Under the pieces are notes generated by a model, which saw only the letters and a list, made by a program, of their open reading frames with translations, ran no database searches and was not told the DNA's origin. Made by a program: the position numbers and the translations under genes. From positions 1 to 61,279 of the IMG/VR virus record IMGVR_UViG_3300046458_000047: a DNA stretch of 61,279 bases, one strand, 5' to 3'. Below, in pieces: positions 1-61,279 of this stretch. How positions within the stretch are numbered: the first letter of the stretch is position 1; every line of letters begins with the position of its first letter. Source of the stretch: a virus.

Positions 1-186
1 CGTCACCGACTCCGCATGCTTGCCCCACAACACCGCGTCAACCCATTGGGTTTCGCGGCGGCCGGTCGCGGGATCGCGCTTGCCGTAGTTGCTGGCCAGC
101 GACAGGTTGGTCACGGCGGTGCCGTCCGGGAGGTAACGCAATTCAGGGTCATTGCCGATACGAAAGGTGCCAAACAGTTGAGCCAT
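1..186 (-). CDS. ssb: Single-stranded DNA-binding protein, N-terminal part (cut by window edge)
   Basis: The first 62 residues are visible; the gene runs off the left edge. The start MAQLFGTFRIGNDPELRY, then a TAVTNLSLASNYGKRD strand and a TQWVDAVLWGKHAE segment, follow the OB-fold order of bacterial and phage SSB proteins. SSB coats single-stranded DNA during replication and recombination; here it would serve the RecT/exonuclease system or phage replication. Its ATG overlaps the stop codon of the upstream AlpA-like gene (TAATG), so the two are translationally coupled. The C-terminal acidic tail lies outside the window and cannot be judged. Confidence 0.88.
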   Translation of the reverse strand, partial: MAQLFGTFRIGNDPELRYLPDGTAVTNLSLASNYGKRDPATGRRETQWVDAVLWGKHAESVT

Positions 187-380
187 TACGCATTACTCCG
201 TGCATTTTTGATTTTGGCCTGTACCCAAGCCTCGATTTCAGACGCGATCCACGCCACCCGTTTCGGACTGATCGAAAGGTGCCGTGGGAAGGTGCCATCT
301 TTCTCGCGCCGCTGGATTTCCGTGGCTGACAGGCTGGTTATTTGCTCAACCTCGGCTTTTTTCAGTAACCGTTCGGTCAT
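186..380 (-). CDS. AlpA-family DNA-binding regulator
   Basis: A 64-residue protein with the AlpA-type winged-helix pattern: a recognition segment around SLSATEIQRREKDGTFPRH, then ISPKRVAWIASEIEAWVQAKI, typical of phage and island AlpA regulators that act as excisionase-like proteins or activators. It is divergent from the repressor-like gene at 492 and shares the 381-491 control region, the usual place for a genetic-switch gene. It overlaps SSB by one base. With no integrase in the window, a transcriptional role is more likely than excision. A second, unrelated-in-detail AlpA-like gene lies at 10841. Confidence 0.8.
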   Translation of the reverse strand: MTERLLKKAEVEQITSLSATEIQRREKDGTFPRHLSISPKRVAWIASEIEAWVQAKIKNARSNA

Positions 381-408
381 TTCCTTACCCTTCCTGGATC
401 AGAATGGT

Positions 409-477
409 TTGATATGGTGCGTAGTGGCGTCATACTGCTACCACCGATTATTTAATAATCGGTTCGATTCCAAAACA
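409..477 (+). promoter_or_regulatory. Switch promoter and operators upstream of the repressor-like gene
   Basis: The 111-base gap between the AlpA and repressor genes holds TTGATA (409-414) and CATACT (431-436) at 16-base spacing, a plausible promoter reading right. Next comes a perfect palindrome with 10-base arms and one central base (ACCGATTATT at 443-452, its complement at 454-463). A copy of the dispersed 17-bp motif, GGTTCGATTCCAAAACA, follows at 461-477 and overlaps the palindrome's end. This looks like an autoregulatory operator. The promoter call is only by eye; the palindrome is seen directly. Confidence 0.5.
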
Positions 478-491
478 ATGTAGAGGCTATC

Positions 492-1067
492 ATGGCTACC
501 GACAAACTCTTTTTTAAAACGCTCATGGCACAGCATGGGCTCTCTCTGCGCACGGTCGCGTCGATGATGGGCCTTGGTCATTCGCAACTGTCTCTGACGC
601 TCAGCGACAAGCGAAGAATGCAACTCGATGAGGCCGCGCTACTGGCGCAAATCTTCGGCGTACCGCTGGCCAGAGTCGCCGAGGCGGCCGGTATAGCCAT
701 TGGACGTGATGCGCGCATTCCCCTGGTGGGTTGCATGCTTGGAAATGGGGAGGTGCTGGTATTCAAGAAGAAAGAGTATTCGCCAGCGCCTGACGGCCTG
801 CCCGAAGACGTGGTGGTGATCCAAGCGCGCACCGCTGACTCGGCCAATGCCTGGCTGGATGGATGGAATTTCTATTGTCAGCCACCCGTGGACGTGGCCG
901 GCGATGCGTTGGGTCGGTTCTGTTACGCCCAGGTGGTAGACGGTCCAATCGTGCTGGCCACGGTTAGGCGTGGATACCAATCGGGCACCTTCAACCTGTC
1001 TGGACCCTACGCGGCCGAATCGGTTTACCTGGAATGGGCTACCCCGGTGCTCATGGCGCGTAGCTAG
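492..1067 (+). CDS. HTH repressor-like protein with degenerate S24/LexA-like C-terminus
   Basis: A 191-residue protein. Residues 1-65 form an XRE-type helix-turn-helix (GLSLRTVASMMGLGHSQLSLTL). The rest, from IPLVGCMLGNGEV, resembles the S24 peptidase-like dimerisation domain of CI/LexA repressors, but the usual catalytic serine and lysine are not evident (an arginine pair sits in TVRRGY where lysine is expected), so RecA-driven self-cleavage is doubtful. It is preceded by GAGG and by a strong palindrome. Best candidate for the lysogenic repressor of this phage-plasmid; a Cro-like early regulator is the alternative. Confidence 0.7.
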   Translation: MATDKLFFKTLMAQHGLSLRTVASMMGLGHSQLSLTLSDKRRMQLDEAALLAQIFGVPLARVAEAAGIAIGRDARIPLVGCMLGNGEVLVFKKKEYSPAPDGLPEDVVVIQARTADSANAWLDGWNFYCQPPVDVAGDALGRFCYAQVVDGPIVLATVRRGYQSGTFNLSGPYAAESVYLEWATPVLMARS

Positions 1068-1139
1068 TGCCTAGCGAAATCATGCAATGCCAACACGAAA
1101 ATAAGCATTGCAACGCTGAATAAAAGGCGCGATGATGGA

Positions 1140-1162
1140 GCCTCATACCTTTGCTATGAGGC
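1140..1162 (+). promoter_or_regulatory. Hairpin that covers the exonuclease ribosome-binding site
   Basis: GCCTCATA (1140-1147) and TATGAGGC (1155-1162) form a perfect 8-bp stem with a 7-base loop. The GAGG inside the right arm is the only good Shine-Dalgarno sequence before the ATG at 1168, so folding would hide it. Just upstream GCAATGC and GCATTGC (about 1085-1112) make a second inverted repeat. This suggests translational control of the recombination operon. Confidence 0.5.
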
Positions 1163-1167
1163 CTCCC

Positions 1168-2157
1168 ATGAAACGGGAATTTCTCCGCTTCAACACTGAA
1201 GACGAATGGCTCGCCATGCGGGAGGCCGACGTGACGTCGACCGAAGCGGCGGCCCTGTTCGGCTGCTCGCCCTACTCCACGCTGTACCGGCTGTTTCACG
1301 CCAAGACCGGTCAGCTCGAAACTGACTTTGAACTCAATGACCGCATCAAGTGGGGCAACCGCTTGGAAGCGGCCATTGCCTACGGCATCGCCGAAGACAC
1401 CGGCTTGCGGGTTGAACCGTTCAAGGTGTACGCCCGTATCCCTGAGCTGCGCATGGGCTCATCGTTCGACTTCAAAATCATCGGTCTGGACGACAGCTAC
1501 AGCGGCACCGACGAAACCTACCGCGATGCTTTCCGTGAAAACGGCCCGGGCATCATGGAAGTCAAGAACGTCGACGGTTTGCAGTTCAAGCGCGCATGGA
1601 TCAGCGACGACCACATCATGGAAGCGCCGCCGCACATTGAATTGCAGGTTCAACACCAGCAAGAAGCGGCTGACATGGAGTGGACCCTGATCGCCCCGTT
1701 GGTGGGGGGTAACGCGCCGATGCCGTTCCTGCGCAAGCGCGATCGCGCCATTGGCCAAGCCATCATCAACAAGGTGGGGGAGTTCTGGCAGATGGTCGAC
1801 GCAGGCCGCGCCCCGGCGCCGGACTTCGCGCACGACGGCGAAACCATCGCCAAGCTGCTGTACCAGGACAACGGCGAATCAATCGACCTGAGCGATAACG
1901 CCCGTCTGGCGCAACTGGTGGTCGCACACGAACGAGCCAACGAAGCGTTCAACAAGGCCAAGGGCATCAAGGAAACGATCAAGGCCGAGATTCTGACCAC
2001 GATCGGTCACTACGCCAAAGTCCTGCTGCCGGGCTACAGCATCAGTGCCGGCACCACCAAGGACAGCCCCGGCACCCTGATAACGCCAATGCACATTGGC
2101 CAACGTCTTGGCGGCCGTGCCGGCTACAGACAGATGCGCATTTATTCAAAGTCTTGA
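1168..2157 (+). CDS. YqaJ-type (lambda-exonuclease-like) recombination nuclease
   Basis: A PD-(D/E)XK exonuclease of the YqaJ viral recombinase family, which resects double-stranded ends for RecT-mediated annealing. Counting from the start used here (MKREFLRF, 329 residues), the conserved VTSTEAAALFGCSPYST helix, D101 in SSFDFK, and the E131-V-K133 pair in GIMEVKNVDG give the metal-binding D...ExK pattern. An ATG at 1132 would add 12 residues, but the one at 1168 has GAGG at the right distance and starts like family members. It is followed at 14 bases by recT, the classical exonuclease/annealase pair. Confidence 0.85.
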   Translation: MKREFLRFNTEDEWLAMREADVTSTEAAALFGCSPYSTLYRLFHAKTGQLETDFELNDRIKWGNRLEAAIAYGIAEDTGLRVEPFKVYARIPELRMGSSFDFKIIGLDDSYSGTDETYRDAFRENGPGIMEVKNVDGLQFKRAWISDDHIMEAPPHIELQVQHQQEAADMEWTLIAPLVGGNAPMPFLRKRDRAIGQAIINKVGEFWQMVDAGRAPAPDFAHDGETIAKLLYQDNGESIDLSDNARLAQLVVAHERANEAFNKAKGIKETIKAEILTTIGHYAKVLLPGYSISAGTTKDSPGTLITPMHIGQRLGGRAGYRQMRIYSKS

Positions 2158-2170
2158 TCGGAGCACTTCC

Positions 2171-3067
2171 ATGACTGCAAACACCGCTGTACCCATGTCG
2201 ACGGGCGATGCCTTCAAAAAACTGCTGACCGGCAATCAGCGCGAGCAAATTGCCAAGCAACTGCCGCAGGGCATCGACGCTGACCGCTTCATTCGCACCG
2301 CTCTTACCGTCGTCGGTATGAACCCGGAACTGCTGACTTGCACGCTGAAAAGCCTGCTGGGCGCCATCATGACGGCGGCCAAGGACGGGCTCTTGCCAGA
2401 CGGCAAGCAGGCGCTGATCCAGCCGTACAACTGCAACGTCGCCGGCAAGAATCAACCGCCCAAGTGGGAGAAACAAGCGCAGTACATGCCCATGGTGCGT
2501 GGCCTGATCGACATTCTTTACCGCGCAGGCGGCGTGGCCATGGTCGACGGCGTGGCCGTGTACCAGAAGGATATTTTCGAGTACGAGCGTGGTGACGCCC
2601 CGCGTATCATTCACAAGCCGTACATGGGCGCCGACGATGCCGGCCCGATCATCGCGGCCTACGCCGTCATCACGCTCATGAACGGAGCCGTCAAACGCGA
2701 AGTCATGACCGCCCGCGACATCGCCGCCGTGCGCGGCATGGCCAAGTCCGACAGCGGCTGGAAAAAATGGCCAGACCAGTTTGCGATCAAGGCCGTGATC
2801 AAACGTGCCTACAAGCAACTGCCGACCAACGTCCAACTGGAGCAAGTCATTCAACACGACAACCTGCAATTTAACCTGGAGCAAGACAGCGCGCCCGAGC
2901 CGCTGAAGATCGCGGCTCAACCCGGGCAGCCAACACGCCTGCAAACCATCATCAGCCGTGCGCAACAGCCCGCACAAGCGGCGCAAACGCACACTCAATC
3001 GATCTTCGAGCCCGTGTATTTCGGCGAAGACGATCCCATTGGAGAGGCACCGGTATATGACAGATAG
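2171..3067 (+). CDS. recT: RecT-family single-strand annealing protein
   Basis: A 298-residue RecT annealase. Recognisable segments are ADRFIRTALTVVGMNPELLTCT, then LLGAIMTAAKDGLLPDGKQA and a YMPMVRGLIDILYRAGGV block, the signature order of RecT. The C-terminal 50 residues are Gln/Ala-rich linker. It binds single-stranded DNA and pairs homologous strands after the adjacent nuclease resects ends; for a phage-plasmid this can circularise or repair genomes. The ATG at 2171 has GGAG upstream; a longer frame from 2096 overlaps the previous gene and is unlikely. Confidence 0.93.
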   Translation: MTANTAVPMSTGDAFKKLLTGNQREQIAKQLPQGIDADRFIRTALTVVGMNPELLTCTLKSLLGAIMTAAKDGLLPDGKQALIQPYNCNVAGKNQPPKWEKQAQYMPMVRGLIDILYRAGGVAMVDGVAVYQKDIFEYERGDAPRIIHKPYMGADDAGPIIAAYAVITLMNGAVKREVMTARDIAAVRGMAKSDSGWKKWPDQFAIKAVIKRAYKQLPTNVQLEQVIQHDNLQFNLEQDSAPEPLKIAAQPGQPTRLQTIISRAQQPAQAAQTHTQSIFEPVYFGEDDPIGEAPVYDR

Positions 3068-3350
3068 AAATGAAGATCGCCTGCTGAGCCAGGTAGAACT
3101 GGCTGAGCGCTGGAACATCACCCCGCGCACCTTGCAACTCTGGTACGCCAACGGCAAAGGCCCGAAGCGGGTGAACATCGGCAAGAAAGGCTATCGACTC
3201 AGTGACGTCCTCAAGTACGAGGAAGAACAGGCCCAAGAGCCTGGCACCAAAGCCCCAACCCGTGTGTTCAAAGAAGAACACCGGGCAATGGGGGTAGAGG
3301 CCCGCAAGCGCGCCCGTGAGGCGCGTAAGGCCGAGAAACCGACCGAATAG
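3057..3350 (+). CDS. MerR/excisionase-like HTH protein
   Basis: A 97-residue basic protein starting MTDRNEDRLLSQVELAERW. Residues 8-50 (LSQVELAERWNITPRTLQLWYANGKGPKRVNIGKKGYRLSDVLKY, here described by its ends) match the short winged helix of the HTH_17/excisionase type. The C-terminal third is Lys/Arg/Glu-rich and probably helical. Its start overlaps recT by 11 bases with GGAGAGG before it, so it is co-translated with the recombination genes. Regulator or recombination accessory; the target is unknown. Confidence 0.72.
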   Translation: MTDRNEDRLLSQVELAERWNITPRTLQLWYANGKGPKRVNIGKKGYRLSDVLKYEEEQAQEPGTKAPTRVFKEEHRAMGVEARKRAREARKAEKPTE

Positions 3351-3361
3351 AGGCAACAACC

Positions 3362-4414
3362 ATGACCGTACAAGAATCCGCACTCGACACCAGCAACGAC
3401 GTCGTTGTCATCCCGATTGAAACCATCAGCGAAGCCAACGCGCCGTCGATCTTTGGTCACAACGCGCTGAACCGTTTTGTCGAGCTGGCCCGCGATACCG
3501 TGATTGGCGAAGTCCCGGACCTGAGCACCGACAAGGGCCGCAAGCGCGTTAAATCGGTGGCCGCGTCCGTAGCCAGCGCCAAAAACGCTGTCGATAAAGC
3601 TGGCCGGGATTACCTGCGCAAGCTCAAGGCTATGACCAAGCCAATCGAGGCCGAGTTGCGCGATTTTAATGCGGCCATGGATGCCTTGCGCGATGAAGTG
3701 CGCAAGCCTGTAGACGACTGGGACGCGGCACGCGAGGCCGAGAAAGCCGCCGTGCAATCGGCCATTGACCAGGTGGTTGCGAACTTCACCCTCCCGGCCG
3801 ATGCCGACGTCGACACCATTGTCGGTGCCTTGTTCGGTCTGGAACAGGAACCGCTGACCGAGGAAATGTTCGGCAAGCGCCTGGAAGAAGCGGAAGCCAA
3901 ACGCGCCTACGGCATCACCGTGCTGAACGAGCAACTGGCCAAGCGTCAACAGTACGACCAGGAGCAAGCCGAACTGGTGGCTGGCCGTGCGCGCATTGCC
4001 GCCCTGGAAGAACAGGCACGCTTGCTGGCCGTGGCCAATCAAGCCGTCGAAGACGAACGCCTGCGCGTGGCCAACCAGCAACAGCAACAGCGCAATGCCG
4101 ACGCCCTGCGCCTGAGCGAGGCTGAAGACACCGCACGCAAAACCCAAGAAGCCTTGCAAAAGGTGATCGACGATCAGGCCAAGAAGGAGCAAACCGAACG
4201 CGAGGCCCGCGAGCAACAGGAACGTGAGGACGCCGCACGGATCGCCGACAAGGCCTATCGCGGCAAGATCAACCGGGCCGCCCTCGATGCTCTGCGGGCA
4301 ATCAACGTGGCTCCGGAAGGTCAGCGCGAAGCGTTCCTGAGCCCTGCTGTGGCCACGCAGATTATGAGCGCGATCATTCGCGGGCAGATTCCCGCCGTCA
4401 GCATTTCCTACTAA
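3362..4414 (+). CDS. Coiled-coil protein of the recombination operon, function unknown
   Basis: A 350-residue acidic protein. The first 120 residues include ALNRFVELARDTV and VKSVAASVASAKNAVDKAG, a pattern I know from phage proteins encoded next to RecT/exonuclease pairs (DUF1351-like). Residues about 170-310 are strongly charged and Gln/Glu/Arg-rich, predicted as a long coiled coil, ending in a small helical domain (YRGKINRAALDALRAI). It is the last gene before a strong terminator. Likely an accessory of recombination or nucleoid handling, but no catalytic motif is visible. Confidence 0.65.
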   Translation: MTVQESALDTSNDVVVIPIETISEANAPSIFGHNALNRFVELARDTVIGEVPDLSTDKGRKRVKSVAASVASAKNAVDKAGRDYLRKLKAMTKPIEAELRDFNAAMDALRDEVRKPVDDWDAAREAEKAAVQSAIDQVVANFTLPADADVDTIVGALFGLEQEPLTEEMFGKRLEEAEAKRAYGITVLNEQLAKRQQYDQEQAELVAGRARIAALEEQARLLAVANQAVEDERLRVANQQQQQRNADALRLSEAEDTARKTQEALQKVIDDQAKKEQTEREAREQQEREDAARIADKAYRGKINRAALDALRAINVAPEGQREAFLSPAVATQIMSAIIRGQIPAVSISY

Positions 4415-4432
4415 CCTACCCTTCAACCGAAT

Positions 4433-4459
4433 GGGCGCCTACGGGCGCCCTTGTTGTTT
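4433..4459 (+). terminator. Rho-independent terminator after the recombination genes
   Basis: GGGCGCC (4433-4439), a TACG tetraloop and GGCGCCC (4444-4450), then TTGTTGTTT. A very stable stem with a UACG-type loop. The next gene starts beyond it, at 4479. Confidence 0.85.
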
Positions 4460-4478
4460 AAAAGACCAGGAGCATGGC

Positions 4479-5303
4479 ATGGAAGAATCCCTACACCCGC
4501 TGCAACAGACCCTGCGCGACAACGGCGAGCTGATCGCGGCGCAAGCGACCATCGCGCAGCAAGCGCAAAGGATCAAGCATCTTGAAGACGAAACCGCCTT
4601 ACAGCAGTACGGCATTACAGCAATGCGTACTGATCCTGATGTCGTGTTGATCGGTATGTTGAATGGCCATATCGCCAAGCTCTCCGTGCGCAGTTTCGTG
4701 AAGACACATTGCCAAGTGGTGAATGGCGATGAGGCACAGCTACTGGAAATCGCCCGGCTGCGCGAAGCGTGCAACAAAGAGTTTGAGTCGGTCCAGATCG
4801 TGGACACAGAAAACGCTCAACTGCGTTTGCAATGCGCTGCCTTGCAAGCGGAGCTGGACGAGCACAAGGCGTTGGCGCAAACCGACCAGGACAACCTGAT
4901 CGAGGCGTTCGGTTTGTTTTCCACCATCTGCAAGATGCTGGAGATTGATCCCTACACGCTGGAAAACTCGCATGATTTGCTGCCCGCCATTGACCGGCTA
5001 CTGGACGAAGTGGCCACCTGGAAGGCTAATCACGCCGATATGGTCGTGCGCAACAAGCTGCTGTTAGAGCGGCCAGACCTGCCGGTCGATCGCGTCCCGG
5101 CTATGACACGTCTGATCGATCTGCAAGTCGAGAACCGGGCGCTGCGGCATGACCTTACACGCCAGGCAGACATTAGTCTGTCCTTGGCCGAAGTTATCAG
5201 CGAGGTCGCCGCGCCGCTAGGCATTGACGCCGAAACGATTAAAGAAAGCGGGCCGGACGTGCTGCTGAACGCCATCAATAACTTGCTCAAGAAAACCGGT
5301 TAA
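4479..5303 (+). CDS. Hypothetical coiled-coil protein
   Basis: A 274-residue protein I do not recognise. It begins MEESLHPLQQTLRDNGELI and is rich in heptad-like leucine/glutamate segments (residues 15-45, 95-130, 205-240), suggesting an elongated helical protein. The start was chosen because AGGAG lies 6 bases before the ATG at 4479; an in-frame ATG at 4431 would place the beginning inside the terminator stem. It is bracketed by two terminators, so it is either read through from the operon or has its own weak promoter. Confidence 0.6.
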   Translation: MEESLHPLQQTLRDNGELIAAQATIAQQAQRIKHLEDETALQQYGITAMRTDPDVVLIGMLNGHIAKLSVRSFVKTHCQVVNGDEAQLLEIARLREACNKEFESVQIVDTENAQLRLQCAALQAELDEHKALAQTDQDNLIEAFGLFSTICKMLEIDPYTLENSHDLLPAIDRLLDEVATWKANHADMVVRNKLLLERPDLPVDRVPAMTRLIDLQVENRALRHDLTRQADISLSLAEVISEVAAPLGIDAETIKESGPDVLLNAINNLLKKTG

Positions 5304-5307
5304 TGAA

Positions 5308-5331
5308 AAGGGCGCCAATAGGCGCCCTCTT
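5308..5331. terminator. Bidirectional terminator between convergent genes
   Basis: GGGCGCC (5310-5316), AATA loop, GGCGCCC (5321-5327), with TCTT on the plus side and TTTTC on the minus side. It separates the plus-strand gene ending at 5303 from the MvaT-like gene ending at 5335. The stem is the same as that of the terminator at 4433. Confidence 0.82.
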
Positions 5332-5334
5332 CAC

Positions 5335-5745
5335 TTATGCCGCTTGCAACCAGGTATCCACCACGTCACTACCGTATTCGGCGATCCACGCTTTAAGGGT
5401 GCCATGGTCTAAGCGCTTAACCGTGATCGTTTCGTTAGTGTGCGGATTAGTGAAGACCTTAGCCGGACGCTCACCATACGGGCCGTGCTTTTTAGCTTCG
5501 GCCTTAGCCGGCTTAGGTGTCCCGGCTTTGTGCGAGACAACACCAGGTTGTGACAATTGCATAGTCAGAATCTGATGGAGCTTAGAACGGGTCATGTCGT
5601 GTTCTTTCAGGAACTCGTCAATCTTGCCGAGGAAATCCAATTCCTTGCGCAGTTCGGGATCGGTTTTCATCGCCTCAAACGCAGCAATCTGTTTGGCCAA
5701 GGCCAGCTCTGCTTTGCGGTATGCAGAAATCTTCAACGACGACAT
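5335..5745 (-). CDS. MvaT/MvaU-family H-NS-like xenogeneic silencer
   Basis: A 136-residue protein with the MvaT layout: an N-terminal helical oligomerisation region (SSLKISAYRKAELALAKQI, then a second helix with FLGKIDEFLKEHDM), a charged linker, and a C-terminal DNA-binding region containing KVFTNPHTNETITVK and LKAWIAEYGSDVVDTWL, which closely follow the MvaT VYKNPHTGE and LKAWK..HGA..V.SWL motifs. MvaT proteins coat AT-rich DNA in Pseudomonas; plasmid-borne versions such as Pmr of pCAR1 keep a newly arrived replicon quiet. It may bind the AT-rich heptad arrays of this replicon. This gene is the best host clue. Confidence 0.88.
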   Translation of the reverse strand: MSSLKISAYRKAELALAKQIAAFEAMKTDPELRKELDFLGKIDEFLKEHDMTRSKLHQILTMQLSQPGVVSHKAGTPKPAKAEAKKHGPYGERPAKVFTNPHTNETITVKRLDHGTLKAWIAEYGSDVVDTWLQAA

Positions 5746-5784
5746 CGTGATAATCCTTTATAGGGGTATCTTATTTGGGTGGTG

Positions 5785-6432
5785 TTATGTGTGGCACGCA
5801 TATTCTTGCGTGGTAATGCTGATCGTCGACAGCACTTCCAGGCCGTAGCCACGGGCCTTGCGGGCCGCATTCATTTCGGCGACGAAGTGGTTAATGCCGG
5901 GATCGCAGTAATAGAACGGAACTTCGATACCGTCAGGCCGGAGCACTTGCAACAGCACTTCGAGTTGACGTTTGATCGCTTGTTTAGCGGGTTTCGCAGC
6001 GGCCTTAACCGGCTTAGGTTCGGGCGCGGAAACAAAGGGCGACGGCTTAGGCTTACGCTTAGCCAGGGTCTTAGGTTTTGTGATGGGTTTGGCAATTGGG
6101 ATAGGCGCTGCGACTACGGGGTCGGGCTTATCCAGGCCTAACATGGTACGCATTTCGCGCTCTAATTCTTCAAGGTCGTGCTTGGCTTTAGAGGCGTCAA
6201 TGGGTGTGGATTCGGGTAGAGCAAACACTATCTCAGTCGGAGTAGCGGCTTCTAATTCAGCCAACCGGCGCGCTTCTTCTTGGCGCTGACGTCGGGCTTC
6301 TTTTTTCTTCGACACATAGTTTATGTGTTTCGGTTGTGCGGGGAGGCTGTCGATGGCGGCCTGAATTTGGGAGGCCATTTGCGCCATTCGGGCAAAGCCT
6401 GATCCTGATGTTGATCCGGTGTGTAGAGCCAT
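5785..6432 (-). CDS. Hypothetical protein with Pro/Lys/Ala-rich linker
   Basis: A 215-residue protein with three parts: a helical N-terminus (residues 1-60, with KKKEARRQRQEEARRLAELE), a low-complexity middle rich in KP and AK repeats (about 100-150), and a C-terminal 60-residue region (RQLEVLLQVLRPDGIEVPFYYCDPGINHFVAEMNAARKARG, here from QLEV to ARKA) that may be folded. Not recognised. It lies 39 bases upstream of the MvaT-like gene in the same direction and probably shares its transcript; the start has AAGGA before it. Confidence 0.55.
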   Translation of the reverse strand: MALHTGSTSGSGFARMAQMASQIQAAIDSLPAQPKHINYVSKKKEARRQRQEEARRLAELEAATPTEIVFALPESTPIDASKAKHDLEELEREMRTMLGLDKPDPVVAAPIPIAKPITKPKTLAKRKPKPSPFVSAPEPKPVKAAAKPAKQAIKRQLEVLLQVLRPDGIEVPFYYCDPGINHFVAEMNAARKARGYGLEVLSTISITTQEYACHT

Positions 6433-6542
6433 TCCATTAATCCTTACAGGGGGGCACCCAAACGAGGAAACTGACTTTTATAGTGTCGCGACGTACACGC
6501 GGTTAAGATCATGCCAAGCCGTGATTAAGACATCAAGTTTAA

Positions 6543-7062
6543 GGTCTGTCTACTGTCTCACTTTCCGACAAGGCGCCGACCATGTGTGACGATGCGAAAG
6601 GAAAACGCTGTCCAACCTGCGCCGAACCCCTCAGTGATCTGTCCTCACAGTTCGTCCGTTATTGCACCAACGGGCGCTGTGGTGCCGTGTGGCCGTGGGA
6701 ATTGAAGACAGACCAGAAGCCGCTGATGAGCGACCATCGCGACCGGCGAACCCCGTAAACAATCGAGGACATCATGAGCACCAATGACACAACGCTAGCC
6801 GGCTTGGAGCGGTTTTCCAGCCATGACATCGCCACCTTGAAGACAGTCATTGCGCTGAAGCTGTACACGAACAGCCTCACGGGCAAAGGGCTGGGGGTTG
6901 AAGACCTACCACCCCAGTTCGGCATCACCAAAAAGGAGTTTCACGCACTAATGGCCGTGGTTATCCAGGCTTTTCAGGCGTACAAGGCTAGCCATCCAGA
7001 AAAATGGTCTGTCTACCGAACCGATTTCAGTCCGTCGACAGGCGCTAACGTGGTCTGTCTAC
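6543..7062. repeat. Three perfect copies of GGTCTGTCTAC
   Basis: The 11-mer GGTCTGTCTAC occurs at 6543-6553, 7006-7016 and 7052-7062, the first in the promoter gap before the small genes and the others near the end of the second gene. Many shorter GTCTGTC, CAGTCTG or CAGAC copies follow on the other side of the par genes (8270-8515). They flank the partition locus, which makes them candidate binding sites rather than chance. Confidence 0.5.
6582..6758 (+). CDS. Small zinc-ribbon-like protein
   Basis: A 58-residue reading frame, MCDDAKGKRCPTCAEPL to the stop at 6756-6758. Four cysteines in a CxxC (residues 10 and 13) and CTNGRC (28 and 33) arrangement look like a small zinc ribbon, followed by a VWPWEL segment. 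Phage genomes carry many such proteins, often DNA- or RNA-polymerase-binding, but this one is not identified. It is 15 bases before the next gene and likely forms an operon with it. The promoter region before it (6433-6581) carries the first GGTCTGTCTAC repeat. Confidence 0.55.
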   Translation: MCDDAKGKRCPTCAEPLSDLSSQFVRYCTNGRCGAVWPWELKTDQKPLMSDHRDRRTP

Positions 7063-7115
7063 AGACGTACAAACAGTCTGCCGGCAAACCCGTTAAAGGT
7101 CCGTCGGCAGACTGA
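6774..7115 (+). CDS. Hypothetical small protein upstream of the par locus
   Basis: A 113-residue protein starting MSTNDTTLAGLERFSSHD, with GAGGA before the ATG. Mostly helical (residues 18-75), with a polar C-terminus ending KGPSAD. Not recognised. It converges with the parA-partner gene, and the first heptad array lies between them. The last 40 codons contain two of the GGTCTGTCTAC repeats, so the DNA may serve a second purpose. Confidence 0.55.
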   Translation: MSTNDTTLAGLERFSSHDIATLKTVIALKLYTNSLTGKGLGVEDLPPQFGITKKEFHALMAVVIQAFQAYKASHPEKWSVYRTDFSPSTGANVVCLQTYKQSAGKPVKGPSAD

Positions 7116-7129
7116 TATTCAGTCCGATA

Positions 7130-7171
7130 TTAATTACTAATTACGTTTTATTAATTACGAATTAATAATTA
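7130..7171. repeat. Heptad array A (NNAATTA repeats)
   Basis: Six consecutive 7-bp units in exact register, five ending AATTA (variants TTAATTA, CTAATTA, CGAATTA, ATAATTA; the third unit is CGTTTTA). It overlaps the stop codon of the RHH partner gene. Five further arrays of the same unit occur in this replicon. Confidence 0.85.
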
Positions 7172-7432
7172 ATAACCTGCCTTCTCCAGGGCATCGCGCA
7201 TGATCGCGCTCACCGTTGTCAGCTCGCCGCCCCCGCGTTTGTTGGCCCGTGCGACGTCCTGGAGCTTGTCGGCCATGGCCGGTGGCAAGCTGATACTGAT
7301 GTTCTTCATCTTCGCCTCCACTTCCTGAACGCCACCATACGGCTTGCCGGCCAATTCCTTGGCGAGTTTTTCCGCCTGATCGGGTGTCGCTTTTTGACGA
7401 CCTGCGGCGGTCTGGCTGGGCGGCTTAGGCAT
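7169..7432 (-). CDS. Ribbon-helix-helix partner of ParA (centromere-binding protein)
   Basis: An 87-residue protein (from MPKPPSQTAAGRQ). The N-terminal half is basic and flexible; residues about 42-87 read KMKNISISLPPAMADKLQDV and then a helix ending RDALEKAGY, the beta-helix-helix pattern of RHH (CopG/ParG-like) DNA-binding proteins. Placed directly behind parA with an 8-base overlap, it fits the type Ib partition layout, where the small RHH protein binds the centromere and stimulates ParA. The ATG at 7432 has GAGG upstream; a longer frame to 7447 is possible. RHH proteins often bind short tandem repeats, as found around this locus. Confidence 0.8.
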   Translation of the reverse strand: MPKPPSQTAAGRQKATPDQAEKLAKELAGKPYGGVQEVEAKMKNISISLPPAMADKLQDVARANKRGGGELTTVSAIMRDALEKAGY

Positions 7433-8069
7433 GGCCGTACACCTCATTCAGCAAAGCGCGAATTTCATCCGCACCAGGATTGTCCCCAACTTCCAGCACC
7501 GACCGCCCCTCGGAGGCCGCGTCTTTGTAGATTTTCCGGTAATAGCCGATCGCCTTCAGCACCTCGAACTCGGGGAACTCGTCCAGGTATTCGAGAAATT
7601 CAGCGCGCTCGCGATCCTTGACCTTGACGTTGGTCGACGCCATCGACTGATAAACCTGAACGCGCAAGGTGGGATTGAGGTCGCGGATTTTGATTACCTG
7701 CTCTTGCAGTTCGGCCAGGGTATCGAGGTCGAACTGGCTGCATTGGTGCGGGGCGATGATCAAGTCGGCCACCGTCGCCCCGGTGATCAGCTCGCGACTG
7801 TTGCGACCGGCGACGTCGACAATGACGTGATCGAACTTTTCATTCAGGTTGCGCAGCGTGCTGGCGATGTTGTCGCGCTTCTCAATCAAAGTGAATTTTG
7901 TCGTGACGTCTTGTGTCTCACGCTCGGCGAACCATTTGGCCGCTGTGCGTTGCGGGTCAGCATCGACCAGGCACACGTCATGCCCTCGGATGGCCAAGCC
8001 TGTGGCAATGCCGGTAGCGGTCGTGGTCTTGGTGGCTCCGCCCTTGTTGCAGCCAACTATGGTGATCAT
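7425..8069 (-). CDS. parA: ParA-family partition ATPase
   Basis: A 214-residue Walker-type ATPase. The deviant Walker A box KGGATKTT is at residues 9-16, followed by a VCLVDADPQRTAAKW switch-like segment and a HVIVDVAGRNSRELI Walker B region. It lacks the N-terminal HTH of type Ia ParA, so it belongs to the short type Ib class. ParA uses ATP-driven binding to the nucleoid to separate plasmid copies. The start has GGGAGAGG upstream, and heptad array B begins 18 bases before the ATG, a natural centromere/operator position. Confidence 0.92.
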   Translation of the reverse strand: MITIVGCNKGGATKTTTATGIATGLAIRGHDVCLVDADPQRTAAKWFAERETQDVTTKFTLIEKRDNIASTLRNLNEKFDHVIVDVAGRNSRELITGATVADLIIAPHQCSQFDLDTLAELQEQVIKIRDLNPTLRVQVYQSMASTNVKVKDRERAEFLEYLDEFPEFEVLKAIGYYRKIYKDAASEGRSVLEVGDNPGADEIRALLNEVYGHA

Positions 8070-8086
8070 GGGCCTCTCCCTCGCTA

Positions 8087-8142
8087 TTAATTATTAATTA
8101 CCAATTAATAATTGGTAATTGCCAATTATCAATTATGGATTA
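8087..8142. repeat. Heptad array B, putative centromere/operator of the par operon
   Basis: Eight in-register 7-bp units just upstream of parA, including TTAATTA twice and CCAATTA twice, with variants ATAATTG, GTAATTG, TCAATTA and TGGATTA. On the minus strand a TATAGT box lies just upstream (about 8144-8149), so the array would cover the transcript start and leader of parA. This position matches the parS/operator of RHH-based systems such as omega of pSM19035, which also uses 7-bp repeats. Confidence 0.75.
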
Positions 8143-8225
8143 CTATAGCGCAAGGATGTCCGCAGCAATCCGCAGGGCGCCATATGGATCCAAAAATAAC
8201 ACCCCCTTAATGAGAGGCTATCGGT

Positions 8226-8660
8226 ATGCAAATTCGAGAAAAGGGAAAAAAGATCCTGTGCATTAGGACCGAGTACAGACCGCTCCAACGTCGGACGGTT
8301 GGCGTTACTGTCGCCAGTCAGGATAGATATATGTCGACAGTCTGCGATGAGGTCCGTAAACAGCTAACAGAAAAGGAAGTCGACCAGCTAAAAAATTGGT
8401 TGTCTGAGCGGACAGATAGGCAGTCTGTTAGCAGTCTAAAAAGCAGTCTGTCGTTCGTCGCTTATTCGATCTGTCGAGCAACCGAAGCGCTGTCTGTCGA
8501 CGGACTTTCTGACGACCTGACTACCGAAAAGGCCAATAGCATCTGGCTGGCCATGGATCAATTCCAGAAAGCGCTGAAGAAAGCCGGCTTCAAACGACCT
8601 GGCAAAGCGCTACCAGCCAAGGCGCCCGATCGTAATTACGAATTACCAATTACCAATTAG
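8226..8660 (+). CDS. Hypothetical basic protein between par and origin
   Basis: A 144-residue protein starting MQIREKGKKILCIRTEYR, with GAGAGG before the ATG at 8226. An N-terminal beta-rich segment (residues 1-35) is followed by helices (QLTEKEVDQLKNWLSERTD onward). Not recognised. Its last residues, ELPITN, are encoded by heptad array C, which runs through the stop codon. The coding sequence is unusually rich in GTCTG/CAGAC and CAGTCTG. Orientation opposite to parA suggests a control gene of plasmid maintenance, but that is inference. Confidence 0.55.
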   Translation: MQIREKGKKILCIRTEYRPLQRRTVGVTVASQDRYMSTVCDEVRKQLTEKEVDQLKNWLSERTDRQSVSSLKSSLSFVAYSICRATEALSVDGLSDDLTTEKANSIWLAMDQFQKALKKAGFKRPGKALPAKAPDRNYELPITN

Positions 8661-8666
8661 TAATTA
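8632..8666. repeat. Heptad array C
   Basis: Five perfect NNAATTA units in register (variants GTAATTA, CGAATTA, CCAATTA twice). They overlap the 3' end of the gene stopping at 8660 and sit 20 bases before the start of the gene at 8687. Confidence 0.85.
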
Positions 8667-8686
8667 ATAACCGTGGGGGATGAGCG

Positions 8687-9010
8687 ATGCCCTGGTATGA
8701 CGGCCGTTGGCATAGGTATTCGGAAGCGGAGCGCCGGGAGTTTGGGCGCCGCAAAGCCGAGGAAATGAGCAAGAAGTGGCACGCCAAGTACATTTCCAAG
8801 ACGCGCTTGAAGAAAGAGCGCAGTTGGACCGACGCCATGATCAAGCGCTTCCTCCGGCCCTCCCAATGCGGCATACCCGGCGTCAGCGCCTATCTGCGCA
8901 CCAGCGTGCTCAAGGCTGAGCTGAAGCCCGAGGTTCAGGCCTGGCTGGTGAAACGGACCAAGGCCCGCGTGGTGCCGATTGAACCACACCAAATTGTCAC
9001 TACCGGCTAA
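8687..9010 (+). CDS. Hypothetical basic protein next to the origin
   Basis: A 107-residue, strongly basic protein starting MPWYDGRWHRYSEAERRE, with GGGGGATG before it and array C immediately upstream. Residues 10-50 form an Arg/Lys/Glu-rich helix; the rest includes CGIPGVSAYLRTSVLKAEL. Not recognised; a nucleic-acid-binding role is plausible from charge only. Its stop codon lies in the loop of an inverted repeat (8992-9018). Confidence 0.55.
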   Translation: MPWYDGRWHRYSEAERREFGRRKAEEMSKKWHAKYISKTRLKKERSWTDAMIKRFLRPSQCGIPGVSAYLRTSVLKAELKPEVQAWLVKRTKARVVPIEPHQIVTTG

Positions 9011-9054
9011 TGACAATTCGCACTCCCCTCATAACGCGGTTTATGAGGGGAGTG
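8992..9054. repeat. Two strong hairpins at the border of the origin region
   Basis: AATTGTCA (8992-8999) pairs with TGACAATT (9011-9018). Directly after, a perfect 14-bp stem has arms at 9021-9034 and 9041-9054 (CACTCCCCTCATAA and its complement) with a CGCGGT loop. Neither is followed by a T-run, so they are not ordinary terminators. They may serve as single-strand initiation structures or as a barrier between gene 8687 and the origin. Confidence 0.6.
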
Positions 9055-9145
9055 AGGTGGTGCGCCACTCACCGTACTGATTACCCGCTTTTCCTGCCAT
9101 TTGTCCGGTTGCCGGTTTCTGTCCGTCCGCTGTCCGGTTTTGGGG

Positions 9146-9154
9146 TTATCCACA
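9146..9154 (+). promoter_or_regulatory. DnaA box
   Basis: TTATCCACA, a perfect consensus DnaA-binding site within the origin region. Confidence 0.8.
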
Positions 9155-9228
9155 AGCCAGGTGGTCAGCCGCGAGGCCTAAAAAGGGTTTTAAGAGTTTT
9201 AATAGGTTTTCTATCTAAGTTTTGGCTG

Positions 9229-9237
9229 TGTGGATAA
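9229..9237 (-). promoter_or_regulatory. DnaA box, inverse orientation
   Basis: TGTGGATAA, the reverse complement of the perfect DnaA consensus, on the far side of the AT-rich stretch from the first box. Confidence 0.8.
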
Positions 9238-9292
9238 AGCCGCATAAATGCCTGCTGGCAGTGCCCCGGAACCTGTGGGTAAACCTGTGGAC

Positions 9293-9424
9293 GGGTGGGT
9301 AATAGACGTTTTTGGGTGGCTAATAGACGGGTTTGGGTGGCTAATAGACGGGTTTGGGTGGGCAAAAGACGGGTTTGGGTGACGGTGTGTAATATACGGA
9401 ATCGGGTGGGTAAAAGACGGATAA
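9293..9424 (+). repeat. Six iterons for RepA
   Basis: Units based on GGGTGGSTAAWAGACGGGTTT start at 9293, 9314, 9335, 9356, 9383 and 9404, so the period is 21 bp with one 6-bp insertion between units four and five. The fifth unit is the least conserved. Spacing of two helical turns puts the sites on one face of the DNA, as in iteron plasmids. Confidence 0.9.
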
Positions 9425-9520
9425 TGATGAGAAAACCTCCCATTAGAGGCGAAATTTGCCAATAGAATTGGCAATATATGGCTTGCAAATAAGAAGTAAT
9501 CCTATCTAAGTGCGTAAAAA

Positions 9521-9535
9521 CGTCTTTTACCCACC
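9521..9535 (-). promoter_or_regulatory. Inverted iteron half-way to repA
   Basis: CGTCTTTTACCCACC is the reverse complement of the iteron core GGTGGGTAAAAGACG. A single inverted copy near the initiator gene is typical of sites through which Rep protein represses its own promoter. Confidence 0.75.
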
Positions 9536-9603
9536 TGAAAATGCGTCCGTAATTGTTCTTATCCGGCCGTAGTAATTTCTTGCGACCACTGATCGCTCCT
9601 GCT

Positions 9604-9620
9604 ATATCATGAATTGATAT
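9604..9620. promoter_or_regulatory. Palindrome before repA
   Basis: ATATCA (9604-9609) and TGATAT (9615-9620) flank TGAAT, a perfect 6-bp inverted repeat about 20 bases before the repA start. It may be an operator or contain the promoter -10 region. Confidence 0.5.
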
Positions 9621-9640
9621 GGTTTTGATTGAAGAGAACT

Positions 9641-10729
9641 ATGACTAATCGCCACGAACAACGCCTAAGCCAAATACGGCTGGCTTCCAGCAACCGTAAG
9701 CGCGACGAAGTGCCACCCGAGCCGGCCGAGCCCCCAAAAGAAGTCCCGGACCTCGCGACGGCATTCGTGGAAGCATCCATGACGGCGACGGCGCAAAAAC
9801 GTGGAAAGCCAACCACCCTTCGGAGCATTCCCCGAGGGGCCGTACAACCCGATTTCTTTTTGCCCCCTGCGCTGTTTGACGTCGGCACACGCGACAATCG
9901 CGGAATCATGGACGTTGCAGTGTTTCGCCTGTCCAAGCGTTACAGCCGAGCCCAAGACCTCATCCGGTACAATTTGCCAGACGGGATTGTTGAGGTGTCG
10001 TCCGGCGCCTACGGCATGGCAACCGTATGGGATTACGATGTGGTCCTCATGGCCGTATCGCATTTGACGGAAGCGATGAACCGCTACCGTAACGGCCATG
10101 GTGAAAAGCCGGGGCAGACCTTCAAGCCGGCCATTTGCGACATACTCAACTTTTGCCGGAGAGACAACGGTGGGCGGCAGAAAGCCGCATTGTTAGACGC
10201 GCTCATGCGGCTCTACACGACAACCGTGCTCGTCGAACGGCCCACGGAGAAAGGTGGCACGAAGCTGATCGGGTCGAAAGCGGAAAGCCTGATTGGCCCG
10301 TTCAATTTGACCAGCAACCCCAAGACCGGGAAGGTCGAAAGCGTGGAGATAAAGGTCGCAGATTGGATGTACAAGCAAATTACCCAAGGCACCACGCCGG
10401 ACGTGCTGACGGTTCACCCTAATTACTTCCTGATTGAGCCGGCGTTAGGACGCTTCCTGTACCGGCTCGCACGCATGGCAGCGGGCAACAATTATGCGTG
10501 GTGGGGGTTTTCCACGCTCTACGAGCGAAGCGGAAGCCCTGGTGAGGTCAAAGAGTTCAATCGGAACTTGCGCTCGCTCATTGCAGTAAACGATCTGCCG
10601 GAATATCACCTGGAAGAAAAGCCAGGCAAAGAGGGGCCAGTCCTGGTCATGACTCACAGGGACTCAGCCGACCACTTGAAGGTCGTGCTCAAGGAGGATG
10701 AGTGGGCGCAACCCGAACAAGCTGACTGA
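9641..10729 (+). CDS. repA: Plasmid replication initiator RepA (RPA family)
   Basis: A 362-residue initiator of the replication-initiator-protein-A (RPA) family found on broad-range Gram-negative plasmids. After a charged, Pro/Glu-rich N-terminus (residues 10-45), conserved blocks include FFLPPALFDVGTRDNRGIMDV, the wHTH-like PAICDILNFCRRDNGG region, and VHPNYFLIEPALGRFLYRLA. It should bind the 21-bp iterons just upstream and recruit DnaA and helicase. ATG at 9641 follows GAAGAGA; a TTG start at 9629 is less likely. This is plasmid-type replication, separate from the phage-type replication genes at 59711-61279. Confidence 0.9.
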   Translation: MTNRHEQRLSQIRLASSNRKRDEVPPEPAEPPKEVPDLATAFVEASMTATAQKRGKPTTLRSIPRGAVQPDFFLPPALFDVGTRDNRGIMDVAVFRLSKRYSRAQDLIRYNLPDGIVEVSSGAYGMATVWDYDVVLMAVSHLTEAMNRYRNGHGEKPGQTFKPAICDILNFCRRDNGGRQKAALLDALMRLYTTTVLVERPTEKGGTKLIGSKAESLIGPFNLTSNPKTGKVESVEIKVADWMYKQITQGTTPDVLTVHPNYFLIEPALGRFLYRLARMAAGNNYAWWGFSTLYERSGSPGEVKEFNRNLRSLIAVNDLPEYHLEEKPGKEGPVLVMTHRDSADHLKVVLKEDEWAQPEQAD

Positions 10730-10840
10730 CCGGACGAAAATAATTGATTGACCGGTAAAACTTATGGTCTGTTTCGTTGTCATACGACTTTCTGCTAAAG
10801 TCCGTGACAGTTCCGAGCAAGCCATAGGGAAATAAAAAAA

Positions 10841-11041
10841 ATGACAGCACAGCGAGTGATTTGGCGTCTCCCAAACGTCAAAGCCGCAACTGGCTTGGGT
10901 CGCACCAAAATCTACAACCTGATCAAAGAAGGCCGGTTTCCCAAGGGGGTTCGCATCGCTGGGGCGCATGCCGTTGGGTGGGACTCGGCGGCAGTTCAGG
11001 CGTGGGTCGCCGCGCAACTGGACGCGCACAACGACGCATAG
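10841..11041 (+). CDS. Second AlpA-family DNA-binding protein
   Basis: A 66-residue AlpA-type winged helix: residues 6-40 read VIWRLPNVKAATGLGRTKIY and on to KEGRFPKGVRI, ending WDSAAVQAWVAAQL. Typical family length. It lies 111 bases after repA; that gap contains a TGACCGG direct repeat and TTGTCA, with no convincing promoter. It may regulate repA, the giant gene or a phage function. Compared with the AlpA-like protein at 186-380 it shares the fold but little sequence. Confidence 0.82.
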   Translation: MTAQRVIWRLPNVKAATGLGRTKIYNLIKEGRFPKGVRIAGAHAVGWDSAAVQAWVAAQLDAHNDA

Positions 11042-11163
11042 GAAATGGTGGTCGCTAGAGCGTAATTCGGTGGCGACCGTCACCGTTGAGAGGCCCAACA
11101 CGCGCACCGCCGCGTTGTTGGACGTCCCGAGGCCGGATTACGCGCCAGTTCTCAGGACGTATC

Positions 11164-11189
11164 TGGTGGACCCCCTCGGGTGTCCACCA
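11164..11189. terminator. Hairpin between convergent genes, weak terminator
   Basis: TGGTGGAC (11164-11171) pairs with GTCCACCA (11182-11189), with an inner CCC/GGG pairing. It lies in the 171-base gap between the AlpA-like gene and the end of the giant gene. No T-run follows on either strand, so termination would be Rho-aided if it occurs. Confidence 0.35.
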
Positions 11190-11212
11190 TCGGTACGAGA
11201 CATCATACGTGG

Positions 11213-14200
11213 TTATTCGGGTTTGCTCAGCCCAAACGCCTTGCGCATTTGCTCCGAAGCGCCCCGGGCCTGTTTGCGCTCATGACCCCATGTTTCCCCA
11301 ACACCGCCCATTTCACGCTGAATGCGATTTTTGATCGCCGTGCGCCCTAGCAGAATTTGATTCTCTGGCGTGGCGTTCGCGTTGCGCTCTTCCAGCTCCT
11401 GGTTAATCTCTGCAAGTTCAGCCTGCGCCTCGGCCGCTTTATCCGGGTGTTTCTCGGCAGTGGCGATCGCCTTGGCAATGCGCGCCACGTAATCGGCCTT
11501 CAGCTTGTCGTTGGCGGTTTCCATGCGCCGTTGGGCGTACTCGTAGTCACGCACGTTGGTAATCTGCGTGGGTTGGAAACCCAAGGCCTTGGACGCCACT
11601 TCGCCGGCACCGATCTGGTCAGCCCCGAGGGACATCCGCCCCGCGCTGTCACGCACGCCGTCTTGGCTCCAGCCGTAGGCCGTGATCGGATTTTTCAGGA
11701 AGTTCGGCAGGAACTCCCCGGCCGCGCCAAGAAAATCACCGTGCGAGCCTTTTTCAAAGGCCCGGCCGCCACGCCCAATAAACAGGTCAGCGGGAATACC
11801 GAACATCTGTAGCGGACTGTCCGGCGCGATGTTGCCCATGCCGATACGCGACAGGTCGAGGCCGAACGGATAGGTCGCGCCTTTGCTCGCGACTTCGCCA
11901 ATCCAGCGCTGCCCGGTCAGCTCGTACAGCGCCTGGCGCAACTCGGTCTTGAGGTCCAAGTCCTGCTTGGTGATCTGCTTGTACACCTTCTCGATGATGT
12001 CGCGCAGGTCGTCGGCCCCGGGCATGCCCCACAACCCGCCCAGCAGTGCCATCAGGCCAATCGACAGCGCAGCGGCCTTAACGCCTTGCTTGCCGTTTTG
12101 CGTGGCCAGACGGAACCAGGTTTCAAGCGATTGCATCATGAAGCCCTTGAACTGCATGAGCGCAGAGCCGACACCACGCGACACCACCGGACGGTTGGCC
12201 TTGCCCATGCGGAACTGGGTTTCATCAATCATGAACTCGCCCAGTGCCTTGGCGCTCCAGTTGCGCATCATGGCCTTGGCCAGCGGGTTTTTGCCGTAGA
12301 CCTTCTGCATGTTGGCTTTGACCGCTGGACGCTGGGACAGGCGAGCCGCCGTCATGAACGTGACCAGCCGGTTCAAGCGTTCGGCAAAGGAAAACAGCGC
12401 GGCCGTGGCTTCCACCACCTTGTTAAACCGGCGAGCCAGTTTCCGGCCCTTGGCGTTGCCGGTACGGGCGGTGGCCATGACTTCGTAGGTTTGCAGCGGC
12501 ACGAACATGCCCTCGGCCCACGCCTCGCGCAGGGTGCCTTTCAGGTCAGCCGGCGCCGCGTCCGGGTCGAAGAAGTCCAAGCCGGTCTTTTTGTTCAAGC
12601 GCGCCATGGCCAGGGCATCTTTGTACGCCCGGGCCATTTCGCGCATGACCAGGTGCTGCGGGGCAATCTGGCTCAGCACCGGCAGTGTCAGCAGGAGCGG
12701 TTGGGTCAGGTTGGCAAATGCCGTCGCCGGCACACCCGCGATGTAGGAGAGGAAACCCACTTGGCGCAGCATGGCCAGCTCTTCATGCGGCTCGTTGACG
12801 TAGGCGCGGTACTTGCTCGCGTAGTCGAACAGGCGCGGCGCCTTGACCTTGGTCAGCGCGTTGTCCCATGCGTTGTTGTAGTGCCGGCGAGCCAGGTAGC
12901 CGGACATGCCGGCCATGTAGTCGGCGATCGCCCGTTCAAAGTCTCCGGTGTAGCCGGGTACGTTGTCGGACTGGAAGAAGTGTTTGCGGAACGAGCGGCC
13001 CTTGATCGCATCGCCCAACTGCTCGCGCACGGCGTCCCAGGTGTCAGTGTCCAGCATGGCCACCTCGGCCAGCGCGTCGACATCGGCCAACTTCACGCCG
13101 CCGTCAGGCTGTTTCTGGATCGCTTCAAACGCCACCACGCGCCGGTTCGGCTTGCCCTCCTTCATTTTCTCGGCATCGGCCAGCGCTTTTTTCACGCTCG
13201 GCAGCTCTTGCACCGGGCGCCCGGCCTTGATCAGCGCCTTGTCTTTCAGCGTGAACTCCACCTTGGTGCTGTGTACCGTCTTCTCGTTCTCGCCGATCAG
13301 CGCCTTGCGTTGGGCCTCATCGAGGCGGTAGCCCTCTTCCGAGTTGTCGTACTTGGCGCCCAGGTCTTCGAGGAACTGGTGGTACGCCTTGGGCAGGTCG
13401 CGGGTGATCCAACCACCGTTGAACGTGTCCTTGATCAGGTTCAGCGGCAGCTCTTGTTCCTTGACCGCGACCACGTAATCGCCGTAGCGGGCAAACGGCA
13501 CGTACCCGCCACGCTTGGCCTGCTCGATCTCCCCGATAAAGCGCGCCACGCCTTCGATGCGGGTTTGCTTGAGCGGCGACATATCCGGGGTGATCATGGC
13601 CTTCAGCGCTTCAGACGGGTTTTTCATGCCCGCCAGTTCCGGGAAACCGAAGTCGGTCAGGGTTTGATCGCGGAACTTGTCCAGGGCGTTGTCGAACATG
13701 TCGCGCAAGCCCAGGTACGCCTCGATTTCCGCGTCGTTGAGCTTATGCACTTCGCCCCGTTGCGACAGCAGCGCCTGTACCGGCTCTTGCACGCGGTACG
13801 GCTTGCCGTCCTCGTCCTTCTTGACCACGGTTTTGGTGCCGGTGTGGGCAATGCCGGCTTTCAGCGCCTTGTCGTGGTAGGTCGCGTTGTACAGGCGGCC
13901 CAGCTCCAGCACGGCGTTGACCTTGGCTTTGCTCGCCTGTGGCAGGAGGTCATAGGCCTTGTGGTCCCGTTGCAGCTCATCGATCAGCGCATCACGCATT
14001 TCAAACTGTTGGATCGCGGTGTTGTAGACCGGCGTGAAAGGCTTGTGCAAGGACGCGATCTGGCGAGGGTGAAGGACAAACTTCGCCACGCGGCCGATGT
14101 CGTCACTCAATTGCCCGATGGCGTCCGGCTTGATCTGCTTCGGCGCGGTCAGCGCGGCCGTGGCATCGGCCAAGGCGGTGTTATCCGACAGCACGGAGTA

Positions 14201-17200
14201 GCGAGGATCTGGAATCACTGAATCTTCGTGAGTTTGCTCGGCGACCTTGGAGCGCAAAGCGTCAACGGCCAGGGCGCGCAGTTGCCCCGGGGTCACGCGG
14301 CCCGCTTGCAGGCCGAAGCGATTCAGGAGCCAGTGTTTGAGCATGCCCACCACGTCGTCGGCCCACTTCTTGAACGCGGCCGGCAGCTTCTCGTATTCCT
14401 CGATCGCGTAGGCGCCGAACTCTTCAGCCGTCAAGTCAGCCGGCACAGCGCCACGCGCTTGGGCCTTGGCGACACGCTCGGCGGCCCGGTCATAGACATT
14501 GCGGGCTTTGCCGGTCGATTGCTTGGCCTGGCGCAGTAAAGCGTCCAAACGATTCATCATCGCGTTCCAACGTGGCGTGCCGAGTAGGGACTTGGCGCCG
14601 CTGTGGAACATTTCATGGAGCAACACGCCCGGGGCTGTGGCCGGCGTCAGGTTGCTGGCCACCAGATGGACAACCCCATCGGGGGTGGTCACGGCCTGAA
14701 TGCCGCTGACCTTGCCGGCAGACGCTGGCAAGGTTTTCTCGGTGTCATGAATGACCACCTGCCCGGCATCGATCAGCTTGCGCACTTGCGGGCCAAACTC
14801 GCCTCGCGTGATTGCTTCGCGCACGCCCGTGCTCTCTGGTGTCGCCGGCAGGTCTTCACGCACCGACATTTTCGCGGCAGGGTTCACCGCTCCGGCGATT
14901 TCGCTGCCGGGCACCGGGGCACCGGCCGATTCGGCGGCCGCGTTGGCCTTGCTTTCGGCTTCCAGCTCGCTTTCCAGGTCTTGCAGTTGTTCGCGCTTCT
15001 CGGCCAGCTCGCTCATTTCCGGGAACGCTGCGCCCAACCGGCGATCGATCTTCTTCAGCTTGTCCTCGGCCTCGGCCATCTGCTCTTTGCGCCGGCTCAT
15101 CTGGTATTCGAGGCCGTTCACCTGGTTAGCGGCACGGGTGGCAATCCCGTTGATAGCGGCGTTGGGCTCGATCGGGAACACAATCAACGGGTCAGGGTTG
15201 CCGGCAACGTCGATCGACGCATCAGCGGCGAAGTTGCCCCCGCGCAGCTCCACGCCGTTGTACAGGATCGGGAAACCGCCGATGCTGCCCAGCACCTGCT
15301 CGCCCGGGGTGTACGACTCGGCCAGCGCCTTGAACTCGTTGTGCAAGGCCACGCTGAACTCGTCGCGCTTGTCGTAGGTGGTTTTGCCCACTTTCCCGGC
15401 AAACTCGCCGGCCTTGATCGGCTCGCGCTTGTCGATCGCGTCCTGAAGCGCCTTCACCTGCTGGGTGTTGTGCTTGAGGGTCGATTCGGTGCCCATCTTC
15501 TCGGTGCGCAGGCGGCGTTGGTCGTCGATGTGCGCCGAGTACAGGCGGTTCAAGCGTTCCACGTCGCCCTTGAGCCCGGCCAGTTGCAGGTAGCGTTCAT
15601 CACCCGAAGCCAGCGCGGCGGCCATTTCAAAGGCGCTCGCTTCGCTGACGTCATCCATGGAGCGCAGGCTGGTATCGCCGGTCATGGCCTGCTCGATGAA
15701 GCGCGCCTTGCGGGCATTCATGCCCCACATCGTCGAGTCGTAGCTACCCTTCGAGGCGTAGGCATTGATGTTGACGTTGAGGTTCTGGTTGCCTTGGCGA
15801 ATGATCCGCCCTTCGCGCTGCTCGACGGACGCCGGGAACCATGGCGCGTCCAGGTGGTGAAGGTGGCTCAGGCGCTTTTGCGCGTTAACGCCGGTTTCCA
15901 TGTCCTTGCCGCCAATCAGAATGCGTTTGCGGCCCGAACGCAGGTCGTCAAACAGCCGTTCCTTTTTCGAGTGGGCTTTGTTGTCGCGCATGAACGCGAT
16001 GTGATCCGCCTTCACGCCGCCCTCGATCAGGCGCCGCTTGATCCAGGCTTTCATGTCGAAGCCGCGATTCTCGGCCGACTGCTCGCCCAACCCGATGTCG
16101 ACAAACAGCATTTGCGAGGCGCCCGGCAGCTCGTCAACCTTGCCGTTGCTGCTGTATTGGTTGCTGGCCGTGTCGTGGTAGGCCTTGATCATGTTGTCGA
16201 TAACCACGTTCAGCTTGCTGTTCGGGTCGCTCGGCAACTTGGGATCAACAAAGCGCATGTCGATCGCCGAGAAACGCCCGTCCGAAATCACGCTCAGGAT
16301 GATGTCGTCGCCGGCTTTCGGTGGGCCTTTGCGTGCGCGGATGGCCTTGATCCGGTTTTCCAGGTCTTTTTGGTAGGCCTTGTACCCGTCAGGTGTCGGC
16401 GTGACCATGATGTTGCGGCCGCCGCCCTCGACGTCGGGGCGCACCACCAGGTCGCCCAGTTGGTTGCTGGTCAGAATGTCCATGAAGGAGCGGACACGGC
16501 TCATCAGTTCCGGCACGTTGATGAACTTGGCGAAGCGGGCCACCGATTCATAGCCCCCGGCCGCGTTCTGCTCCAACCCGTCCACGACTTCGCCGTAGTG
16601 GTTGGCCCATGCGTCAAAGGTGCCGTCGCCGTCTTCTTCCAGTTGTTCCGGCTGGAAGAAGCGTTGCACGGTGAACAGCTCGCCCATGGTGTTGGTCACG
16701 GGCGTACCCGAAGCCATCACCAGGGCACGCCCCGGGTTTTTCTCGCGCAGGTGGCTGACCTTCATGTACAGGTCCATGGCGCGCTGCGAACCTTTGGACG
16801 TGATGCCCTTCACGCTGCCGCGATTGGTCGGGAAATCCAGCTTGCGGAACTCATGGCCTTCGTCGACAAACAGGCGATCCACGCCCAGGTCTTCAAAGTT
16901 GAGCACCTTGTCCTTGTCTTCGCCGGCAATGATCTTCTTCAGGCGGTTTTCCAGCCGCTCGATGGCCGCCTCGATGTGTTTGACGGTGACACGATCGCTC
17001 TTGTCGGCCTCGTCCAGTGCCGCTTTCCAATCGTCAATCTGCTCGGTGATAAAGCGCTGGCTGAACTCGGGGCTCATGCCAATGCGCCCGAAGGCCGAGT
17101 GGGTGATAACGATCGCGTCCGGGTCGTTCAAGGCCGCTTGCGCGACGAACTTGCGGCGGTTGTTGGTGTGAAAATTCTGTTCATCCGCGACCATGATCTG

Positions 17201-20200
17201 CGCAGTCGGGTACAGCTCCAGGAACTCTTTGGAGAATTGCGCGAGCATATGGTTGGGCACCACGTACATCGGCTTCTTGGACAAGCCCAGGCGGCGCTCT
17301 TCCATGCCGGCCGCGATCATGGTGAAGGTCTTGCCGGCACCGACCGCGTGCGCGTAGTAGGTGTCGCCCTGCTGAATGGTGCGCCAGATGCCGCGCTTCT
17401 GGTGCGGACGCAAGTTAAAGCGCGCCGACACGCCGGGCAGGGTCAGGTGGCTGCCGTCGAACTCACGCGGCGCGATGTTGTTGTAGCTTTCGTTGTAGTA
17501 GGTGGCCAGCCGGTCAGCGCGGTGCTTGTCCTTCCAAATCCAGCGCTTGAACTCGGCGCGCAGTTTCTTGGCGATGTCGTTGACCTTCTCCGTGCCTTCG
17601 GCGTCGGTGTGGGTCTTGCCTTCCGCGTCCTTGTACGTGACCTTCATCTGGCGGTTGTTCAACACGCCTTCAAGGATGTCGCCCGACTTCTTGTCACCCG
17701 TGCCCCACTCCGAGACACGGCTTGACGCACCGTCGACGGTCCACTGCGCCGCCTTCGGCAGGTAGCGGATGCTGTACTTCTCGCCCATGACTTCGGCGGC
17801 AAAGTTCTCGATGTCGGTCGGTGGCACCCATGCGGAGCCCAGTTGTACGGTGATGTCCTGCGGGGCCAAGGCACGCGGTTGCACGTTCTTCAACGGCTCG
17901 ACGTTGCGTGCGTAGTCCTTGTTCAGGCGCGCCGCGGCTTCGGCTTCATGGAGTTTGCGGCGCACGTTGCCCGACAGGTAGTCGTCGGCCGTTGTCCAGC
18001 CGGCAGACGGGTCTTGATAGATCGCCGTGCCCAGCTCGTCGATGGCTTCGGCCTCGGTCTTGCCGGCCAACTTGGCGACGTGCGCCAGGTCAAAGCGGCC
18101 AAGATCGTTGAGCGAGACAAACATCGCGTCCTGCGTGCTGGTGATGGTCGGCGCGCTTGGCTTGTTGATGGTGCGACCAAGCAGGACCGGCGCCTTGCTG
18201 ATGTTGCCCTCGGTGTCGTAGTTCTCCAGGGCAGAAGCCAGCGGCCCCTCGACATCCAGACGAATCAACGGGTCATTCTTGAAGCGGCGCATGACGGTGG
18301 TGGTGACGGTGCCGTCTTCGTTCTCGCTCTCACGCTCGCTGATGGTGTGCGACATCAGCGGGCCGTGGGTTTTGGTGAAGGCGTCGTAGGTCTTGTTCAA
18401 GGCCTTCAGCGACTTCTCCCACGGGCCGTCGTTCAACTGGTCGTATTGCGCCTGTTTCAGCGCATCACGCACGCCGGCCCAGCCTTTCAACCACTCCACT
18501 TCACGCGGCTTGAGGTCGATGTCCTGGCCGTTGCTGCCCATGCGATTGACCAGCGGCGTACCTTGGCCACTGCTGACTTGCATCAGCGTGCCGTCGTCCG
18601 CGACGTATACCCCGCCTTCCTTCTTGATTTTCGGGTCGTAGTCGCGCCGTTGCACGGCGGCCGCTTCGGCCGGGCTGCCTTGTGGTGGCCGGTAGATGTT
18701 TTCCGGCAGGTTCTCGATCGCCTTGGCGAACTGCTGCTCGATGTCGCCGCCCTCGATCGGCTCCACGGTGTATTCGTCAGCACGGTACATGCTGCCGGTC
18801 TTGGCGTGACGGCCGAGGACCATTTCCGGGTGTGCGGCGAAGTATTGGTTGACCATCGCCGGGCCTTGCGCGGTCGGCACTTCGGCGAGGCCGCCCCACT
18901 CCTTGCCCAGCGGCAACTCGTCGGTGTCGCGTTTGCGCAGGAAAATCACGTCCGTGACCACTTCGGTGCCGGCGTTGTCCTTGAACGCGGTCTGCGGCAG
19001 GCGGATCGCACCCACCAGGTCGGCCCGTTCCATCAGGTACTTGCGCGCTCGATCGCTGGCCTTGTCCATGGTGCCCTTGCTGGTGACGAACACCAGCAGG
19101 CCGCCCGGTTTCACGCGGTCGATGGTCTTGGCAAAGAAGTAGTCATGGAGCAAGAACGCTTGTTTGCGGTACTCGGGGTCGCCCTGAACCTTGGTCTGGC
19201 TGAATGGCGGGTTGCCGATCGCAGCGTCGAAGAAGTCACGCGGCAACTTGGTCTGCGCGTAATCGCCGATGAGGATGTTGCTTTGCGGGTACAGCAACTT
19301 GCCGATGTTGCCGGTGAAGGTGTCGTACTCGACACCCGTGTAGGAGCTGTTGCTGGCGATCGCGTCCGGCATCAGGCCGTTGAACAGGCCGATACCCATG
19401 CCCGGCTCCAACACTTGGCCACCGTTGAAGCCCAGGCGATCCAGCGCGGCGTAGACGCTGCGGATGATGGGCTCGCTGGTGTAGTGCGCGTATTGGGTCG
19501 AACGGCGGGCTTGGGCGTATTCTTCCGGGGTCATCGCCGCTTTCAGGCGTTCGCCCAGCGCTTGCCAGCTCGGGTCTTTGTAGCGACCGTACTTGTCAGG
19601 GAACACGCCGTTGGCGATTTCCGAGGCGCCCCAGCCGGTAAACTTGGTCAGCAGCGCCTTTTCTTCCGGCGTGGCCTGGCGATTCTCGCTCAGGATCTGC
19701 TTGACCAGCTCAACGATTTTGACGTTCTGCTCGGCCGTGGCTTTCCACGAACCGGTGCGCTTCAGCTCGCCTGGCTGAATCCGGTAGTTGCGTTGATCCG
19801 CTCTTGCACCTGTTGCAGGGCCACTTCGGGAATCGTCTGAAACTGGTAGTTCAGTTTGTCCAGGTCGCGATTTCCCGCTTGTTGGCTTAGCGCCATCTGC
19901 CGGGCGCTCTCCACGCTCTCCGCGTAGTCCGCCATCAGGCCGTTTACCAACGGCACCAGTGTTCCCGCTCGTTCCATCCGCTTGACGGTCGTCGGGTTGC
20001 TGTCCGTCAGCATTTGCAGAACCATCTGCCTTAGCTGTGCTGATGTCATCAGGTGTTGCCTCATCGGTGTTAACGGCATCGACGTCGAAGTCTTCCACGT
20101 CGCCGGCACTGCTCATGCCGGTAAAGCCGGTGGCACGCGGGTCGTATTTAACGCCCATGTACCACGACTTCAGGTACGGTTTTACCACGTCGCCCAGGTC

Positions 20201-23200
20201 TTCGACCATGGCCTTGGCATAAGCGGCAAAGGAGCGCGCCCCTTTTTCGATATGGTAGCCGGCCAGCGTGATGCCTGCCTGCAAGATTTCCGGGTCAATC
20301 CCGCTGTTCAACTGCGAGCCGTTGAGCTTGGCTTTCAGGATGGCGCGGGCCTTGGCGGCGGCGTCCTCGGTGAAAATCGTATTTTCGACCGGCTTCGGTG
20401 CCGCTTGCGCCTGCTCGGCGGCCAGCTCTTCGGTGGTCTTGAACCGGTCTTCGCGGTTGTCGACCGACATCTGCATGCCTTGACGGGTTGGGCGCAGTGT
20501 CACCTTCTCCTCGATGCGCACACCGCTATCGGCCACGGAACGCACGCCGTTCTCGTCTTCGAATACCACCTTGCCGTCGCTGTTTTTGCCCAGCGCTTTC
20601 GGGCCTTTTTTCGGTGCCGGCGCCGGTTGGGTTGGCCCGGCTACCACGCGGCGAATGTCGGCGGCGCTCACGTCATCCTGCAAACGATACATGACCGATC
20701 CGGCCTGCCCTTCAGTCAGGTTCAGCGGCTCCAACTGGCTCAGCATGGCCTCTTTGCTGATCTTGCCGTCGACGTAGTTTTGCACCACGTTGATCGCCTG
20801 TTCCGTTTGTTCTCGCGATGCGCCCTCTTGAGGGGTGGCATTTTTGAGCGGCTTCGGCTCTTTCGCTTTCGGTGCTGGCTTCGCCTTCGTGGGTTTCGCG
20901 GCCGGTTTGGCCGGCAGCTCGGCACGCAAGGCGTCGGCGGTATCGGCAAAACCAGCCTCTTCCAGCTTGGCCAGCGCGCTTTCATCACCCGCACGGGCGG
21001 CCTCGATCCAGTCGTCCGCTTGAACGGCGGCCGTGCGCATTTTGCGCAGCCGGGTTTCTGCGGCAAGCAACTTGGTCTGATCAGCACCTTCACGGCGCAG
21101 CCGCATCATGCGCTGCTTGGCCTTCTCGATTTCCTGGCCAATCAGGTCGCCCGGTTCAGGCTCAGCGGCCGGCGCTTCGGCCGGTTCAACCACTTCGGCG
21201 TCTTCGACATCCTCGTCGGTGCGCTCGGCAGTGGCTTCGCGCAGCGCCTCGTTGGCGGCCTCGTCATCGAGGTCTTGGTAGTAGAAGTCTTCCACCACCT
21301 CATCGATGTCTTGCTCGGTCATGCCGGCGTCGACGGCACCCGCGATCGCGTCCGGGTCAAGACGATCGTATTTGTTGCTGATCGCCATGACCGGGTTATC
21401 AATGGCGTTGTTGGCCATGAAGAAGCCGTAGGAGAAACCCTCCGGGGTCGCACTGCGCGCGTTTTTGGTAGCGATGCTCTTGCCACCGTACTGGCTGTGC
21501 ATTTTCGAGCCTTCGGTAGGCTCCACCGGGGCAACTGGCAGGTCAGCGTTGAAGCGGCCCCAAATCAAGGTCTTCTTGGTGTAGGGGTCGCCCAGGTGAT
21601 ACGGGTCGAACGACAGGCGCCAAGGCGGCAGGCTGCCCAGTTTCTCGATGCGCCCGACCGGGTTTTCAATCGCCCAAATCGCCGGCTTGAAATACTCGAT
21701 GGCGGCCAAGGTCTGATGAACCAGCTTGACCGAGGCGACGGTGCGCCCGTCCGCATCCTTGGCGGCAAAGTGGCGCGCTCCCGACACGGCAAAGTCAGTG
21801 CAAGGGTTGGCCGACAGAATGGCGTAGACGTCCTGGCCCTCGAAGTTGCCAAACCAGTCGTTGAAAAACTCGGTCGAGAAATTGTGAACGTCGCCCATTA
21901 CCGGGTCGTCCTGGATGTCGAACCGGTAGACTTGATAACCGGCCTCTTCCCATGGTTGGGACCACTTGCCCGACAGGTCGAAGAACGACAACACCACCCG
22001 CTCGCTGTTGGCAATACGGCTGTCTTGGTCGTCGTATTGCGCGTTGGTGTGCGCCTTCCACTCGGCAATTTGCGCCTTGGCCTCGTCCAGCGTCATCCAC
22101 CCGTGGTCCTTTTGGTAGACCATCGCCTTGTCCTTCAGGCGTACCACTTCGTTTTTGGCCGGCGCATCGAACAGGTGATGTACCTGGTCGTCGGGATCTT
22201 GCGATTCCTCCAGCGCGGCGTCGAACTCGGCCACAATCTCGCCCAGCTCGCGATCGTCGACACCGACATGGGCATGCTCGGGCGCGGTGCTTTCCGGTGC
22301 CTTGGGTTTGGCCGGCTGTTCAGTGTTGCTGGCCTCGCCGATCTTGCTGAAGGTCACGCCTTTGTTGACGGCGCTGATCAGGTCAGCACGCGACAGGTTG
22401 GTGGTGCTGCCGCCTTCGCCGCTGACGTAGGCGACACCATCGCTGCCGATCGTGTCCAGGGTGTAAGTGCGCCCGGCCGTGGCATAACCGACGTCGGCCG
22501 ACATGGTGAACTTCTCGCCTTCCTTCACGCCCAGCGTGACGCGGGTTTCCTCTTGGCGCTTGGCCTTGAGGACTTTGGCCTTCTGCTGCGGGGTCTTGGC
22601 GGCGGCCTTTTCCACGGCGGGGGCTGCTTCGACCGGCTTGGCTTTGGGAGTGGCTTCGGCAGGACTATCATCGAGGCCATAAGCCGACAGGTCGGGTACG
22701 CCATCGGTTTCAGCGAGCACCTTGTTGTAGTCGGCGCCGCTTTCGACCGCGCTGCGCTCGACCTTGCGCAGGGTTTCGCGGGCCTTGGCAATGCCGGGGC
22801 GCAACTCTTCCACCAACGCCTGAACCACCGGGTCATCTTTGCCGCGTGCCCTGAACGCACGCTTTAGGCGTTCCTCGGCCATGTTCAGCGTGTGAAGTGC
22901 CGTATGCAATTCACCCTCTACCGCCGAAGGCAGCTTTCTGCGCTCCGCACGGGAGTCCGGCTTGCCGGCCGGTTCAGCCTCGACCGGCTCAGCCTGGCCA
23001 ATTTCGCGCACTTCAAAGCGCGACTTGCCCACGTCGACCACTTCATGGGTGTCGCGCATGTCTTTGGCGAAGATGTAGCCTTCGGCCTTGGCGCGGCTGC
23101 CAAACCACTTGACGGGCTTGGTCGCCTCTTCGGTTTTCGCCGCTTTCGCCACATTCGCCACGGGTTCTTCGGCTTTTGCCGGTGGCTCTTCGGCTTTCGC

Positions 23201-25984
23201 CGGCTCAGCAGGCTTGGCCACCTCTTTGGACTTGGCGAGGATCGCCTTTTCAATCGCCTTGCGCTTCACCTGGAGAGAGGCGTTTTTCGGCGCAGCCTTG
23301 ATTTCGGCGGCGGTTTCCTTCAGTGCGGCGCGCAACTGCGGGAAGTCCATCGCCGTGTAGTCCGGGGTGCCGGGCGGCGCGACCACGTTCTTCAGGGTCG
23401 GCACTTCCTCGGTCAGGGTCGGAATTTCCACACCCTTTTTCACCACGTCCGTCAGCGTCGGGACTTCCACCTCATCGTGAAGGATGGGGATTTCCACGCC
23501 TTTTTTCACAACGTCCGTGAGGGTCGGGATCGGGCCAGGCTTCACGACGTCCGTGAGGGTCGGAATGTCCACGCCCTTTTTCACGACGTCGGTCAGGGTT
23601 GGAATCGGGCCGTCCACACGGTCGGTCAAGGTGGGAATGTCCACCTTGTCGGTCAGGGTCGGAATGTGCGAGCCGTCCAACTCCATCTGCCACAGGGCTT
23701 GTTGGCCCTCTTCGGCCGTCATCGCGCCCAGTTGATCATCGTCGTAGCCGGCAGCGCGCAGTTGGTTGCGCTCGAAGGGGCTCAGCGTGTCGCTGGCCAT
23801 CGGTTCTTCATCCGGCAGCGGTGCCGGCTCGCTGGCCAGCGGTGTTTCGCCCGGCGCCGGACCTTCCGGCGTGATGGTCACGCCGTCCTTGTCGGTGTAG
23901 TGGTAATACTGGCCATCGTCGGAGAGCACGCGGGCTTCCCACGAATCTTTCTGCCCGGGTTGATACGATTCGAGGGTGCCGGTGACGGGACCGGTCGGGG
24001 TTTGCACGGTGACGCGCTGCGCGTCTTGGCTTTGCGTGGCCAGACTGGCGGCATGGGCCAACGAACCGACCGGGCCAGGCGCTGGTTTGTTGCCCGGCTC
24101 CCACACCTGTTCACCGGGGCCGGTCTGCTCGCCCTGGTAGTTGTTCGGATCGAGGCGGCGCACCGCTTCTTCACTGGTGCCACCGGAAATATCGGTGTTG
24201 TCGATTTCCTGGTTGAGCGCTTCGCCCAGTCGGCGATCCTTGCTTTTCAGCGCCTCGGCGCCCTTCTGCGCGCCATGGATACCGCCGTGCATAGCCGCAC
24301 CGGAGCCAAAACCCACAATCGGCGCGTCGATCAGTTGCTGACGCGCCTCTTCCCAGGTCATTTTCGGGTTGATCGAACCTTTGTCCAGACCGGTCTGGAT
24401 GAGCTGGGTGAACTCTTCCTGCAAGGCCTCGGCGGTGCCGGCTTTGAGCATGCCTTTGAAGATGTTCACGCCGGGCTTGAGGATGTAATGAAGCGGCAAG
24501 GCTTCCGGGATCGCCTCGGCGGCGGCCTGCAAAATCGCATAGGTCGCGGCATCCTGCGGGTTCAGTTTGCCCCGCGCTTCGTTGTAGCTCTGGCCGTAGA
24601 CCTGGCCGCCAATCATCGACAGCGCCAGTTTCGGGTTCCTTGTCACCATCCCGGTAAGGATGGCCGGCGCCATTTCTGCCGTCGAACCGATGATCATGCT
24701 GCCGTACTTGGCCAGCGGCCCGTCCGGGTTCACCTTCAGCTCGTCGCGGAGCGCCTCTTTGCTCATCTTGCGGCCGTAGGCCGACACTTCGCTGGGTTTC
24801 ATGCCCAGCATGGTGCCGGCTTCGTCCGGGGTCATCAGGTCCGGGGCATTCTGACGGATGTAGGCCGCCATGGCGGAAACATCGGCCGGTTTGCCGTCCG
24901 GCAGGGTCGGTGTGAAGTTACCGCGCTCGTCCTGAATCATGGTCAGGGCGCCGCTGTCCTTCATGCGATCGATGATGCCGGCGTTCTGTGCGTTGGATAC
25001 CAGGGTCTGGTCGTCCACCTGCTCGCCGTAGGAGCGGATCAAGCCGCCCACGGCGTTGCGCATGTGCGGCCCCCAGTTCTGCAAGCTCTTGCTGGTGGCC
25101 GCCATGAAGTCATCAGGCGGCAGGTCGTCACGCGGCCCAAGGCCGGCTTTGGCGCGGGCCTGGTTGGTGACAGTCAGCGGCGACGGCGGTTGTTGCCCGT
25201 TCACCAGCTCTTCAGCGCGCTGCTGAATCGGGATCGTCAGCGGCGACGGTGCGTCATACCCGCCGATGGCGTTCTTCGCGTTCTCCAGCGCACCTTTGCC
25301 GCTGGCCAAGTCTTGGCGCTTGATGTAATGCGCGGCGTCGGCCTCGGTCATCACCTTGTAGCGGCCGGGCTCTTCGGCGTCGGCTTGCGCTTGCAGGCCG
25401 GGGATGTCCTGCTGGTTCTGCGCCTCGCTCAGAATCTTGCCGGCCGTCATTTCCTGATCGATGGTGCCGGCCTTGCCCATGACGTCCTGAACGTACTTGG
25501 CGGTCTTCGGTCCCCACTGGGCGCGGTCATCGCCGCCATGGTGCGCGGCGATCGCCTCTTGCACCGTATAGCCTTTGTCCAAGCGGTCCTTGAACTGCTT
25601 GGCGGCGGCATCGATCGACTGCGCGGCGTCCATGGCATTGATGCCCATGCCCTTCGCGGTCGGGTCGATGTATTGCATCAGGCCTTTGGCCTTGCCCCAC
25701 TTGGTATCGACACCCACGGCATCGGCGCGGTAACTCGATTCCTGCTGCGCCAGTGCCGCCAAGACGTTGATGGGCACGCCGTAGGTCGACGAGGCTTGCT
25801 CGAAGAGCGGTTGCAGGTCAGGCGGGGGGAGCATGCCTTGGGACAGGCTGGCAGCCGCACTGGGCATACCCCCAGCATCCGGGGAGGTACGCCGGCTGGA
25901 AAAGTTGAATTCAGGGACCGGGGGCGCGACGGGCACCGAACCAGTAGCGGTTGTCGGCGTCTTGAGAAAGAGGTTTTCTGCCAC
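11213..25984 (-). CDS. Giant polyvalent virion protein: transglycosylase, methylases, helicase, zincin motif
   Basis: A single 4,923-residue frame. Order: lytic transglycosylase (about 55-175, catalytic E82 in AQQESSYRADAVG); tandem IPTLTDVVKKGVE-type repeats (about 771-868); C5-methylase-like domain (about 1330-1530, PC motif in NPCTDFA at C1395, then IENP); a Gly/Asp linker; adenine methylase (about 2070-2400, N2258-PPF); SF2/SNF2 helicase (Walker A K2885, DEGH at D3041, motif VI QREGRIIRQG near 3390); a zincin-like H3790-EMFH; hydrophobic segments near 4411-4440 and 4636-4655. Such large polyvalent proteins, including Bcep22-type giants and the DarB idea of P1, travel in the capsid and protect injected DNA. 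The transglycosylase would open the cell wall. It is the last gene of the late region and fills about a quarter of the window. Confidence 0.93.
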   Translation of the reverse strand: MAENLFLKTPTTATGSVPVAPPVPEFNFSSRRTSPDAGGMPSAAASLSQGMLPPPDLQPLFEQASSTYGVPINVLAALAQQESSYRADAVGVDTKWGKAKGLMQYIDPTAKGMGINAMDAAQSIDAAAKQFKDRLDKGYTVQEAIAAHHGGDDRAQWGPKTAKYVQDVMGKAGTIDQEMTAGKILSEAQNQQDIPGLQAQADAEEPGRYKVMTEADAAHYIKRQDLASGKGALENAKNAIGGYDAPSPLTIPIQQRAEELVNGQQPPSPLTVTNQARAKAGLGPRDDLPPDDFMAATSKSLQNWGPHMRNAVGGLIRSYGEQVDDQTLVSNAQNAGIIDRMKDSGALTMIQDERGNFTPTLPDGKPADVSAMAAYIRQNAPDLMTPDEAGTMLGMKPSEVSAYGRKMSKEALRDELKVNPDGPLAKYGSMIIGSTAEMAPAILTGMVTRNPKLALSMIGGQVYGQSYNEARGKLNPQDAATYAILQAAAEAIPEALPLHYILKPGVNIFKGMLKAGTAEALQEEFTQLIQTGLDKGSINPKMTWEEARQQLIDAPIVGFGSGAAMHGGIHGAQKGAEALKSKDRRLGEALNQEIDNTDISGGTSEEAVRRLDPNNYQGEQTGPGEQVWEPGNKPAPGPVGSLAHAASLATQSQDAQRVTVQTPTGPVTGTLESYQPGQKDSWEARVLSDDGQYYHYTDKDGVTITPEGPAPGETPLASEPAPLPDEEPMASDTLSPFERNQLRAAGYDDDQLGAMTAEEGQQALWQMELDGSHIPTLTDKVDIPTLTDRVDGPIPTLTDVVKKGVDIPTLTDVVKPGPIPTLTDVVKKGVEIPILHDEVEVPTLTDVVKKGVEIPTLTEEVPTLKNVVAPPGTPDYTAMDFPQLRAALKETAAEIKAAPKNASLQVKRKAIEKAILAKSKEVAKPAEPAKAEEPPAKAEEPVANVAKAAKTEEATKPVKWFGSRAKAEGYIFAKDMRDTHEVVDVGKSRFEVREIGQAEPVEAEPAGKPDSRAERRKLPSAVEGELHTALHTLNMAEERLKRAFRARGKDDPVVQALVEELRPGIAKARETLRKVERSAVESGADYNKVLAETDGVPDLSAYGLDDSPAEATPKAKPVEAAPAVEKAAAKTPQQKAKVLKAKRQEETRVTLGVKEGEKFTMSADVGYATAGRTYTLDTIGSDGVAYVSGEGGSTTNLSRADLISAVNKGVTFSKIGEASNTEQPAKPKAPESTAPEHAHVGVDDRELGEIVAEFDAALEESQDPDDQVHHLFDAPAKNEVVRLKDKAMVYQKDHGWMTLDEAKAQIAEWKAHTNAQYDDQDSRIANSERVVLSFFDLSGKWSQPWEEAGYQVYRFDIQDDPVMGDVHNFSTEFFNDWFGNFEGQDVYAILSANPCTDFAVSGARHFAAKDADGRTVASVKLVHQTLAAIEYFKPAIWAIENPVGRIEKLGSLPPWRLSFDPYHLGDPYTKKTLIWGRFNADLPVAPVEPTEGSKMHSQYGGKSIATKNARSATPEGFSYGFFMANNAIDNPVMAISNKYDRLDPDAIAGAVDAGMTEQDIDEVVEDFYYQDLDDEAANEALREATAERTDEDVEDAEVVEPAEAPAAEPEPGDLIGQEIEKAKQRMMRLRREGADQTKLLAAETRLRKMRTAAVQADDWIEAARAGDESALAKLEEAGFADTADALRAELPAKPAAKPTKAKPAPKAKEPKPLKNATPQEGASREQTEQAINVVQNYVDGKISKEAMLSQLEPLNLTEGQAGSVMYRLQDDVSAADIRRVVAGPTQPAPAPKKGPKALGKNSDGKVVFEDENGVRSVADSGVRIEEKVTLRPTRQGMQMSVDNREDRFKTTEELAAEQAQAAPKPVENTIFTEDAAAKARAILKAKLNGSQLNSGIDPEILQAGITLAGYHIEKGARSFAAYAKAMVEDLGDVVKPYLKSWYMGVKYDPRATGFTGMSSAGDVEDFDVDAVNTDEATPDDISTAKADGSANADGQQPDDRQADGTSGNTGAVGKRPDGGLRGERGERPADGAKPTSGKSRPGQTELPVSDDSRSGPATGARADQRNYRIQPGELKRTGSWKATAEQNVKIVELVKQILSENRQATPEEKALLTKFTGWGASEIANGVFPDKYGRYKDPSWQALGERLKAAMTPEEYAQARRSTQYAHYTSEPIIRSVYAALDRLGFNGGQVLEPGMGIGLFNGLMPDAIASNSSYTGVEYDTFTGNIGKLLYPQSNILIGDYAQTKLPRDFFDAAIGNPPFSQTKVQGDPEYRKQAFLLHDYFFAKTIDRVKPGGLLVFVTSKGTMDKASDRARKYLMERADLVGAIRLPQTAFKDNAGTEVVTDVIFLRKRDTDELPLGKEWGGLAEVPTAQGPAMVNQYFAAHPEMVLGRHAKTGSMYRADEYTVEPIEGGDIEQQFAKAIENLPENIYRPPQGSPAEAAAVQRRDYDPKIKKEGGVYVADDGTLMQVSSGQGTPLVNRMGSNGQDIDLKPREVEWLKGWAGVRDALKQAQYDQLNDGPWEKSLKALNKTYDAFTKTHGPLMSHTISERESENEDGTVTTTVMRRFKNDPLIRLDVEGPLASALENYDTEGNISKAPVLLGRTINKPSAPTITSTQDAMFVSLNDLGRFDLAHVAKLAGKTEAEAIDELGTAIYQDPSAGWTTADDYLSGNVRRKLHEAEAAARLNKDYARNVEPLKNVQPRALAPQDITVQLGSAWVPPTDIENFAAEVMGEKYSIRYLPKAAQWTVDGASSRVSEWGTGDKKSGDILEGVLNNRQMKVTYKDAEGKTHTDAEGTEKVNDIAKKLRAEFKRWIWKDKHRADRLATYYNESYNNIAPREFDGSHLTLPGVSARFNLRPHQKRGIWRTIQQGDTYYAHAVGAGKTFTMIAAGMEERRLGLSKKPMYVVPNHMLAQFSKEFLELYPTAQIMVADEQNFHTNNRRKFVAQAALNDPDAIVITHSAFGRIGMSPEFSQRFITEQIDDWKAALDEADKSDRVTVKHIEAAIERLENRLKKIIAGEDKDKVLNFEDLGVDRLFVDEGHEFRKLDFPTNRGSVKGITSKGSQRAMDLYMKVSHLREKNPGRALVMASGTPVTNTMGELFTVQRFFQPEQLEEDGDGTFDAWANHYGEVVDGLEQNAAGGYESVARFAKFINVPELMSRVRSFMDILTSNQLGDLVVRPDVEGGGRNIMVTPTPDGYKAYQKDLENRIKAIRARKGPPKAGDDIILSVISDGRFSAIDMRFVDPKLPSDPNSKLNVVIDNMIKAYHDTASNQYSSNGKVDELPGASQMLFVDIGLGEQSAENRGFDMKAWIKRRLIEGGVKADHIAFMRDNKAHSKKERLFDDLRSGRKRILIGGKDMETGVNAQKRLSHLHHLDAPWFPASVEQREGRIIRQGNQNLNVNINAYASKGSYDSTMWGMNARKARFIEQAMTGDTSLRSMDDVSEASAFEMAAALASGDERYLQLAGLKGDVERLNRLYSAHIDDQRRLRTEKMGTESTLKHNTQQVKALQDAIDKREPIKAGEFAGKVGKTTYDKRDEFSVALHNEFKALAESYTPGEQVLGSIGGFPILYNGVELRGGNFAADASIDVAGNPDPLIVFPIEPNAAINGIATRAANQVNGLEYQMSRRKEQMAEAEDKLKKIDRRLGAAFPEMSELAEKREQLQDLESELEAESKANAAAESAGAPVPGSEIAGAVNPAAKMSVREDLPATPESTGVREAITRGEFGPQVRKLIDAGQVVIHDTEKTLPASAGKVSGIQAVTTPDGVVHLVASNLTPATAPGVLLHEMFHSGAKSLLGTPRWNAMMNRLDALLRQAKQSTGKARNVYDRAAERVAKAQARGAVPADLTAEEFGAYAIEEYEKLPAAFKKWADDVVGMLKHWLLNRFGLQAGRVTPGQLRALAVDALRSKVAEQTHEDSVIPDPRYSVLSDNTALADATAALTAPKQIKPDAIGQLSDDIGRVAKFVLHPRQIASLHKPFTPVYNTAIQQFEMRDALIDELQRDHKAYDLLPQASKAKVNAVLELGRLYNATYHDKALKAGIAHTGTKTVVKKDEDGKPYRVQEPVQALLSQRGEVHKLNDAEIEAYLGLRDMFDNALDKFRDQTLTDFGFPELAGMKNPSEALKAMITPDMSPLKQTRIEGVARFIGEIEQAKRGGYVPFARYGDYVVAVKEQELPLNLIKDTFNGGWITRDLPKAYHQFLEDLGAKYDNSEEGYRLDEAQRKALIGENEKTVHSTKVEFTLKDKALIKAGRPVQELPSVKKALADAEKMKEGKPNRRVVAFEAIQKQPDGGVKLADVDALAEVAMLDTDTWDAVREQLGDAIKGRSFRKHFFQSDNVPGYTGDFERAIADYMAGMSGYLARRHYNNAWDNALTKVKAPRLFDYASKYRAYVNEPHEELAMLRQVGFLSYIAGVPATAFANLTQPLLLTLPVLSQIAPQHLVMREMARAYKDALAMARLNKKTGLDFFDPDAAPADLKGTLREAWAEGMFVPLQTYEVMATARTGNAKGRKLARRFNKVVEATAALFSFAERLNRLVTFMTAARLSQRPAVKANMQKVYGKNPLAKAMMRNWSAKALGEFMIDETQFRMGKANRPVVSRGVGSALMQFKGFMMQSLETWFRLATQNGKQGVKAAALSIGLMALLGGLWGMPGADDLRDIIEKVYKQITKQDLDLKTELRQALYELTGQRWIGEVASKGATYPFGLDLSRIGMGNIAPDSPLQMFGIPADLFIGRGGRAFEKGSHGDFLGAAGEFLPNFLKNPITAYGWSQDGVRDSAGRMSLGADQIGAGEVASKALGFQPTQITNVRDYEYAQRRMETANDKLKADYVARIAKAIATAEKHPDKAAEAQAELAEINQELEERNANATPENQILLGRTAIKNRIQREMGGVGETWGHERKQARGASEQMRKAFGLSKPE

Positions 25985-26001
25985 GGGTGTGCCCTCGGCG
26001 C

Positions 26002-26038
26002 GGTTGGATTCTGAATCAAGTGGTTCGATTCTAAATCC
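26002..26038. promoter_or_regulatory. Two tandem 17-bp operator-like motifs before the giant gene
   Basis: GGTTGGATTCTGAATCA (26002-26018) and GGTTCGATTCTAAATCC (26022-26038) sit 20 bp apart, just upstream of the giant gene start at 25984. They match the motif at 461-477 by the repressor gene (GGTTCGATTC shared). They suggest that the giant gene has its own repressible promoter. Confidence 0.55.
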
Positions 26039-26059
26039 AATTCCGCGCCAAGGCCACCG

Positions 26060-27289
26060 CTACATCGGCAACACTTGGCCGGTCTTCGTGTCCAGGCGAA
26101 CAACCCCTTTCCCGGGGGCAGCGGCAGGCCTTGCGGCCGGTGCTACGCCTGGTGCTTGGGTGGTTTGCGTGCCGGGCAAACCGTTGGCCATCGGGTTGGC
26201 CAAGGCGCCTTTGCCGTAGGTTTCCTCGACCATCTGCGTGGCGATCGCGGAGATTTGCTCAGGGCTCATCGTCGGCTTGCCGGCGTAGTCGACGAATTTG
26301 CCGGACATGCTCTGTACCAGCATGCGATGGGCTTCCTGCGGCGAGGCGCCTTTCTTGTACAGCAACCCGGCCGTCGCCCTGGTTTCCAGTTCCTTTTGCT
26401 TGTTCTCCCCCTCCAGTTGCTTGGTCAGGCGAACTTCTGCTTCCTTGTCGCCGGCCTTCTGGTCTTGCAGGGCAGATTGGGCCTTGGCCTTCACCACTTC
26501 CTTGTTGGTGTCGCGCAGCATGCCGTATTGGGCGTCCATGCCTTTCTCGGCGATCTTGGCCGCGCTGGCATCCCGTGCCGTCTGCCGCGCCATGCTCAGC
26601 TCGAAACCTTTGCGCGGGTCAAGGGCGGCAATCCCCAGGTTCAGCATGTCATCGGTGCCGTTGACGGCCTGCGTGAACTCTTGCCCGGTTTCCTTGTTCT
26701 TCAACTTCAGGTTGACGCCCGTGGTGTTGCCGTCCTTGTCCTTGATCAGGTCGTAACCCTCGGCGTGGATACCGTCCTCGTAATACCCGGGGGTGTTGTA
26801 GGTCTTGATCATGTTGTCGGCATAGGCACCGAAGTCGCCCATGCGCCCGGCAATCGTGGCCTTGCTCAAGTGGCCCAATGCGGTGCGGGTGTTCTTGTCC
26901 TGCGTCCACTCGTCCCACTTGTCGGCGGCCGCCATGTTGCCTTGGGCGATGTACGCCTCTTTGATCTTCGGCACGACGTTTTTCATGTACAGCTCGTCCA
27001 TGCTGGGCGCGTTCTTCTCGGCGCCCTTCTTCTGCGCGTCGGCATCGGCGTAGCTGTTGCCGCGTGTGTCGTCGTAGGTCGGCACGGTCATGGTGTCGTC
27101 AGCGTTGGCCTTGCTGCCCACTTGGGTATTGGCGGCGATGTCGTCGGCGCGGGCCTGCTTGGCCGTGTCCAGCCCTTCGGCCATGACGTTGCGCACCTCA
27201 GACTCATCCATCGCCTTGCGAATGTTGGTGCCCAGTTGCAGGCCTTGCGACAGCCCGTTGAAAGCCGCCCCGATCTGAAAACCGTTCAT
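26060..27289 (-). CDS. Virion-associated helical protein, probable internal protein
   Basis: A 409-residue protein starting MNGFQIGAAFNGLSQGLQLG. Almost entirely helical and rich in Ala, Lys, Gln and Asp, with charged coiled-coil stretches (about 250-330). It is encoded between the giant protein and other late genes, the usual place for podovirus internal (ejection) proteins. No catalytic motif seen. The ATG at 27289 has GAGG before it and overlaps the upstream stop (ATGA), which excludes the longer frame to 27442. Confidence 0.65.
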   Translation of the reverse strand: MNGFQIGAAFNGLSQGLQLGTNIRKAMDESEVRNVMAEGLDTAKQARADDIAANTQVGSKANADDTMTVPTYDDTRGNSYADADAQKKGAEKNAPSMDELYMKNVVPKIKEAYIAQGNMAAADKWDEWTQDKNTRTALGHLSKATIAGRMGDFGAYADNMIKTYNTPGYYEDGIHAEGYDLIKDKDGNTTGVNLKLKNKETGQEFTQAVNGTDDMLNLGIAALDPRKGFELSMARQTARDASAAKIAEKGMDAQYGMLRDTNKEVVKAKAQSALQDQKAGDKEAEVRLTKQLEGENKQKELETRATAGLLYKKGASPQEAHRMLVQSMSGKFVDYAGKPTMSPEQISAIATQMVEETYGKGALANPMANGLPGTQTTQAPGVAPAARPAAAPGKGVVRLDTKTGQVLPM

Positions 27290-28656
27290 GTGCTGACCTC
27301 CAAATTGAATAGGGCAATGTGCGGCATCACCGCCTCTCGGATGATGTCCAGCTTCTCCTGGTACACCTGATAGGCCTCGGGGTGCGCGGTGTGTAACCAG
27401 TAGGCGCGGCCTTCGTTCCAGTACGCGGAGCACGTCAGGCAATCGGGTGACGCGGCCAGGTGCTGATAGAAGTCGGGCACAAAGGAGTTCGCCTCCAGGT
27501 ACACGAACACTTCGGCATCGGTCCAGTGCTCCAGCGGAAACAGCAGCTCCACACCGTCATCCAAAGCCCCGGAACGTAGCGGCGACTTCATCCGGTCGGC
27601 GCTCTTCTGCCCGCGAATGATCAGCGTCACGCCGTCAGCCTTCATGCGATCGTGCATAGGCTTCATCAGCGAGTGATAACAGCAGGTGAACCGGTCTTGC
27701 AGGGCGATCGTGCCCCCGGCATCGCGCAGGCCCAACAACGTCGAAGTGGTCGGCATCAGGTCGGACGGCAAGCCATACTCGGCAATCTGCTCTTTCACGC
27801 GCCCGGCAATCTCGACAAAGTGCGGCACCACGGCGCGCACACGATCGACCACCGCCTGAACCTCCGGCACCGGGTCGCCCGTGTTCGTCCAATAGACGGT
27901 CATCCGTGACCAGTGTTGCCGGACCTGTAGCAGCGCCGCGAGCGAGTCCTTGCCCCCGCTGAATTGAAATCCAATGCGCTGGTGCCGATCCAGCACCGCT
28001 TCCATATGTTCGCCCGGCTCCTGCTTGCGGAACTGCGCGATGTACACCAGGGCATCGGGCAAAGACTGCTCGAAGTCCTCAAATTCGCCGGCAAAGTGCG
28101 TCATGTCGCCGTCTTGGAGCACGGTTTTCGTGTGCTCGAAGCCATGGCGCGTAATCACGTCTTCCCATTCGTAGGCCGACATGAAGGTCGCGTAAAACTC
28201 GGGAAACTCCCGGTACTCGGCAATCGACAGGTCGCACACGAACAGCACGCCATCCGGTTTCAGCAGGCGCCGGGCTTCGCTCAAGGCCTGATTGATCGGC
28301 ATCTGACACAGTGCGCTGTTGAACATCACCACGTCGGCGCATTCGCTGGGTAGCTTGTTGCGCGTGAAGTCACCGAGGCAATGCGTGAACGCCTCGCCCA
28401 TGGGCGCATGGCCCAGTTGGTGCTCGCTGATGTTCACCAGGTCAAAGGTCAGGTCGGGGCGTGCGGCATGCATGAGCTTGGCCACCTCCCCCACACCGCA
28501 ACCGGCGTCGATGATGTGCGCGTAGGGCTCGGGGTCCAGCCATTCCAGCAGGTGCGCGACGTGCGCAGCCTGGCTACCGCCCACAAAGCCGGTTTGCAGT
28601 ACCCGAATGCCCTTGCTCAGGGCGAGGTCAGTTGCGTGGTCGATCGCTTCAATCAT
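27286..28656 (-). CDS. Fusion of SAM-methyltransferase and PAPS-reductase-like PP-loop domains
   Basis: A 456-residue two-domain protein. Residues 1-205 form a class I methyltransferase (motif I IIDAGCGVGEVAKL, D50-AGCG; later CADVVMFNSALCQM and LLKPDGVLFVCDLS). Residues about 225-456 form a PAPS-reductase/adenine-nucleotide alpha hydrolase domain with the PP-loop SGGKDS near 234-239 and cysteines in RFTCCYHSL and SPDCLTCSAYW that could hold a cluster or zinc. PAPS-reductase-like genes are known in late regions of related podophages; fused to a methyltransferase it suggests nucleic-acid modification. Overlaps both neighbours by 1-4 bases. Confidence 0.85.
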   Translation of the reverse strand: MIEAIDHATDLALSKGIRVLQTGFVGGSQAAHVAHLLEWLDPEPYAHIIDAGCGVGEVAKLMHAARPDLTFDLVNISEHQLGHAPMGEAFTHCLGDFTRNKLPSECADVVMFNSALCQMPINQALSEARRLLKPDGVLFVCDLSIAEYREFPEFYATFMSAYEWEDVITRHGFEHTKTVLQDGDMTHFAGEFEDFEQSLPDALVYIAQFRKQEPGEHMEAVLDRHQRIGFQFSGGKDSLAALLQVRQHWSRMTVYWTNTGDPVPEVQAVVDRVRAVVPHFVEIAGRVKEQIAEYGLPSDLMPTTSTLLGLRDAGGTIALQDRFTCCYHSLMKPMHDRMKADGVTLIIRGQKSADRMKSPLRSGALDDGVELLFPLEHWTDAEVFVYLEANSFVPDFYQHLAASPDCLTCSAYWNEGRAYWLHTAHPEAYQVYQEKLDIIREAVMPHIALFNLEVST

Positions 28657-29591
28657 CAGTAGGCCACCGCTGCCGCCGAGGCAAGCCCCACGATTCCCGA
28701 CACCGCCGAGGCACTGCCAGAGTTATTCATGTTCGCCGCCGCGAGGTTCTGTTGTCGTTGGTTGGTCAAGGTGTTGGCCTGCCCAGCATAGCCGGCCTGC
28801 GCGCCTTGGAAGCCCTGCGACATGATTTGCGAGTTAGCACGATAGCTGTTGTCGGTGGCCAGTTGGTTGCCGGCCGCCGAGTTGCCGGCGTTCAACCCCA
28901 GCCCGACCTGTTGCGCAGCGGTCGACGTCGCGCCCTTGCCGAAGTTCGCGATGCCTTCGCGCAGCGCCATGCCGGTGGCTTTGACTTGTTCGCGTGCGTT
29001 GTTCTGTGCGCCGGCCGAGGCCAATGCGGTCGACAGGTCGGCATTGCGGTCGACACTGGCATAGCGGCCGCTGTTGGGGTTAATGCCCATGCTCGACATC
29101 TGCCGGGAGTTTTGCTGCGCCGCCTGCGAGGCGTTCGACATGACGTCGGCCTTGGCCGTTGCAGCGGCGGCGGCCTGTGCCTCGGGCGTGTCGTAGGTCA
29201 GCGCATCGTTGACCATGCGGTCTTCGACGGGCTTGAACACCGTGTTGTAACGGTCCCACTCACTGTCTGAGCGGGAGCTGGCCTTGCGCATGTCGGCCAG
29301 TTGCTGGTTGGTGACATCGGCCGTCAGCGCGTCGGTTTTATCCTGGCGCGCTTCGGTTTTGGCGAATGTCTCTTTCGAGAAATTCAGCCAGTCGTCACCG
29401 GTCTTGGCCTGCATAAGCGCGGCCTTGCCGACTTGTGGGTCAGCGGCCGTACCACCACCACCACCGCTGCTCTTACCGAAGCAAATGTGCCGGCCGACTA
29501 CGAGCACCGCCAAGTGCTGATCCAGTTTCGACGGGCGAGTGGGCAGACTGCCAGGCTCCAGCTCGGCCGTATTCCAGAAATCCATAATCAT
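28656..29591 (-). CDS. Ala/Gln/Asn-rich virion protein, probable ejection protein
   Basis: A 311-residue protein (from MIMDFWNTAELEPG). A Gly run near residue 45 is followed by a long helical, Ala/Gln/Asn/Ser-rich body (AAQQNSRQMSSMGINPNSGR and similar) and a small hydrophobic Ala/Val/Gly tail (SAVSGIVGLASAAAVAY). This composition recalls internal podovirus proteins that insert into membranes during DNA ejection. The start at 29591 has GGAG before it and overlaps the previous stop by four bases (ATGA). Confidence 0.65.
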   Translation of the reverse strand: MIMDFWNTAELEPGSLPTRPSKLDQHLAVLVVGRHICFGKSSGGGGGTAADPQVGKAALMQAKTGDDWLNFSKETFAKTEARQDKTDALTADVTNQQLADMRKASSRSDSEWDRYNTVFKPVEDRMVNDALTYDTPEAQAAAAATAKADVMSNASQAAQQNSRQMSSMGINPNSGRYASVDRNADLSTALASAGAQNNAREQVKATGMALREGIANFGKGATSTAAQQVGLGLNAGNSAAGNQLATDNSYRANSQIMSQGFQGAQAGYAGQANTLTNQRQQNLAAANMNNSGSASAVSGIVGLASAAAVAY

Positions 29592-30016
29592 TGGCGATAC
29601 TCCGGGGGAATAAAGCGGCACTCTCGTCTGAGCATGCCGCGAATCTGAATGTCGTCGTCTGGCATCGCTTCCGGACACAAACCTTCCAGCTTGAAGCCCA
29701 GGTGTTCGTTAAAGCGGATCGCGGCCGTCTTCTTCATCGGAATCAGCGCCGTGACGCGGCGCAGATTCAGGTCAATGAACGGATAACCGAACGCCTGTAA
29801 CAGCACGCGCCGGGTCAACCAATGCCCGTCCCCCTCACTGGCGACGTGCATAGCCACGTCCGCTTCCATGAAATTGTCGTAGGCGACCACCGCACGCAGC
29901 ACGCCGTTACTGGTCACGCCGAAGGCCTTGGCGTCCGACTTGAAGCCACTCAGGCCAATGCGCTTGGCGGCCCAGGCCAGCAGGCCCGGTTGGTCGTCGT
30001 ACACAATCTTTATCAT
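29588..30016 (-). CDS. GNAT-family acetyltransferase-like protein
   Basis: A 142-residue protein with the GNAT outline: beta strands around LRAVVAYDNFMEADVAMHVA, a helix WLTRRVLLQAFGYPFIDLNL, then VTALIPMKKTAAIRFNEHLGFKLEG, the typical C-terminal N-x-(A)-R-x-x-x-x-L-G-F-x-x-E motif. Acetyltransferase genes of this kind are common within tail/internal protein clusters of podophages; the substrate is unknown. It is the first gene after a short gap with a 17-bp operator-like motif and a TATACT box. Confidence 0.78.
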   Translation of the reverse strand: MIKIVYDDQPGLLAWAAKRIGLSGFKSDAKAFGVTSNGVLRAVVAYDNFMEADVAMHVASEGDGHWLTRRVLLQAFGYPFIDLNLRRVTALIPMKKTAAIRFNEHLGFKLEGLCPEAMPDDDIQIRGMLRRECRFIPPEYRQ

Positions 30017-30022
30017 GGCGGC

Positions 30023-30039
30023 GTTCCGATTCTAGAACC
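30023..30039 (-). promoter_or_regulatory. 17-bp operator-like motif before the acetyltransferase gene
   Basis: On the minus strand GGTTCTAGAATCGGAAC lies 7 bases before the start at 30016. A TATACT box lies just upstream on the same strand, so the motif covers the probable transcript start. Confidence 0.45.
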
Positions 30040-30063
30040 ATTGGAACGAGTATATAACCAGCG

Positions 30064-30261
30064 TCATTGCAGGGCGATACGCATGGCGTTGATCGCCGCG
30101 TACAGCGCCTGAATGTCTTTCGCCGCGTCTCCCGTGGGAGCGACCGGCAGGTTGTTGACCAGCGCTTTGGCGGCCGCCATGCGCATGGCGTGCTGTTCGA
30201 TGGGGCCGCGATCGCCGTTCAGCACTTCCAGCTTCTGTTTTTCAATGGGCGTCATGGTCAT
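30064..30261 (-). CDS. Small hypothetical late protein
   Basis: A 65-residue, mostly helical protein starting MTMTPIEKQKLEVLNGD, with AGGAG upstream. It ends AAINAMRIALQ. Small proteins of this type sit next to tail-nozzle genes in podophages; the role is unknown. It is four bases behind the stop of the large structural gene. Confidence 0.6.
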   Translation of the reverse strand: MTMTPIEKQKLEVLNGDRGPIEQHAMRMAAAKALVNNLPVAPTGDAAKDIQALYAAINAMRIALQ

Positions 30262-30265
30262 GTCG

Positions 30266-32017
30266 TCACACTCCTGCCAGCTCGCCGCCGGTCGTGGCCA
30301 GCGTTACCTGTGTGATTGCCAGGTTGCCCACCACTTCGATTTCCCACAGTTGATCGAGGAAACCCGACGGCAGACGGGCCATCTTGTTGACCACACCCAC
30401 GGTGGCCACCAGCGTGCGGCCGGCATACACGTTCACCGACACGGTTTGCCCACCGCTCGGCAACGGCAGCATGGCGTCACCGCCCAGCGCGTAGCCATTG
30501 AGGGCCGCACCGTCCAGCTCGCCGCCAATGCTCGGGTCGTCAAACAGCGCATCGTTGTAGGCCTGAATCTGTGCGATCAGCGCTTCCAGCTTCGCTTCTT
30601 CCTCGGGCGTCATGCCCGTGTCGGCCTCCACCAGGATCGCGCCGAAGTTCGTGGGTTTGGGCATCACCACCAACTTCGATTTCCATTGCTGGATCGCGTT
30701 GGGCATTTGCAACGAGTCCCACTCGTACACCACCGCACCCACCAGCATGTAAAGCTGGCCGGTCGGCAGGTCGTAATACAGCGCATCGCCGCGTGCGTTG
30801 GTGCGCAGCAAATACGGCTGTTCGCCGGTCATGTCGATCCTGAAAGTACCGGTGTACTCGTTGTTGGTCAGGTCGGAGTAGTTGAAGGTCGTGAAGTAGC
30901 GGCCGTTGTAGTGCGAGGCCGCCATGTTTGCCGGGTTCAGGCGCAGCCAGTCGTCACGGGAAAACAGGCTGGTACTGAAAATCCGTGCGCCGGCGCTGGT
31001 GACTTGTACCAGGCCATCGCTCGACGGATAGACCACCGTATAGCCCAGGTCGACGATGCCGCGTGCGTTGATACACGGCAGATTTTCTTCAATCCGTTCG
31101 CTGACCATGCTCTCCGGTTCGGTGCCGGTCACGATGTAGGGCGTGCCCTTGGTCGTGACCACCACGGACGAGCCGAAGGCGCCGAGGCCGACAATGGGGT
31201 AATCCATGGTCAGCTTGTAGGCATCCGGCCACGCATGCGGCCGCCACGGCTCGCTAAAGCACAGTTCTTTGCCGTGGAACGCCGCCATCATGCCGTTCGG
31301 CAAGGCGATAAGGCCGGTCAGGTCAGCCGGTGGCGCGGTCCAGCCCACCGAGGGAATGACCTCTTGCAGCGACTCGGGACTGACGTTATCGACAAAGTTG
31401 GTCGTCGAGGCCGGACGTTCAGCAATGAAGTACAGGCTTGTGCCGGTCTTGCCGGTCTGTGCCCGGTAGATACGCTGCAAGGTGATGTTGCGCCCGGCCG
31501 GTGTGGCCGCAAATCCCGACAACGTAACCGTCTGCCCCGGTGTCCAAAACACGTCAGCGCTCGGCGGGCATGGCTCCGATTCTTCGCCGAAAGCCGTCAC
31601 CCAGGTGTACACGTAGATGCGCGTGGTGCCCTGCGCGCCCGGTGTGGCCGTGCCGCTCAAGGTCGCCGTCAGCGCGGTAGGAGGAAATGGCACTGCCAGC
31701 GGGTAGGTGGCACCACCCACCAGCATCTTGGGCGGGCCGTCGCCCATGATGTACAAGCGATCATCCGCCACCGGTCCCGGCACTGCGTACACGTCGCCCG
31801 GCCAGCCCATCCAGGTGGTGCCCCATTTGTAGATGGTTTTGTAGCCACCGGCCGGCACGCTGGGGAACTGGTACTCGGCGTGCATTTCCCGCACAGGCGT
31901 CAGCCCGCCGTCGTCCAACCGCGTGTTATAGGCAATCTGCGCCGCCATGTCGGGCAGCAGGCGCGGGATGATTTTCGGGCTTTCGCCTACAAAGCCAATG
32001 AACTTCAGGGTCGACAT
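30266..32017 (-). CDS. Large beta-rich tail protein, probable nozzle/tubular protein
   Basis: A 583-residue protein (MSTLKFIGFVGESPKIIPRL). Repeated beta-strand-rich segments (YVYTWVTAFGEESEP, GTTRIYVYTW, FSTSLFSRDDWLRL) are like those of podovirus tail nozzle proteins (T7 gp12 or P22 gp10 roles). The N-terminal PKIIPRLLPDMAAQIAYNTRLDDGGL segment is common in such proteins. The C-terminus is variable and may contact fibres. ATG at 32017 follows GGGAA; the longer frame is not supported. Confidence 0.68.
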   Translation of the reverse strand: MSTLKFIGFVGESPKIIPRLLPDMAAQIAYNTRLDDGGLTPVREMHAEYQFPSVPAGGYKTIYKWGTTWMGWPGDVYAVPGPVADDRLYIMGDGPPKMLVGGATYPLAVPFPPTALTATLSGTATPGAQGTTRIYVYTWVTAFGEESEPCPPSADVFWTPGQTVTLSGFAATPAGRNITLQRIYRAQTGKTGTSLYFIAERPASTTNFVDNVSPESLQEVIPSVGWTAPPADLTGLIALPNGMMAAFHGKELCFSEPWRPHAWPDAYKLTMDYPIVGLGAFGSSVVVTTKGTPYIVTGTEPESMVSERIEENLPCINARGIVDLGYTVVYPSSDGLVQVTSAGARIFSTSLFSRDDWLRLNPANMAASHYNGRYFTTFNYSDLTNNEYTGTFRIDMTGEQPYLLRTNARGDALYYDLPTGQLYMLVGAVVYEWDSLQMPNAIQQWKSKLVVMPKPTNFGAILVEADTGMTPEEEAKLEALIAQIQAYNDALFDDPSIGGELDGAALNGYALGGDAMLPLPSGGQTVSVNVYAGRTLVATVGVVNKMARLPSGFLDQLWEIEVVGNLAITQVTLATTGGELAGV

Positions 32018-32027
32018 GAGGCGTTCC

Positions 32028-32543
32028 CTACGGTTGCGTCCAGATGGCTGTCTGCGCCGCAAAGGCCGCCGTCAGGGCTTCCACAAACTCGGCCAAGGTC
32101 ACGTTAACCACCGCGTTGTTCGCCATCACCCATTTGATGGTGGTCCCGGCCGGTTTGCCCCTCAAGATCACGATGGCGCGGGAGATACGGTTCTGGCTGT
32201 CCTCGTCACCGTTGAAGACGTTGCCGGCAAGCGTCGTCACCTGGATCTGCTCCACCAGTCGATCACGGTCAAGGTTTTTCAGGGCGCGGGCGCGCTGTGG
32301 CGATGGCGCGTAAGGACCAATCGCCCCGTGCTCGCCATTGATCAGCGCCTGGTACAGCAATGCCCCGTAAGGGTCGGTGTCGTCAGCGGTCGCGGTGTAC
32401 GGAATCCAGCCGAAAGTCTCATGCTCGATTTCGCAATTGATCGACGCATCGGCGTTGTGAACCGGGTTTCGCACGGCGCGCTCGGGAATGACAGGCGGCG
32501 GCGGCGGATCGTAGGTGGAAAAATCAAGTTCGTCAGTCATCAT
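32028..32543 (-). CDS. DUF4376-type tail fibre accessory protein
   Basis: A 171-residue protein. The first half is Pro-rich (YDPPPPPVIPE). From residue about 85 it follows the DUF4376 pattern: RDRLVEQIQVTTLAGNVFNG, DSQNRISRAI, then IKWVMANNAVVNVTLAEFVE and AAFAAQTAIW. DUF4376 domains are usually found on or next to tail fibres, sometimes as chaperone-like tails. Its place directly after the fibre gene fits. Confidence 0.78.
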   Translation of the reverse strand: MMTDELDFSTYDPPPPPVIPERAVRNPVHNADASINCEIEHETFGWIPYTATADDTDPYGALLYQALINGEHGAIGPYAPSPQRARALKNLDRDRLVEQIQVTTLAGNVFNGDEDSQNRISRAIVILRGKPAGTTIKWVMANNAVVNVTLAEFVEALTAAFAAQTAIWTQP

Positions 32544-32550
32544 TCATTCC

Positions 32551-33714
32551 TTATGCGTAGCGAAGCCAAAGCGAGCTGTAGCCAGACCGGCATTCACCCA
32601 TGGAGCGCCACGAACCGCTTGGGGGGGCAATACCCCCCGCGTTCGAGGTGTCGGTGTAGCGAAGTTCACTGCCCGACAGAACGGCGCCCGCGCCAAGAGT
32701 GCCGCCGTTCAGGTTGCGGCAGAACGCATAGGAGCCCACAGAGCCCACCGGCAAGGCCGCTTGCGCGTTGGTGGCCTTCAGATTGCCGTTGTAGTCGGTC
32801 CAAATCGGGTAGGCGTTGGCGCCAAACGAACCACCACCCACCTTGAGTTGGTTATCCGTGTCAATACCGAAGAAAGCGATGAATGAGCCGAGACGATGGA
32901 GTTCAATCGACGCCGAGGAAAACTGGTTGTTGCCGTTGTCAATCGCCAGTGCTGTTTGATTTTGCTGCGCCGCAGCAATGTTCGGAACGACGGCGCTGGT
33001 GATGCGAGTGGTTTCGCAATTGACGTTGCTCGCAGCCTTCAGCAGAAAGCCGCCGCTATCCCTGCCGTCGAGCAGGTCCGAGTCAGCCGCCTTGCCACCG
33101 ACTGGCAGGTAAGCGGCCGGGGCGAAGTTGCCGGAATGCCAGACAATCCCACCGTTGTAGGTAATAAGCCGCTGATTAACCCAATCGCATTGCAGCGGGA
33201 ACAGCGTGGTCGTGCCGTCGTACTGGAAGATGCGGACGTTACCATCGATCATGTCCATATATCCCGCACGGGTCGGGGTTGAGAAAATCAGCCCCGGCGT
33301 GTCCGTGCCCGATGTAGCGAAGTACAGGTCAGCGTTATGCGTTGAGTTGCTGTTATAAACGGTTGGTCCCTGGAAGGTATTGCTTCCCATCCATTGTTGG
33401 CTAGAGCCAAGCTGCCCAAATTCCGCCATGGCAGCATTGGTCAGGCGCAACTCCACGCGGTCGCCGGCCGCGAAGGCCTGCGCCGCCGTGCCTTCCTGCG
33501 CACGCGCCACCGTGAGGACGTCACCCGACCGCGAAGTACACCGGCAGATTTCCAGCGTGCCGTTGGCCTTGATCAGCGTGACCGGGAACCATTGACTGGC
33601 ACCCGGCGCCGGAAACTTCGCACCCGTGCCGGCCGTGACCGACAACGTGGTCGTGCCGGTGGTCAGCGACGTGGCCAGTTGCGTGGTAGCGTTGTTCGTT
33701 AATACGACTGCCAT
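32551..33714 (-). CDS. Tail fibre protein
   Basis: A 387-residue protein (MAVVLTNNATTQLATSLTTG). The N-terminal 90 residues, with TLSVTAGTGAKFP and LTVARAQEGTAAQAFAAGDRVE, are the common virion-attachment domain of Pseudomonas-type phage tail fibres. The middle carries fibre motifs (VWHSGNFAPAAYLPVGGKAADS, DLLDGRDSGGF). The C-terminal domain starting near LPVGSVGSYAFCRN and ending SSLWLRYA is the likely receptor-binding tip. The ATG at 33714 has GGAG upstream. Confidence 0.85.
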   Translation of the reverse strand: MAVVLTNNATTQLATSLTTGTTTLSVTAGTGAKFPAPGASQWFPVTLIKANGTLEICRCTSRSGDVLTVARAQEGTAAQAFAAGDRVELRLTNAAMAEFGQLGSSQQWMGSNTFQGPTVYNSNSTHNADLYFATSGTDTPGLIFSTPTRAGYMDMIDGNVRIFQYDGTTTLFPLQCDWVNQRLITYNGGIVWHSGNFAPAAYLPVGGKAADSDLLDGRDSGGFLLKAASNVNCETTRITSAVVPNIAAAQQNQTALAIDNGNNQFSSASIELHRLGSFIAFFGIDTDNQLKVGGGSFGANAYPIWTDYNGNLKATNAQAALPVGSVGSYAFCRNLNGGTLGAGAVLSGSELRYTDTSNAGGIAPPSGSWRSMGECRSGYSSLWLRYA

Positions 33715-33715
33715 A

Positions 33716-33991
33716 TCAGCACTCCGTGACCCGAAGGTTAAAGGTGACTTCCTTGACGCGCCCGACATCGGTCGTCGCCGTCACGTTGATTGAATAGGAG
33801 GCGCCGACCACCCCGCCTGACAGCCAGACTTTGACGATCTTGTCGTGGATTTCCACGCCTTCGACCAGGATGTCTGGCGAATCGGCCACGGCTGTGGCCC
33901 CGGTGATGTGGTCGTCATCGGTAAGCCACTTGATAAAGTCGACGTCGTAATCCAGACGGTCGTCGTCGCGCTTGCGCACTGATCCCAGCAT
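33716..33991 (-). CDS. Fibre-tail adaptor protein
   Basis: A 91-residue protein, beta-rich, with KWLTDDDHITGATAVADS and VWLSGGVVGASYSINVTATT, matching the small proteins annotated as phage fibre-tail adaptors. It overlaps the previous gene by one base and is directly before the fibre gene, as expected. Likely links the fibre N-terminus to the tail. Confidence 0.75.
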   Translation of the reverse strand: MLGSVRKRDDDRLDYDVDFIKWLTDDDHITGATAVADSPDILVEGVEIHDKIVKVWLSGGVVGASYSINVTATTDVGRVKEVTFNLRVTEC

Positions 33992-34845
33992 TACAGCGCT
34001 CTCCTGTCTGGCGGCACCAAGAAGCCGCGATGCTCAGCGCCTACGCGCAAGATGCGGATGCTTGGTGCCTCGATGTAATGATCCGGTGGTAGCGCCGGCA
34101 GTCCGTAGGCGTTGTCGACCAACTTGAGCTGAATCGACAGCTCGCCACTGGCGTAGACGTAGTGCCACACCGTCAGCTCGCACTGAACGTGGGTCGACAG
34201 CGGTAGATAGCCGGAAAGCTCAGGATGCGCGCCGAGTCGGCCGGCACCGTCGAGCCGGAGCACCGTGGGGAACTCGGCCGGCGCCGACTGGGCGATCAGG
34301 TTTGCGGTGCCCCACTGCCCGACTTCAATCTGGATGTTGCCCGGTGGGCTTTCGATTTCCAGGCCGTGGCCAACCCAGCCATCGAGCACGCCATCGAGCA
34401 CCACCGGCAAGGTGCCAATGATCTGTTGGCCCTTGGCGATATGCAGGTCCAGCACGCCTTCCAGTTGCACGGTGAAGGTGGCACTGATGGGCGGAACCAC
34501 TACGATGTCGCCGTCCAGCCCCACCACGACGTCAGCTTGGCCGACGATCATGCCCCAACGAATCAGGTCGCCTTGCAGCGTCAACACCGTGTCGGACTGT
34601 CCAATCAGCGTCACGCCGATCATCAGCACGCCACTCGCCGCGCTGTCGATGGTGGCGGTGCCTTCCAGCGCCGCCAGCATGTTCAGGTCGCCGAGTGTGT
34701 CCAGGTGCAACGGGAACGCGCCTTGCCCCACGATGCCGTTGGCGATGCTGCCGTCCAGCCCGAGGGCGAGCGCAACCACCTCATCGCCCATCAGGACTTG
34801 AGGATCACCATTGAGCACGCCGCCATCGAGGGCAAAGCGGTTCAT
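33991..34845 (-). CDS. Beta-rich structural protein with repeats
   Basis: A 284-residue protein starting MNRFALDGGVLNGDPQVLM. Residues 1-180 consist of degenerate repeats of about 25-35 residues built around L.G/LDG.L/I and VGQ (LNMLAALEGTATI, TVLTLQGDL, VVVGLDGDIVV, LPVVLDGVLD), suggesting a repetitive beta fold. The C-terminal 90 residues are separate (CELTVWHYVYASGELSIQLK). Not recognised; by position a tail or decoration component. Confidence 0.6.
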   Translation of the reverse strand: MNRFALDGGVLNGDPQVLMGDEVVALALGLDGSIANGIVGQGAFPLHLDTLGDLNMLAALEGTATIDSAASGVLMIGVTLIGQSDTVLTLQGDLIRWGMIVGQADVVVGLDGDIVVVPPISATFTVQLEGVLDLHIAKGQQIIGTLPVVLDGVLDGWVGHGLEIESPPGNIQIEVGQWGTANLIAQSAPAEFPTVLRLDGAGRLGAHPELSGYLPLSTHVQCELTVWHYVYASGELSIQLKLVDNAYGLPALPPDHYIEAPSIRILRVGAEHRGFLVPPDRRAL

Positions 34846-35268
34846 TTAGAGCACCTGGCCCGTCAGTTTCTGCACGTCGACCACGAACACATCGCCCGGG
34901 TTGATCGTGCGGGCCGACGCCAAGGGCGCATACACCAGGGCATTACCGGCCGTCTCCGCGTCCCAGATGCTGAAGTGGGTCACGGTCAAGGCCGCTGCGC
35001 CGTTGTACATGGCGTACAGCAGTTGCAAGGAGTTCTTGCACACGCCGTTGGCCGGTGCGGTCCATGCGGCGTTCTGTGCCCCACCTTTCGCGGCGTCTTG
35101 GCGTGCGTAGGTCGACCACACAGCGGCCGCCACTTCATTCAGCGCGCCGGTTTCACCAGGGTCAGCCGTGTGCAAGGCCACGTAGGTCTTGAGCGGCGAC
35201 GTGTATGGCGTGTTGCGGTAGATGTGGTCGGCCAGCTTGTTTTCGAGGTAGTCAGTTGCTGCGGACAT
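34846..35268 (-). CDS. Gp80-like phage tail fibre-associated protein
   Basis: A 140-residue protein: MSAATDYLENKLADHIYRNT, then TYVALHTADPGETG, and a C-terminal THFSIWDAETAGNALVYAPL. These are the landmarks of the small phage proteins often named tail fibre protein Gp80, found in many dsDNA phages. It sits one base behind the beta-rich structural gene. A head-tail or fibre-base role is likely; not enzymatic. Confidence 0.75.
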   Translation of the reverse strand: MSAATDYLENKLADHIYRNTPYTSPLKTYVALHTADPGETGALNEVAAAVWSTYARQDAAKGGAQNAAWTAPANGVCKNSLQLLYAMYNGAAALTVTHFSIWDAETAGNALVYAPLASARTINPGDVFVVDVQKLTGQVL

Positions 35269-35279
35269 ATCGGCACTCC

Positions 35280-35897
35280 TTAGAAAAATTGAGCCTTGGT
35301 GCGATAGGGGGCGTTGTGCTGGCCTCGAACGTTGATGCCGGTCAGCTCGTTAATGCGCTGGTCGAAACGGGCGGCGTAGAAGGCAGCGCGGTTGACGTCG
35401 GTGAACTGCCGGGCCGGCGTCATGAGGATTTCAGCCAGCGCACCGTCAGCAATGGCCGTGCTGTACAAGGTGCCGAGAAAGTCCGGCAGGGTTTGCGCCT
35501 CGTCGGCCGGACGTAGCACGGTCGACAGCGACAAGGTGCCGCTACACACCGGAATCACGCGCACGCTGCCGGTGGTCAACTGGGTAATCCAGCGCGCCAC
35601 GTCGCCTTGGCGCAGGCGCCAGTTCGGCTCACGGGTTTCCAGCCAGTCCAGCGATACCGGGTCAATCTTCGAGTCGTTGAACCGGGCGCTTTCGATCTCA
35701 AACAGCACCGCGTCAACCGGCACGCACACCACGTCGCAACTGTCCGGCGTCACCGTGAAGGTGTCGCAGTCGCGCCACAGCCGCGTGCGCTCACAGAAGC
35801 GTTGCGCGGCGACAATGACGGCGGCCAAGGCGGTTGGCTCAGCCACACCGGGCGCATACGGCAGGATTTTCGGCAGGAAAACGTCGGGCTCGATCAT
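35280..35897 (-). CDS. Tail adaptor (gatekeeper/tubular A-like) protein
   Basis: A 205-residue protein with ALAAVIVAAQRFCERTRLWRD near the start, a beta-rich middle, and an N-R-A-A-F-Y-A-A-R-F-D-Q-R helix near the C-terminus. This helix-beta-helix outline is that of podovirus head-tail adaptors (T7 gp11/P22 gp4 roles). It overlaps the preceding adaptor gene by four bases. Confidence 0.65.
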   Translation of the reverse strand: MIEPDVFLPKILPYAPGVAEPTALAAVIVAAQRFCERTRLWRDCDTFTVTPDSCDVVCVPVDAVLFEIESARFNDSKIDPVSLDWLETREPNWRLRQGDVARWITQLTTGSVRVIPVCSGTLSLSTVLRPADEAQTLPDFLGTLYSTAIADGALAEILMTPARQFTDVNRAAFYAARFDQRINELTGINVRGQHNAPYRTKAQFF

Positions 35898-36577
35898 GCC
35901 GGCACCTTATTGGTCGGGGTTGTGGTCTGCTCGCCCTGCTCGCCCGTGCCCATCGAGGCGATGAACGCCTGGTAGTAACCGGTGGCCATGGCCGCGTTGG
36001 CGTACTCGTTGTCTTTGCCGAAGGCGCGATACAGCATGTAGTTGAGGATGGAGTCGGAAAACTCGACGTTCACCGACAGGTAATCAGCCTCGGCGTCAGC
36101 CGCGACCGGCAGGACCGACAGCAAGGCCTCAACCATCGTGTTGGGCATGGCAGGCGGGTAGACGTAGAAAATGGCCGGCGTGCGATCGTCGTAGGTGTAG
36201 TGACGGATCGATGCCGACTTTTTCATCGTGTGCCAGTCGGGATTGGTCGCATCCAGCAGTTGCCGGTCGGTCAGGCGCACCACGCGCCCGGGCGTGTACG
36301 AATCACCCGCGACGTTGCGCACGATGTCGATGAGTTGAACCACCGAATCATCCAGGTGCTGCAAGGTGCCCGACTCCAAGGCGAAGATCGTGCGCCGCGC
36401 ACCGGCTGCCGGCTTCAAGCGAATCAGGGCGCCGACGCCTTCATTCATCCAAGAAATCAGCTCGGCTACGGGCCACCGTACATTGCTCTCGTCCTGTAGC
36501 AGAACAGAGGCCCGGTACAACAGGTCCGACACCTGAATCGGTCGTGCCTCGGCGAAGTAATCCACAACAATGGCCAT
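35894..36577 (-). CDS. DUF6682-type phage adaptor protein
   Basis: A 227-residue protein. Residues 15-60 (VSDLLYRASVLLQDESNVRW, then ELISWMNEG) and the later YPPAMPNTMVEALLSVLP and SILNYMLYRAFGKDNEYA blocks match the family of phage adaptors I know as DUF6682, which occur with N4gp56-type capsids. Likely the portal-proximal ring of the tail. It is directly upstream of, and overlaps, the second adaptor. Confidence 0.75.
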   Translation of the reverse strand: MAIVVDYFAEARPIQVSDLLYRASVLLQDESNVRWPVAELISWMNEGVGALIRLKPAAGARRTIFALESGTLQHLDDSVVQLIDIVRNVAGDSYTPGRVVRLTDRQLLDATNPDWHTMKKSASIRHYTYDDRTPAIFYVYPPAMPNTMVEALLSVLPVAADAEADYLSVNVEFSDSILNYMLYRAFGKDNEYANAAMATGYYQAFIASMGTGEQGEQTTTPTNKVPA

Positions 36578-36588
36578 GGCTCGCTCCT

Positions 36589-37176
36589 TCAGGCTGCGCG
36601 ATAAATGATGCCGTCAAGGCAGGTCATGGCGCCGTCGACCGCCGTCTCGGCCTTGATGTCACCGGCCGGGTTCACGCGAATCATGCCGATGCCGCTGTTG
36701 TGAGCCACCGGAAACAGGACCACGCCGGGCGGCCGGTAGCCCACCGGCACCGTGCCGAGGACGGTCCCGCCCGTGATGATGCCGTTCTTCATGCCGCCTT
36801 CGAGCATCACCATGCCGTTGCCCAGCTTGGTCGCCCGTGGGATCAGCAGGCCCACGCCGGTCGGGTCGAATGGCACCCAACTGTTGGTCAAGGTGATGAG
36901 GGTCGAGGCGAGGTCCACCGGGTCGTACATCAGGATGTCGTAGGTGGTCGTGAGCCACACACCGTCAACGAACACTTCCAGGTTGTAGCGGCCATTGACG
37001 GCGTAGAACGCGAAGCGTCCCACTTCCCCCATGGTGATGGGGTTGGGCGTGACATCAGCACTATTGTTGCTGTTGTAGATCGTCACCAGCGTGCCGGCCG
37101 AGTTGGTCACTCGCACCTGGGCGCCGATGATCGCGTTGCCGCGCCGATCCAAAATAGTGTTGATGTACTTCTGCAT
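36589..37176 (-). CDS. Tail-associated protein with fibre-like C-terminus
   Basis: A 195-residue protein. Residues 1-75 (QKYINTILDRRGNAIIGAQV and on) look like a carboxypeptidase-regulatory/Ig-like beta domain; the rest, with LGNGMVMLEGGMKNG and GTVPVGYRPPGVVLFPVAHN, resembles the small host-binding domain seen at the end of phage fibres and baseplate proteins. Could be a short fibre or head spike. Confidence 0.6.
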   Translation of the reverse strand: MQKYINTILDRRGNAIIGAQVRVTNSAGTLVTIYNSNNSADVTPNPITMGEVGRFAFYAVNGRYNLEVFVDGVWLTTTYDILMYDPVDLASTLITLTNSWVPFDPTGVGLLIPRATKLGNGMVMLEGGMKNGIITGGTVLGTVPVGYRPPGVVLFPVAHNSGIGMIRVNPAGDIKAETAVDGAMTCLDGIIYRAA

Positions 37177-37178
37177 GG

Positions 37179-37856
37179 TTATTCCCCTTCGGCCAGCAGT
37201 TCACGCAAACGCGCCGGCCCTGCTTTGCCATTGGGTTTCTTGCCGAACTTGGTCAGGTACTGCGCTTGCAGGTCGGCGAGCTCGTCAGCGGCCGTAGCGT
37301 CCGGGGCGTTGCTCGACTCGGCGCCGCTCAAGCTCCCACCGTGCGAAACGGGCGCTGTCTCGGGGGTCGACTTTGCTGGCGGTTCTTCGTCGGTTGGCTC
37401 TTCGCTGTCGACGTCGCTCTCGTCCAGGTCGTCCAGCGCGAGGTCGATCAGGTCGTTGCGGTCGGCTTCGGCGAGCTGATTCCATTCGCGGGTGGTCAGC
37501 GCGCTCAGCTCCAGGGCGTGAAACACGGCATCGCCAATTTCGACACGACGGCCACCCACGACGACGCTGGCCGGGTGTACGGTGCTGCCCTTTATCACGT
37601 CTTCATCGACCGGGGCCAAGACTGGCGCGCTCGGTGGCAGAAGGTGTTCAGCAATGGCGGGCTTGAGCGCTTCAGGCACGGGCTTGTTGCCCGGCAAACA
37701 GTAGGCTTCGCTGATGCTCAACAGCCTGGCCAGGTGCGCGGAGTCGGTGACTTCGCAGACGTGGCGGCCTTGCGCATCAACTTCAAATTGGTAGGTGGTT
37801 TCACCCAAGGTCACAGTGGTCGGTGGTGTACGACGCAAGATGCACTCAATTTTCAT
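37179..37856 (-). CDS. Head-associated protein with C-terminal HeH/SAP-like motif
   Basis: A 225-residue protein. The N-terminus (KIECILRRTPPTTVTLGETTY) is beta-rich; residues about 130-190 are acidic low complexity (DDLDESDVDSEEPTDEEPP). The last 35 residues, ELADLQAQYLTKFGKKPNG and ARLRELLAEGE, form a helix-extension-helix motif used to bind nucleic acid. By place a capsid-related protein. A terminator follows the upstream gene, so it may be expressed at lower level. Confidence 0.6.
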   Translation of the reverse strand: MKIECILRRTPPTTVTLGETTYQFEVDAQGRHVCEVTDSAHLARLLSISEAYCLPGNKPVPEALKPAIAEHLLPPSAPVLAPVDEDVIKGSTVHPASVVVGGRRVEIGDAVFHALELSALTTREWNQLAEADRNDLIDLALDDLDESDVDSEEPTDEEPPAKSTPETAPVSHGGSLSGAESSNAPDATAADELADLQAQYLTKFGKKPNGKAGPARLRELLAEGE

Positions 37857-37880
37857 GTGGGAGCCCTAACTGGTGGGTAC

Positions 37881-37906
37881 AAAAAAGGACCGGCCTAGAC
37901 CGGCCC
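37881..37906 (-). terminator. Terminator downstream of the capsid genes
   Basis: On the minus strand GGGCCGG and CCGGTCC form a 7-bp stem (one GU pair) with a 6-base loop, followed by TTTTTT. It lies after the decoration-like gene and would reduce transcription into the tail genes. Confidence 0.7.
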
Positions 37907-37921
37907 TTTCTGGCCTTTCGG

Positions 37922-38356
37922 TTACTGCTTGGTGAACAGAATCAGCTCGATCACCTGCCCGGTCTGCACGATCGGAGAGCCCAGCACCTTCACGCCGATG
38001 CCGCGATCAGCCGCGATCGGCAGAACACGGAAAGCGGCGGGGTTGACGGTGCGTGCCACGGCGTTATCGGTCGCGGCAATGAACAGTTCAGTACCGGAGG
38101 TACGCGCTGGGTCAGTGCTGCCGAGGGTGCCGGACATGATCCCGACGTTGAAGGTCGCCGCACCCACTTCATCGACGATCAGAATCGCATCGACGATGGT
38201 GTGGTACGCCGGCAGGATGGCCAGCTCGATGATGTCGTTGGCCGCCACGTCCTTGAGGACTTTGAAGGTGTACTTCTCGGCCACGACGCTGCCTGCTTCC
38301 TCAGAAACCGGAGCCTGCTTGCGACCGATGGCCCAATCGGATTGAACAATAGCCAT
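37922..38356 (-). CDS. Capsid decoration/accessory protein
   Basis: A 144-residue beta-rich protein starting MAIVQSDWAIGRKQAPVSEE. It includes VLKDVAANDIIELAILPAYHT and IVDAILIVDEVGAATFNVGI. Proteins of this size and composition directly follow N4gp56 capsid genes and serve as decoration or minor head proteins. It is 14 bases behind the capsid gene. Confidence 0.68.
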   Translation of the reverse strand: MAIVQSDWAIGRKQAPVSEEAGSVVAEKYTFKVLKDVAANDIIELAILPAYHTIVDAILIVDEVGAATFNVGIMSGTLGSTDPARTSGTELFIAATDNAVARTVNPAAFRVLPIAADRGIGVKVLGSPIVQTGQVIELILFTKQ

Positions 38357-38370
38357 GGGGGTATCTCCTG

Positions 38371-39468
38371 TTAGGCGTTAGGGTCGACGCAAGCGGTGTC
38401 GAGGGACAGCACGCCGAAGTCGCGGGAGTTGAAGCGGGACTTCTTCATGCCGAAGATGGCGCCCGCCGCTACCGTTGGTTCGTTGTCGTAGTCCTTCATT
38501 TCCTCTTTCCACGACCAGCGCATGCCACCGGCAGTACCGAAGGCCACCACGCCGGCTTGACGGCCCATGAACAGGGCGCGACCGGCTTGCACAGTGGAGC
38601 CCGCGCCGTAGTCGTCGAAACGAATGGCGTTGCGGTGTTCGTGAAGGACGACGTTCTTGATCATCCCCAACCCGCCTTTGAAGATCGGGTTGTTACGACC
38701 TTCGGCGGCGGCTGCGGCCTTCTGGATGTCCAGCCACTGGCCACCCGACGCGGTGCGCAGGTCGTGAGCCTGGAAGGGGTTCATGACCAGGACGTAATGC
38801 TCTTCGCCGTCGATGGACACGGGCACCATGTTCGCGGCTTCCGGGTCTTGCGCTTGGAGCATGGTCGACTTGACCTGTGCCTTCTCGACCAGCAGGGTCG
38901 ACATCTTGTCGGCTGCGGTCAGGGACAGTTTCGACGTGGCCACACCGCCGTACAGCAAGTGCCCGGCATCCGGTGGCTGAATCGGGTTGCTGGCACGGCC
39001 CTGCCAGTCGGGGGCAAACAAGAAGTCCTTGTTGATCCCGCGTGCGCCCGACAGGTAGATGAACATCATCTCGTCGTAGAAACGGGACCAGTAATCCGAC
39101 AGCAGACGACGGGCGTTGCCGCGCAGATTGAGGTTGGTGCGCTTGCGGGTCATGGCGCCGCCAGCCGATACGGCGTGCCGCACCTGGTCAATCGCCACTT
39201 CGTCGGTGTAATACTTCTGCGATTCTTCCTTGCCTTCGAGACGGGCATCGCCTTCGGTGGCTTCACCGCGCAGTTGTACCGACAGGTCGAAGCTCACGCG
39301 GTCGCCCGCATCGCTTTCCAGTTCGGTTTTACGCTGGATGATGCTGTTTTCGTCGGTGCCAACGAATTTTTTTTCGAAGTAGGCTTTTTTGATTTGATCG
39401 ACGGCCAGACCGGTCGACCACGCTTTCTGTGCTTTGGGATCACCCCAAGCAATGACTGTAGAGCCCAT
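38371..39468 (-). CDS. N4gp56-family major capsid protein
   Basis: A 365-residue HK97-fold capsid protein of the N4gp56 family. Landmarks are WSTGLAVDQIKKAYFEKKFVG, the FDLSVQLRGEATEGDARLEG block, a DQVRHAVSAGGAMTRKRTNL segment, and the late HYVLVMNPFQAHDLR and GMRWSWKEEMKDYDNEP. It has its own Shine-Dalgarno (GTGAGGG) and a promoter-like gap before it, consistent with high expression. It assembles the head with the scaffold encoded upstream. Confidence 0.93.
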   Translation of the reverse strand: MGSTVIAWGDPKAQKAWSTGLAVDQIKKAYFEKKFVGTDENSIIQRKTELESDAGDRVSFDLSVQLRGEATEGDARLEGKEESQKYYTDEVAIDQVRHAVSAGGAMTRKRTNLNLRGNARRLLSDYWSRFYDEMMFIYLSGARGINKDFLFAPDWQGRASNPIQPPDAGHLLYGGVATSKLSLTAADKMSTLLVEKAQVKSTMLQAQDPEAANMVPVSIDGEEHYVLVMNPFQAHDLRTASGGQWLDIQKAAAAAEGRNNPIFKGGLGMIKNVVLHEHRNAIRFDDYGAGSTVQAGRALFMGRQAGVVAFGTAGGMRWSWKEEMKDYDNEPTVAAGAIFGMKKSRFNSRDFGVLSLDTACVDPNA

Positions 39469-39530
39469 AGGACTACCCTCACTGTGAATGAAAAAGATCA
39501 GTCACATAGGCAGCTCCTGCGCTCTACGTT

Positions 39531-39572
39531 GGTCTGATTATCAATCTGGCGGTTCGCTTTTGCAACCGCCAG
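39531..39572 (-). promoter_or_regulatory. Hairpin and 17-bp motif in front of the capsid gene
   Basis: A perfect 9-bp stem CTGGCGGTT (39546-39554) and AACCGCCAG (39564-39572) lies between the CsrA-like gene and the capsid gene. Next to it GGTCTGATTATCAATCT (39531-39547) is a copy of the dispersed motif with a TGATTATCA core. No T-run follows on the minus strand. It may be an attenuator or processing site plus a control site for capsid transcription. Confidence 0.5.
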
Positions 39573-39576
39573 TGTT

Positions 39577-39774
39577 TTAACCCCCCAGCAAGCCCTGGCG
39601 CATGAACTGCGCCGGGGTACTTTCCTCGCTGACACGGGCAATCTTCACGCTGCGATCGGCATCAAACGCCACACGGGCATTGCGGCCTGATTTGTCTTCA
39701 AGGGTCATGACGACAGCGTTCGGCCCTTCGCCGATCTTCACGCTCTCCCCGGGTTTGAGGTCCAATCGCAACAT
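39577..39774 (-). CDS. CsrA/RsmA-like small protein in the capsid operon
   Basis: A 65-residue protein starting MLRLDLKPGESVKIGEGPNAV. It follows the CsrA/RsmA pattern MLxLxRKxGExIxIG, then a beta strand VVMTLEDKSGRNARVAFDAD where CsrA has VKGNQVRIGVNAP, and VKIARVSEE where CsrA has VAVHREEI. Length also fits. CsrA-type dimers bind GGA in mRNA leaders. Here it sits between scaffold and capsid genes, so it may tune virion protein translation; alternatively it is an unrelated beta-barrel of similar size. Confidence 0.55.
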   Translation of the reverse strand: MLRLDLKPGESVKIGEGPNAVVMTLEDKSGRNARVAFDADRSVKIARVSEESTPAQFMRQGLLGG

Positions 39775-39777
39775 GGG

Positions 39778-40680
39778 TCAGGCTCCTGCGGCCAAGTAGG
39801 CGTACTGGTCGGCCTCGCTCAACTTGGCAAAGGCTTTCTCACGGGCGTCCGGTCCCATGCGGTTCAGGTGCGCAAAGCGGTTCTCGTCCGTTTCCGAAAT
39901 GTCCGAGGCCGGCACGTTGGCCAGCGTGGGTGGTGCGTTGATCACCTTCGGCGCGGCTTTGGTGGGCTTGGGCTCGACCTTGCCGGACTTGGCCGGCAGT
40001 ACGCCTTCCTTGACGCACAGGTCATAGGCCTTCTGCATGATTTCCGTCGCGCCCAACTCGGCGTTGACCGGATCGTTGGCCACTTCGATAACAGCCTGGT
40101 TCAGGGTCTTGAAGCGCAGGTTCGACGGGTCGTTGGGAATCTGCACGTCCTTCAGGAAGGTGCTGATTTCCGTGGTCCGTTCGTTCGCGATGCGCTGGTA
40201 CTCCATGTCACGGGCGATTTCTGCCCGGTCAATCTGGCGTTCCAGCGTGCGCTCTTCCTTGTTCAGCTTGTCCAGCGAGGCGTTCAGCTCGCTCGCGGTC
40301 AGCTCGCCGTCGTCAAACAGGGCTGACAGCGCGTTACGCTCTTCGACGATCTTGGTCAGGCGTTCGGTCGCACCGTCCGGGACTTGCGCTACCAGGAGCG
40401 GCTGATGGGTCACGGCTTCGACCTTGGCCGGCTCATCCTTGGTCGGCTCTTCCTCGACCTTCGGATCAGTCTCGACCTTCGCCTCGACTTCAGGCTCGGT
40501 GCGTGGCTCGCTCTTGTCGATCAGGGTGCCGGCGTCTTCAGCCGTCTGCTTGCTGCGCACGGCTTCATCGGCGTTAAACACCGGATCGTCGTCGCTCGCA
40601 CTCTCGATCTGTTCGTTCAGTTCGTCCATTGCGGCCACTTCGGCCTCGGTCAAACCTGCGTTTTCAGTTTCAGTCGACAT
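39778..40680 (-). CDS. Scaffolding protein
   Basis: A 300-residue, very acidic and helical protein (MSTETENAGLTEAEVAAMDE). A Glu/Asp/Lys/Pro-rich N-terminal third is followed by a coiled coil (SELNASLDKLNKEERTLERQ and on) and a C-terminal helical domain ending EADQYAYLAAGA that may bind capsid. Position between portal and capsid is that of podovirus scaffolds, which assemble the procapsid and then leave. Confidence 0.82.
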   Translation of the reverse strand: MSTETENAGLTEAEVAAMDELNEQIESASDDDPVFNADEAVRSKQTAEDAGTLIDKSEPRTEPEVEAKVETDPKVEEEPTKDEPAKVEAVTHQPLLVAQVPDGATERLTKIVEERNALSALFDDGELTASELNASLDKLNKEERTLERQIDRAEIARDMEYQRIANERTTEISTFLKDVQIPNDPSNLRFKTLNQAVIEVANDPVNAELGATEIMQKAYDLCVKEGVLPAKSGKVEPKPTKAAPKVINAPPTLANVPASDISETDENRFAHLNRMGPDAREKAFAKLSEADQYAYLAAGA

Positions 40681-40711
40681 TGCAATACCTCAGTTCAGTG
40701 GGTAGCGGTGC

Positions 40712-42991
40712 TCATTGCGGGGCGCCGGGCACGGGGATGCCTTGCTGCATTTGCTCGGCTGCGCCTGGGACTTGGGGTTGTTGTTGGGCCTGCTGCTCTT
40801 GCATGGCCTGCTCTTGCATGGCCTGTTGCTCTTGCATGGCCTGCTGCTCTTGCGCCATGACCTGCTGGGCTTCTTCTTCGGATTTCGAGACGTAGCCGGC
40901 TTCGTGAAGCAAGGCATCGGCGACGGGCAAGATGGCGGGGTTGAGCGTGGCGACCTGAGCCGTCTCGACGGCCTTCTGCTGCGCGCCGACGTTGCCGGCC
41001 ACGGTGTCGACCATGGTCTTTTGTGCGGTGGTTTCGTTCTTGGCCGACTCGGAGTTGAGCTTGCGCAGTTGCGCCTGAGCCATTTCCTGCTGGAACTGCT
41101 GCGCTTGCGCGGCGGCTTCCTGCGCCTGCTGCTCTTCCGGGGTCAGTTCGGTGGCGTCCGGGTCGCGCATGCCGGTGATTTGGCGAATGCGCTTCACCAT
41201 TTCCTCGCCGTTCGGCAAGTCCAGCTCTTCGATGAGCAAGTCCAGCAACACCATCTGCACTTCGGGCGGCAGGGTCGGCATCATCTGCGTCAACTGCTCG
41301 GCCTGGGCCTGACGCAGGGACGCACGCCATTCGCTGTCACTGATGATGAAGTCGGCTTTGGTCTTGGTGATGTCGTCTTCGGGCAGGCCGGTGTTGATGT
41401 CCACGAACTCGGGTGTGCCGCGTTCGTTGGTGATGCGGAACTGCTTCTCTTCGCCCATGTACTGCTCGCACAGGGAGAGCGTGATTTCCCCGTCGACTTG
41501 GAAGGCGTAGCGAAGGTTGTCGAACAGCTTGCTGGTGGACTTGCTGCCCTGATCCTGACGCGCTTGGATGGCCACGCCGCTCTTGGCGTTGGTGGTCTTG
41601 CCCATCAGCTCGTCGGTGACGCCGGAAATCGACTGAATCATGCCAATCGACTGGCTCATGAACTCCATGTGGGCCGGGGCCAAGTCGCGGTCGACGTTCA
41701 GCTCAAGGAACTTGCCGGCGTTCTTGATGATCACGCCGTCCGGTCGGCTCACTTCCTCCATGAACTCGGCCAGGTTGTCGACGGCCCCGCGATCCATGAC
41801 GGTTTTGTTGGTCGACAGGATGAACAGGGCTTTCGAGGCGCGCTTGTTGATGTCGTCCTGGATGTCGCGCATGGCGCGGATCATCCCGTAAGGCAAGTTG
41901 TCGCGGCCCCGGCGATAGCCCCACACCGGAATGAACGGGAATTTGTTGTGCTTGTACGGGGAGCGGCCGATGTAGCAGATGCCGGTGGTGGTCATGACGC
42001 ACAGGTTCATGGTCATGGCCATGCGTTCGGCCACCACCGACTCCCCGCCTTGCACCAGGGCGGTATGGTTCGGGTCTTCGGGGTCAAACACTTCGCCACG
42101 GCGCTGGCCGGCGATGATCTTCTGCACACGCTCGGGCTTGCGGAACCAGACCTCGATCACGCGCACGCGCTGACGGTCGACAGAGTGGTCGGACACCCCA
42201 CGGGCCAGCGTTTCGCGCTCGTCCTCGGCCCAGTCCATGACTTCATCGCCGTTGGCCAAGTCCGTGCCGAAGCGTTCGCTCGTACTGGCTGAGCGCTCCA
42301 GCATGCGCGCACGACCAGGGAACATCGCGGTGATGACATCGAGGTCGATCCACTTCACGCGGATGACGTAACGGGCGTCGGACAGGTCGAACTCGGTCGA
42401 TGCGCTGTCCCAAAGGATGTTGCGCCACGACTCGTAGCGGTTGTAGATCGGCTCGCCGTCGTCGCGGTCGGTCACGCCGGACTCGATCCAGCCAACCCCC
42501 ACCTTCACGGCGTCTTCAAACGAGCGGCTGCGGTTGAATGGCGTGCGGTTGACGTCACTCAGGTACTTCAGGAGCTGGGTCTTCTTCTGCGCCGGCTTGG
42601 CGTCTTCCTTCCCGCGTGGCAACACCTTGAAGTCACTGCGGCCGCGCTTCTCCGAACCGATTACCCAGTTGATCGACTGAGTGATGACGTTGTAGCAAAT
42701 GGCCGCTTGGCCCCGTTCCTTGAGCTGCTCGGCGTCGGCCTCGCTCCACTGATCGTTGTCGTAGTAGTCCTCGTCAATCGCCTGCTGAAGGCGGTTGTCG
42801 TTCTGCCGGTCCAGCTCGCGTTGGTAGTACCCAAGCAGGCGCCCGTGAAGGTCGACGTTTTCCTCGGCGTCGAACGGGTCAATGGCCCGCTCTACTTCGG
42901 CGTCGTCGCCGTACACGGCCTCTTCATCCGCGATGCGCGAAGCCAAGCCATTCTGTTTGCGGGTGTGGTCTTCGCTGCCGAGGTCGAACAC
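40712..42991 (-). CDS. P22-like portal protein
   Basis: A 759-residue portal. Recognised blocks are DEDYYDNDQWSEADAEQLKER, QAAICYNVITQSINWVIGSEK, and the crown/clip region YRRGRDNLPYGMIRAMRDIQ. The C-terminus is an unusual Gln/Met-rich tract built from QAMQEQ units (about residues 705-735), likely the helical barrel or a flexible tail. It starts with GTG at 42991 after GGAGTAAGG. The portal ring is the DNA entrance and the nucleation point of head assembly. Confidence 0.9.
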   Translation of the reverse strand: MFDLGSEDHTRKQNGLASRIADEEAVYGDDAEVERAIDPFDAEENVDLHGRLLGYYQRELDRQNDNRLQQAIDEDYYDNDQWSEADAEQLKERGQAAICYNVITQSINWVIGSEKRGRSDFKVLPRGKEDAKPAQKKTQLLKYLSDVNRTPFNRSRSFEDAVKVGVGWIESGVTDRDDGEPIYNRYESWRNILWDSASTEFDLSDARYVIRVKWIDLDVITAMFPGRARMLERSASTSERFGTDLANGDEVMDWAEDERETLARGVSDHSVDRQRVRVIEVWFRKPERVQKIIAGQRRGEVFDPEDPNHTALVQGGESVVAERMAMTMNLCVMTTTGICYIGRSPYKHNKFPFIPVWGYRRGRDNLPYGMIRAMRDIQDDINKRASKALFILSTNKTVMDRGAVDNLAEFMEEVSRPDGVIIKNAGKFLELNVDRDLAPAHMEFMSQSIGMIQSISGVTDELMGKTTNAKSGVAIQARQDQGSKSTSKLFDNLRYAFQVDGEITLSLCEQYMGEEKQFRITNERGTPEFVDINTGLPEDDITKTKADFIISDSEWRASLRQAQAEQLTQMMPTLPPEVQMVLLDLLIEELDLPNGEEMVKRIRQITGMRDPDATELTPEEQQAQEAAAQAQQFQQEMAQAQLRKLNSESAKNETTAQKTMVDTVAGNVGAQQKAVETAQVATLNPAILPVADALLHEAGYVSKSEEEAQQVMAQEQQAMQEQQAMQEQAMQEQQAQQQPQVPGAAEQMQQGIPVPGAPQ

Positions 42992-43003
42992 AGGCCTTAC
43001 TCC

Positions 43004-43435
43004 TTAGTATTGGGTGCTCAGGGCGACGGTCTGTTGCCGCCCCATTTCGTCGGTCAACGTCGCGTCGGCCCCGACAAAGGAGCCCAGTACCGGGCGCGGC
43101 GGCATGGTGATGAGGTCAAGCAAGGAGCCGTGGATGGCCTCGGCGATCTTGTGGGTGCGTTGCATCGAGTCCTCGAAGCCCAGCAATTGGGCGAACTCCA
43201 TGGAACGGGTCAGCAGGTAGGTGGGGTCGTCGTACAGGTAGGCCGCTGACAGGGCCACGCAACACGGTTTGCTGCGCAGGGCCACGCCGTCGAACAGCAC
43301 GCGGTAGGTCGGCACCAGGCACAGCACCGGCTCCGACTCATCGAGGTCAGCGCCGTACCAGGTGCCAATCAACGTGATGTCGCCCAGCACGCGGGTGAAG
43401 GCGCGATTGGTCAGGTCCAACACCGGCTTAGTCAT
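43004..43435 (-). CDS. Hypothetical protein between portal and the paralogous cassettes
   Basis: A 143-residue protein starting MTKPVLDLTNRAFTRVLGDI. It includes ETWYGAD-like and PCCVALSAAYLYDDPTYLLT segments and a helical region FAQLLGFEDSMQRTHKIAEA. Not recognised. It overlaps the end of the gene at 43428 by eight bases and precedes the portal by 12, so all three are probably cotranscribed. Confidence 0.55.
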   Translation of the reverse strand: MTKPVLDLTNRAFTRVLGDITLIGTWYGADLDESEPVLCLVPTYRVLFDGVALRSKPCCVALSAAYLYDDPTYLLTRSMEFAQLLGFEDSMQRTHKIAEAIHGSLLDLITMPPRPVLGSFVGADATLTDEMGRQQTVALSTQY

Positions 43436-43796
43436 CGGTGTGGTCCAGGAACTTGCCGGCGCGCTGGTGCAAAAGCGCGACGTACAGCTCCATGGCGTGA
43501 AGCTGCATGTTCATGCGCCCGACTTCGGCAAAGCCGGCGACCTTCTCGGCCTTGCCGCTGCGCAGGAACAGCTCCAGGTCATTGATGCGTTGGTGCAATT
43601 GGCGCAGCTCGGCGATGAGGCGCTGCTGGTGCGGCTCAAGGTCGTCGATGTTGCCCAGTGCGATCGATGAAGCCTCGAAGGGCTCCTTCGGGCACCAACT
43701 GAGATAGCCATCGGCGTGCTTGATGCCGTAACCGGGCCTGTCCTGCCGGGCTTCGGGCCATGCGCTGACGATGTTGCTGGTGACGTACTGAATCAT
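43428..43796 (-). CDS. Acb2-like candidate, paralogue 1
   Basis: A 122-residue protein. Residues 1-52 (NIVSAWPEARQDRPGYGIK, GYLSWCPKEPFEASS) form a small domain; residues 53-122 start EPHQQRLIAELRQLHQRIND and are helical, with NMQLHAMELYVALLHQR. The same layout occurs in the gene at 43910, so the two are paralogues. The PHQQR...helix...M..Y...L..R pattern resembles the Acb2 (T4 Vs.4-type) family that sequesters cyclic nucleotides and blocks CBASS; this is from memory of the family and not certain. It has its own upstream motif and terminator-separated start. Confidence 0.55.
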   Translation of the reverse strand: MIQYVTSNIVSAWPEARQDRPGYGIKHADGYLSWCPKEPFEASSIALGNIDDLEPHQQRLIAELRQLHQRINDLELFLRSGKAEKVAGFAEVGRMNMQLHAMELYVALLHQRAGKFLDHTDD

Positions 43797-43853
43797 TCGT
43801 CTGACTCCGTATGGGTTGAACTGGCGTCAAATGGTGTTATATTCAAAGCTGGT

Positions 43854-43870
43854 AGTTCTATTATCTAACC
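43854..43870 (-). promoter_or_regulatory. 17-bp motif before paralogue 1
   Basis: Minus-strand GGTTAGATAATAGAACT, differing at one base from the copy before paralogue 2. A TATAAC box lies 13 bases downstream on the same strand, suggesting a dedicated promoter. Confidence 0.5.
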
Positions 43871-43879
43871 ACTGGTTAC

Positions 43880-43901
43880 AAAAAAAGGGCGCACGGGCGC
43901 C
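43880..43901 (-). terminator. Terminator after paralogue 2
   Basis: Minus strand GGCGC, CCGT loop, GCGCC, then C and TTTTTTT. It ends the paralogue 2 transcript just before the control region of paralogue 1. Confidence 0.75.
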
Positions 43902-43909
43902 TTGGTGGG

Positions 43910-44314
43910 TCAGAACTCTTCGTAATCCTTGTCGACGTCCTGGTCTTCAGCCTCATCGATGGTCGTCTGCTCGATGCGATCCACCAGGATTTTGTTGTAG
44001 ACGTTCATGATGTCGTACTGCGCACGGATCAGGTCTTGGTCGTCCTCGACTAGATCGGCGAAACCCTCGGTGTCCATGTACTGCTCCAGACGATCAGTGC
44101 GCTCCACCATCTGCTCCATGTGCGCGACCAGCCGTTGCTCATGCGGGGCCAGATGATCGATGTAACCGAGGGGCAACCATGTCGCGTCAACCAGTGCCTT
44201 GGGGCTCCAACTCTTGGTGCCGTTGACGTCCAGCACGGCATAACCGGGCTCGCCGTCCTTCTCCTGTGGCCATGCGGTGACGATTTGGGTCGGAATCGCG
44301 TAACTGAGCGGCAT
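43910..44314 (-). CDS. Acb2-like candidate, paralogue 2
   Basis: A 134-residue paralogue of the 43428 gene. Shared N-terminal domain: QIVTAWPQEKDGEPGYAVLD and KSWSPKALVDATW. Shared C-terminal helical part: APHEQRLVAHMEQMVERTDR (P57-HEQR), then DQDLIRAQYDIMNVYNKILV and an RIEQ end, followed by an acidic tail. This half is closer than paralogue 1 to the Acb2/crAss001_48-type pattern P-H-x-Q-R ... L..Q...M..Y..IL..RI. If so it may bind immune cyclic nucleotides. Flanked by terminators, it looks like a separately expressed cargo (moron) gene within the late region. Confidence 0.58.
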   Translation of the reverse strand: MPLSYAIPTQIVTAWPQEKDGEPGYAVLDVNGTKSWSPKALVDATWLPLGYIDHLAPHEQRLVAHMEQMVERTDRLEQYMDTEGFADLVEDDQDLIRAQYDIMNVYNKILVDRIEQTTIDEAEDQDVDKDYEEF

Positions 44315-44359
44315 GGAAGACCTCTAGCGTGTCGTGTGTGGTGCTCTTAATCCTATCTC

Positions 44360-44376
44360 AGTTCTAATATCTAACC
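44360..44376 (-). promoter_or_regulatory. 17-bp motif before paralogue 2
   Basis: Minus-strand GGTTAGATATTAGAACT, one base different from the motif before paralogue 1, followed after 4-5 bases by a TAGGAT box. Confidence 0.5.
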
Positions 44377-44390
44377 ACAAGTGACGGCAA

Positions 44391-44407
44391 AAAGGCCTGT
44401 CAGCAGG
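44391..44407 (-). terminator. Weak terminator after the terminase-linked small gene
   Basis: Minus strand CCTG, CTGA loop, CAGG, then CCTTTTTG. The stem has only 4 bp, so termination is probably partial, letting late transcription pass. Confidence 0.45.
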
Positions 44408-44612
44408 TAATAACAGGGCTGAAGGGGAACACGTCACTCGGGCGCAGCTCCAGCGTGCGCATTCCGGGGGGAAACGTCGTATAGGCCGGCGTCGTCTTCA
44501 CGAACACGGTTTGCAGGTGCTCGTTGATGGCTTTCCATTGCTCGGGGGTCGGTCGCTCGCCGTTCAACTCGGCGAAACCCTGTAACCAGTACACAAACTG
44601 TTCTGCGGTCAT
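44400..44612 (-). CDS. Small terminase-associated phage protein
   Basis: A 70-residue protein, MTAEQFVYWLQGFAELNGER, then PTPEQWKAINEHLQTVF. This short helical protein is widespread near terminase and capsid genes of tailed phages. Function unknown. It overlaps the large terminase gene by four bases (ATGA), showing translational coupling. Confidence 0.72.
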   Translation of the reverse strand: MTAEQFVYWLQGFAELNGERPTPEQWKAINEHLQTVFVKTTPAYTTFPPGMRTLELRPSDVFPFSPVITC

Positions 44613-46189
44613 GACACTCTCCAGCTCTTGCGGGTGCCGCGCACACTGGCGGCGCTCTTCTGCGGGCCATGATCGACGTAGCCTTGGGCGTGTTGCCGTA
44701 GGGCATCGGCGGCTTCGGTGTGGCCATCCTTCAACGGGCGATCAGCCCATGTCTGCGTCTGCACGCTCCACGCCTTGCGGTACAGCTCCAGGTGTTGCAG
44801 GCCTTCTTTGCAGTTCACCTCGTCGAACCAGTAACCGGCGAAGGCGTTGCGGGTGGCCTGAATGCCGTGCTGTAGCTCGCTGACACGGGCCACCACTTCG
44901 ACGTGGCGCAGGCCAAGGTCTTCGAGCATCTGCTTGGGGCTCTTGTTGACGTCCTCGCCCTGCCTGATGTGATTGCCGTCGTGCGGTAGGTAGTGCGTGC
45001 CCCACACGTAGCCGGTCTTCTGAAGCTCCGCGACAAAGTAGCTGTACGGCTCAACCCAGCCCTCGATGAAGCCAATGAAGTTGTCACGCTGGCCGACACG
45101 CTGGTGTAGCCAGATGGCGCAGCCGTCGCTGTGGCCGATGTCCCAAAAGGTGTTGACCGGTAGGCCGGGATGGTAGGGAACGGTGGTGATGCGCTTCTGC
45201 TTGCGTGCCGCGATCAACTGCATTTTGTAGTAGGTGCCTTCGGCTGACTGCTGGAAGGCTTCCTTGGACGTCGACGGGTACTCTTGCCACATCCGTTCAT
45301 CTTGGCCACTGAAGAGCTCGTCGCGGGTGACGATCCACCATGCGCGCTGCTCCAGGCTGATGACCTTGCCCAGCTTGCTCTCCAGGTCGTCGAAGTATTC
45401 GTGCTCTTTGCGGCTGATGATCACGCCGGCCGGGTCGCACCGGTAGCCCTGCTCGTCATGCCACGGGAAGAAGTGGAAGCGGAACTGCTTAGGCCGAAGG
45501 GGTACGCCCAGCTCCTGCAACGCCTCGGCGCGGTTGGCCTTGTCGTGGAAGTCACCACCACGGCCCTCGGCGGTCGACTCGATGAAGATGATCCCGGTGT
45601 CAGGCACGGCCGGGAACGTACCGGTGACGATTTCCTCGGCGCGTAGCGGGTACATCGCGCAAATCTTGCCGTACTCGCTGACGTGCAGATAGTGGATCGT
45701 GTCGCCGCGCATCGACGTGCCCACTTGAATGGTGCTGCCGTTGGCCAGCGTCATTTCCATCACGCTGCAAGTGGTCAATGGCATCGCTTGGCGCAGTGCC
45801 GGGGGCAGTCGGTCATAGGCGAACTTGATCTTCTTGAAGATCTTCTTCGCCGCGTCCTCGGTGTGGGCCAGCACGCCAAGGTTGAGGTTCGGTGTGAACA
45901 GGGCGACATCGAGGAAGTAGATTTGAATCCAGGTGGTGAAGCCCAACTGGCGCGCCTTGAGGATCAGGTTGCGATACCACAAGCGACTCATCAGCGCCTT
46001 CTGTGCGCGGTTGGGCTTGAACTTGACCACCACGCCTTGGGCGTCGTCGTCCTCGTCGTCGTCAGCCGCGGCGTCCTTGGTGCGGATGTAATAGAGGTTG
46101 GCCATGCGCCAATGCGGATCAGCCATGGCCTCCATGAACTCGGTCGGGTTCATGTCCTCGATGGCCTTAAACGCTTCGAGAGCCCCCAT
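44609..46189 (-). CDS. terL: Terminase large subunit
   Basis: A 526-residue packaging motor. The ATPase part has a deviant Walker A, K78-ARQLGFTT, and an acidic Walker B region near HYLHVSEYGKICAM; C-terminal nuclease acidic residues include FWDIGHSDG and FDEVN. The N-terminal 60 residues are acidic and partly disordered (DDDEDDDA). It cuts concatemers and pumps DNA through the portal. The TerL type suggests headful-style packaging seen in P22/N4gp56 podophages, but this cannot be proved from sequence alone. Confidence 0.92.
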   Translation of the reverse strand: MGALEAFKAIEDMNPTEFMEAMADPHWRMANLYYIRTKDAAADDDEDDDAQGVVVKFKPNRAQKALMSRLWYRNLILKARQLGFTTWIQIYFLDVALFTPNLNLGVLAHTEDAAKKIFKKIKFAYDRLPPALRQAMPLTTCSVMEMTLANGSTIQVGTSMRGDTIHYLHVSEYGKICAMYPLRAEEIVTGTFPAVPDTGIIFIESTAEGRGGDFHDKANRAEALQELGVPLRPKQFRFHFFPWHDEQGYRCDPAGVIISRKEHEYFDDLESKLGKVISLEQRAWWIVTRDELFSGQDERMWQEYPSTSKEAFQQSAEGTYYKMQLIAARKQKRITTVPYHPGLPVNTFWDIGHSDGCAIWLHQRVGQRDNFIGFIEGWVEPYSYFVAELQKTGYVWGTHYLPHDGNHIRQGEDVNKSPKQMLEDLGLRHVEVVARVSELQHGIQATRNAFAGYWFDEVNCKEGLQHLELYRKAWSVQTQTWADRPLKDGHTEAADALRQHAQGYVDHGPQKSAASVRGTRKSWRVS

Positions 46190-46257
46190 TTACGGCGCTC
46201 CTACGCGAAAAGCGCAGGGCAATGGCCCAGCCACTTGACCAGATTTCACGTAGCAAC

Positions 46258-46800
46258 TCATTCCGCCACCGGTTTCAGCGTCTTGCCGCCCATTTGGCTC
46301 ATCAAGTCGAACAGCGGGTTGTCTGGCTGAACACCATGGTTCAAGTCCAGCTTGTCGCCGTACTTCTTCGGCTTCAACTTGGCGGCAATCCATTTGCGGG
46401 TTTCAACGCGCAGCTTGGAGCGCTGAACGTGCTCGCCGTTGACCTTGTAGCCAATGCAATCGCCGTCCTTGTCGTGAACCTCCATCCAATCGTTCCGGCC
46501 GTCGTCGCTGATGTCCAGAATCTCTTCCACCAGGGCATCAGCAGATTCGGCCTTCGCACGCGCGTATTGCTCCGCAAACTCGGAATGGGCGCTCAACCAC
46601 TTGAACACGGTCGACATCGCGGGCATTTCGTCAGCCAGGCAAACGGTGCGCATCGACTTACCGGTGGCCAGTTGGGCGCAGATGTCCGAGGCCAGCTCAG
46701 GGTTGAAGCTGGATGGCCTGCCCGTGGGCTTTGGCGGGGCTTTGGGTTTACCTGGTGCTTTGGCCTTGGGGTCGGCCTTAGTCGCGGTCTTGGTGCTCAT
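46258..46800 (-). CDS. terS: Terminase small subunit
   Basis: A 180-residue protein (MSTKTATKADPKAKAPGKPK). A Lys/Pro/Ala-rich tail is followed by a DNA-binding region, FNPELASDICAQLATGKSMR to MPAMSTVFKWLSAHSEF, typical of TerS recognition domains, and by EEILDISDDGRNDW and RKWIAAKLKPKKYGDK, common in this family. It recognises the packaging site. It is the first gene of the minus-strand late region and has a near-perfect 17-bp palindromic motif 29 bases upstream. Confidence 0.86.
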   Translation of the reverse strand: MSTKTATKADPKAKAPGKPKAPPKPTGRPSSFNPELASDICAQLATGKSMRTVCLADEMPAMSTVFKWLSAHSEFAEQYARAKAESADALVEEILDISDDGRNDWMEVHDKDGDCIGYKVNGEHVQRSKLRVETRKWIAAKLKPKKYGDKLDLNHGVQPDNPLFDLMSQMGGKTLKPVAE

Positions 46801-46828
46801 GGCGGCCTCGGTGCGATGTGCAAACTTA

Positions 46829-46845
46829 GGTTTGATTATCGAACC
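46829..46845. promoter_or_regulatory. 17-bp palindromic operator-like motif before the late region
   Basis: GGTTTGATTATCGAACC, symmetric at seven of eight base pairs, just upstream of the terminase small subunit gene. It is the best-formed member of the dispersed motif family and probably controls the late promoter. Confidence 0.6.
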
Positions 46846-46897
46846 ATACAACACACCATCGCAACACGGGAGACGAACGGACCACTTTTTAGATTGT

Positions 46898-46916
46898 CTA
46901 GGCAACCGTTGCCTAG
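46898..46916. promoter_or_regulatory. Perfect 19-bp palindrome in the divergent control region
   Basis: CTAGGCAAC, one central C, GTTGCCTAG. It lies between the late region (minus) and the operon starting at 46971 (plus), 54 bases before that start. Sequence unlike the 17-bp motif, so a second regulator is implied, perhaps the HTH protein at 48250. Confidence 0.6.
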
Positions 46917-46970
46917 TAGAATGAAAGCTCCCCCGTCACTTCGACGGGCCAGACCTCAGAGGCATCAAAA

Positions 46971-47252
46971 ATGACCATCATCGCAATCGCTTTCAACACC
47001 GGCCGTGGCTACTCCAGCGAAGGCCAACGCATCGTCGCCCAGGTGCTGACCATTGAAATCATCGGCGGGCAACCGGCGTACCTGTTTGCCTTCGCCGATC
47101 TGGACCGCCACATCTACGGCCGCGCCACCTGCTATGGCAAGTTCGACCAGAACAACGTGATGGCCGCCTACGATGCCGGCAACTATGCCGCCACTTGGTC
47201 GGACTGCGACATCACGGACGCTGCCCGCGATTACCGCGAACTGGCTAAGTGA
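46971..47252 (+). CDS. Hypothetical protein, first gene of the plus-strand early operon
   Basis: A 93-residue protein, MTIIAIAFNTGRGYSSEGQR, with an alpha/beta composition and DLDRHIYGRATCYGKFDQNN near the middle. Not recognised. It follows the leader AGAGGCATCA that also precedes the genes at 47750 and 58421. It is 11 bases before a small membrane protein gene in the same operon. Confidence 0.6.
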   Translation: MTIIAIAFNTGRGYSSEGQRIVAQVLTIEIIGGQPAYLFAFADLDRHIYGRATCYGKFDQNNVMAAYDAGNYAATWSDCDITDAARDYRELAK

Positions 47253-47263
47253 GGATGACCACC

Positions 47264-47425
47264 ATGAAACTCGTCAAATTCGCCTTTGTCCTGCTGTTCA
47301 TCACCATTTGCACCATCGCCTCGCTGTCGATCCTGCAAAACCCTGAATCGGCTGGCCGTATGCTGCTGGCCGTGCTGTTCACCGCTGCAATGACTGCCCG
47401 TGTCCTGTGGAGTGCGCAACCATGA
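47264..47425 (+). CDS. Small membrane protein
   Basis: A 53-residue frame, MKLVKFAFVLLFITICTIAS, with two hydrophobic stretches (about 4-22 and 33-47, MLLAVLFTAAMTARVLW). GAGG lies before the ATG. Its stop overlaps the start of the next gene (ATGA), strong support that it is real. Two-helix membrane protein; holin or superinfection-exclusion roles are possible but unproven. Confidence 0.6.
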   Translation: MKLVKFAFVLLFITICTIASLSILQNPESAGRMLLAVLFTAAMTARVLWSAQP

Positions 47426-47679
47426 ATTATCAAGACTTCAAAGCCGCGTATAACGACCAGTTCAAGCAAACCGTGACCTATCGCACTGCCGAAGGCGGAA
47501 CGCTTCAAGGGTTGTTGATCAGTGACGCCTTCCATGGCGTGATCGGCTCCAATGGGCGGCCTTACGTCAATGTGAACAACTGGCACACCGCCATTCCGGT
47601 GGCAGACATCATCATCATCACGACGACCACCACGCCTTGGGGCAGGAGCAAGCGCGATGATGAGCTTGTTGACCTATAG
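47422..47679 (+). CDS. Hypothetical small protein
   Basis: An 85-residue protein (MNYQDFKAAYNDQFKQTVTY). The first 60 residues are beta-rich and may form a small barrel; then IIIITTTTTPWGR is a Thr-rich strand. Not recognised. Coupled to the membrane protein gene by a four-base overlap. Confidence 0.58.
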   Translation: MNYQDFKAAYNDQFKQTVTYRTAEGGTLQGLLISDAFHGVIGSNGRPYVNVNNWHTAIPVADIIIITTTTTPWGRSKRDDELVDL

Positions 47680-47749
47680 CGAGTGATTGAGTCGAGCGCC
47701 TGCGGTTGCGGGCGCTGTGCTGAATCACCCACCAACGAGAGGCATCACC

Positions 47750-48253
47750 ATGCTGACTTACAATGAAGTGCTCGCCGCTTACCGCGAGCTGCTTGAACAA
47801 AACCCCGGCAAAGCCCTGGTCATTGGCGAGGGCAACGTGGCGCTCTTGCTGGATGACTATCTGGTGTGCTGCCCATTGGAAATTAACGGCACGTTCAATG
47901 TTGATGATGCCTACCAGTTCGACCACTCGGCCTTTATCGATGAGGAAGGCGGTTGGGATGGCGAGGGCGAACAGACGCGCAAGGCGATTGAAAACCCGGT
48001 GTTCATCGAGGATTCCGAATTACCAATTAATAATTACGAATTACCAATTAATAATTACACTGCGTTCTGCCAGCAAGCCGACGGCAAGGGCACCATCTGG
48101 ATTGGCACGGTCAAAGCTGTCGGCCTCGATGCCGCTTCGATAGTCGCGCAAGCGTACTGCGCTACCGATTGGGATTGCCCCTCTACGGACGTACACGTCT
48201 TGGGCATCGCGGCCGGCGACGTTGAAATCCTTGTGTGGAACGATCTTGTATGA
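47750..48253 (+). CDS. Hypothetical protein containing a translated heptad array
   Basis: A 167-residue acidic protein (MLTYNEVLAAYRELLEQNPG) after a clear GAGAGGCATCACC leader. Residues about 88-103 are ELPINNY repeated twice, encoded by heptad array D in a 21-bp period, between two regions that look folded (ALVIGEGNVALLLDDYLVCC and KGTIWIGTVKAVGLDAASIV). The insert reads as a DNA element tolerated in frame. Function unknown. Confidence 0.6.
   Translation: MLTYNEVLAAYRELLEQNPGKALVIGEGNVALLLDDYLVCCPLEINGTFNVDDAYQFDHSAFIDEEGGWDGEGEQTRKAIENPVFIEDSELPINNYELPINNYTAFCQQADGKGTIWIGTVKAVGLDAASIVAQAYCATDWDCPSTDVHVLGIAAGDVEILVWNDLV
48016..48057. repeat. Heptad array D, inside a coding sequence
   Basis: Six perfect NNAATTA units forming two identical 21-bp blocks (CGAATTA, CCAATTA, ATAATTA). 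Because 21 is a multiple of three, the array is translated as ELPINNY twice and keeps the frame open. Confidence 0.85.
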
Positions 48254-48459
48254 AACCGGACATCGCCCTGCATAACCCCTCCCCCGCGTACCTGCGTGGC
48301 CTGCTGGATCAGGCGGGGGTCAAACAGATTGAGGCGGCGCGGCTGATCGGGGTCAGTGACCGGATGATGCGCTATTACCTGGCTGATGAAGCCAGCGACA
48401 AACACCGGGCGGCGCCGTACCTGGTTCAGTTCGCGCTGGAATGCTTGGCCCGGGCATAG
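48250..48459 (+). CDS. HTH DNA-binding protein, last gene of the early operon
   Basis: A 69-residue protein, MKPDIALHNPSPAYLRGLLD, with an HTH at VKQIEAARLIGVSDRMMRYYL. Typical Cro-like/XRE length. The start overlaps the previous stop (ATGA). It could bind the 19-bp palindrome at the head of its own operon (46898) or the twin CCCCATTGGGG sites right behind it; both are guesses. Confidence 0.72.
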   Translation: MKPDIALHNPSPAYLRGLLDQAGVKQIEAARLIGVSDRMMRYYLADEASDKHRAAPYLVQFALECLARA

Positions 48460-48462
48460 GTG

Positions 48463-48494
48463 CCCCATTGGGGTAGAGCAAAACCCCATTGGGG
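48463..48494. repeat. Twin 11-bp palindromes CCCCATTGGGG
   Basis: CCCCATTGGGG occurs at 48463-48473 and again at 48484-48494, exactly 21 bp (two helical turns) apart, in the short gap after the HTH gene. Spacing and symmetry suggest a cooperative protein-binding site. Confidence 0.6.
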
Positions 48495-48500
48495 TTGCGG

Positions 48501-48540
48501 AAGGCAAAGCAGAAGCCAGCGAAAGCTGGCTTTTGCCTTT
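48501..48540. terminator. Bidirectional terminator between convergent operons
   Basis: GCCAGC, GAAA loop, GCTGGC (48515-48530), enclosed by an outer AAGGCAAA/TTTGCCTT pairing, with T-rich flanks. It ends the plus-strand operon and the minus-strand gene ending at 48549. Confidence 0.82.
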
Positions 48541-48548
48541 CTGTGTCG

Positions 48549-48935
48549 TTACTTCTTGCGCAGGTTGCCGACGTACTCCGTCGAGGCGAACAACGACTCA
48601 TGCAAGCGGTTGCGGAACGACCACTCGCCCGATACCCACTGACGGAACGTGTGCTCGTCCAAGACGATTTCCTTCCCTGTGGAGTATTCGACCATTTCAA
48701 TGGCGCGGCCAATCTCGTCGCTGCTGTCAATTGGGCGCGGAATCTTGAAACTGAGGTCGCTGAAGTCCTCTACTTTCACCCGCTCCAGCACGTCCTCGGC
48801 GAAGGCACGGGCGGCGTCCTTCCATTCCACCGTGGCTTCTTCGTATTCGGTCAGGTGCGTGTCCAGGTTCTCTTTCAGTTTCTGAAGGAGGGTTTCGCGC
48901 AACATGGTGATCCTGCGTTCATTGCCTACAAACAT
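48549..48935 (-). CDS. Hypothetical protein
   Basis: A 128-residue protein. A helical coiled-coil N-terminus (MLRETLLQKLKENLDTHLTE) is followed by VEWKDAARAFAEDVLERVKV and a C-terminal EIVLDEHTFRQWVSGEWSFR. Not recognised. GGAGAGGCAT directly before the ATG at 48935 favours that start over the ATG at 48905, which has only AGGA. Confidence 0.58.
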   Translation of the reverse strand: MFVGNERRITMLRETLLQKLKENLDTHLTEYEEATVEWKDAARAFAEDVLERVKVEDFSDLSFKIPRPIDSSDEIGRAIEMVEYSTGKEIVLDEHTFRQWVSGEWSFRNRLHESLFASTEYVGNLRKK

Positions 48936-48952
48936 ATGCCTCTCCTGGTGAA

Positions 48953-48988
48953 CAAAAAAAAGCCCCAACCTTGCTTAGGAGTTGGGGC
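48953..48988 (-). terminator. Strong terminator, minus strand
   Basis: GCCCCAAC and GTTGGGGC form an 8-bp stem (48962-48969 and 48981-48988) with an 11-base loop, followed on the minus strand by TTTTTTTT. It ends transcripts arriving from the lipoprotein gene and the ncRNA-like stretch upstream. Confidence 0.82.
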
Positions 48989-49159
48989 GAATGCCTGTTT
49001 AGCTGCTTCGATGCGGATGGCCGGCGCTGATCCCCGGCTTTCCATGGCTTGCTATAGCCCAAGTCTCTATTCCATTCATCTGCATCGCGTGACACCCTGA
49101 GCGCCAAAGAAAACGGCTCCCGCCCGGGACAGGCCAAGGTGTCACGCTGATGAAGACGT
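48989..49159 (-). ncRNA. Structured intergenic element, possible small RNA or long 3' UTR
   Basis: About 170 bases without a gene, between the lipoprotein stop codon and the terminator. A perfect 10-bp stem GCGTGACACC (49087-49096) with GGTGTCACGC (49138-49147) encloses about 41 bases that can form two inner stems (GAG/GCC against GGC/TC with a bulge, and TCCC against GGGA), giving a three-way junction. No known RNA family is recognised. Confidence 0.35.
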
Positions 49160-49441
49160 TTACTTTCTAGCCAGTTGGCATTGTACCAACGCACAGGCGC
49201 ACCGCACGCCGACCACTTCAAACAGGTGAAACGCCCAAAAGCTGCGCACCACGTTCAAGACGATCATCTGGCCAGCGAACTGGGCCAGGGTATAGCCACG
49301 CGACTGTGCCAACAGGCGGCATTCTTCAACTTCAGAAAGGGGGAGTGAATCGACCGGGGGTTGCGCCATCTGGTGAAGCATTCCGCCACACCCGGCAAGA
49401 ACCACCATCACCAGTACCAGGGCTTTGCCACGGTTTTTCAT
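49160..49441 (-). CDS. Small lipoprotein
   Basis: A 93-residue protein with a signal peptide and lipobox, MKNRGKALVLVMVVLAGCGG (cysteine 18), then a short mature part with CRLLAQSRGYTLAQFAGQMI and a hydrophobic stretch around VVRSFWAFHLFEVVGV. It would be lipid-anchored. Candidates are a spanin-like lysis protein, a superinfection-exclusion protein or a cell-surface modifier; the sequence does not decide. Upstream (49442-49539) is a control region with a symmetric 17-bp motif. Confidence 0.6.
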   Translation of the reverse strand: MKNRGKALVLVMVVLAGCGGMLHQMAQPPVDSLPLSEVEECRLLAQSRGYTLAQFAGQMIVLNVVRSFWAFHLFEVVGVRCACALVQCQLARK

Positions 49442-49520
49442 GTGATCCCCTTCTATAGGGTTCCGCGTGTGCGGGCTGGCAACCGAAGGAGGTAGTTGCG
49501 TCTGTGTTTGCAGTTGGCAC

Positions 49521-49537
49521 GGTTAGACTAGCTAACC
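49521..49537. promoter_or_regulatory. Symmetric 17-bp motif before the lipoprotein gene
   Basis: GGTTAGACTAGCTAACC, with perfect GGTTAG and CTAACC arms. It lies between the small gene ending at 49540 and the lipoprotein start at 49441. Confidence 0.5.
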
Positions 49538-49539
49538 AT

Positions 49540-49710
49540 TCACTTTTTTACCACAACGTAATGGCCGCCGCGTTTCTCGGTGCCGTCGTCAAACACCAAG
49601 CGGCTATCGGCGCCTTTGCTCAAGCGAACCGTGCCGTCACGATCTTTGCCCACGACCTGAAAGCCTTCGGCCACACGCACAGCGATCGTCGCCAGTTGTC
49701 GTGGGCTCAT
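49540..49710 (-). CDS. Small basic protein
   Basis: A 56-residue frame, MSPRQLATIAVRVAEGFQVV, then GKDRDGTVRLSKGADSRLVF and a GGHYVVVKK end. Probably a small beta-barrel. It overlaps the stop of the upstream gene at 49707 (ATGA), so it is translationally coupled and very likely expressed. Not recognised. Confidence 0.6.
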   Translation of the reverse strand: MSPRQLATIAVRVAEGFQVVGKDRDGTVRLSKGADSRLVFDDGTEKRGGHYVVVKK

Positions 49711-50288
49711 TGGCCGCCCATCACGTCTTTCATCAGCGCCTGCATTTGGCGCACCTTGGCCATGCTGGCATTGTCGGCTTCGCGCTGGGCTTCGACCTGC
49801 AAGGCGACCTCATCCACGCGGGTGGCCAAGGCTTTGATGCGACCGATGAACTCAACGCCCAGCGTGGTCAGCTCTGTGCTGACACCGGCCAGCAGTTCCA
49901 GCGAGCTGGGTGCGGATTTTGCGGAATCTGCGGAAACTGCGGGGACTGGGGGAACGGCAACAGGTGCGGAAGTTGCGGAAACTGCGGATTCTTTCGGCAT
50001 GTCGGCCTCATTGGCGGATGGTTGGTTGTCGTTCTTGGCCGGTTTCTTGGTCTTGGTCACGGCTACACGCTGGAAATAGTGCCGCTGTGTTTCTTTGACC
50101 AGCCCCGCGTCTTTCATGTCGCCGAGGCACGCTCGAATGGTGTGCAAGCCTACCCGAACATGGCCGTTGTGCGCGGCCTTGGCTATGTCGCCTTCTACCC
50201 ACGCTTCGTGGCGAGGCACGAACTCGTACAGCTTGCGTGCGGTGCTGCTTTGCCCTTCGAGCAATCGCCGTTGTCTGGATTCATTCAT
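49707..50288 (-). CDS. Winged-helix-like protein with coiled-coil tail
   Basis: A 193-residue protein. Residues 1-75 (STARKLYEFVPRHEAWVEGD, then VGLHTIRACLGDMKDAGLVK) look like a winged helix; residues 80-125 are Ala/Ser/Pro/Val low complexity (SAVSATSAPVAVPPVPAV); the C-terminus is a coiled coil ending QMQALMKDVMGGQ. Probably a DNA-binding regulator or a replication accessory; the partner is unknown. Confidence 0.6.
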   Translation of the reverse strand: MNESRQRRLLEGQSSTARKLYEFVPRHEAWVEGDIAKAAHNGHVRVGLHTIRACLGDMKDAGLVKETQRHYFQRVAVTKTKKPAKNDNQPSANEADMPKESAVSATSAPVAVPPVPAVSADSAKSAPSSLELLAGVSTELTTLGVEFIGRIKALATRVDEVALQVEAQREADNASMAKVRQMQALMKDVMGGQ

Positions 50289-50658
50289 CGAATATGCCCT
50301 GCCCTGGCGTGTTCATTTGCTCAGACAGTTTGATAGCGGCATTGAAACCGGCTTTGTAATTCGTGCTGCCGCGATCCACTGTCTGATAGGGGACCATTGG
50401 CAGACGCTCTGGCAGCAACAACGAGCGCTGTGGCACCGGTTCATGCTCAGTGCCGCGCTCAGCCAGCAGCCGGCGCAGGCGATCGTTCTCGGCCGTCAGG
50501 GCCAGGTACGCGGGGCTCAGTTCATTCGAGTCCTTGTACTGGGTGTCGAGGTTGGCCCGCGCTTGCCAGGTGCTCCAGTAGGTCGCCATGGGGTTGGCCG
50601 CCATGTAGTGCTTGAACTCGGCCAGTTCCCGTGTGGATTCGTCGATTCTCTCGGTCAC
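50281..50658 (-). CDS. Hypothetical protein
   Basis: A 125-residue protein starting with GTG at 50658 (MTERIDESTRELAEFKHYMA) after GAGGGA. It has a coiled-coil segment (YLALTAENDRLRRLLAERGT) in the middle and a polar C-terminus. Not recognised. Its end overlaps the next gene by eight bases. Confidence 0.55.
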   Translation of the reverse strand: MTERIDESTRELAEFKHYMAANPMATYWSTWQARANLDTQYKDSNELSPAYLALTAENDRLRRLLAERGTEHEPVPQRSLLLPERLPMVPYQTVDRGSTNYKAGFNAAIKLSEQMNTPGQGIFDE

Positions 50659-50944
50659 AACGTGTCCCTCTGTTGTTCTATTGTCGTCACGCTACCGTCT
50701 AAACGTAGCTTGAACGCTGGCAAAGCAAAAGCCCAACGGACCAAAAAAAGGTATGACTATGGTTTGCCCTGGTGTGCTATGGCGACAACCACTAAATGCG
50801 CCGATTTAATGGTTGTGGCGAATTGCAGGCAAAGAAAAACCCCCGGCACTGTGAATGCCGGGGGTTTTTGGGGGGGAGGACGCTCTAACGTCCTTTGCAG
50901 CAGGTTGGAAGCCCATGCGGAGCTTAGAACATTCGCGTGTGGTG
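50659..50944. other. Intergenic stretch with hairpin and strong terminator
   Basis: A 286-base gap without a gene. It holds a long imperfect hairpin (ACAACCACTAAAT at 50785-50797 and ATTTAATGGTTGT at 50804-50816, one mismatch) and a 14-bp terminator stem (50835-50848 and 50856-50869, core CCCCCGGCA/TGCCGGGGG) with A- and T-runs on both sides. The terminator ends the minus-strand genes above; read on the plus strand, hairpin plus terminator could be a small RNA. Confidence 0.6.
50835..50869. terminator. Bidirectional terminator
   Basis: AAAAACCCCCGGCA and TGCCGGGGGTTTTT form a 14-bp stem with a 7-base loop. It follows the zinc-ribbon gene ending at 50945 on the minus strand. Confidence 0.85.
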
Positions 50945-51403
50945 TCAACGGGGCTTGTCGCGCTCCCGTTTGCGCGCAGCCATCACCAGCTCCTTGGACG
51001 CACTACCCAACCCCCCTATGACGTCTTCAGGCAGAATCGCTTTCGAGCAATGCGGACAGAGCGGGGCCATCTTCGTACTGCGCCATGCTTCGTCCATCAC
51101 CTTCGCCGCTCGACGGCGGATCTGGAATTTCTCGGCCTCGGCCAGTTCGGCGGCGCGTCGGTTGATCCGGCTCATGCCAGCGGCGAACACTTCAACGAGC
51201 CCTTTGAAGGCGTCAAAGGCTTCAACCTCGACCTTACAGTCGCTACACCACACGCGCCGTTCCTTGTCGTCATAGACCAACTGCTTATGCCGGCAGGAGG
51301 ACTCGGGGCGGCGCGTCATGCCTCTGGCCACCCGTAGGTCTTCGATCTGGACGACATTCACGCCATAGGTGTAGCCCGCTGGTTCGATGGGAACGTCACT
51401 CAT
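50945..51403 (-). CDS. Zinc-binding phage protein
   Basis: A 152-residue protein (MSDVPIEPAGYTYGVNVVQI). A first cysteine group in ESSCRHKQLVYDDKERRVWC and SDCKVEVEAF resembles a zinc ribbon in which HKQL... WC..C pattern occurs; a second group CPHCSKAI is near the C-terminus. Between them is a helical region. Likely nucleic-acid-binding, but not identified. It overlaps the small Cys-rich gene upstream. Confidence 0.6.
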   Translation of the reverse strand: MSDVPIEPAGYTYGVNVVQIEDLRVARGMTRRPESSCRHKQLVYDDKERRVWCSDCKVEVEAFDAFKGLVEVFAAGMSRINRRAAELAEAEKFQIRRRAAKVMDEAWRSTKMAPLCPHCSKAILPEDVIGGLGSASKELVMAARKRERDKPR

Positions 51404-51575
51404 AACAGTCACCGCACTGGAACTTCAGCTCGGCGTAGCTGCGCGGGTCTTTGCTGTGCCGGCCGCAATTCATGCTGCAAGTCTTGCTGTCCGGGTCGAA
51501 CTTGGCCAGCTCGGCGGGATCGGAGCGTGGCCAGTCAATCGGCGGTGGCGGTGGTGCCTTAACGGGTTTGGCCAT
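51396..51575 (-). CDS. Small Cys-rich protein
   Basis: A 59-residue protein (MAKPVKAPPPPPIDWPRSDP) with cysteines in KTCSMNCGRHS and FQCGDCYE, a possible zinc site. The start at 51575 is chosen because AGAGG precedes it; an ATG at 51596 lacks a ribosome-binding site. Not recognised. Overlaps both neighbours. Confidence 0.52.
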   Translation of the reverse strand: MAKPVKAPPPPPIDWPRSDPAELAKFDPDSKTCSMNCGRHSKDPRSYAELKFQCGDCYE

Positions 51576-51936
51576 GGCGAACGGCCTCTTGTTCATCTTG
51601 AATTTTGTTAATCGTGCGGGCAGTCGGCGCGTATTTACGCAGGAAGTCCAGCGCAGTAAGGGGCGTCATGAACATGAAATAAACGATAGAACCGGTTCCG
51701 CCGTAGTTGAGTCCGGCGAAAGCGTAGTAACGGTACGCAGGCGCCGGGTCTTGCGTCACATAAAACTCGATCTGCAAAGCGGCTAAATCCTCGCCCAAAC
51801 TAAAAGCGTGCTCGAAACGTGCGCGCTTCAAGGTTTCTTTCCAGTCCCATTCCTTCGTGCCCTCGGGCCAAAAACTGTCGAAAAAACTGGTGATTTTTTC
51901 TTGGGCGCCATTGGCGGTGTAAACATATTCGTCCAT
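51559..51936 (-). CDS. Hypothetical protein
   Basis: A 125-residue protein (MDEYVYTANGAQEKITSFFD). Aromatic-rich with EWDWKETLKRARFEHAFSLG and AYRYYAFAGLNYGGTGSIVY. Not recognised; no signal peptide. It is the third of a run of overlapping small genes. Confidence 0.55.
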   Translation of the reverse strand: MDEYVYTANGAQEKITSFFDSFWPEGTKEWDWKETLKRARFEHAFSLGEDLAALQIEFYVTQDPAPAYRYYAFAGLNYGGTGSIVYFMFMTPLTALDFLRKYAPTARTINKIQDEQEAVRHGQTR

Positions 51937-51939
51937 GGG

Positions 51940-52179
51940 TCAGCTCTCAGGGTTTTGGGTTGTGGGGGCCGCCTTCTTTGCCGCTGCAACAAGAGCATCG
52001 AGTAGCAGCTCCTGGCGTTGATCGCGGTCCAGCTTCTCGGCGATGGCGGTGATGACAAAGCTGTTCATGCTCATGTACAGATTCCACGCGGCAAGGTCCA
52101 TCTTGGCGCGCATCCCCTCGGGCAGGCGAATAACGAACTTGTCTGCTGTGCGCGAATCAGTGCCTTTTAACATGCTCAT
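51940..52179 (-). CDS. Arc-like ribbon-helix-helix protein
   Basis: A 79-residue protein (MSMLKGTDSRTADKFVIRLP). The segment DKFVIRLPEGMRAKMDLAAW followed by NLYMSMNSFVITAIAEKLD is the Arc/Mnt-type RHH fold: beta strand FVIRLP, then two helices. A phage-type repressor of early genes is the usual role. It overlaps the DUF7694-like gene (ATGA). Confidence 0.78.
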   Translation of the reverse strand: MSMLKGTDSRTADKFVIRLPEGMRAKMDLAAWNLYMSMNSFVITAIAEKLDRDQRQELLLDALVAAAKKAAPTTQNPES

Positions 52180-52562
52180 GTGCGGCTCCACTTGAAGCTG
52201 ACGGGTTCGGGCGGAAAAAACAGGTGGCGCATGTTCGACACGTTCACGATGTCCTGGTCTGCCGGGTACACCTCCAGCGCGTCTTTGTTGCCACGGCCAC
52301 ATTCGCGCTTGAGCACCATCAGCTCTTCCCAAGTGATCAGCTCGTCCCAGCTCGGGCCGGCGTGCGTGGTCCGGCACACGCTCATGCGCTCATAGCCGTT
52401 CGGCTCGGCGCAGACCTGCACCAGGAAACCCCGCGATCGCCAGACTTCCAGCGGCTGATGCTGGCCCTTGGGCCACTGCTCGGGGGGCACCTTCTGCAAG
52501 AAAAGCGGCCACTCAGCGTTGTTCTTGTCCATCTGCCGGCGCTGGTTGCGGGTCAGTTGCAT
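52176..52562 (-). CDS. DUF7694-like phage protein
   Basis: A 128-residue protein with NAEWPLFLQKVPPEQWPKG, EVWRSRGFLVQVCAEPNGYE and KRECGRGNKDALEVYPADQD, then VNVSNMRHLFF. I recognise this pattern from conserved phage proteins of unknown function (DUF7694-type). Likely nucleic-acid metabolism, but no activity is known to me. Confidence 0.7.
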   Translation of the reverse strand: MQLTRNQRRQMDKNNAEWPLFLQKVPPEQWPKGQHQPLEVWRSRGFLVQVCAEPNGYERMSVCRTTHAGPSWDELITWEELMVLKRECGRGNKDALEVYPADQDIVNVSNMRHLFFPPEPVSFKWSRT

Positions 52563-52574
52563 GGCAATCCTTTG

Positions 52575-52811
52575 TCAGTTCGGGGTGTCTTCTTTGAATT
52601 CACGGACAAGGCGCAGGGCGCTGGTCGCGGAATACACCGATTCAAACGCTGCGTCTACCAGTTCAATCAGCTCCAAATCACTGGCACTCCCGGCCTCGGC
52701 CTCGCCTTTGAAGTGCTTGAGCATTTCGTTCAGCTCGGCCAGCAACTTGGCCTGATCTATTTGCGCGTGTTCCAGGACGTATGCGTGGTGGTCACTCAGG
52801 TACAGGGCCAT
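52575..52811 (-). CDS. Hypothetical small helical protein
   Basis: A 78-residue acidic helical protein (MALYLSDHHAYVLEHAQIDQ). Not recognised. It lies 11 bases after the next gene in the same direction and 12 before the DUF7694-like gene. Confidence 0.52.
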   Translation of the reverse strand: MALYLSDHHAYVLEHAQIDQAKLLAELNEMLKHFKGEAEAGSASDLELIELVDAAFESVYSATSALRLVREFKEDTPN

Positions 52812-52821
52812 TACGACATCC

Positions 52822-53211
52822 TCAGTTGTGCTTGATCTGCGTCATTTCGGTGTGGCCGGCGTGGGTTAGCTTGTCTAGCGTCTTCGATAGATTGCCCAGC
52901 ATCATGGCCGTGTGTGCGGTCAGTTCAAACAACGAGCTGGCCATGTTCACCGAGGCGGTGAGGTCGCGCCGTTGGGCCTCTTTGTCACCGTTGTAGTCTT
53001 CCAACTTGGAGCGGATGACGGCTTGGCCCTTTAGAATCTTGACCACCGAATAGCTGGGCTCAAGGTGGCAAATCACTTCACTGGCGTTCGGCGCGGCGTG
53101 CATGACCACAAACCCGGCGATGTCGTACTTGGCCAGGATGGCGTTCACTTCGGCCCTGGCACGCAGTAGCTTTTCGCGGGCTACTGGGTCGTCTTTAAGC
53201 TGTTCGTTCAT
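52822..53211 (-). CDS. Hypothetical protein behind heptad array E
   Basis: A 129-residue protein (MNEQLKDDPVAREKLLRARA). An N-terminal alpha/beta part (FVVMHAAPNASEVICHLEPS) is followed by a long helix pair. Not recognised. Its leader is heptad array E followed by AGCAGAGGGCC, the same arrangement as before parA and the gene at 53267, so it probably belongs to the same regulon. Confidence 0.57.
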   Translation of the reverse strand: MNEQLKDDPVAREKLLRARAEVNAILAKYDIAGFVVMHAAPNASEVICHLEPSYSVVKILKGQAVIRSKLEDYNGDKEAQRRDLTASVNMASSLFELTAHTAMMLGNLSKTLDKLTHAGHTEMTQIKHN

Positions 53212-53227
53212 GGATGGCCCTCTGCTA

Positions 53228-53269
53228 TTAATTATTAACTATTAATTGGTAATTACGAATTACGATTTA
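53228..53269. repeat. Heptad array E
   Basis: Six in-register 7-bp units (TTAATTA, TTAACTA, TTAATTG, GTAATTA, CGAATTA, CGATTTA). It fills the gap between two minus-strand genes and ends 17 bases before the ATG at 53211. Confidence 0.82.
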
Positions 53270-53698
53270 ATGCGCGATGTTCTTGAGCTTGGGTTGCAGG
53301 TTGAAGGCAGGCGACATATGCCCGTCCAGCTCGCCGGCCATGTCGCCGAAGAAACAAATCTTGTCGCCCGCATTCGCCCGGGTCAGTGTCATTTTGATCT
53401 TGTCTTGCAGTGGCGTTTCGCCCAACTTCAGCTCCTGGATGATCAGACGCTTCTGACCGAACGGGAGGTTGGCCAGGGCTTCAAACGCGGCCTGTCCGGC
53501 AGGGGTCATGAACGGTTCACCGTTTTCCATGTAGCCACCCGACCAGCAGCAGTAATAGGTGTCGTGGTCGTATTCGACCTCAAACACCATGAACTCCATT
53601 GCCTGATCGGGTGCCAGTCCCAACGCTTTCTGCGCTTTCAACAGCGTTTTATCCGATGGCTTGGCGCCGATGATCAGGGTGCTTTTGATGTCTGGCAT
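53267..53698 (-). CDS. Hypothetical protein behind heptad array F
   Basis: A 143-residue protein (MPDIKSTLIIGAKPSDKTLL). It contains FMVFEVEYDHDTYYCCWSGG and DKICFFGDMAGELDGHMSPA. Not recognised. Its stop overlaps heptad array E and its leader is array F followed by AGAGAGGCG. Flanking arrays on both sides suggest tight control. Confidence 0.57.
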   Translation of the reverse strand: MPDIKSTLIIGAKPSDKTLLKAQKALGLAPDQAMEFMVFEVEYDHDTYYCCWSGGYMENGEPFMTPAGQAAFEALANLPFGQKRLIIQELKLGETPLQDKIKMTLTRANAGDKICFFGDMAGELDGHMSPAFNLQPKLKNIAH

Positions 53699-53714
53699 TC
53701 CCGTCGCCTCTCTA

Positions 53715-53749
53715 TTAATTATTAATTATTAAATCGTAATTACGATTAG
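53715..53749. repeat. Heptad array F
   Basis: Five in-register 7-bp units (TTAATTA twice, TTAAATC, GTAATTA, CGATTAG). It ends 16 bases before the ATG at 53698 and overlaps the stop codon of the gene upstream. Confidence 0.78.
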
Positions 53750-53973
53750 AACCAGGTTTCGACAATGCTGGGGTCGTCGTGCTCATAGCGCGGCTGGCAG
53801 TACAGCCCCTGCGGAATCTTGCGCCGGATCGCTTCGAGCGAATCGGCGGTGTGTACGTCACTCGTCAACACCGGTTCCGGCGCGCTCGTCACAAGCCAGC
53901 GCTTCACGACGTACTGCCCCGTGGTGGGAAAGTGATAGATCGTCCACATCGTCAGCGGGTCATGGTTGGTCAT
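53746..53973 (-). CDS. Hypothetical small protein
   Basis: A 75-residue protein (MTNHDPLTMWTIYHFPTTGQ), aromatic-rich, with YVVKRWLVTSAPEPVLTSD and a late QGLYCQPRYEHDDPSIVE. Not recognised. Its start overlaps the end of the upstream gene by 14 bases. Confidence 0.52.
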   Translation of the reverse strand: MTNHDPLTMWTIYHFPTTGQYVVKRWLVTSAPEPVLTSDVHTADSLEAIRRKIPQGLYCQPRYEHDDPSIVETWF

Positions 53974-54292
53974 CAGGATCGCCCTCGATCTGGTGGATAT
54001 GGTCTGTGCTGAACTTCACCAAGTCGCCCCATGCCAGCCTGTGGACGTGGCTGAAATACAGGTGGTTTTTGACTTCGGCAATCCACTCGCCATCCTCGGC
54101 GCGGCGAACCAGCACGCACCGGAAGCGTTCCTGTGGATCGTTCGTGAACACGCCGGCACTGCCGATCATCACCGTGTCGCCCGGTTGCAGTTCGTCCAGG
54201 CGATGAGGCGCCGGCACAAAGAAGGTTTCCGGGTACTTGCGCGCCATGGCCTGCGCGTTCACCAGCTCGGGGAGCTTAATTTCTTGTGCCAT
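53960..54292 (-). CDS. Hypothetical protein, beta-barrel-like (DUF2314-type resemblance)
   Basis: A 110-residue protein (MAQEIKLPELVNAQAMARKY). The segment ELQPGDTVMIGSAGVFTN, then EWIAEVKNHLYFSHVHRLAWG and VKFSTDHIHQIE, resembles the small DUF2314-type barrel found in phage and toxin-immunity contexts. Overlaps both neighbours. Function unknown. Confidence 0.57.
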   Translation of the reverse strand: MAQEIKLPELVNAQAMARKYPETFFVPAPHRLDELQPGDTVMIGSAGVFTNDPQERFRCVLVRRAEDGEWIAEVKNHLYFSHVHRLAWGDLVKFSTDHIHQIEGDPDDQP

Positions 54293-54497
54293 TCAGTTGT
54301 TGCTCCAGTTCCTTGATGCGCGCACGTAGCCGGACCATTGTGCCGACTGCCATGCCCAACACCAAACACAATTCTTGGCGACTGGCATTTTGCAAGTTGG
54401 CCTTGTACAGCGCGTCGAACGAGTCCTCGAAAAGGGTTTCGTCCTTCTCGGCCATGCTGATGCTGATGGCGACGGCGGGGTCATTGTATGGCGTCAT
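54276..54497 (-). CDS. Small helical protein
   Basis: A 73-residue protein (MTPYNDPAVAISISMAEKDE) with a GGAG site before the ATG. Mostly helical with a coiled-coil end (RLRARIKELEQQLNG). Not recognised. Overlaps both neighbours by about 17 bases. Confidence 0.52.
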   Translation of the reverse strand: MTPYNDPAVAISISMAEKDETLFEDSFDALYKANLQNASRQELCLVLGMAVGTMVRLRARIKELEQQLNGTRN

Positions 54498-54831
54498 CGT
54501 CTTTCTCCTTGGGCCAGAACTGGCTCGGGTCATAGTTGGGCTTGGCTTTGGCTTCTATGTCTTCCGGTAGTTCCGGCCTACGGGCCACCCAGCCGCTCGG
54601 CACGTCGTCGCGGGTTTTCAGGTCCATGTATTCGCCGAAGGCCGTGGTTGGGTCTTTGAAGCAATAGCGCTGGGCGTAACCCGTGCGGTCAACGTCGATG
54701 CACAGGCCGATGGTGGTGATCAGGCATGTCAAAGCGATGTAGGTGCCGTCGTCCAGTTGCCGCCACGCCATAAAGCGGTTGTCGGGATCGCTCAACGCCG
54801 CCTCGATGTAGGGATCGCGCTTAGGCTTCAA
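54481..54831 (-). CDS. Hypothetical protein
   Basis: A 116-residue protein (MKPKRDPYIEAALSDPDNRF). It has an alpha/beta N-terminal half (AWRQLDDGTYIALTCLITTI, GLCIDVDRTGYAQRYCFKDP) and a Pro/Asp/Lys-rich end. Not recognised. Confidence 0.52.
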   Translation of the reverse strand: MKPKRDPYIEAALSDPDNRFMAWRQLDDGTYIALTCLITTIGLCIDVDRTGYAQRYCFKDPTTAFGEYMDLKTRDDVPSGWVARRPELPEDIEAKAKPNYDPSQFWPKEKDDDAIQ

Positions 54832-55165
54832 AGGCGCACTCTCCGCGAAACCCCGCCAGTTCGCACGCTACGGCGTGGCCGCGTTCGGCTTCGTCCCAGG
54901 TGCGATAGCGCTTCTGATAGTCGTCGTGCGGGCCGCCGAAGATCATGGTTTCAAACAGAATCGGCGGGCCGCCGTCGTAGCCGTGATCGAGGCCAAGGAA
55001 GATGGTGGACACAAGGATGTCACGCTCGGGGTCGTGGGCCTTACCCACTGCCCTTTTTCCGCCTTGCATGAACTCAGCCCACGCATACAGGTCTTGCGTG
55101 CCAACCGGCGTGTGCCCGTCCAGCATCCAATAGCGCGGCTTCCACGCTTCCGGTAGCTCATTCAT
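54821..55165 (-). CDS. Hypothetical protein
   Basis: A 114-residue protein (MNELPEAWKPRYWMLDGHTP) after AGGAGAG. Conserved-looking segments are LYAWAEFMQGGKRAVGKAHD, VSTIFLGLDHGYDGGPPILF and ETMIFGGPHDDYQKRYRTWD, a pattern I know from many phage proteins without function. The longer frame to 55219 lacks a ribosome-binding site. Confidence 0.62.
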   Translation of the reverse strand: MNELPEAWKPRYWMLDGHTPVGTQDLYAWAEFMQGGKRAVGKAHDPERDILVSTIFLGLDHGYDGGPPILFETMIFGGPHDDYQKRYRTWDEAERGHAVACELAGFRGECAFEA

Positions 55166-55535
55166 ATGGGCTCTCCTTGTAAAGGGTGTCAGGGTGCAAG
55201 CCGGCCGATTGGTAGCCAATCCGTTGCAGGTAAGCGCGCAGGTGCGGATTGCCGATGTTTTCGACCATCACCGCTTGCAGGTCCAGCGACGGGACATCGG
55301 TTTCCAGCCGACGCAGTAGCGCGGTGAACAGGCCTTGCCGTTGTTTGTCTTCGTTCACTTCGACGGACGCAATCACCAGGCTGTCCAGCATTCGCCCGGC
55401 ACAGAGGCGCGGGCCAAGGCGCACGTACAGGTGAATATCCGGCGCGTACAGGTGCTTGCGCACCAGCTCGCCGGGCTTGCGGTCAGAGGCCAGCGCGTGG
55501 AGCTGGGCCACGATGTCCTCAAGGCTGCCGTTCAT
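55158..55535 (-). CDS. GNAT-like acetyltransferase protein
   Basis: A 125-residue protein. SLVIASVEVNEDKQRQGLFT and LLRRLETDVPSLDLQAVMVE, then NPHLRAYLQRIGYQ, give the short GNAT core: V-E-V...R-x-x-G-x-x...N-x-x-L-x-x-x-x-x-x-x-G. Much shorter than bacterial GNATs, so possibly a non-catalytic phage version. Overlaps both neighbours. Confidence 0.6.
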   Translation of the reverse strand: MNGSLEDIVAQLHALASDRKPGELVRKHLYAPDIHLYVRLGPRLCAGRMLDSLVIASVEVNEDKQRQGLFTALLRRLETDVPSLDLQAVMVENIGNPHLRAYLQRIGYQSAGLHPDTLYKESPYE

Positions 55536-55800
55536 TGTTCAGCTCTGCCTCTTTGCGTAGGGCTTCCAGCTTGTTCACCAGGGTTTCCATGCTGTCGTGC
55601 AAGCGAACGCGCAGCATCAGTTCCTGTTGATTGCGCTCAATCCGGTTCAGGACGATGAAGTTGTGGATCAGGTATTGCGCCCCGGTCCCTGCCCAGCAGC
55701 CACCGACCCAGCCGTATTCCGAACCAATGGCTAGCCCCGCCATCAGGCCACCAGCGACCGAAAGGATGGTGTCCCAGCTCACGTACTTGGCGAGGTTCAT
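55519..55800 (-). CDS. Small membrane protein with cytoplasmic coiled coil
   Basis: A 93-residue protein (MNLAKYVSWDTILSVAGGLM). One or two membrane spans (about 10-45, LMAGLAIGSEYGWVGGCWAG) precede a charged coiled coil (RIERNQQELMLRVRLHDSME). ATG at 55800 overlaps the upstream stop (ATGA). By size it could be a holin or a membrane anchor, with no decisive motif and no endolysin nearby. Confidence 0.57.
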   Translation of the reverse strand: MNLAKYVSWDTILSVAGGLMAGLAIGSEYGWVGGCWAGTGAQYLIHNFIVLNRIERNQQELMLRVRLHDSMETLVNKLEALRKEAELNNERQP

Positions 55801-56498
55801 GGCGCGTAGTCCGGGTTGTCCCACACCCATATGGCGTTGCCATTCGCGTTGGCCCCTCGGGAAAACAGGCCGTCAACGTGAATGCCGGTCGACGGCAGGC
55901 TGTGCAAGGGTTTAAGGGCGTGCGGTCCAGCGTTACCAACGAATATGTAACGCTTGATCTTGCTCAGCAGTAGCACCTCATCGACGCCCCACATATTGCC
56001 GCCCCGGTGCGATTCGTTGACGTTGTACAAGTGCGTGACCCACGCCGCGACGACCACCTCGGGCCGGCAATGCTCGACGGCTTCCAGCGCGTCCAGCTTC
56101 TGAACGTGTTCGCCGTAGGTAACGAGCGGCTGGCCCATGGTCGCGTAGAGTTCCTGAATTTCGGGACGGGTTTGCATATGGCTGTCGGTGCAAGGAATGC
56201 CCAGCGCCATGCCCAGCAGGCCGTTACCGGCGCCGATTTCGATAGCCGACCGGCTCGGGCTGACTTCTTTGATCAGCTCGTCCAACTTGGTGATCAGTTC
56301 CCACGTTGGTAGCACGTAGGCAGCATGACGGTGGCCAAACACTGACAGTTGTTCTTGGGGGAACTGCCGGTAGAAGTCCGCGTGGACCACTTGCAATTGG
56401 CCATTGTCCAGAGCGAACGCATCGAGTCGGGCTTGTGCCACGGGGTCGGGCATGACAATGGATGCCGCGCTGTGGGGTATGGCAGCCGTTAGTTTCAT
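55797..56498 (-). CDS. SAM-dependent methyltransferase-like protein
   Basis: A 233-residue protein. Motif I is SAIEIGAGNGLLGMALG near residue 88; a later EVVVAAWVTHLYN and LLSKIKRYIFVGNAGPHALK fit a class I methyltransferase. The second acidic motif and a NPPY-type motif are not obvious, so the substrate is unclear. It belongs to the run of coupled small genes. Confidence 0.68.
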   Translation of the reverse strand: MKLTAAIPHSAASIVMPDPVAQARLDAFALDNGQLQVVHADFYRQFPQEQLSVFGHRHAAYVLPTWELITKLDELIKEVSPSRSAIEIGAGNGLLGMALGIPCTDSHMQTRPEIQELYATMGQPLVTYGEHVQKLDALEAVEHCRPEVVVAAWVTHLYNVNESHRGGNMWGVDEVLLLSKIKRYIFVGNAGPHALKPLHSLPSTGIHVDGLFSRGANANGNAIWVWDNPDYAP

Positions 56499-57007
56499 GC
56501 CTCGACCTCACCGCACGCAATTTGCAGCGCTTTGTATTTGGCCTCCAGGTCGGAATAGTCCTCATGCAACTTCTGGTGACGCTCGCGCAATCCGGTGTGG
56601 TTGGTCTGCAAGGTCTTGTGCTCATGACTCAGGGCTTTAAAGCGCGGGCTGTCGTCTTCGTTGCCACTCTTGACCGGCCCCTTTTCAAGTTCCGCGTACT
56701 TCTTCTGTAGCTCGTCCAACTGCCTTTGCAGCAATTCCGCCTTGGTGCGTGCGCCTCGGCGGCTTTCGGCCGGTTCAGCGGCCGGAGCCGGTGCCGGCTG
56801 TGACAGCGCGATCAGCTCGGCGCGCAGCTTGTTGCGCTCGTCGGCGATCGGCCGCCAGTTGGTGTGGATGTCGCGTAGGTGGTCGGTTTCAACCGTCGTC
56901 AGCAACATGCGCAATTCAAACTCGGCGAACGGTAGTTGATCGCTCGGCACCATTTCCATCAGGCGAGCCCTATAGCTCGTCACGTCGTTGTTCCACGGTT
57001 CATTCAT
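56495..57007 (-). CDS. Coiled-coil protein
   Basis: A 170-residue protein (MNEPWNNDVTSYRARLMEMV). An N-terminal helical region, an Ala/Pro/Glu linker (SQPAPAPAAEPAE), and a long coiled coil (ELLQRQLDELQKKYAELEKG and DYSDLEAKYKALQ). Not recognised. Overlaps the methyltransferase gene by four bases. Confidence 0.57.
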   Translation of the reverse strand: MNEPWNNDVTSYRARLMEMVPSDQLPFAEFELRMLLTTVETDHLRDIHTNWRPIADERNKLRAELIALSQPAPAPAAEPAESRRGARTKAELLQRQLDELQKKYAELEKGPVKSGNEDDSPRFKALSHEHKTLQTNHTGLRERHQKLHEDYSDLEAKYKALQIACGEVEA

Positions 57008-57048
57008 TACCGACTTGCCTCTCATGTGTACGAATTGTTTACAGGTTG

Positions 57049-57267
57049 TTATTTGCGCCGCTCAAACTCTGTGCAACGGACAATCACCGTCTGCGCATCG
57101 CGGGTCAGTGGCGGCATGGTATTAAACGGCAAGTGGCTGCAATTGCGTAACGCATGTACGCAAGTGCCACACATCCCGCCTTTGGGTTGGTGGTTCATAT
57201 CAACGTCCGGTCGGTGTTCAGGTTTTATCAGGCCGTGCTCAATGAGCAACGCCCATTGCTCAGCCAT
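57049..57267 (-). CDS. Small Cys-rich protein, possible zinc finger
   Basis: A 72-residue frame (MAEQWALLIEHGLIKPEHRP). Its second half holds GGMCGTCVHALRNCSHL and VIVRCTEFERRK, four cysteines that may bind zinc or an iron-sulphur cluster. The start is uncertain, because upstream no strong ribosome-binding site is seen. Not recognised. Confidence 0.5.
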   Translation of the reverse strand: MAEQWALLIEHGLIKPEHRPDVDMNHQPKGGMCGTCVHALRNCSHLPFNTMPPLTRDAQTVIVRCTEFERRK

Positions 57268-57286
57268 CCATTGTACTAGTGGCGGA

Positions 57287-57493
57287 TTAATAGTCTTCGT
57301 CGTCCTGCGCAATGCCCTTGAGTACCCACGTCCAGTAATCGCTGTCGTCCTTCGCGTTTGCAAACGCTGCCCGTGTGTATTCCGGGTGTTCTTCGACGTA
57401 CTTGGCTTGCAGCTCAGGGATGTCCATGCCGAAGTCTTCATAGTCATAGGGCAGTCCACAATCGCTGACTGTGATGGTGGGGTTCTTCTCCAT
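57287..57493 (-). CDS. Small acidic protein
   Basis: A 68-residue, very acidic protein (MEKNPTITVSDCGLPYDYED). It ends KGIAQDDEDY. Strong negative charge is common in DNA-mimic anti-defence proteins, but composition alone does not establish that. Not recognised. Confidence 0.52.
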   Translation of the reverse strand: MEKNPTITVSDCGLPYDYEDFGMDIPELQAKYVEEHPEYTRAAFANAKDDSDYWTWVLKGIAQDDEDY

Positions 57494-57540
57494 CGTCGTG
57501 TTCCTTGTAGGTTTCCCGCACGGGCGGGCACTTGGCGGGG

Positions 57541-57690
57541 TCAGCGTTTACGGCGGTACAACAAGACTATCAACAGCAGAACGACCAGTACCAGGTCAAA
57601 GCACATTGAGAGCAAGCGACTGGCGGAATCGACCAGCACCACGCCCCCGGCTAAGCCGAAGGCGGCGACTTGGCGCACCTTGTCGCGCAT
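57541..57690 (-). CDS. Small single-span membrane protein
   Basis: A 49-residue frame starting MRDKVRQVAAFGLAGGVVLV and containing LVLVVLLLIVLLYRRKR, a membrane span followed by a basic tail. Its ATG follows immediately on the stop of the TerB-like gene. Missed by length filters. Function unknown; pinholin- or exclusion-like sizes fit. Confidence 0.5.
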   Translation of the reverse strand: MRDKVRQVAAFGLAGGVVLVDSASRLLSMCFDLVLVVLLLIVLLYRRKR

Positions 57691-58143
57691 TCAGATGTAG
57701 TCCTTGGCGCTCAGGTTCATCCACTCGGCGCAGTTGGTCAGCGCTGCGCGTTCGGCGTCACCGATACCACCCTCGTCTGCCACGGTGCAGATGATGGTCA
57801 TTACGATGTCGGCCTGCTCGGGATCGTGCGCCAAGTCTGACAGCTCTTTCTTCGCCCGGCGCTGGATGATGCGCGCACCACCGTCGACGTAGGAGCTTTC
57901 CGCCTCAGTAATCAGTTGCCCGACTTCGGCGCCAAAGCCCTTCATCAGCGGCTCATTGCTGATCAGCTTCTGCGTTTTCTTGATTTCCGACTCTTCCAGT
58001 TCGCCATCAGCCGAGGCGACGTAGAAGCAACCGTAGATGCCCGCTTGAACCAAATCGCGGTTCACCTTCTTGGCCATTTCGGCCTGAACTTCGGCGGATT
58101 TTTTCTTGAAGCTGTTACCCAACAGTGCGCCCCAAAGACCCAT
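57691..58143 (-). CDS. TerB-family protein
   Basis: A 150-residue protein (MGLWGALLGNSFKKKSAEVQ). The segment GIYGCFYVASADGELEESEI with its acidic D-G-E motif, and later VMTIICTVADEGGIGDAERA, is the TerB/DjlA-like helical fold. TerB proteins bind metal and link to membrane-associated defence-type complexes. In a phage the role is unclear; it may be a cargo gene. The upstream gap has its own possible promoter. Confidence 0.78.
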   Translation of the reverse strand: MGLWGALLGNSFKKKSAEVQAEMAKKVNRDLVQAGIYGCFYVASADGELEESEIKKTQKLISNEPLMKGFGAEVGQLITEAESSYVDGGARIIQRRAKKELSDLAHDPEQADIVMTIICTVADEGGIGDAERAALTNCAEWMNLSAKDYI

Positions 58144-58420
58144 GGTATTCCCTCACATCCCAAAGCCCAGGCGGAATGCCTGAGACATTGCAAACCCTAG
58201 CACCATTTCGCCATTGCACGGACAACCACTTAGGCTGTCGACGGACTGCCAAGGTTTACCGTCCAAGACAGGGCACACCCTAACACAATTTCGCCTTCGC
58301 CTGAATGGCCTTCGCAAATTCTTTGCGCTATTTCGTGTTTTTTTGTGGTTCTACTATTGAACCAGTGGCATTATGTTTCTACAGTAATAGAACCAACACC
58401 CACGAAAGAGAGGCATCATC
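58144..58420. promoter_or_regulatory. Divergent control region with two operator-like sites
   Basis: A 277-base gap between the TerB-like gene (minus) and the gene at 58421 (plus). It contains an imperfect direct repeat CCCTAGCACCATTTCGCC near 58194 and CCCTAACACAATTTCGCC near 58278, then GGTTCTACTATTGAACC (58347-58363) and a related inverted repeat at 58375-58394 whose minus strand reads GGTTCTATTACTGTAGAAAC. Two motif copies in tandem suggest tight repression of the plus-strand genes. Confidence 0.5.
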
Positions 58421-58624
58421 ATGAAAACCCAGGCAATGAAATGCTCGAAAATGGAAGTCCACTGGCTGAACTACTGGCGCCGGCATGGATACCGCATCGG
58501 CCGCACGGACATCATCCCGTGCTCTGTCGCGATGCCGCCACGTCGCCGCTCGCTGAAAAGAACCCTGCGTAGATTGGCGATCGTCGCCGGGGTAATAAGC
58601 CTGCTCGCGCTGTGGCTGGCTTGA
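58421..58624 (+). CDS. Small basic membrane protein
   Basis: A 67-residue protein (MKTQAMKCSKMEVHWLNYWR). It is very basic up to RRSLKRTLRRLAIV and ends in a C-terminal membrane span (IVAGVISLLALWLA). The leader GAGAGGCATCATC precedes the ATG. Tail-anchored membrane protein of unknown role. Confidence 0.57.
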   Translation: MKTQAMKCSKMEVHWLNYWRRHGYRIGRTDIIPCSVAMPPRRRSLKRTLRRLAIVAGVISLLALWLA

Positions 58625-58690
58625 CCTGAAGGCGTTTGAGGTCTGCGCATTCTCCGAGTGCGCTTTCCTGAAACCACACTGAGGTATCCC

Positions 58691-59185
58691 ATGAGCACCG
58701 ATCCCCGCGTCAACAACCCGGACAAACTCACGCCGCCGTTCCCGCTGCCGCACGTCAGCCGTCGCGCCCTGGCTCGCGTGCCCGATCCCCTGCCGATCCC
58801 GACCACCTGCCGCTTTTGCGCCGAAACCGTGGAGCTGGTCGAAAACAGCGTGATCTACAACGGCCGCTCCTACGGCGACTGGCCGTATGCGTATTTCTGC
58901 GGCGGCTGTCACTCCTACGTCGGTCTGCATCCTGACACCGACCTGCCCCTTGGAACGCTGGCCGACAAGCGCACCCGCGAAGCGCGCAACACCTGCAAGC
59001 GCACCTTTGAAGCCATCTGGCGCGACAAGCATATGGGCCGCTCGCAGGCCTATCAGTGGCTCGCCGACAAGATGCGCATCAGCCGCGAAGAATGCCATTT
59101 CGGGCTGTTTGAGCCCCAGCAGTGCAAGGAAGCCGAAGCCTATTGCATGGACTACCTCGACAACATCACCCCCGCAAGGAGATAA
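58691..59185 (+). CDS. DUF3268-type zinc-finger protein
   Basis: A 164-residue protein (MSTDPRVNNPDKLTPPFPLP). The zinc-binding part has CRFCAETVELVENSVIYNGR, then GDWPYAYFCGGCHSYVGLHP and PLGTLADKRTREARNTCKRT, followed by YQWLADKMRIS and CHFGLFEPQQCKEAE. This is the DUF3268-type phage zinc-finger pattern. Probably nucleic-acid-binding. ATG at 58691 follows GAGG; the upstream frame adds an unlikely extension. Confidence 0.83.
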   Translation: MSTDPRVNNPDKLTPPFPLPHVSRRALARVPDPLPIPTTCRFCAETVELVENSVIYNGRSYGDWPYAYFCGGCHSYVGLHPDTDLPLGTLADKRTREARNTCKRTFEAIWRDKHMGRSQAYQWLADKMRISREECHFGLFEPQQCKEAEAYCMDYLDNITPARR

Positions 59186-59187
59186 CC

Positions 59188-59631
59188 ATGAACGCTCTTA
59201 CCCGCGCCCAATGGCACTGGGATTCCCTAATCCCCGACGATCCGCCCGACTTCCGGGAACGGGTCGACGTTGACGATTGGCTGCAATCGGGCATCGAGTC
59301 GCTGTTCGACCAGGGCAACGTCACGATCCCGAATGCCTACGGCCGCTCGAAGGTCGTGGCCACACACGACGAGTTTGTCAGCCGCGTCGTTGACCACCTC
59401 GCCGCGCAACAGGACCGGACCTACGCCGTGGAGCTGATCCTGATTGAAATCATCAAGCGTGGTTTCAAGCGCGATCGCCTGTACCAGCTCGCCGTTCAAG
59501 CGCTGGGCGCCGCTGACGGTTTCGACACCGCCATCCACGCCATTGCCACCAATCTGCTGGAACCGCACACCGAGGCCTACGCCGAAGCCGAAGCGGATTG
59601 CCTGGCACTTGAGGCGCGGTGCGGCTTTTGA
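59188..59631 (+). CDS. Hypothetical phage protein
   Basis: A 147-residue acidic protein (MNALTRAQWHWDSLIPDDPP) after AAGGAG, two bases behind the zinc-finger gene. Helical in the second half (YAVELILIEIIKRGFKRDRL). Not recognised. It converges with the replication genes. Confidence 0.57.
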   Translation: MNALTRAQWHWDSLIPDDPPDFRERVDVDDWLQSGIESLFDQGNVTIPNAYGRSKVVATHDEFVSRVVDHLAAQQDRTYAVELILIEIIKRGFKRDRLYQLAVQALGAADGFDTAIHAIATNLLEPHTEAYAEAEADCLALEARCGF

Positions 59632-59642
59632 GTCGTGGCCAA

Positions 59643-59672
59643 CGTCCCACTTGGCACCCTGCCGGTGGGACG
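59643..59672. terminator. Hairpin between convergent genes
   Basis: CGTCCCAC (59643-59650) and GTGGGACG (59665-59672) form an 8-bp stem with a 14-base loop in the 79-base gap. No T-run follows, so termination is uncertain. Confidence 0.35.
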
Positions 59673-59710
59673 CGCTGTAATCGCGTATACGCCACGCAAG
59701 TGCGCACCCG

Positions 59711-60532
59711 CTACGTTGGCATGTCCTCCCACGTCGTTTCAGGGCTGTCAGCCTGGCTCTGCGCTTGCCGGCTCAATAACGCCAAGCGCTCGGCCAGGTC
59801 ATCGGCAGCGGCGATCTTCATCGCCTGTCGGCGGGCTTCGGTCGCTTCGTGCATTTCGTTGAGCTGCGCCTTGATGCTGCGCAACCTTTCACGCACCACC
59901 GCCGATTCCGGCATCACGTCCGGTCCTGTCAACAACCCGGCCAAGGCCCGGCCATCCGCCGTAATCGGTTCATGGCTCAGGTCGGCCAGCAACAACTGGC
60001 CACGCTCCAGGGGAATGCGCCGCATCTGCACGGCAGCGGTCACGGCGGTAACGCGCCGGCCGGCATCGTAACCAATCGACACGTTCCACTTGACCGGACG
60101 ACCTTCGGCCCGGGCTTCCAGTACCAGCCGCTCATAGGCGCTGATGAACGCCATCCGTGCGCCGATCTTGTCGCCGGCATCGAGCACCGGCCGTGCCGCA
60201 CTCATCGCCAGTTGAACCTCGTCGGTCATCACCACCGTGTCGTACTCGTCGCACGCGGCCAAGGCAATCGACCACGCTTCGTCCTTGCCCGGGCGCCCGT
60301 CCGCTGCTTGTACCCGTTGAAGGATCGCGGCCAGGGTCAGCCGGCCCGTCAGTTCACGCCGGCACGCCTTGAGTGCCCGGGCCACGTCGTCGGGCGCGTA
60401 GTTGGCCAGGTCGTCGGCCATGGTCGCGGCCGCGTCAGCGGTCAGGGTTTGCCCCATGACTTCGGCCGTTGAACAGATCGCGACGGCCAGCCGGGCAAGC
60501 TGGTCGGGGGCCATGCGTTCACAGAAATTCAT
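59711..60532 (-). CDS. Replication-module protein, possible helicase loader-like
   Basis: A 273-residue protein (MNFCERMAPDQLARLAVAIC). The first 90 residues are helical (DLANYAPDDVARALKACRRE), resembling the small N-terminal region of phage replication P-type proteins, but no Walker motif is seen. The C-terminus is a coiled coil (VRERLRSIKAQLNEMHEATE). It overlaps the O-like gene upstream by 14 bases. Pairing with an initiator-like gene suggests helicase loading; this is inference. Confidence 0.55.
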   Translation of the reverse strand: MNFCERMAPDQLARLAVAICSTAEVMGQTLTADAAATMADDLANYAPDDVARALKACRRELTGRLTLAAILQRVQAADGRPGKDEAWSIALAACDEYDTVVMTDEVQLAMSAARPVLDAGDKIGARMAFISAYERLVLEARAEGRPVKWNVSIGYDAGRRVTAVTAAVQMRRIPLERGQLLLADLSHEPITADGRALAGLLTGPDVMPESAVVRERLRSIKAQLNEMHEATEARRQAMKIAAADDLAERLALLSRQAQSQADSPETTWEDMPT

Positions 60533-61279
60533 TCGTCTGACTCCCTGTCCCTGTGGTGAACATGGCTGCCGCGTCCTGCGCCGCCGTCCTGTTCGCCTGC
60601 TTGCGCTCCATCTGCTGCGCCGTGGTGCCGTTGACGGGGCGGTTGGTCTTCCATTGCGTGTGGTAGGCCTCGCAGCCGGCCAGCAACCGGTTCAGCGAAT
60701 GGCAGTCCTTGATCAGGTAGGCATCGTCGATCTTCACGTAGAACGCCGCGACGTGGTGCGCGACCTCGATGCCCAGGCGTTTGACCAAGGCGGCCACCTG
60801 CCCGGCGACTCGTTGATTCCACACCGGCCATTCGTGATAACGGGAGCGATAGGCATAGGCGTAGTTCGTCCACGCCTTGTAGGTGACACAGGAGGCATCG
60901 CGTGGCCCGGGCATGTCCTCGGCAATGACCACACGGGGAATGTCCAGCACCGGAACGACACCCTGCCCGGGTGTGGACGGCGAAGCCGGCGGCACCTCGG
61001 AAACTTCAGTCTTTGTTGCATCTTCAGGCAGTTGCTTAAAATCATTCTTTATTAGGGGGGGATTTGCCGGCGCCGCCTTTGCCGTCGCCGGCTTAGCCGT
61101 CGCCGGTTTTGCCGGGGCCGCTTTTGCCGGCGCCGGCAAATCCGTCTGCGGTGACACGGTGGTGGGTTGTTCACTGACGGTGTAGGCCGTGCCGGCGAAC
61201 GCCCCGCCTTTGCGAGCCTGGTCCACGGCCAGATACCCGGCCTTCTCCAGCTCCTTGAGGATGCTGCGCACCTTGTCGC
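60519..61279 (-). CDS. Phage replication protein, O-like with winged helix (cut by window edge)
   Basis: About 253 residues are visible and the frame stays open to the right edge (DKVRSILKELEKAGYL begins the visible part). This start is the recognition end of a winged helix typical of phage initiator proteins. A low-complexity linker of PAKAAPAKPATAKP type (about residues 47-75) leads to a conserved C-terminal domain (YKAWTNYAYAYRSRYHEWPV, RLGIEVAHHVAAFYVKIDDA). It should act with the gene at 59711 in lytic replication, apart from plasmid RepA. Confidence 0.72.
   Translation of the reverse strand, partial: DKVRSILKELEKAGYLAVDQARKGGAFAGTAYTVSEQPTTVSPQTDLPAPAKAAPAKPATAKPATAKAAPANPPLIKNDFKQLPEDATKTEVSEVPPASPSTPGQGVVPVLDIPRVVIAEDMPGPRDASCVTYKAWTNYAYAYRSRYHEWPVWNQRVAGQVAALVKRLGIEVAHHVAAFYVKIDDAYLIKDCHSLNRLLAGCEAYHTQWKTNRPVNGTTAQQMERKQANRTAAQDAAAMFTTGTGSQTNEFL

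Follow-up and report, generated by a model that had tools for sequence, protein, structure and literature searches.

The neighbouring genes for the proteins P0001 and P0002 in a viral genome record are interpreted here as tandemly duplicated, modular anti-defence cassettes whose C-terminal helical hairpin is a candidate nucleotide sponge that would bind an immune signal, a reading to which a probability of about one half is assigned. The interpretation draws on the domain composition of the two proteins, on an N-terminal module that they share with established sponges, on natural fusions and gene neighbourhoods that bring the hairpin together with such sponges, on the duplication of the genes along with an upstream element, and on purifying selection acting on both. 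As sponge candidates the two proteins are well supported by association.

Locus, duplication and insertion

The window, by which the whole analysed stretch of 61,279 nt (virus record IMGVR_UViG_3300046458_000047) is meant, carries the large terminase gene (terL) at 44609-46189 and the portal gene at 40712-42991, and both genes under study lie between the two. The features of this interval are listed below; L007 denotes the related contig IMGVR_UViG_3300047469_000106, in which the layout is the same and both paralogues are present.

44400-44612, minus strand: small gene of 70 aa, part of the same insertion after terL as the cassettes (phrog_35763/28500)
44396-44417, minus strand: terminator-like hairpin ahead of cassette 1 that overlaps the 70-aa gene at its end (kept in L007)
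44360-44378, minus strand: 19-bp element GTGGTTAGATATTAGAACT upstream of cassette 1 (two-copy search; kept in L007)
43910-44314, minus strand: cassette gene 1 (P0002, 134 aa), encoding N-module, crAss001_48 hairpin and acidic tail (ORF; PF21825; AF2)
44159-44314, minus strand: SWSPK N-module of P0002, predicted SH3/Tudor-like barrel (module HMM; AF2 of a natural solo module)
43970-44146, minus strand: crAss001_48 helical hairpin of P0002 (PF21825)
43888-43901, minus strand: terminator-like hairpin and T run between the cassettes (kept in L007)
43854-43872, minus strand: 19-bp element GTGGTTAGATAATAGAACT upstream of cassette 2 (repeat search; diverged copy in L007)
43428-43796, minus strand: cassette gene 2 (P0001, 122 aa), encoding N-module and crAss001_48 hairpin (ORF; PF21825; identity to P0002)
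43647-43796, minus strand: SWCPK N-module of P0001 (module HMM)
43458-43637, minus strand: crAss001_48 helical hairpin of P0001 (PF21825)

The preliminary description had claimed two paralogues of 122 and 134 residues between terminase and portal, and both open reading frames were found there, with 35% identity across 109 aa (BLASTP, E=4e-22). The SWSPK/SWCPK motifs near the N-termini and the PH-x-QR motif that it had pointed out are present in both proteins. The repeated motif differing at one base, which it had also reported, was recovered as a 19-bp element, GTGGTTAGATA[A/T]TAGAACT, that occurs in exactly two copies in the 61-kb window, carrying the A/T difference, where shuffles with 3 mismatches allowed predict 0. 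Both copies sit inside a 37-nt repeat with a spacing of 506 nt, and at each cassette the order is terminator-like hairpin, 19-bp element and gene, a layout that fits the duplication of a gene together with its leader.

The further claim that each cassette has its own terminator held for the terminator-like hairpin ahead of each element, and failed behind P0001, where no terminator was found. The count of terminator-like hairpins in the region is not higher than in shuffles, yet the related contig retains both of these hairpins along with the element. The 19-bp element may serve as a promoter or an operator. A sigma-70 promoter was considered for it and rejected, as no minus-strand promoter-like site was found at either copy. 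Since P0001 and the next gene overlap at the start of the latter (43435), transcription from the second element would continue into the gene before portal. This 143-aa gene (window 43004-43435), which separates the cassettes from portal, matches phrog_10057, which is labelled 'DNA methyltransferase'; the label looks doubtful, because a Pfam search of the gene gave no match and because of its site between terL and portal, here and apparently in Lessieviruses.

In the Burkholderia phages JC1 and CSP3, a single hypothetical gene separates terL from portal, and the 70-aa gene is missing between terL and the next gene. The CSP3 gene at this place looks, by its sequence, like a homologue of the 143-aa gene of the window. 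The single gene between terL and portal in JC1 and CSP3 indicates that the two cassettes, like the 70-aa gene, are additional in the lineage of the window. One cassette homologue is present in CSP3 at another site, immediately before csrA and the capsid gene. Both CSP3 (L006:5352-5546) and JC1 (L250:7868-8062), which are Lessieviruses, have a csrA-like carbon storage regulator gene directly before the major capsid gene. The position of the cassettes between terL and portal and the relative that precedes the capsid gene of CSP3 might suggest that the proteins are minor virion or packaging accessories, but the site is empty in JC1, relatives are found near replication genes and in unrelated phages, and Acb2 genes, too, often lie near head genes, so that a structural role is considered highly improbable.

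Between the window and the related contig, P0002 is 78% identical (dN/dS 0.31) and P0001 72% identical (dN/dS 0.38), compared with 95-96% identity and dN/dS of 0.10-0.12 for terL and portal. P0001 and P0002 are genuine coding genes under purifying selection that evolve faster than the core genes. The small terminase gene (terS, window 46258-46905) shows 66% identity and a dN/dS of 0.39 in the same comparison, and its strong divergence, while terL and portal remain ~95% identical, suggests an exchange at terS. A nucleotide-level search of the phage collection for relatives returned just one weak match, to a capsid gene, and no relevant family was matched in PADLOC and NCBIfam searches.

Family and structure of the C-terminal hairpin

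The C-terminal regions of both proteins matched Pfam family PF21825 (crAss001_48) well above its curated cut-off of 24.8 bits, with 52.4-53.6 bits (5e-14) for P0001 and 46.3-47.9 bits (3.9e-12) for P0002, and the same family matched all 41 of the collected relatives; membership of the window proteins in PF21825 is certain. The C-terminal halves had previously been compared with the Acb2/T4 Vs.4 type. T4 Vs.4 itself matches PF24729, the Acb2/Tad1 hairpin family, and this family matched 0/41 relatives even at E<=10. The profile comparison with Acb2 that had been proposed as a check gave an hhalign probability of 1.3-2.7%, against 98.7% for a positive control between two Acb2 subfamilies (T4-type and PaMx33-type). 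Membership in Acb2 is not supported by these profiles. Domains of the other sponge families were likewise sought in P0001 and P0002 by Pfam, with no match to PF11195 (Tad2) or PF13876 (Acb4).

The AF2 model of P0002 (mean pLDDT 88) predicts a beta-rich region in residues 1-52 followed by helices at 57-80 and 90-116. The predicted hairpin superimposes on crAss001 gp48 (named 'Shock protein C') of a viral structure library with a TM score of 0.94 and 0.7 A. Foldseek comparison of the whole P0002 model with the PDB returned nothing under E 0.26, and the VIA structure search returned generic helical hairpins at Z ~8, below the threshold of the tool for helical folds. No known sponge fold was among the Foldseek and VIA matches listed, and the solved Acb2 chains 7uq2, 8h2j and 8ixz were absent from these listed matches, a list that does not exclude families outside it. 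In a PDB sequence search for the PF21825 family no solved chain was matched; matches of the family profile to ubiquitin were rejected as repeat-inflated, the E-value for a single repeat being ~200. A limited literature search on crAss001_48 or denB.1 found no function for PF21825.

It is possible that the hairpins are true but very divergent members of the Acb2/Tad1 family, with which they share a size class and a helical-hairpin architecture and whose genes adjoin some of the relatives. This is improbable in view of the profile results given above and of the conserved motifs, which differ between the crAss001_48 hairpin and Acb2. In the crAss001_48 hairpin, polar residues at both ends are strongly conserved (H58, R61, E65, Q99 and R113).

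The N-terminal module and its association with sponges

Both window proteins begin with a beta-rich module of ~50 aa that ends in SW[SC]PK..[FV][ED] and was detected by a module HMM at 44162-44308 in P0002 (3.7e-24) and at 43650-43796 in P0001 (6.5e-25). No Pfam entry was found for this N-module, and a Pfam search of its solo 57-aa form gave no match. The preliminary description had regarded its joining to the hairpin as an uncommon fusion, whereas the N-module followed by the hairpin is the usual architecture among the relatives.

The hairpin-only alignment was too variable to serve as a scan pattern. An alignment of the N-module only, blind to the C-terminus, was used to scan 2.9 million viral contigs, and the best 80 loci were grouped into 49 clusters, with partner calls verified by Pfam for representatives. 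The partner was Tad2 in 15 clusters, Acb4 (PF13876) in 14 and crAss001_48 in 15, while five clusters had the solo 57-aa form; other partners were found in 0/49 clusters from these best 80 loci. The Acb4 family (PF13876; SPO1 gp1.3) is a sponge for 3'3'-cGAMP and cyclic dinucleotides, tested in vitro and in phage (PMC11722364), and Tad2 (PF11195) is a sponge for gcADPR and cyclic dinucleotides (PMC12043709). With Tad2 and Acb4 established, two of the three partners of the N-module are proven sponges, the third being crAss001_48.

The AF2 model of a natural solo N-module (pLDDT 94) is predicted to be an SH3/Tudor-like barrel. Structure searches with it returned Tudor/SH3 domains, led by those of the RNA polymerase-binding proteins Mfd, UvrD and CarD, at Z 5-6, which is below the trustworthy level, so that this modelled likeness to RNA polymerase-binding Tudor domains is suggestive only. 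The N-modules of L024, L025, L026, L029 and L033 contain a ~30-aa cysteine-rich insert (CG.DC..G...CN.YC.G.AD), possibly a small metal-binding insertion. A protein with N-module and crAss001_48 hairpin in a 234-kb phage contig (L047:2986-4179) has an extra ~280 aa, in which no Pfam match was found.

The partners of the N-module were also found combined in pairs within single chains. The N-module, crAss001_48 and Tad2 are joined in L084 and in the Muribaculaceae loci L224 and L232; the N-module, Acb4 and crAss001_48 form one 227-aa chain in gp45 of crAssphage cr107_1 (L243:1527-2210); and the N-module, Acb4 and Tad2 are fused in a Clostridia MAG contig (L234:4923-5654). In phage N4 (L240:2133-2986), the Acb4-family gene for gp48 is directly followed by that for gp49, which consists of N-module and Tad2, constituting a double sponge locus.

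Gene neighbourhoods were sampled in 42 viral records encoding proteins with N-module and crAss001_48 hairpin, gathered by pattern scans and including several near-duplicates that were partly removed by clustering. A Tad2 gene was found in seven of the 42 records and was adjacent or fused in 7/7; an Acb2 gene was found in five, immediately adjacent in four and ~2.7 kb off in one, and L052 provided a further case of an adjacent Acb2 gene. Genes of the Acb4 family adjoin relatives in G002, G005, G009, L023 and L026. After clustering at 80% identity, a sponge gene was fused or located within 1 kb on the same strand in 11/45 clusters, compared with one match in 214 kb of farther flank (binomial p of 2.6e-5, or 6.4e-4 without the fusions), although this evidence is weakened by the general clustering of accessory genes. 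Among 249 Pseudomonas genomes the base rates were low, at 3 genomes for PF21825, 21 for PF24729 and 2 for PF11195.

Most crAss001_48 members that consist of the hairpin alone have no sponge neighbours. No Tad2, Acb4 or Acb2 gene was found within ~2 kb of five solo crAss001_48 genes and T4 denB.1, and the Klebsiella phage FBKp27 was alone among the solo cases examined in having Tad2- and Acb4-family genes, at ~3-4 kb. The earlier idea that the genes are moron-like and encode anti-defence proteins with an added N-terminal domain gains from the N-module common to Tad2 and Acb4, from the fusions and from the sponge neighbours, and loses its proposed Acb2 membership.

A minor possibility is that sponges use both the hairpin and the N-module as accessory parts for oligomerisation or targeting, in which case the hairpin would bind no ligand and the window proteins would adapt or multimerise other proteins. 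Such a role would suit a plain two-helix hairpin with only generic best matches in VIA, which shares single chains with Tad2 and with Acb4 and could be a helper there, and it would suit an N-module whose nearest structural matches are protein-binding Tudor/SH3 domains. It would not explain the strong conservation of H58, R61, E65, Q99 and R113 at the hairpin ends; moreover, N-module-hairpin proteins with no sponge gene nearby are common, as are solo hairpins such as T4 denB.1, and the hairpin must hence have some function by itself.

Alternatively, the proteins might act against the host or its defences in some other way, for instance with RNA polymerase or a defence protein as their binding partner, and their link to sponges might reflect the clustering of accessory genes. 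The Mfd, UvrD and CarD matches of the N-module, with Z of just 5-6, and the solo members that have no sponge neighbours are in line with this. It is nevertheless unlikely, since clustering cannot account for the mere three kinds of partner of the N-module, two of them sponges, and leaves the in-frame fusions unexplained.

Proposed function and comparison with known systems

Under the sponge interpretation, the two genes would represent a tandemly duplicated cassette that entered the genome between terL and the gene preceding portal, each protein joining a mobile SH3/Tudor-like N-module to a crAss001_48 helical hairpin. The hairpin would most probably oligomerise and sequester, in the manner of Tad2, Acb4, Acb2 and Tad1, an immune second messenger of nucleotide type, with the conserved polar cluster (H58, R61, E65, Q99, R113) lining a candidate binding site, and effectors of CBASS, Thoeris or similar systems would hence not be switched on. 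The N-module might be a shared sponge chassis that aids assembly or targeting, and the two copies may have come to differ in their ligands since the duplication.

The PF21825 protein of phage T4, denB.1, consists solely of a crAss001_48 domain of 64 aa (4.3e-19) and is encoded beside rIIB at L242:1244-1438 (T4 NC_000866 167743-167937). T-even records often label the gene at this place 'endonuclease', which is probably a spill-over from denB. T4 without acb1 and acb2 suffers a ~10,000-fold drop on two CBASS systems, and its sensitivity, though denB.1 is present, argues against the PF21825 family covering those CBASS signals. If PF21825 is a sponge family, denB.1 at its natural level does not cover them, and the ligand may be another signal, for example a TIR-derived or type III CRISPR signal.

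A broader proposal is put forward tentatively, namely that PF21825, including T4 denB.1, is an unrecognised and very widespread family of immune-signal sponges and that phages use the SWSPK module as a common chassis to which Tad2, Acb4 and crAss001_48 domains are added, which would yield sponges of multiple specificity able to overcome several signalling defences at once. Proteins in which several of these domains are fused suggest that sponge specificities are combined by phages on a single scaffold.

Sponges for immune signals are among the major counter-defences of phages, and the recognition of each new family has accounted for resistance to one class of bacterial immunity. The large, uncharacterised family PF21825, whose members occur in crAssphages, T4-like phages and many prophages, and the unnamed N-module are here tied to two proven sponge families, and candidate cases are provided in classical phages by T4 denB.1, N4 gp48 (Acb4 family) and N4 gp49 (N-module with Tad2). 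P0001, P0002 and their widespread relatives are strong candidates for another viral way of silencing bacterial immunity. A recent structure-guided study is said to have described further sponge families (Sequestin and Lockin) and an enzyme family, Acb5, with some instances in T-even phages, and it might already cover PF21825.

Among known systems, the Acb2/Tad1 family (PF24729; T4 Vs.4, PaMx33-type p26) resembles the window proteins in being a small helical hairpin, but has no sequence or profile relation to their hairpins. The long form of Tad2 (e.g., N4 gp49), a sponge acting on Thoeris and CBASS, has the SWSPK N-module in common with the window proteins and is fused to or adjoins crAss001_48 in several phages, whereas the window proteins are without the Tad2 domain. 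Many Acb4 homologues carry the window-type N-module, which the Acb4 paper (PMC11722364) does not name, mentioning 'additional extensions', and the window proteins are without the Acb4 domain. The PF21825 proteins T4 denB.1 and crAss001 gp48 belong to the same Pfam family as the C-terminal hairpin of the window proteins, which add the N-module, whereas T4 denB.1 and other solo members of the family consist of the hairpin alone.
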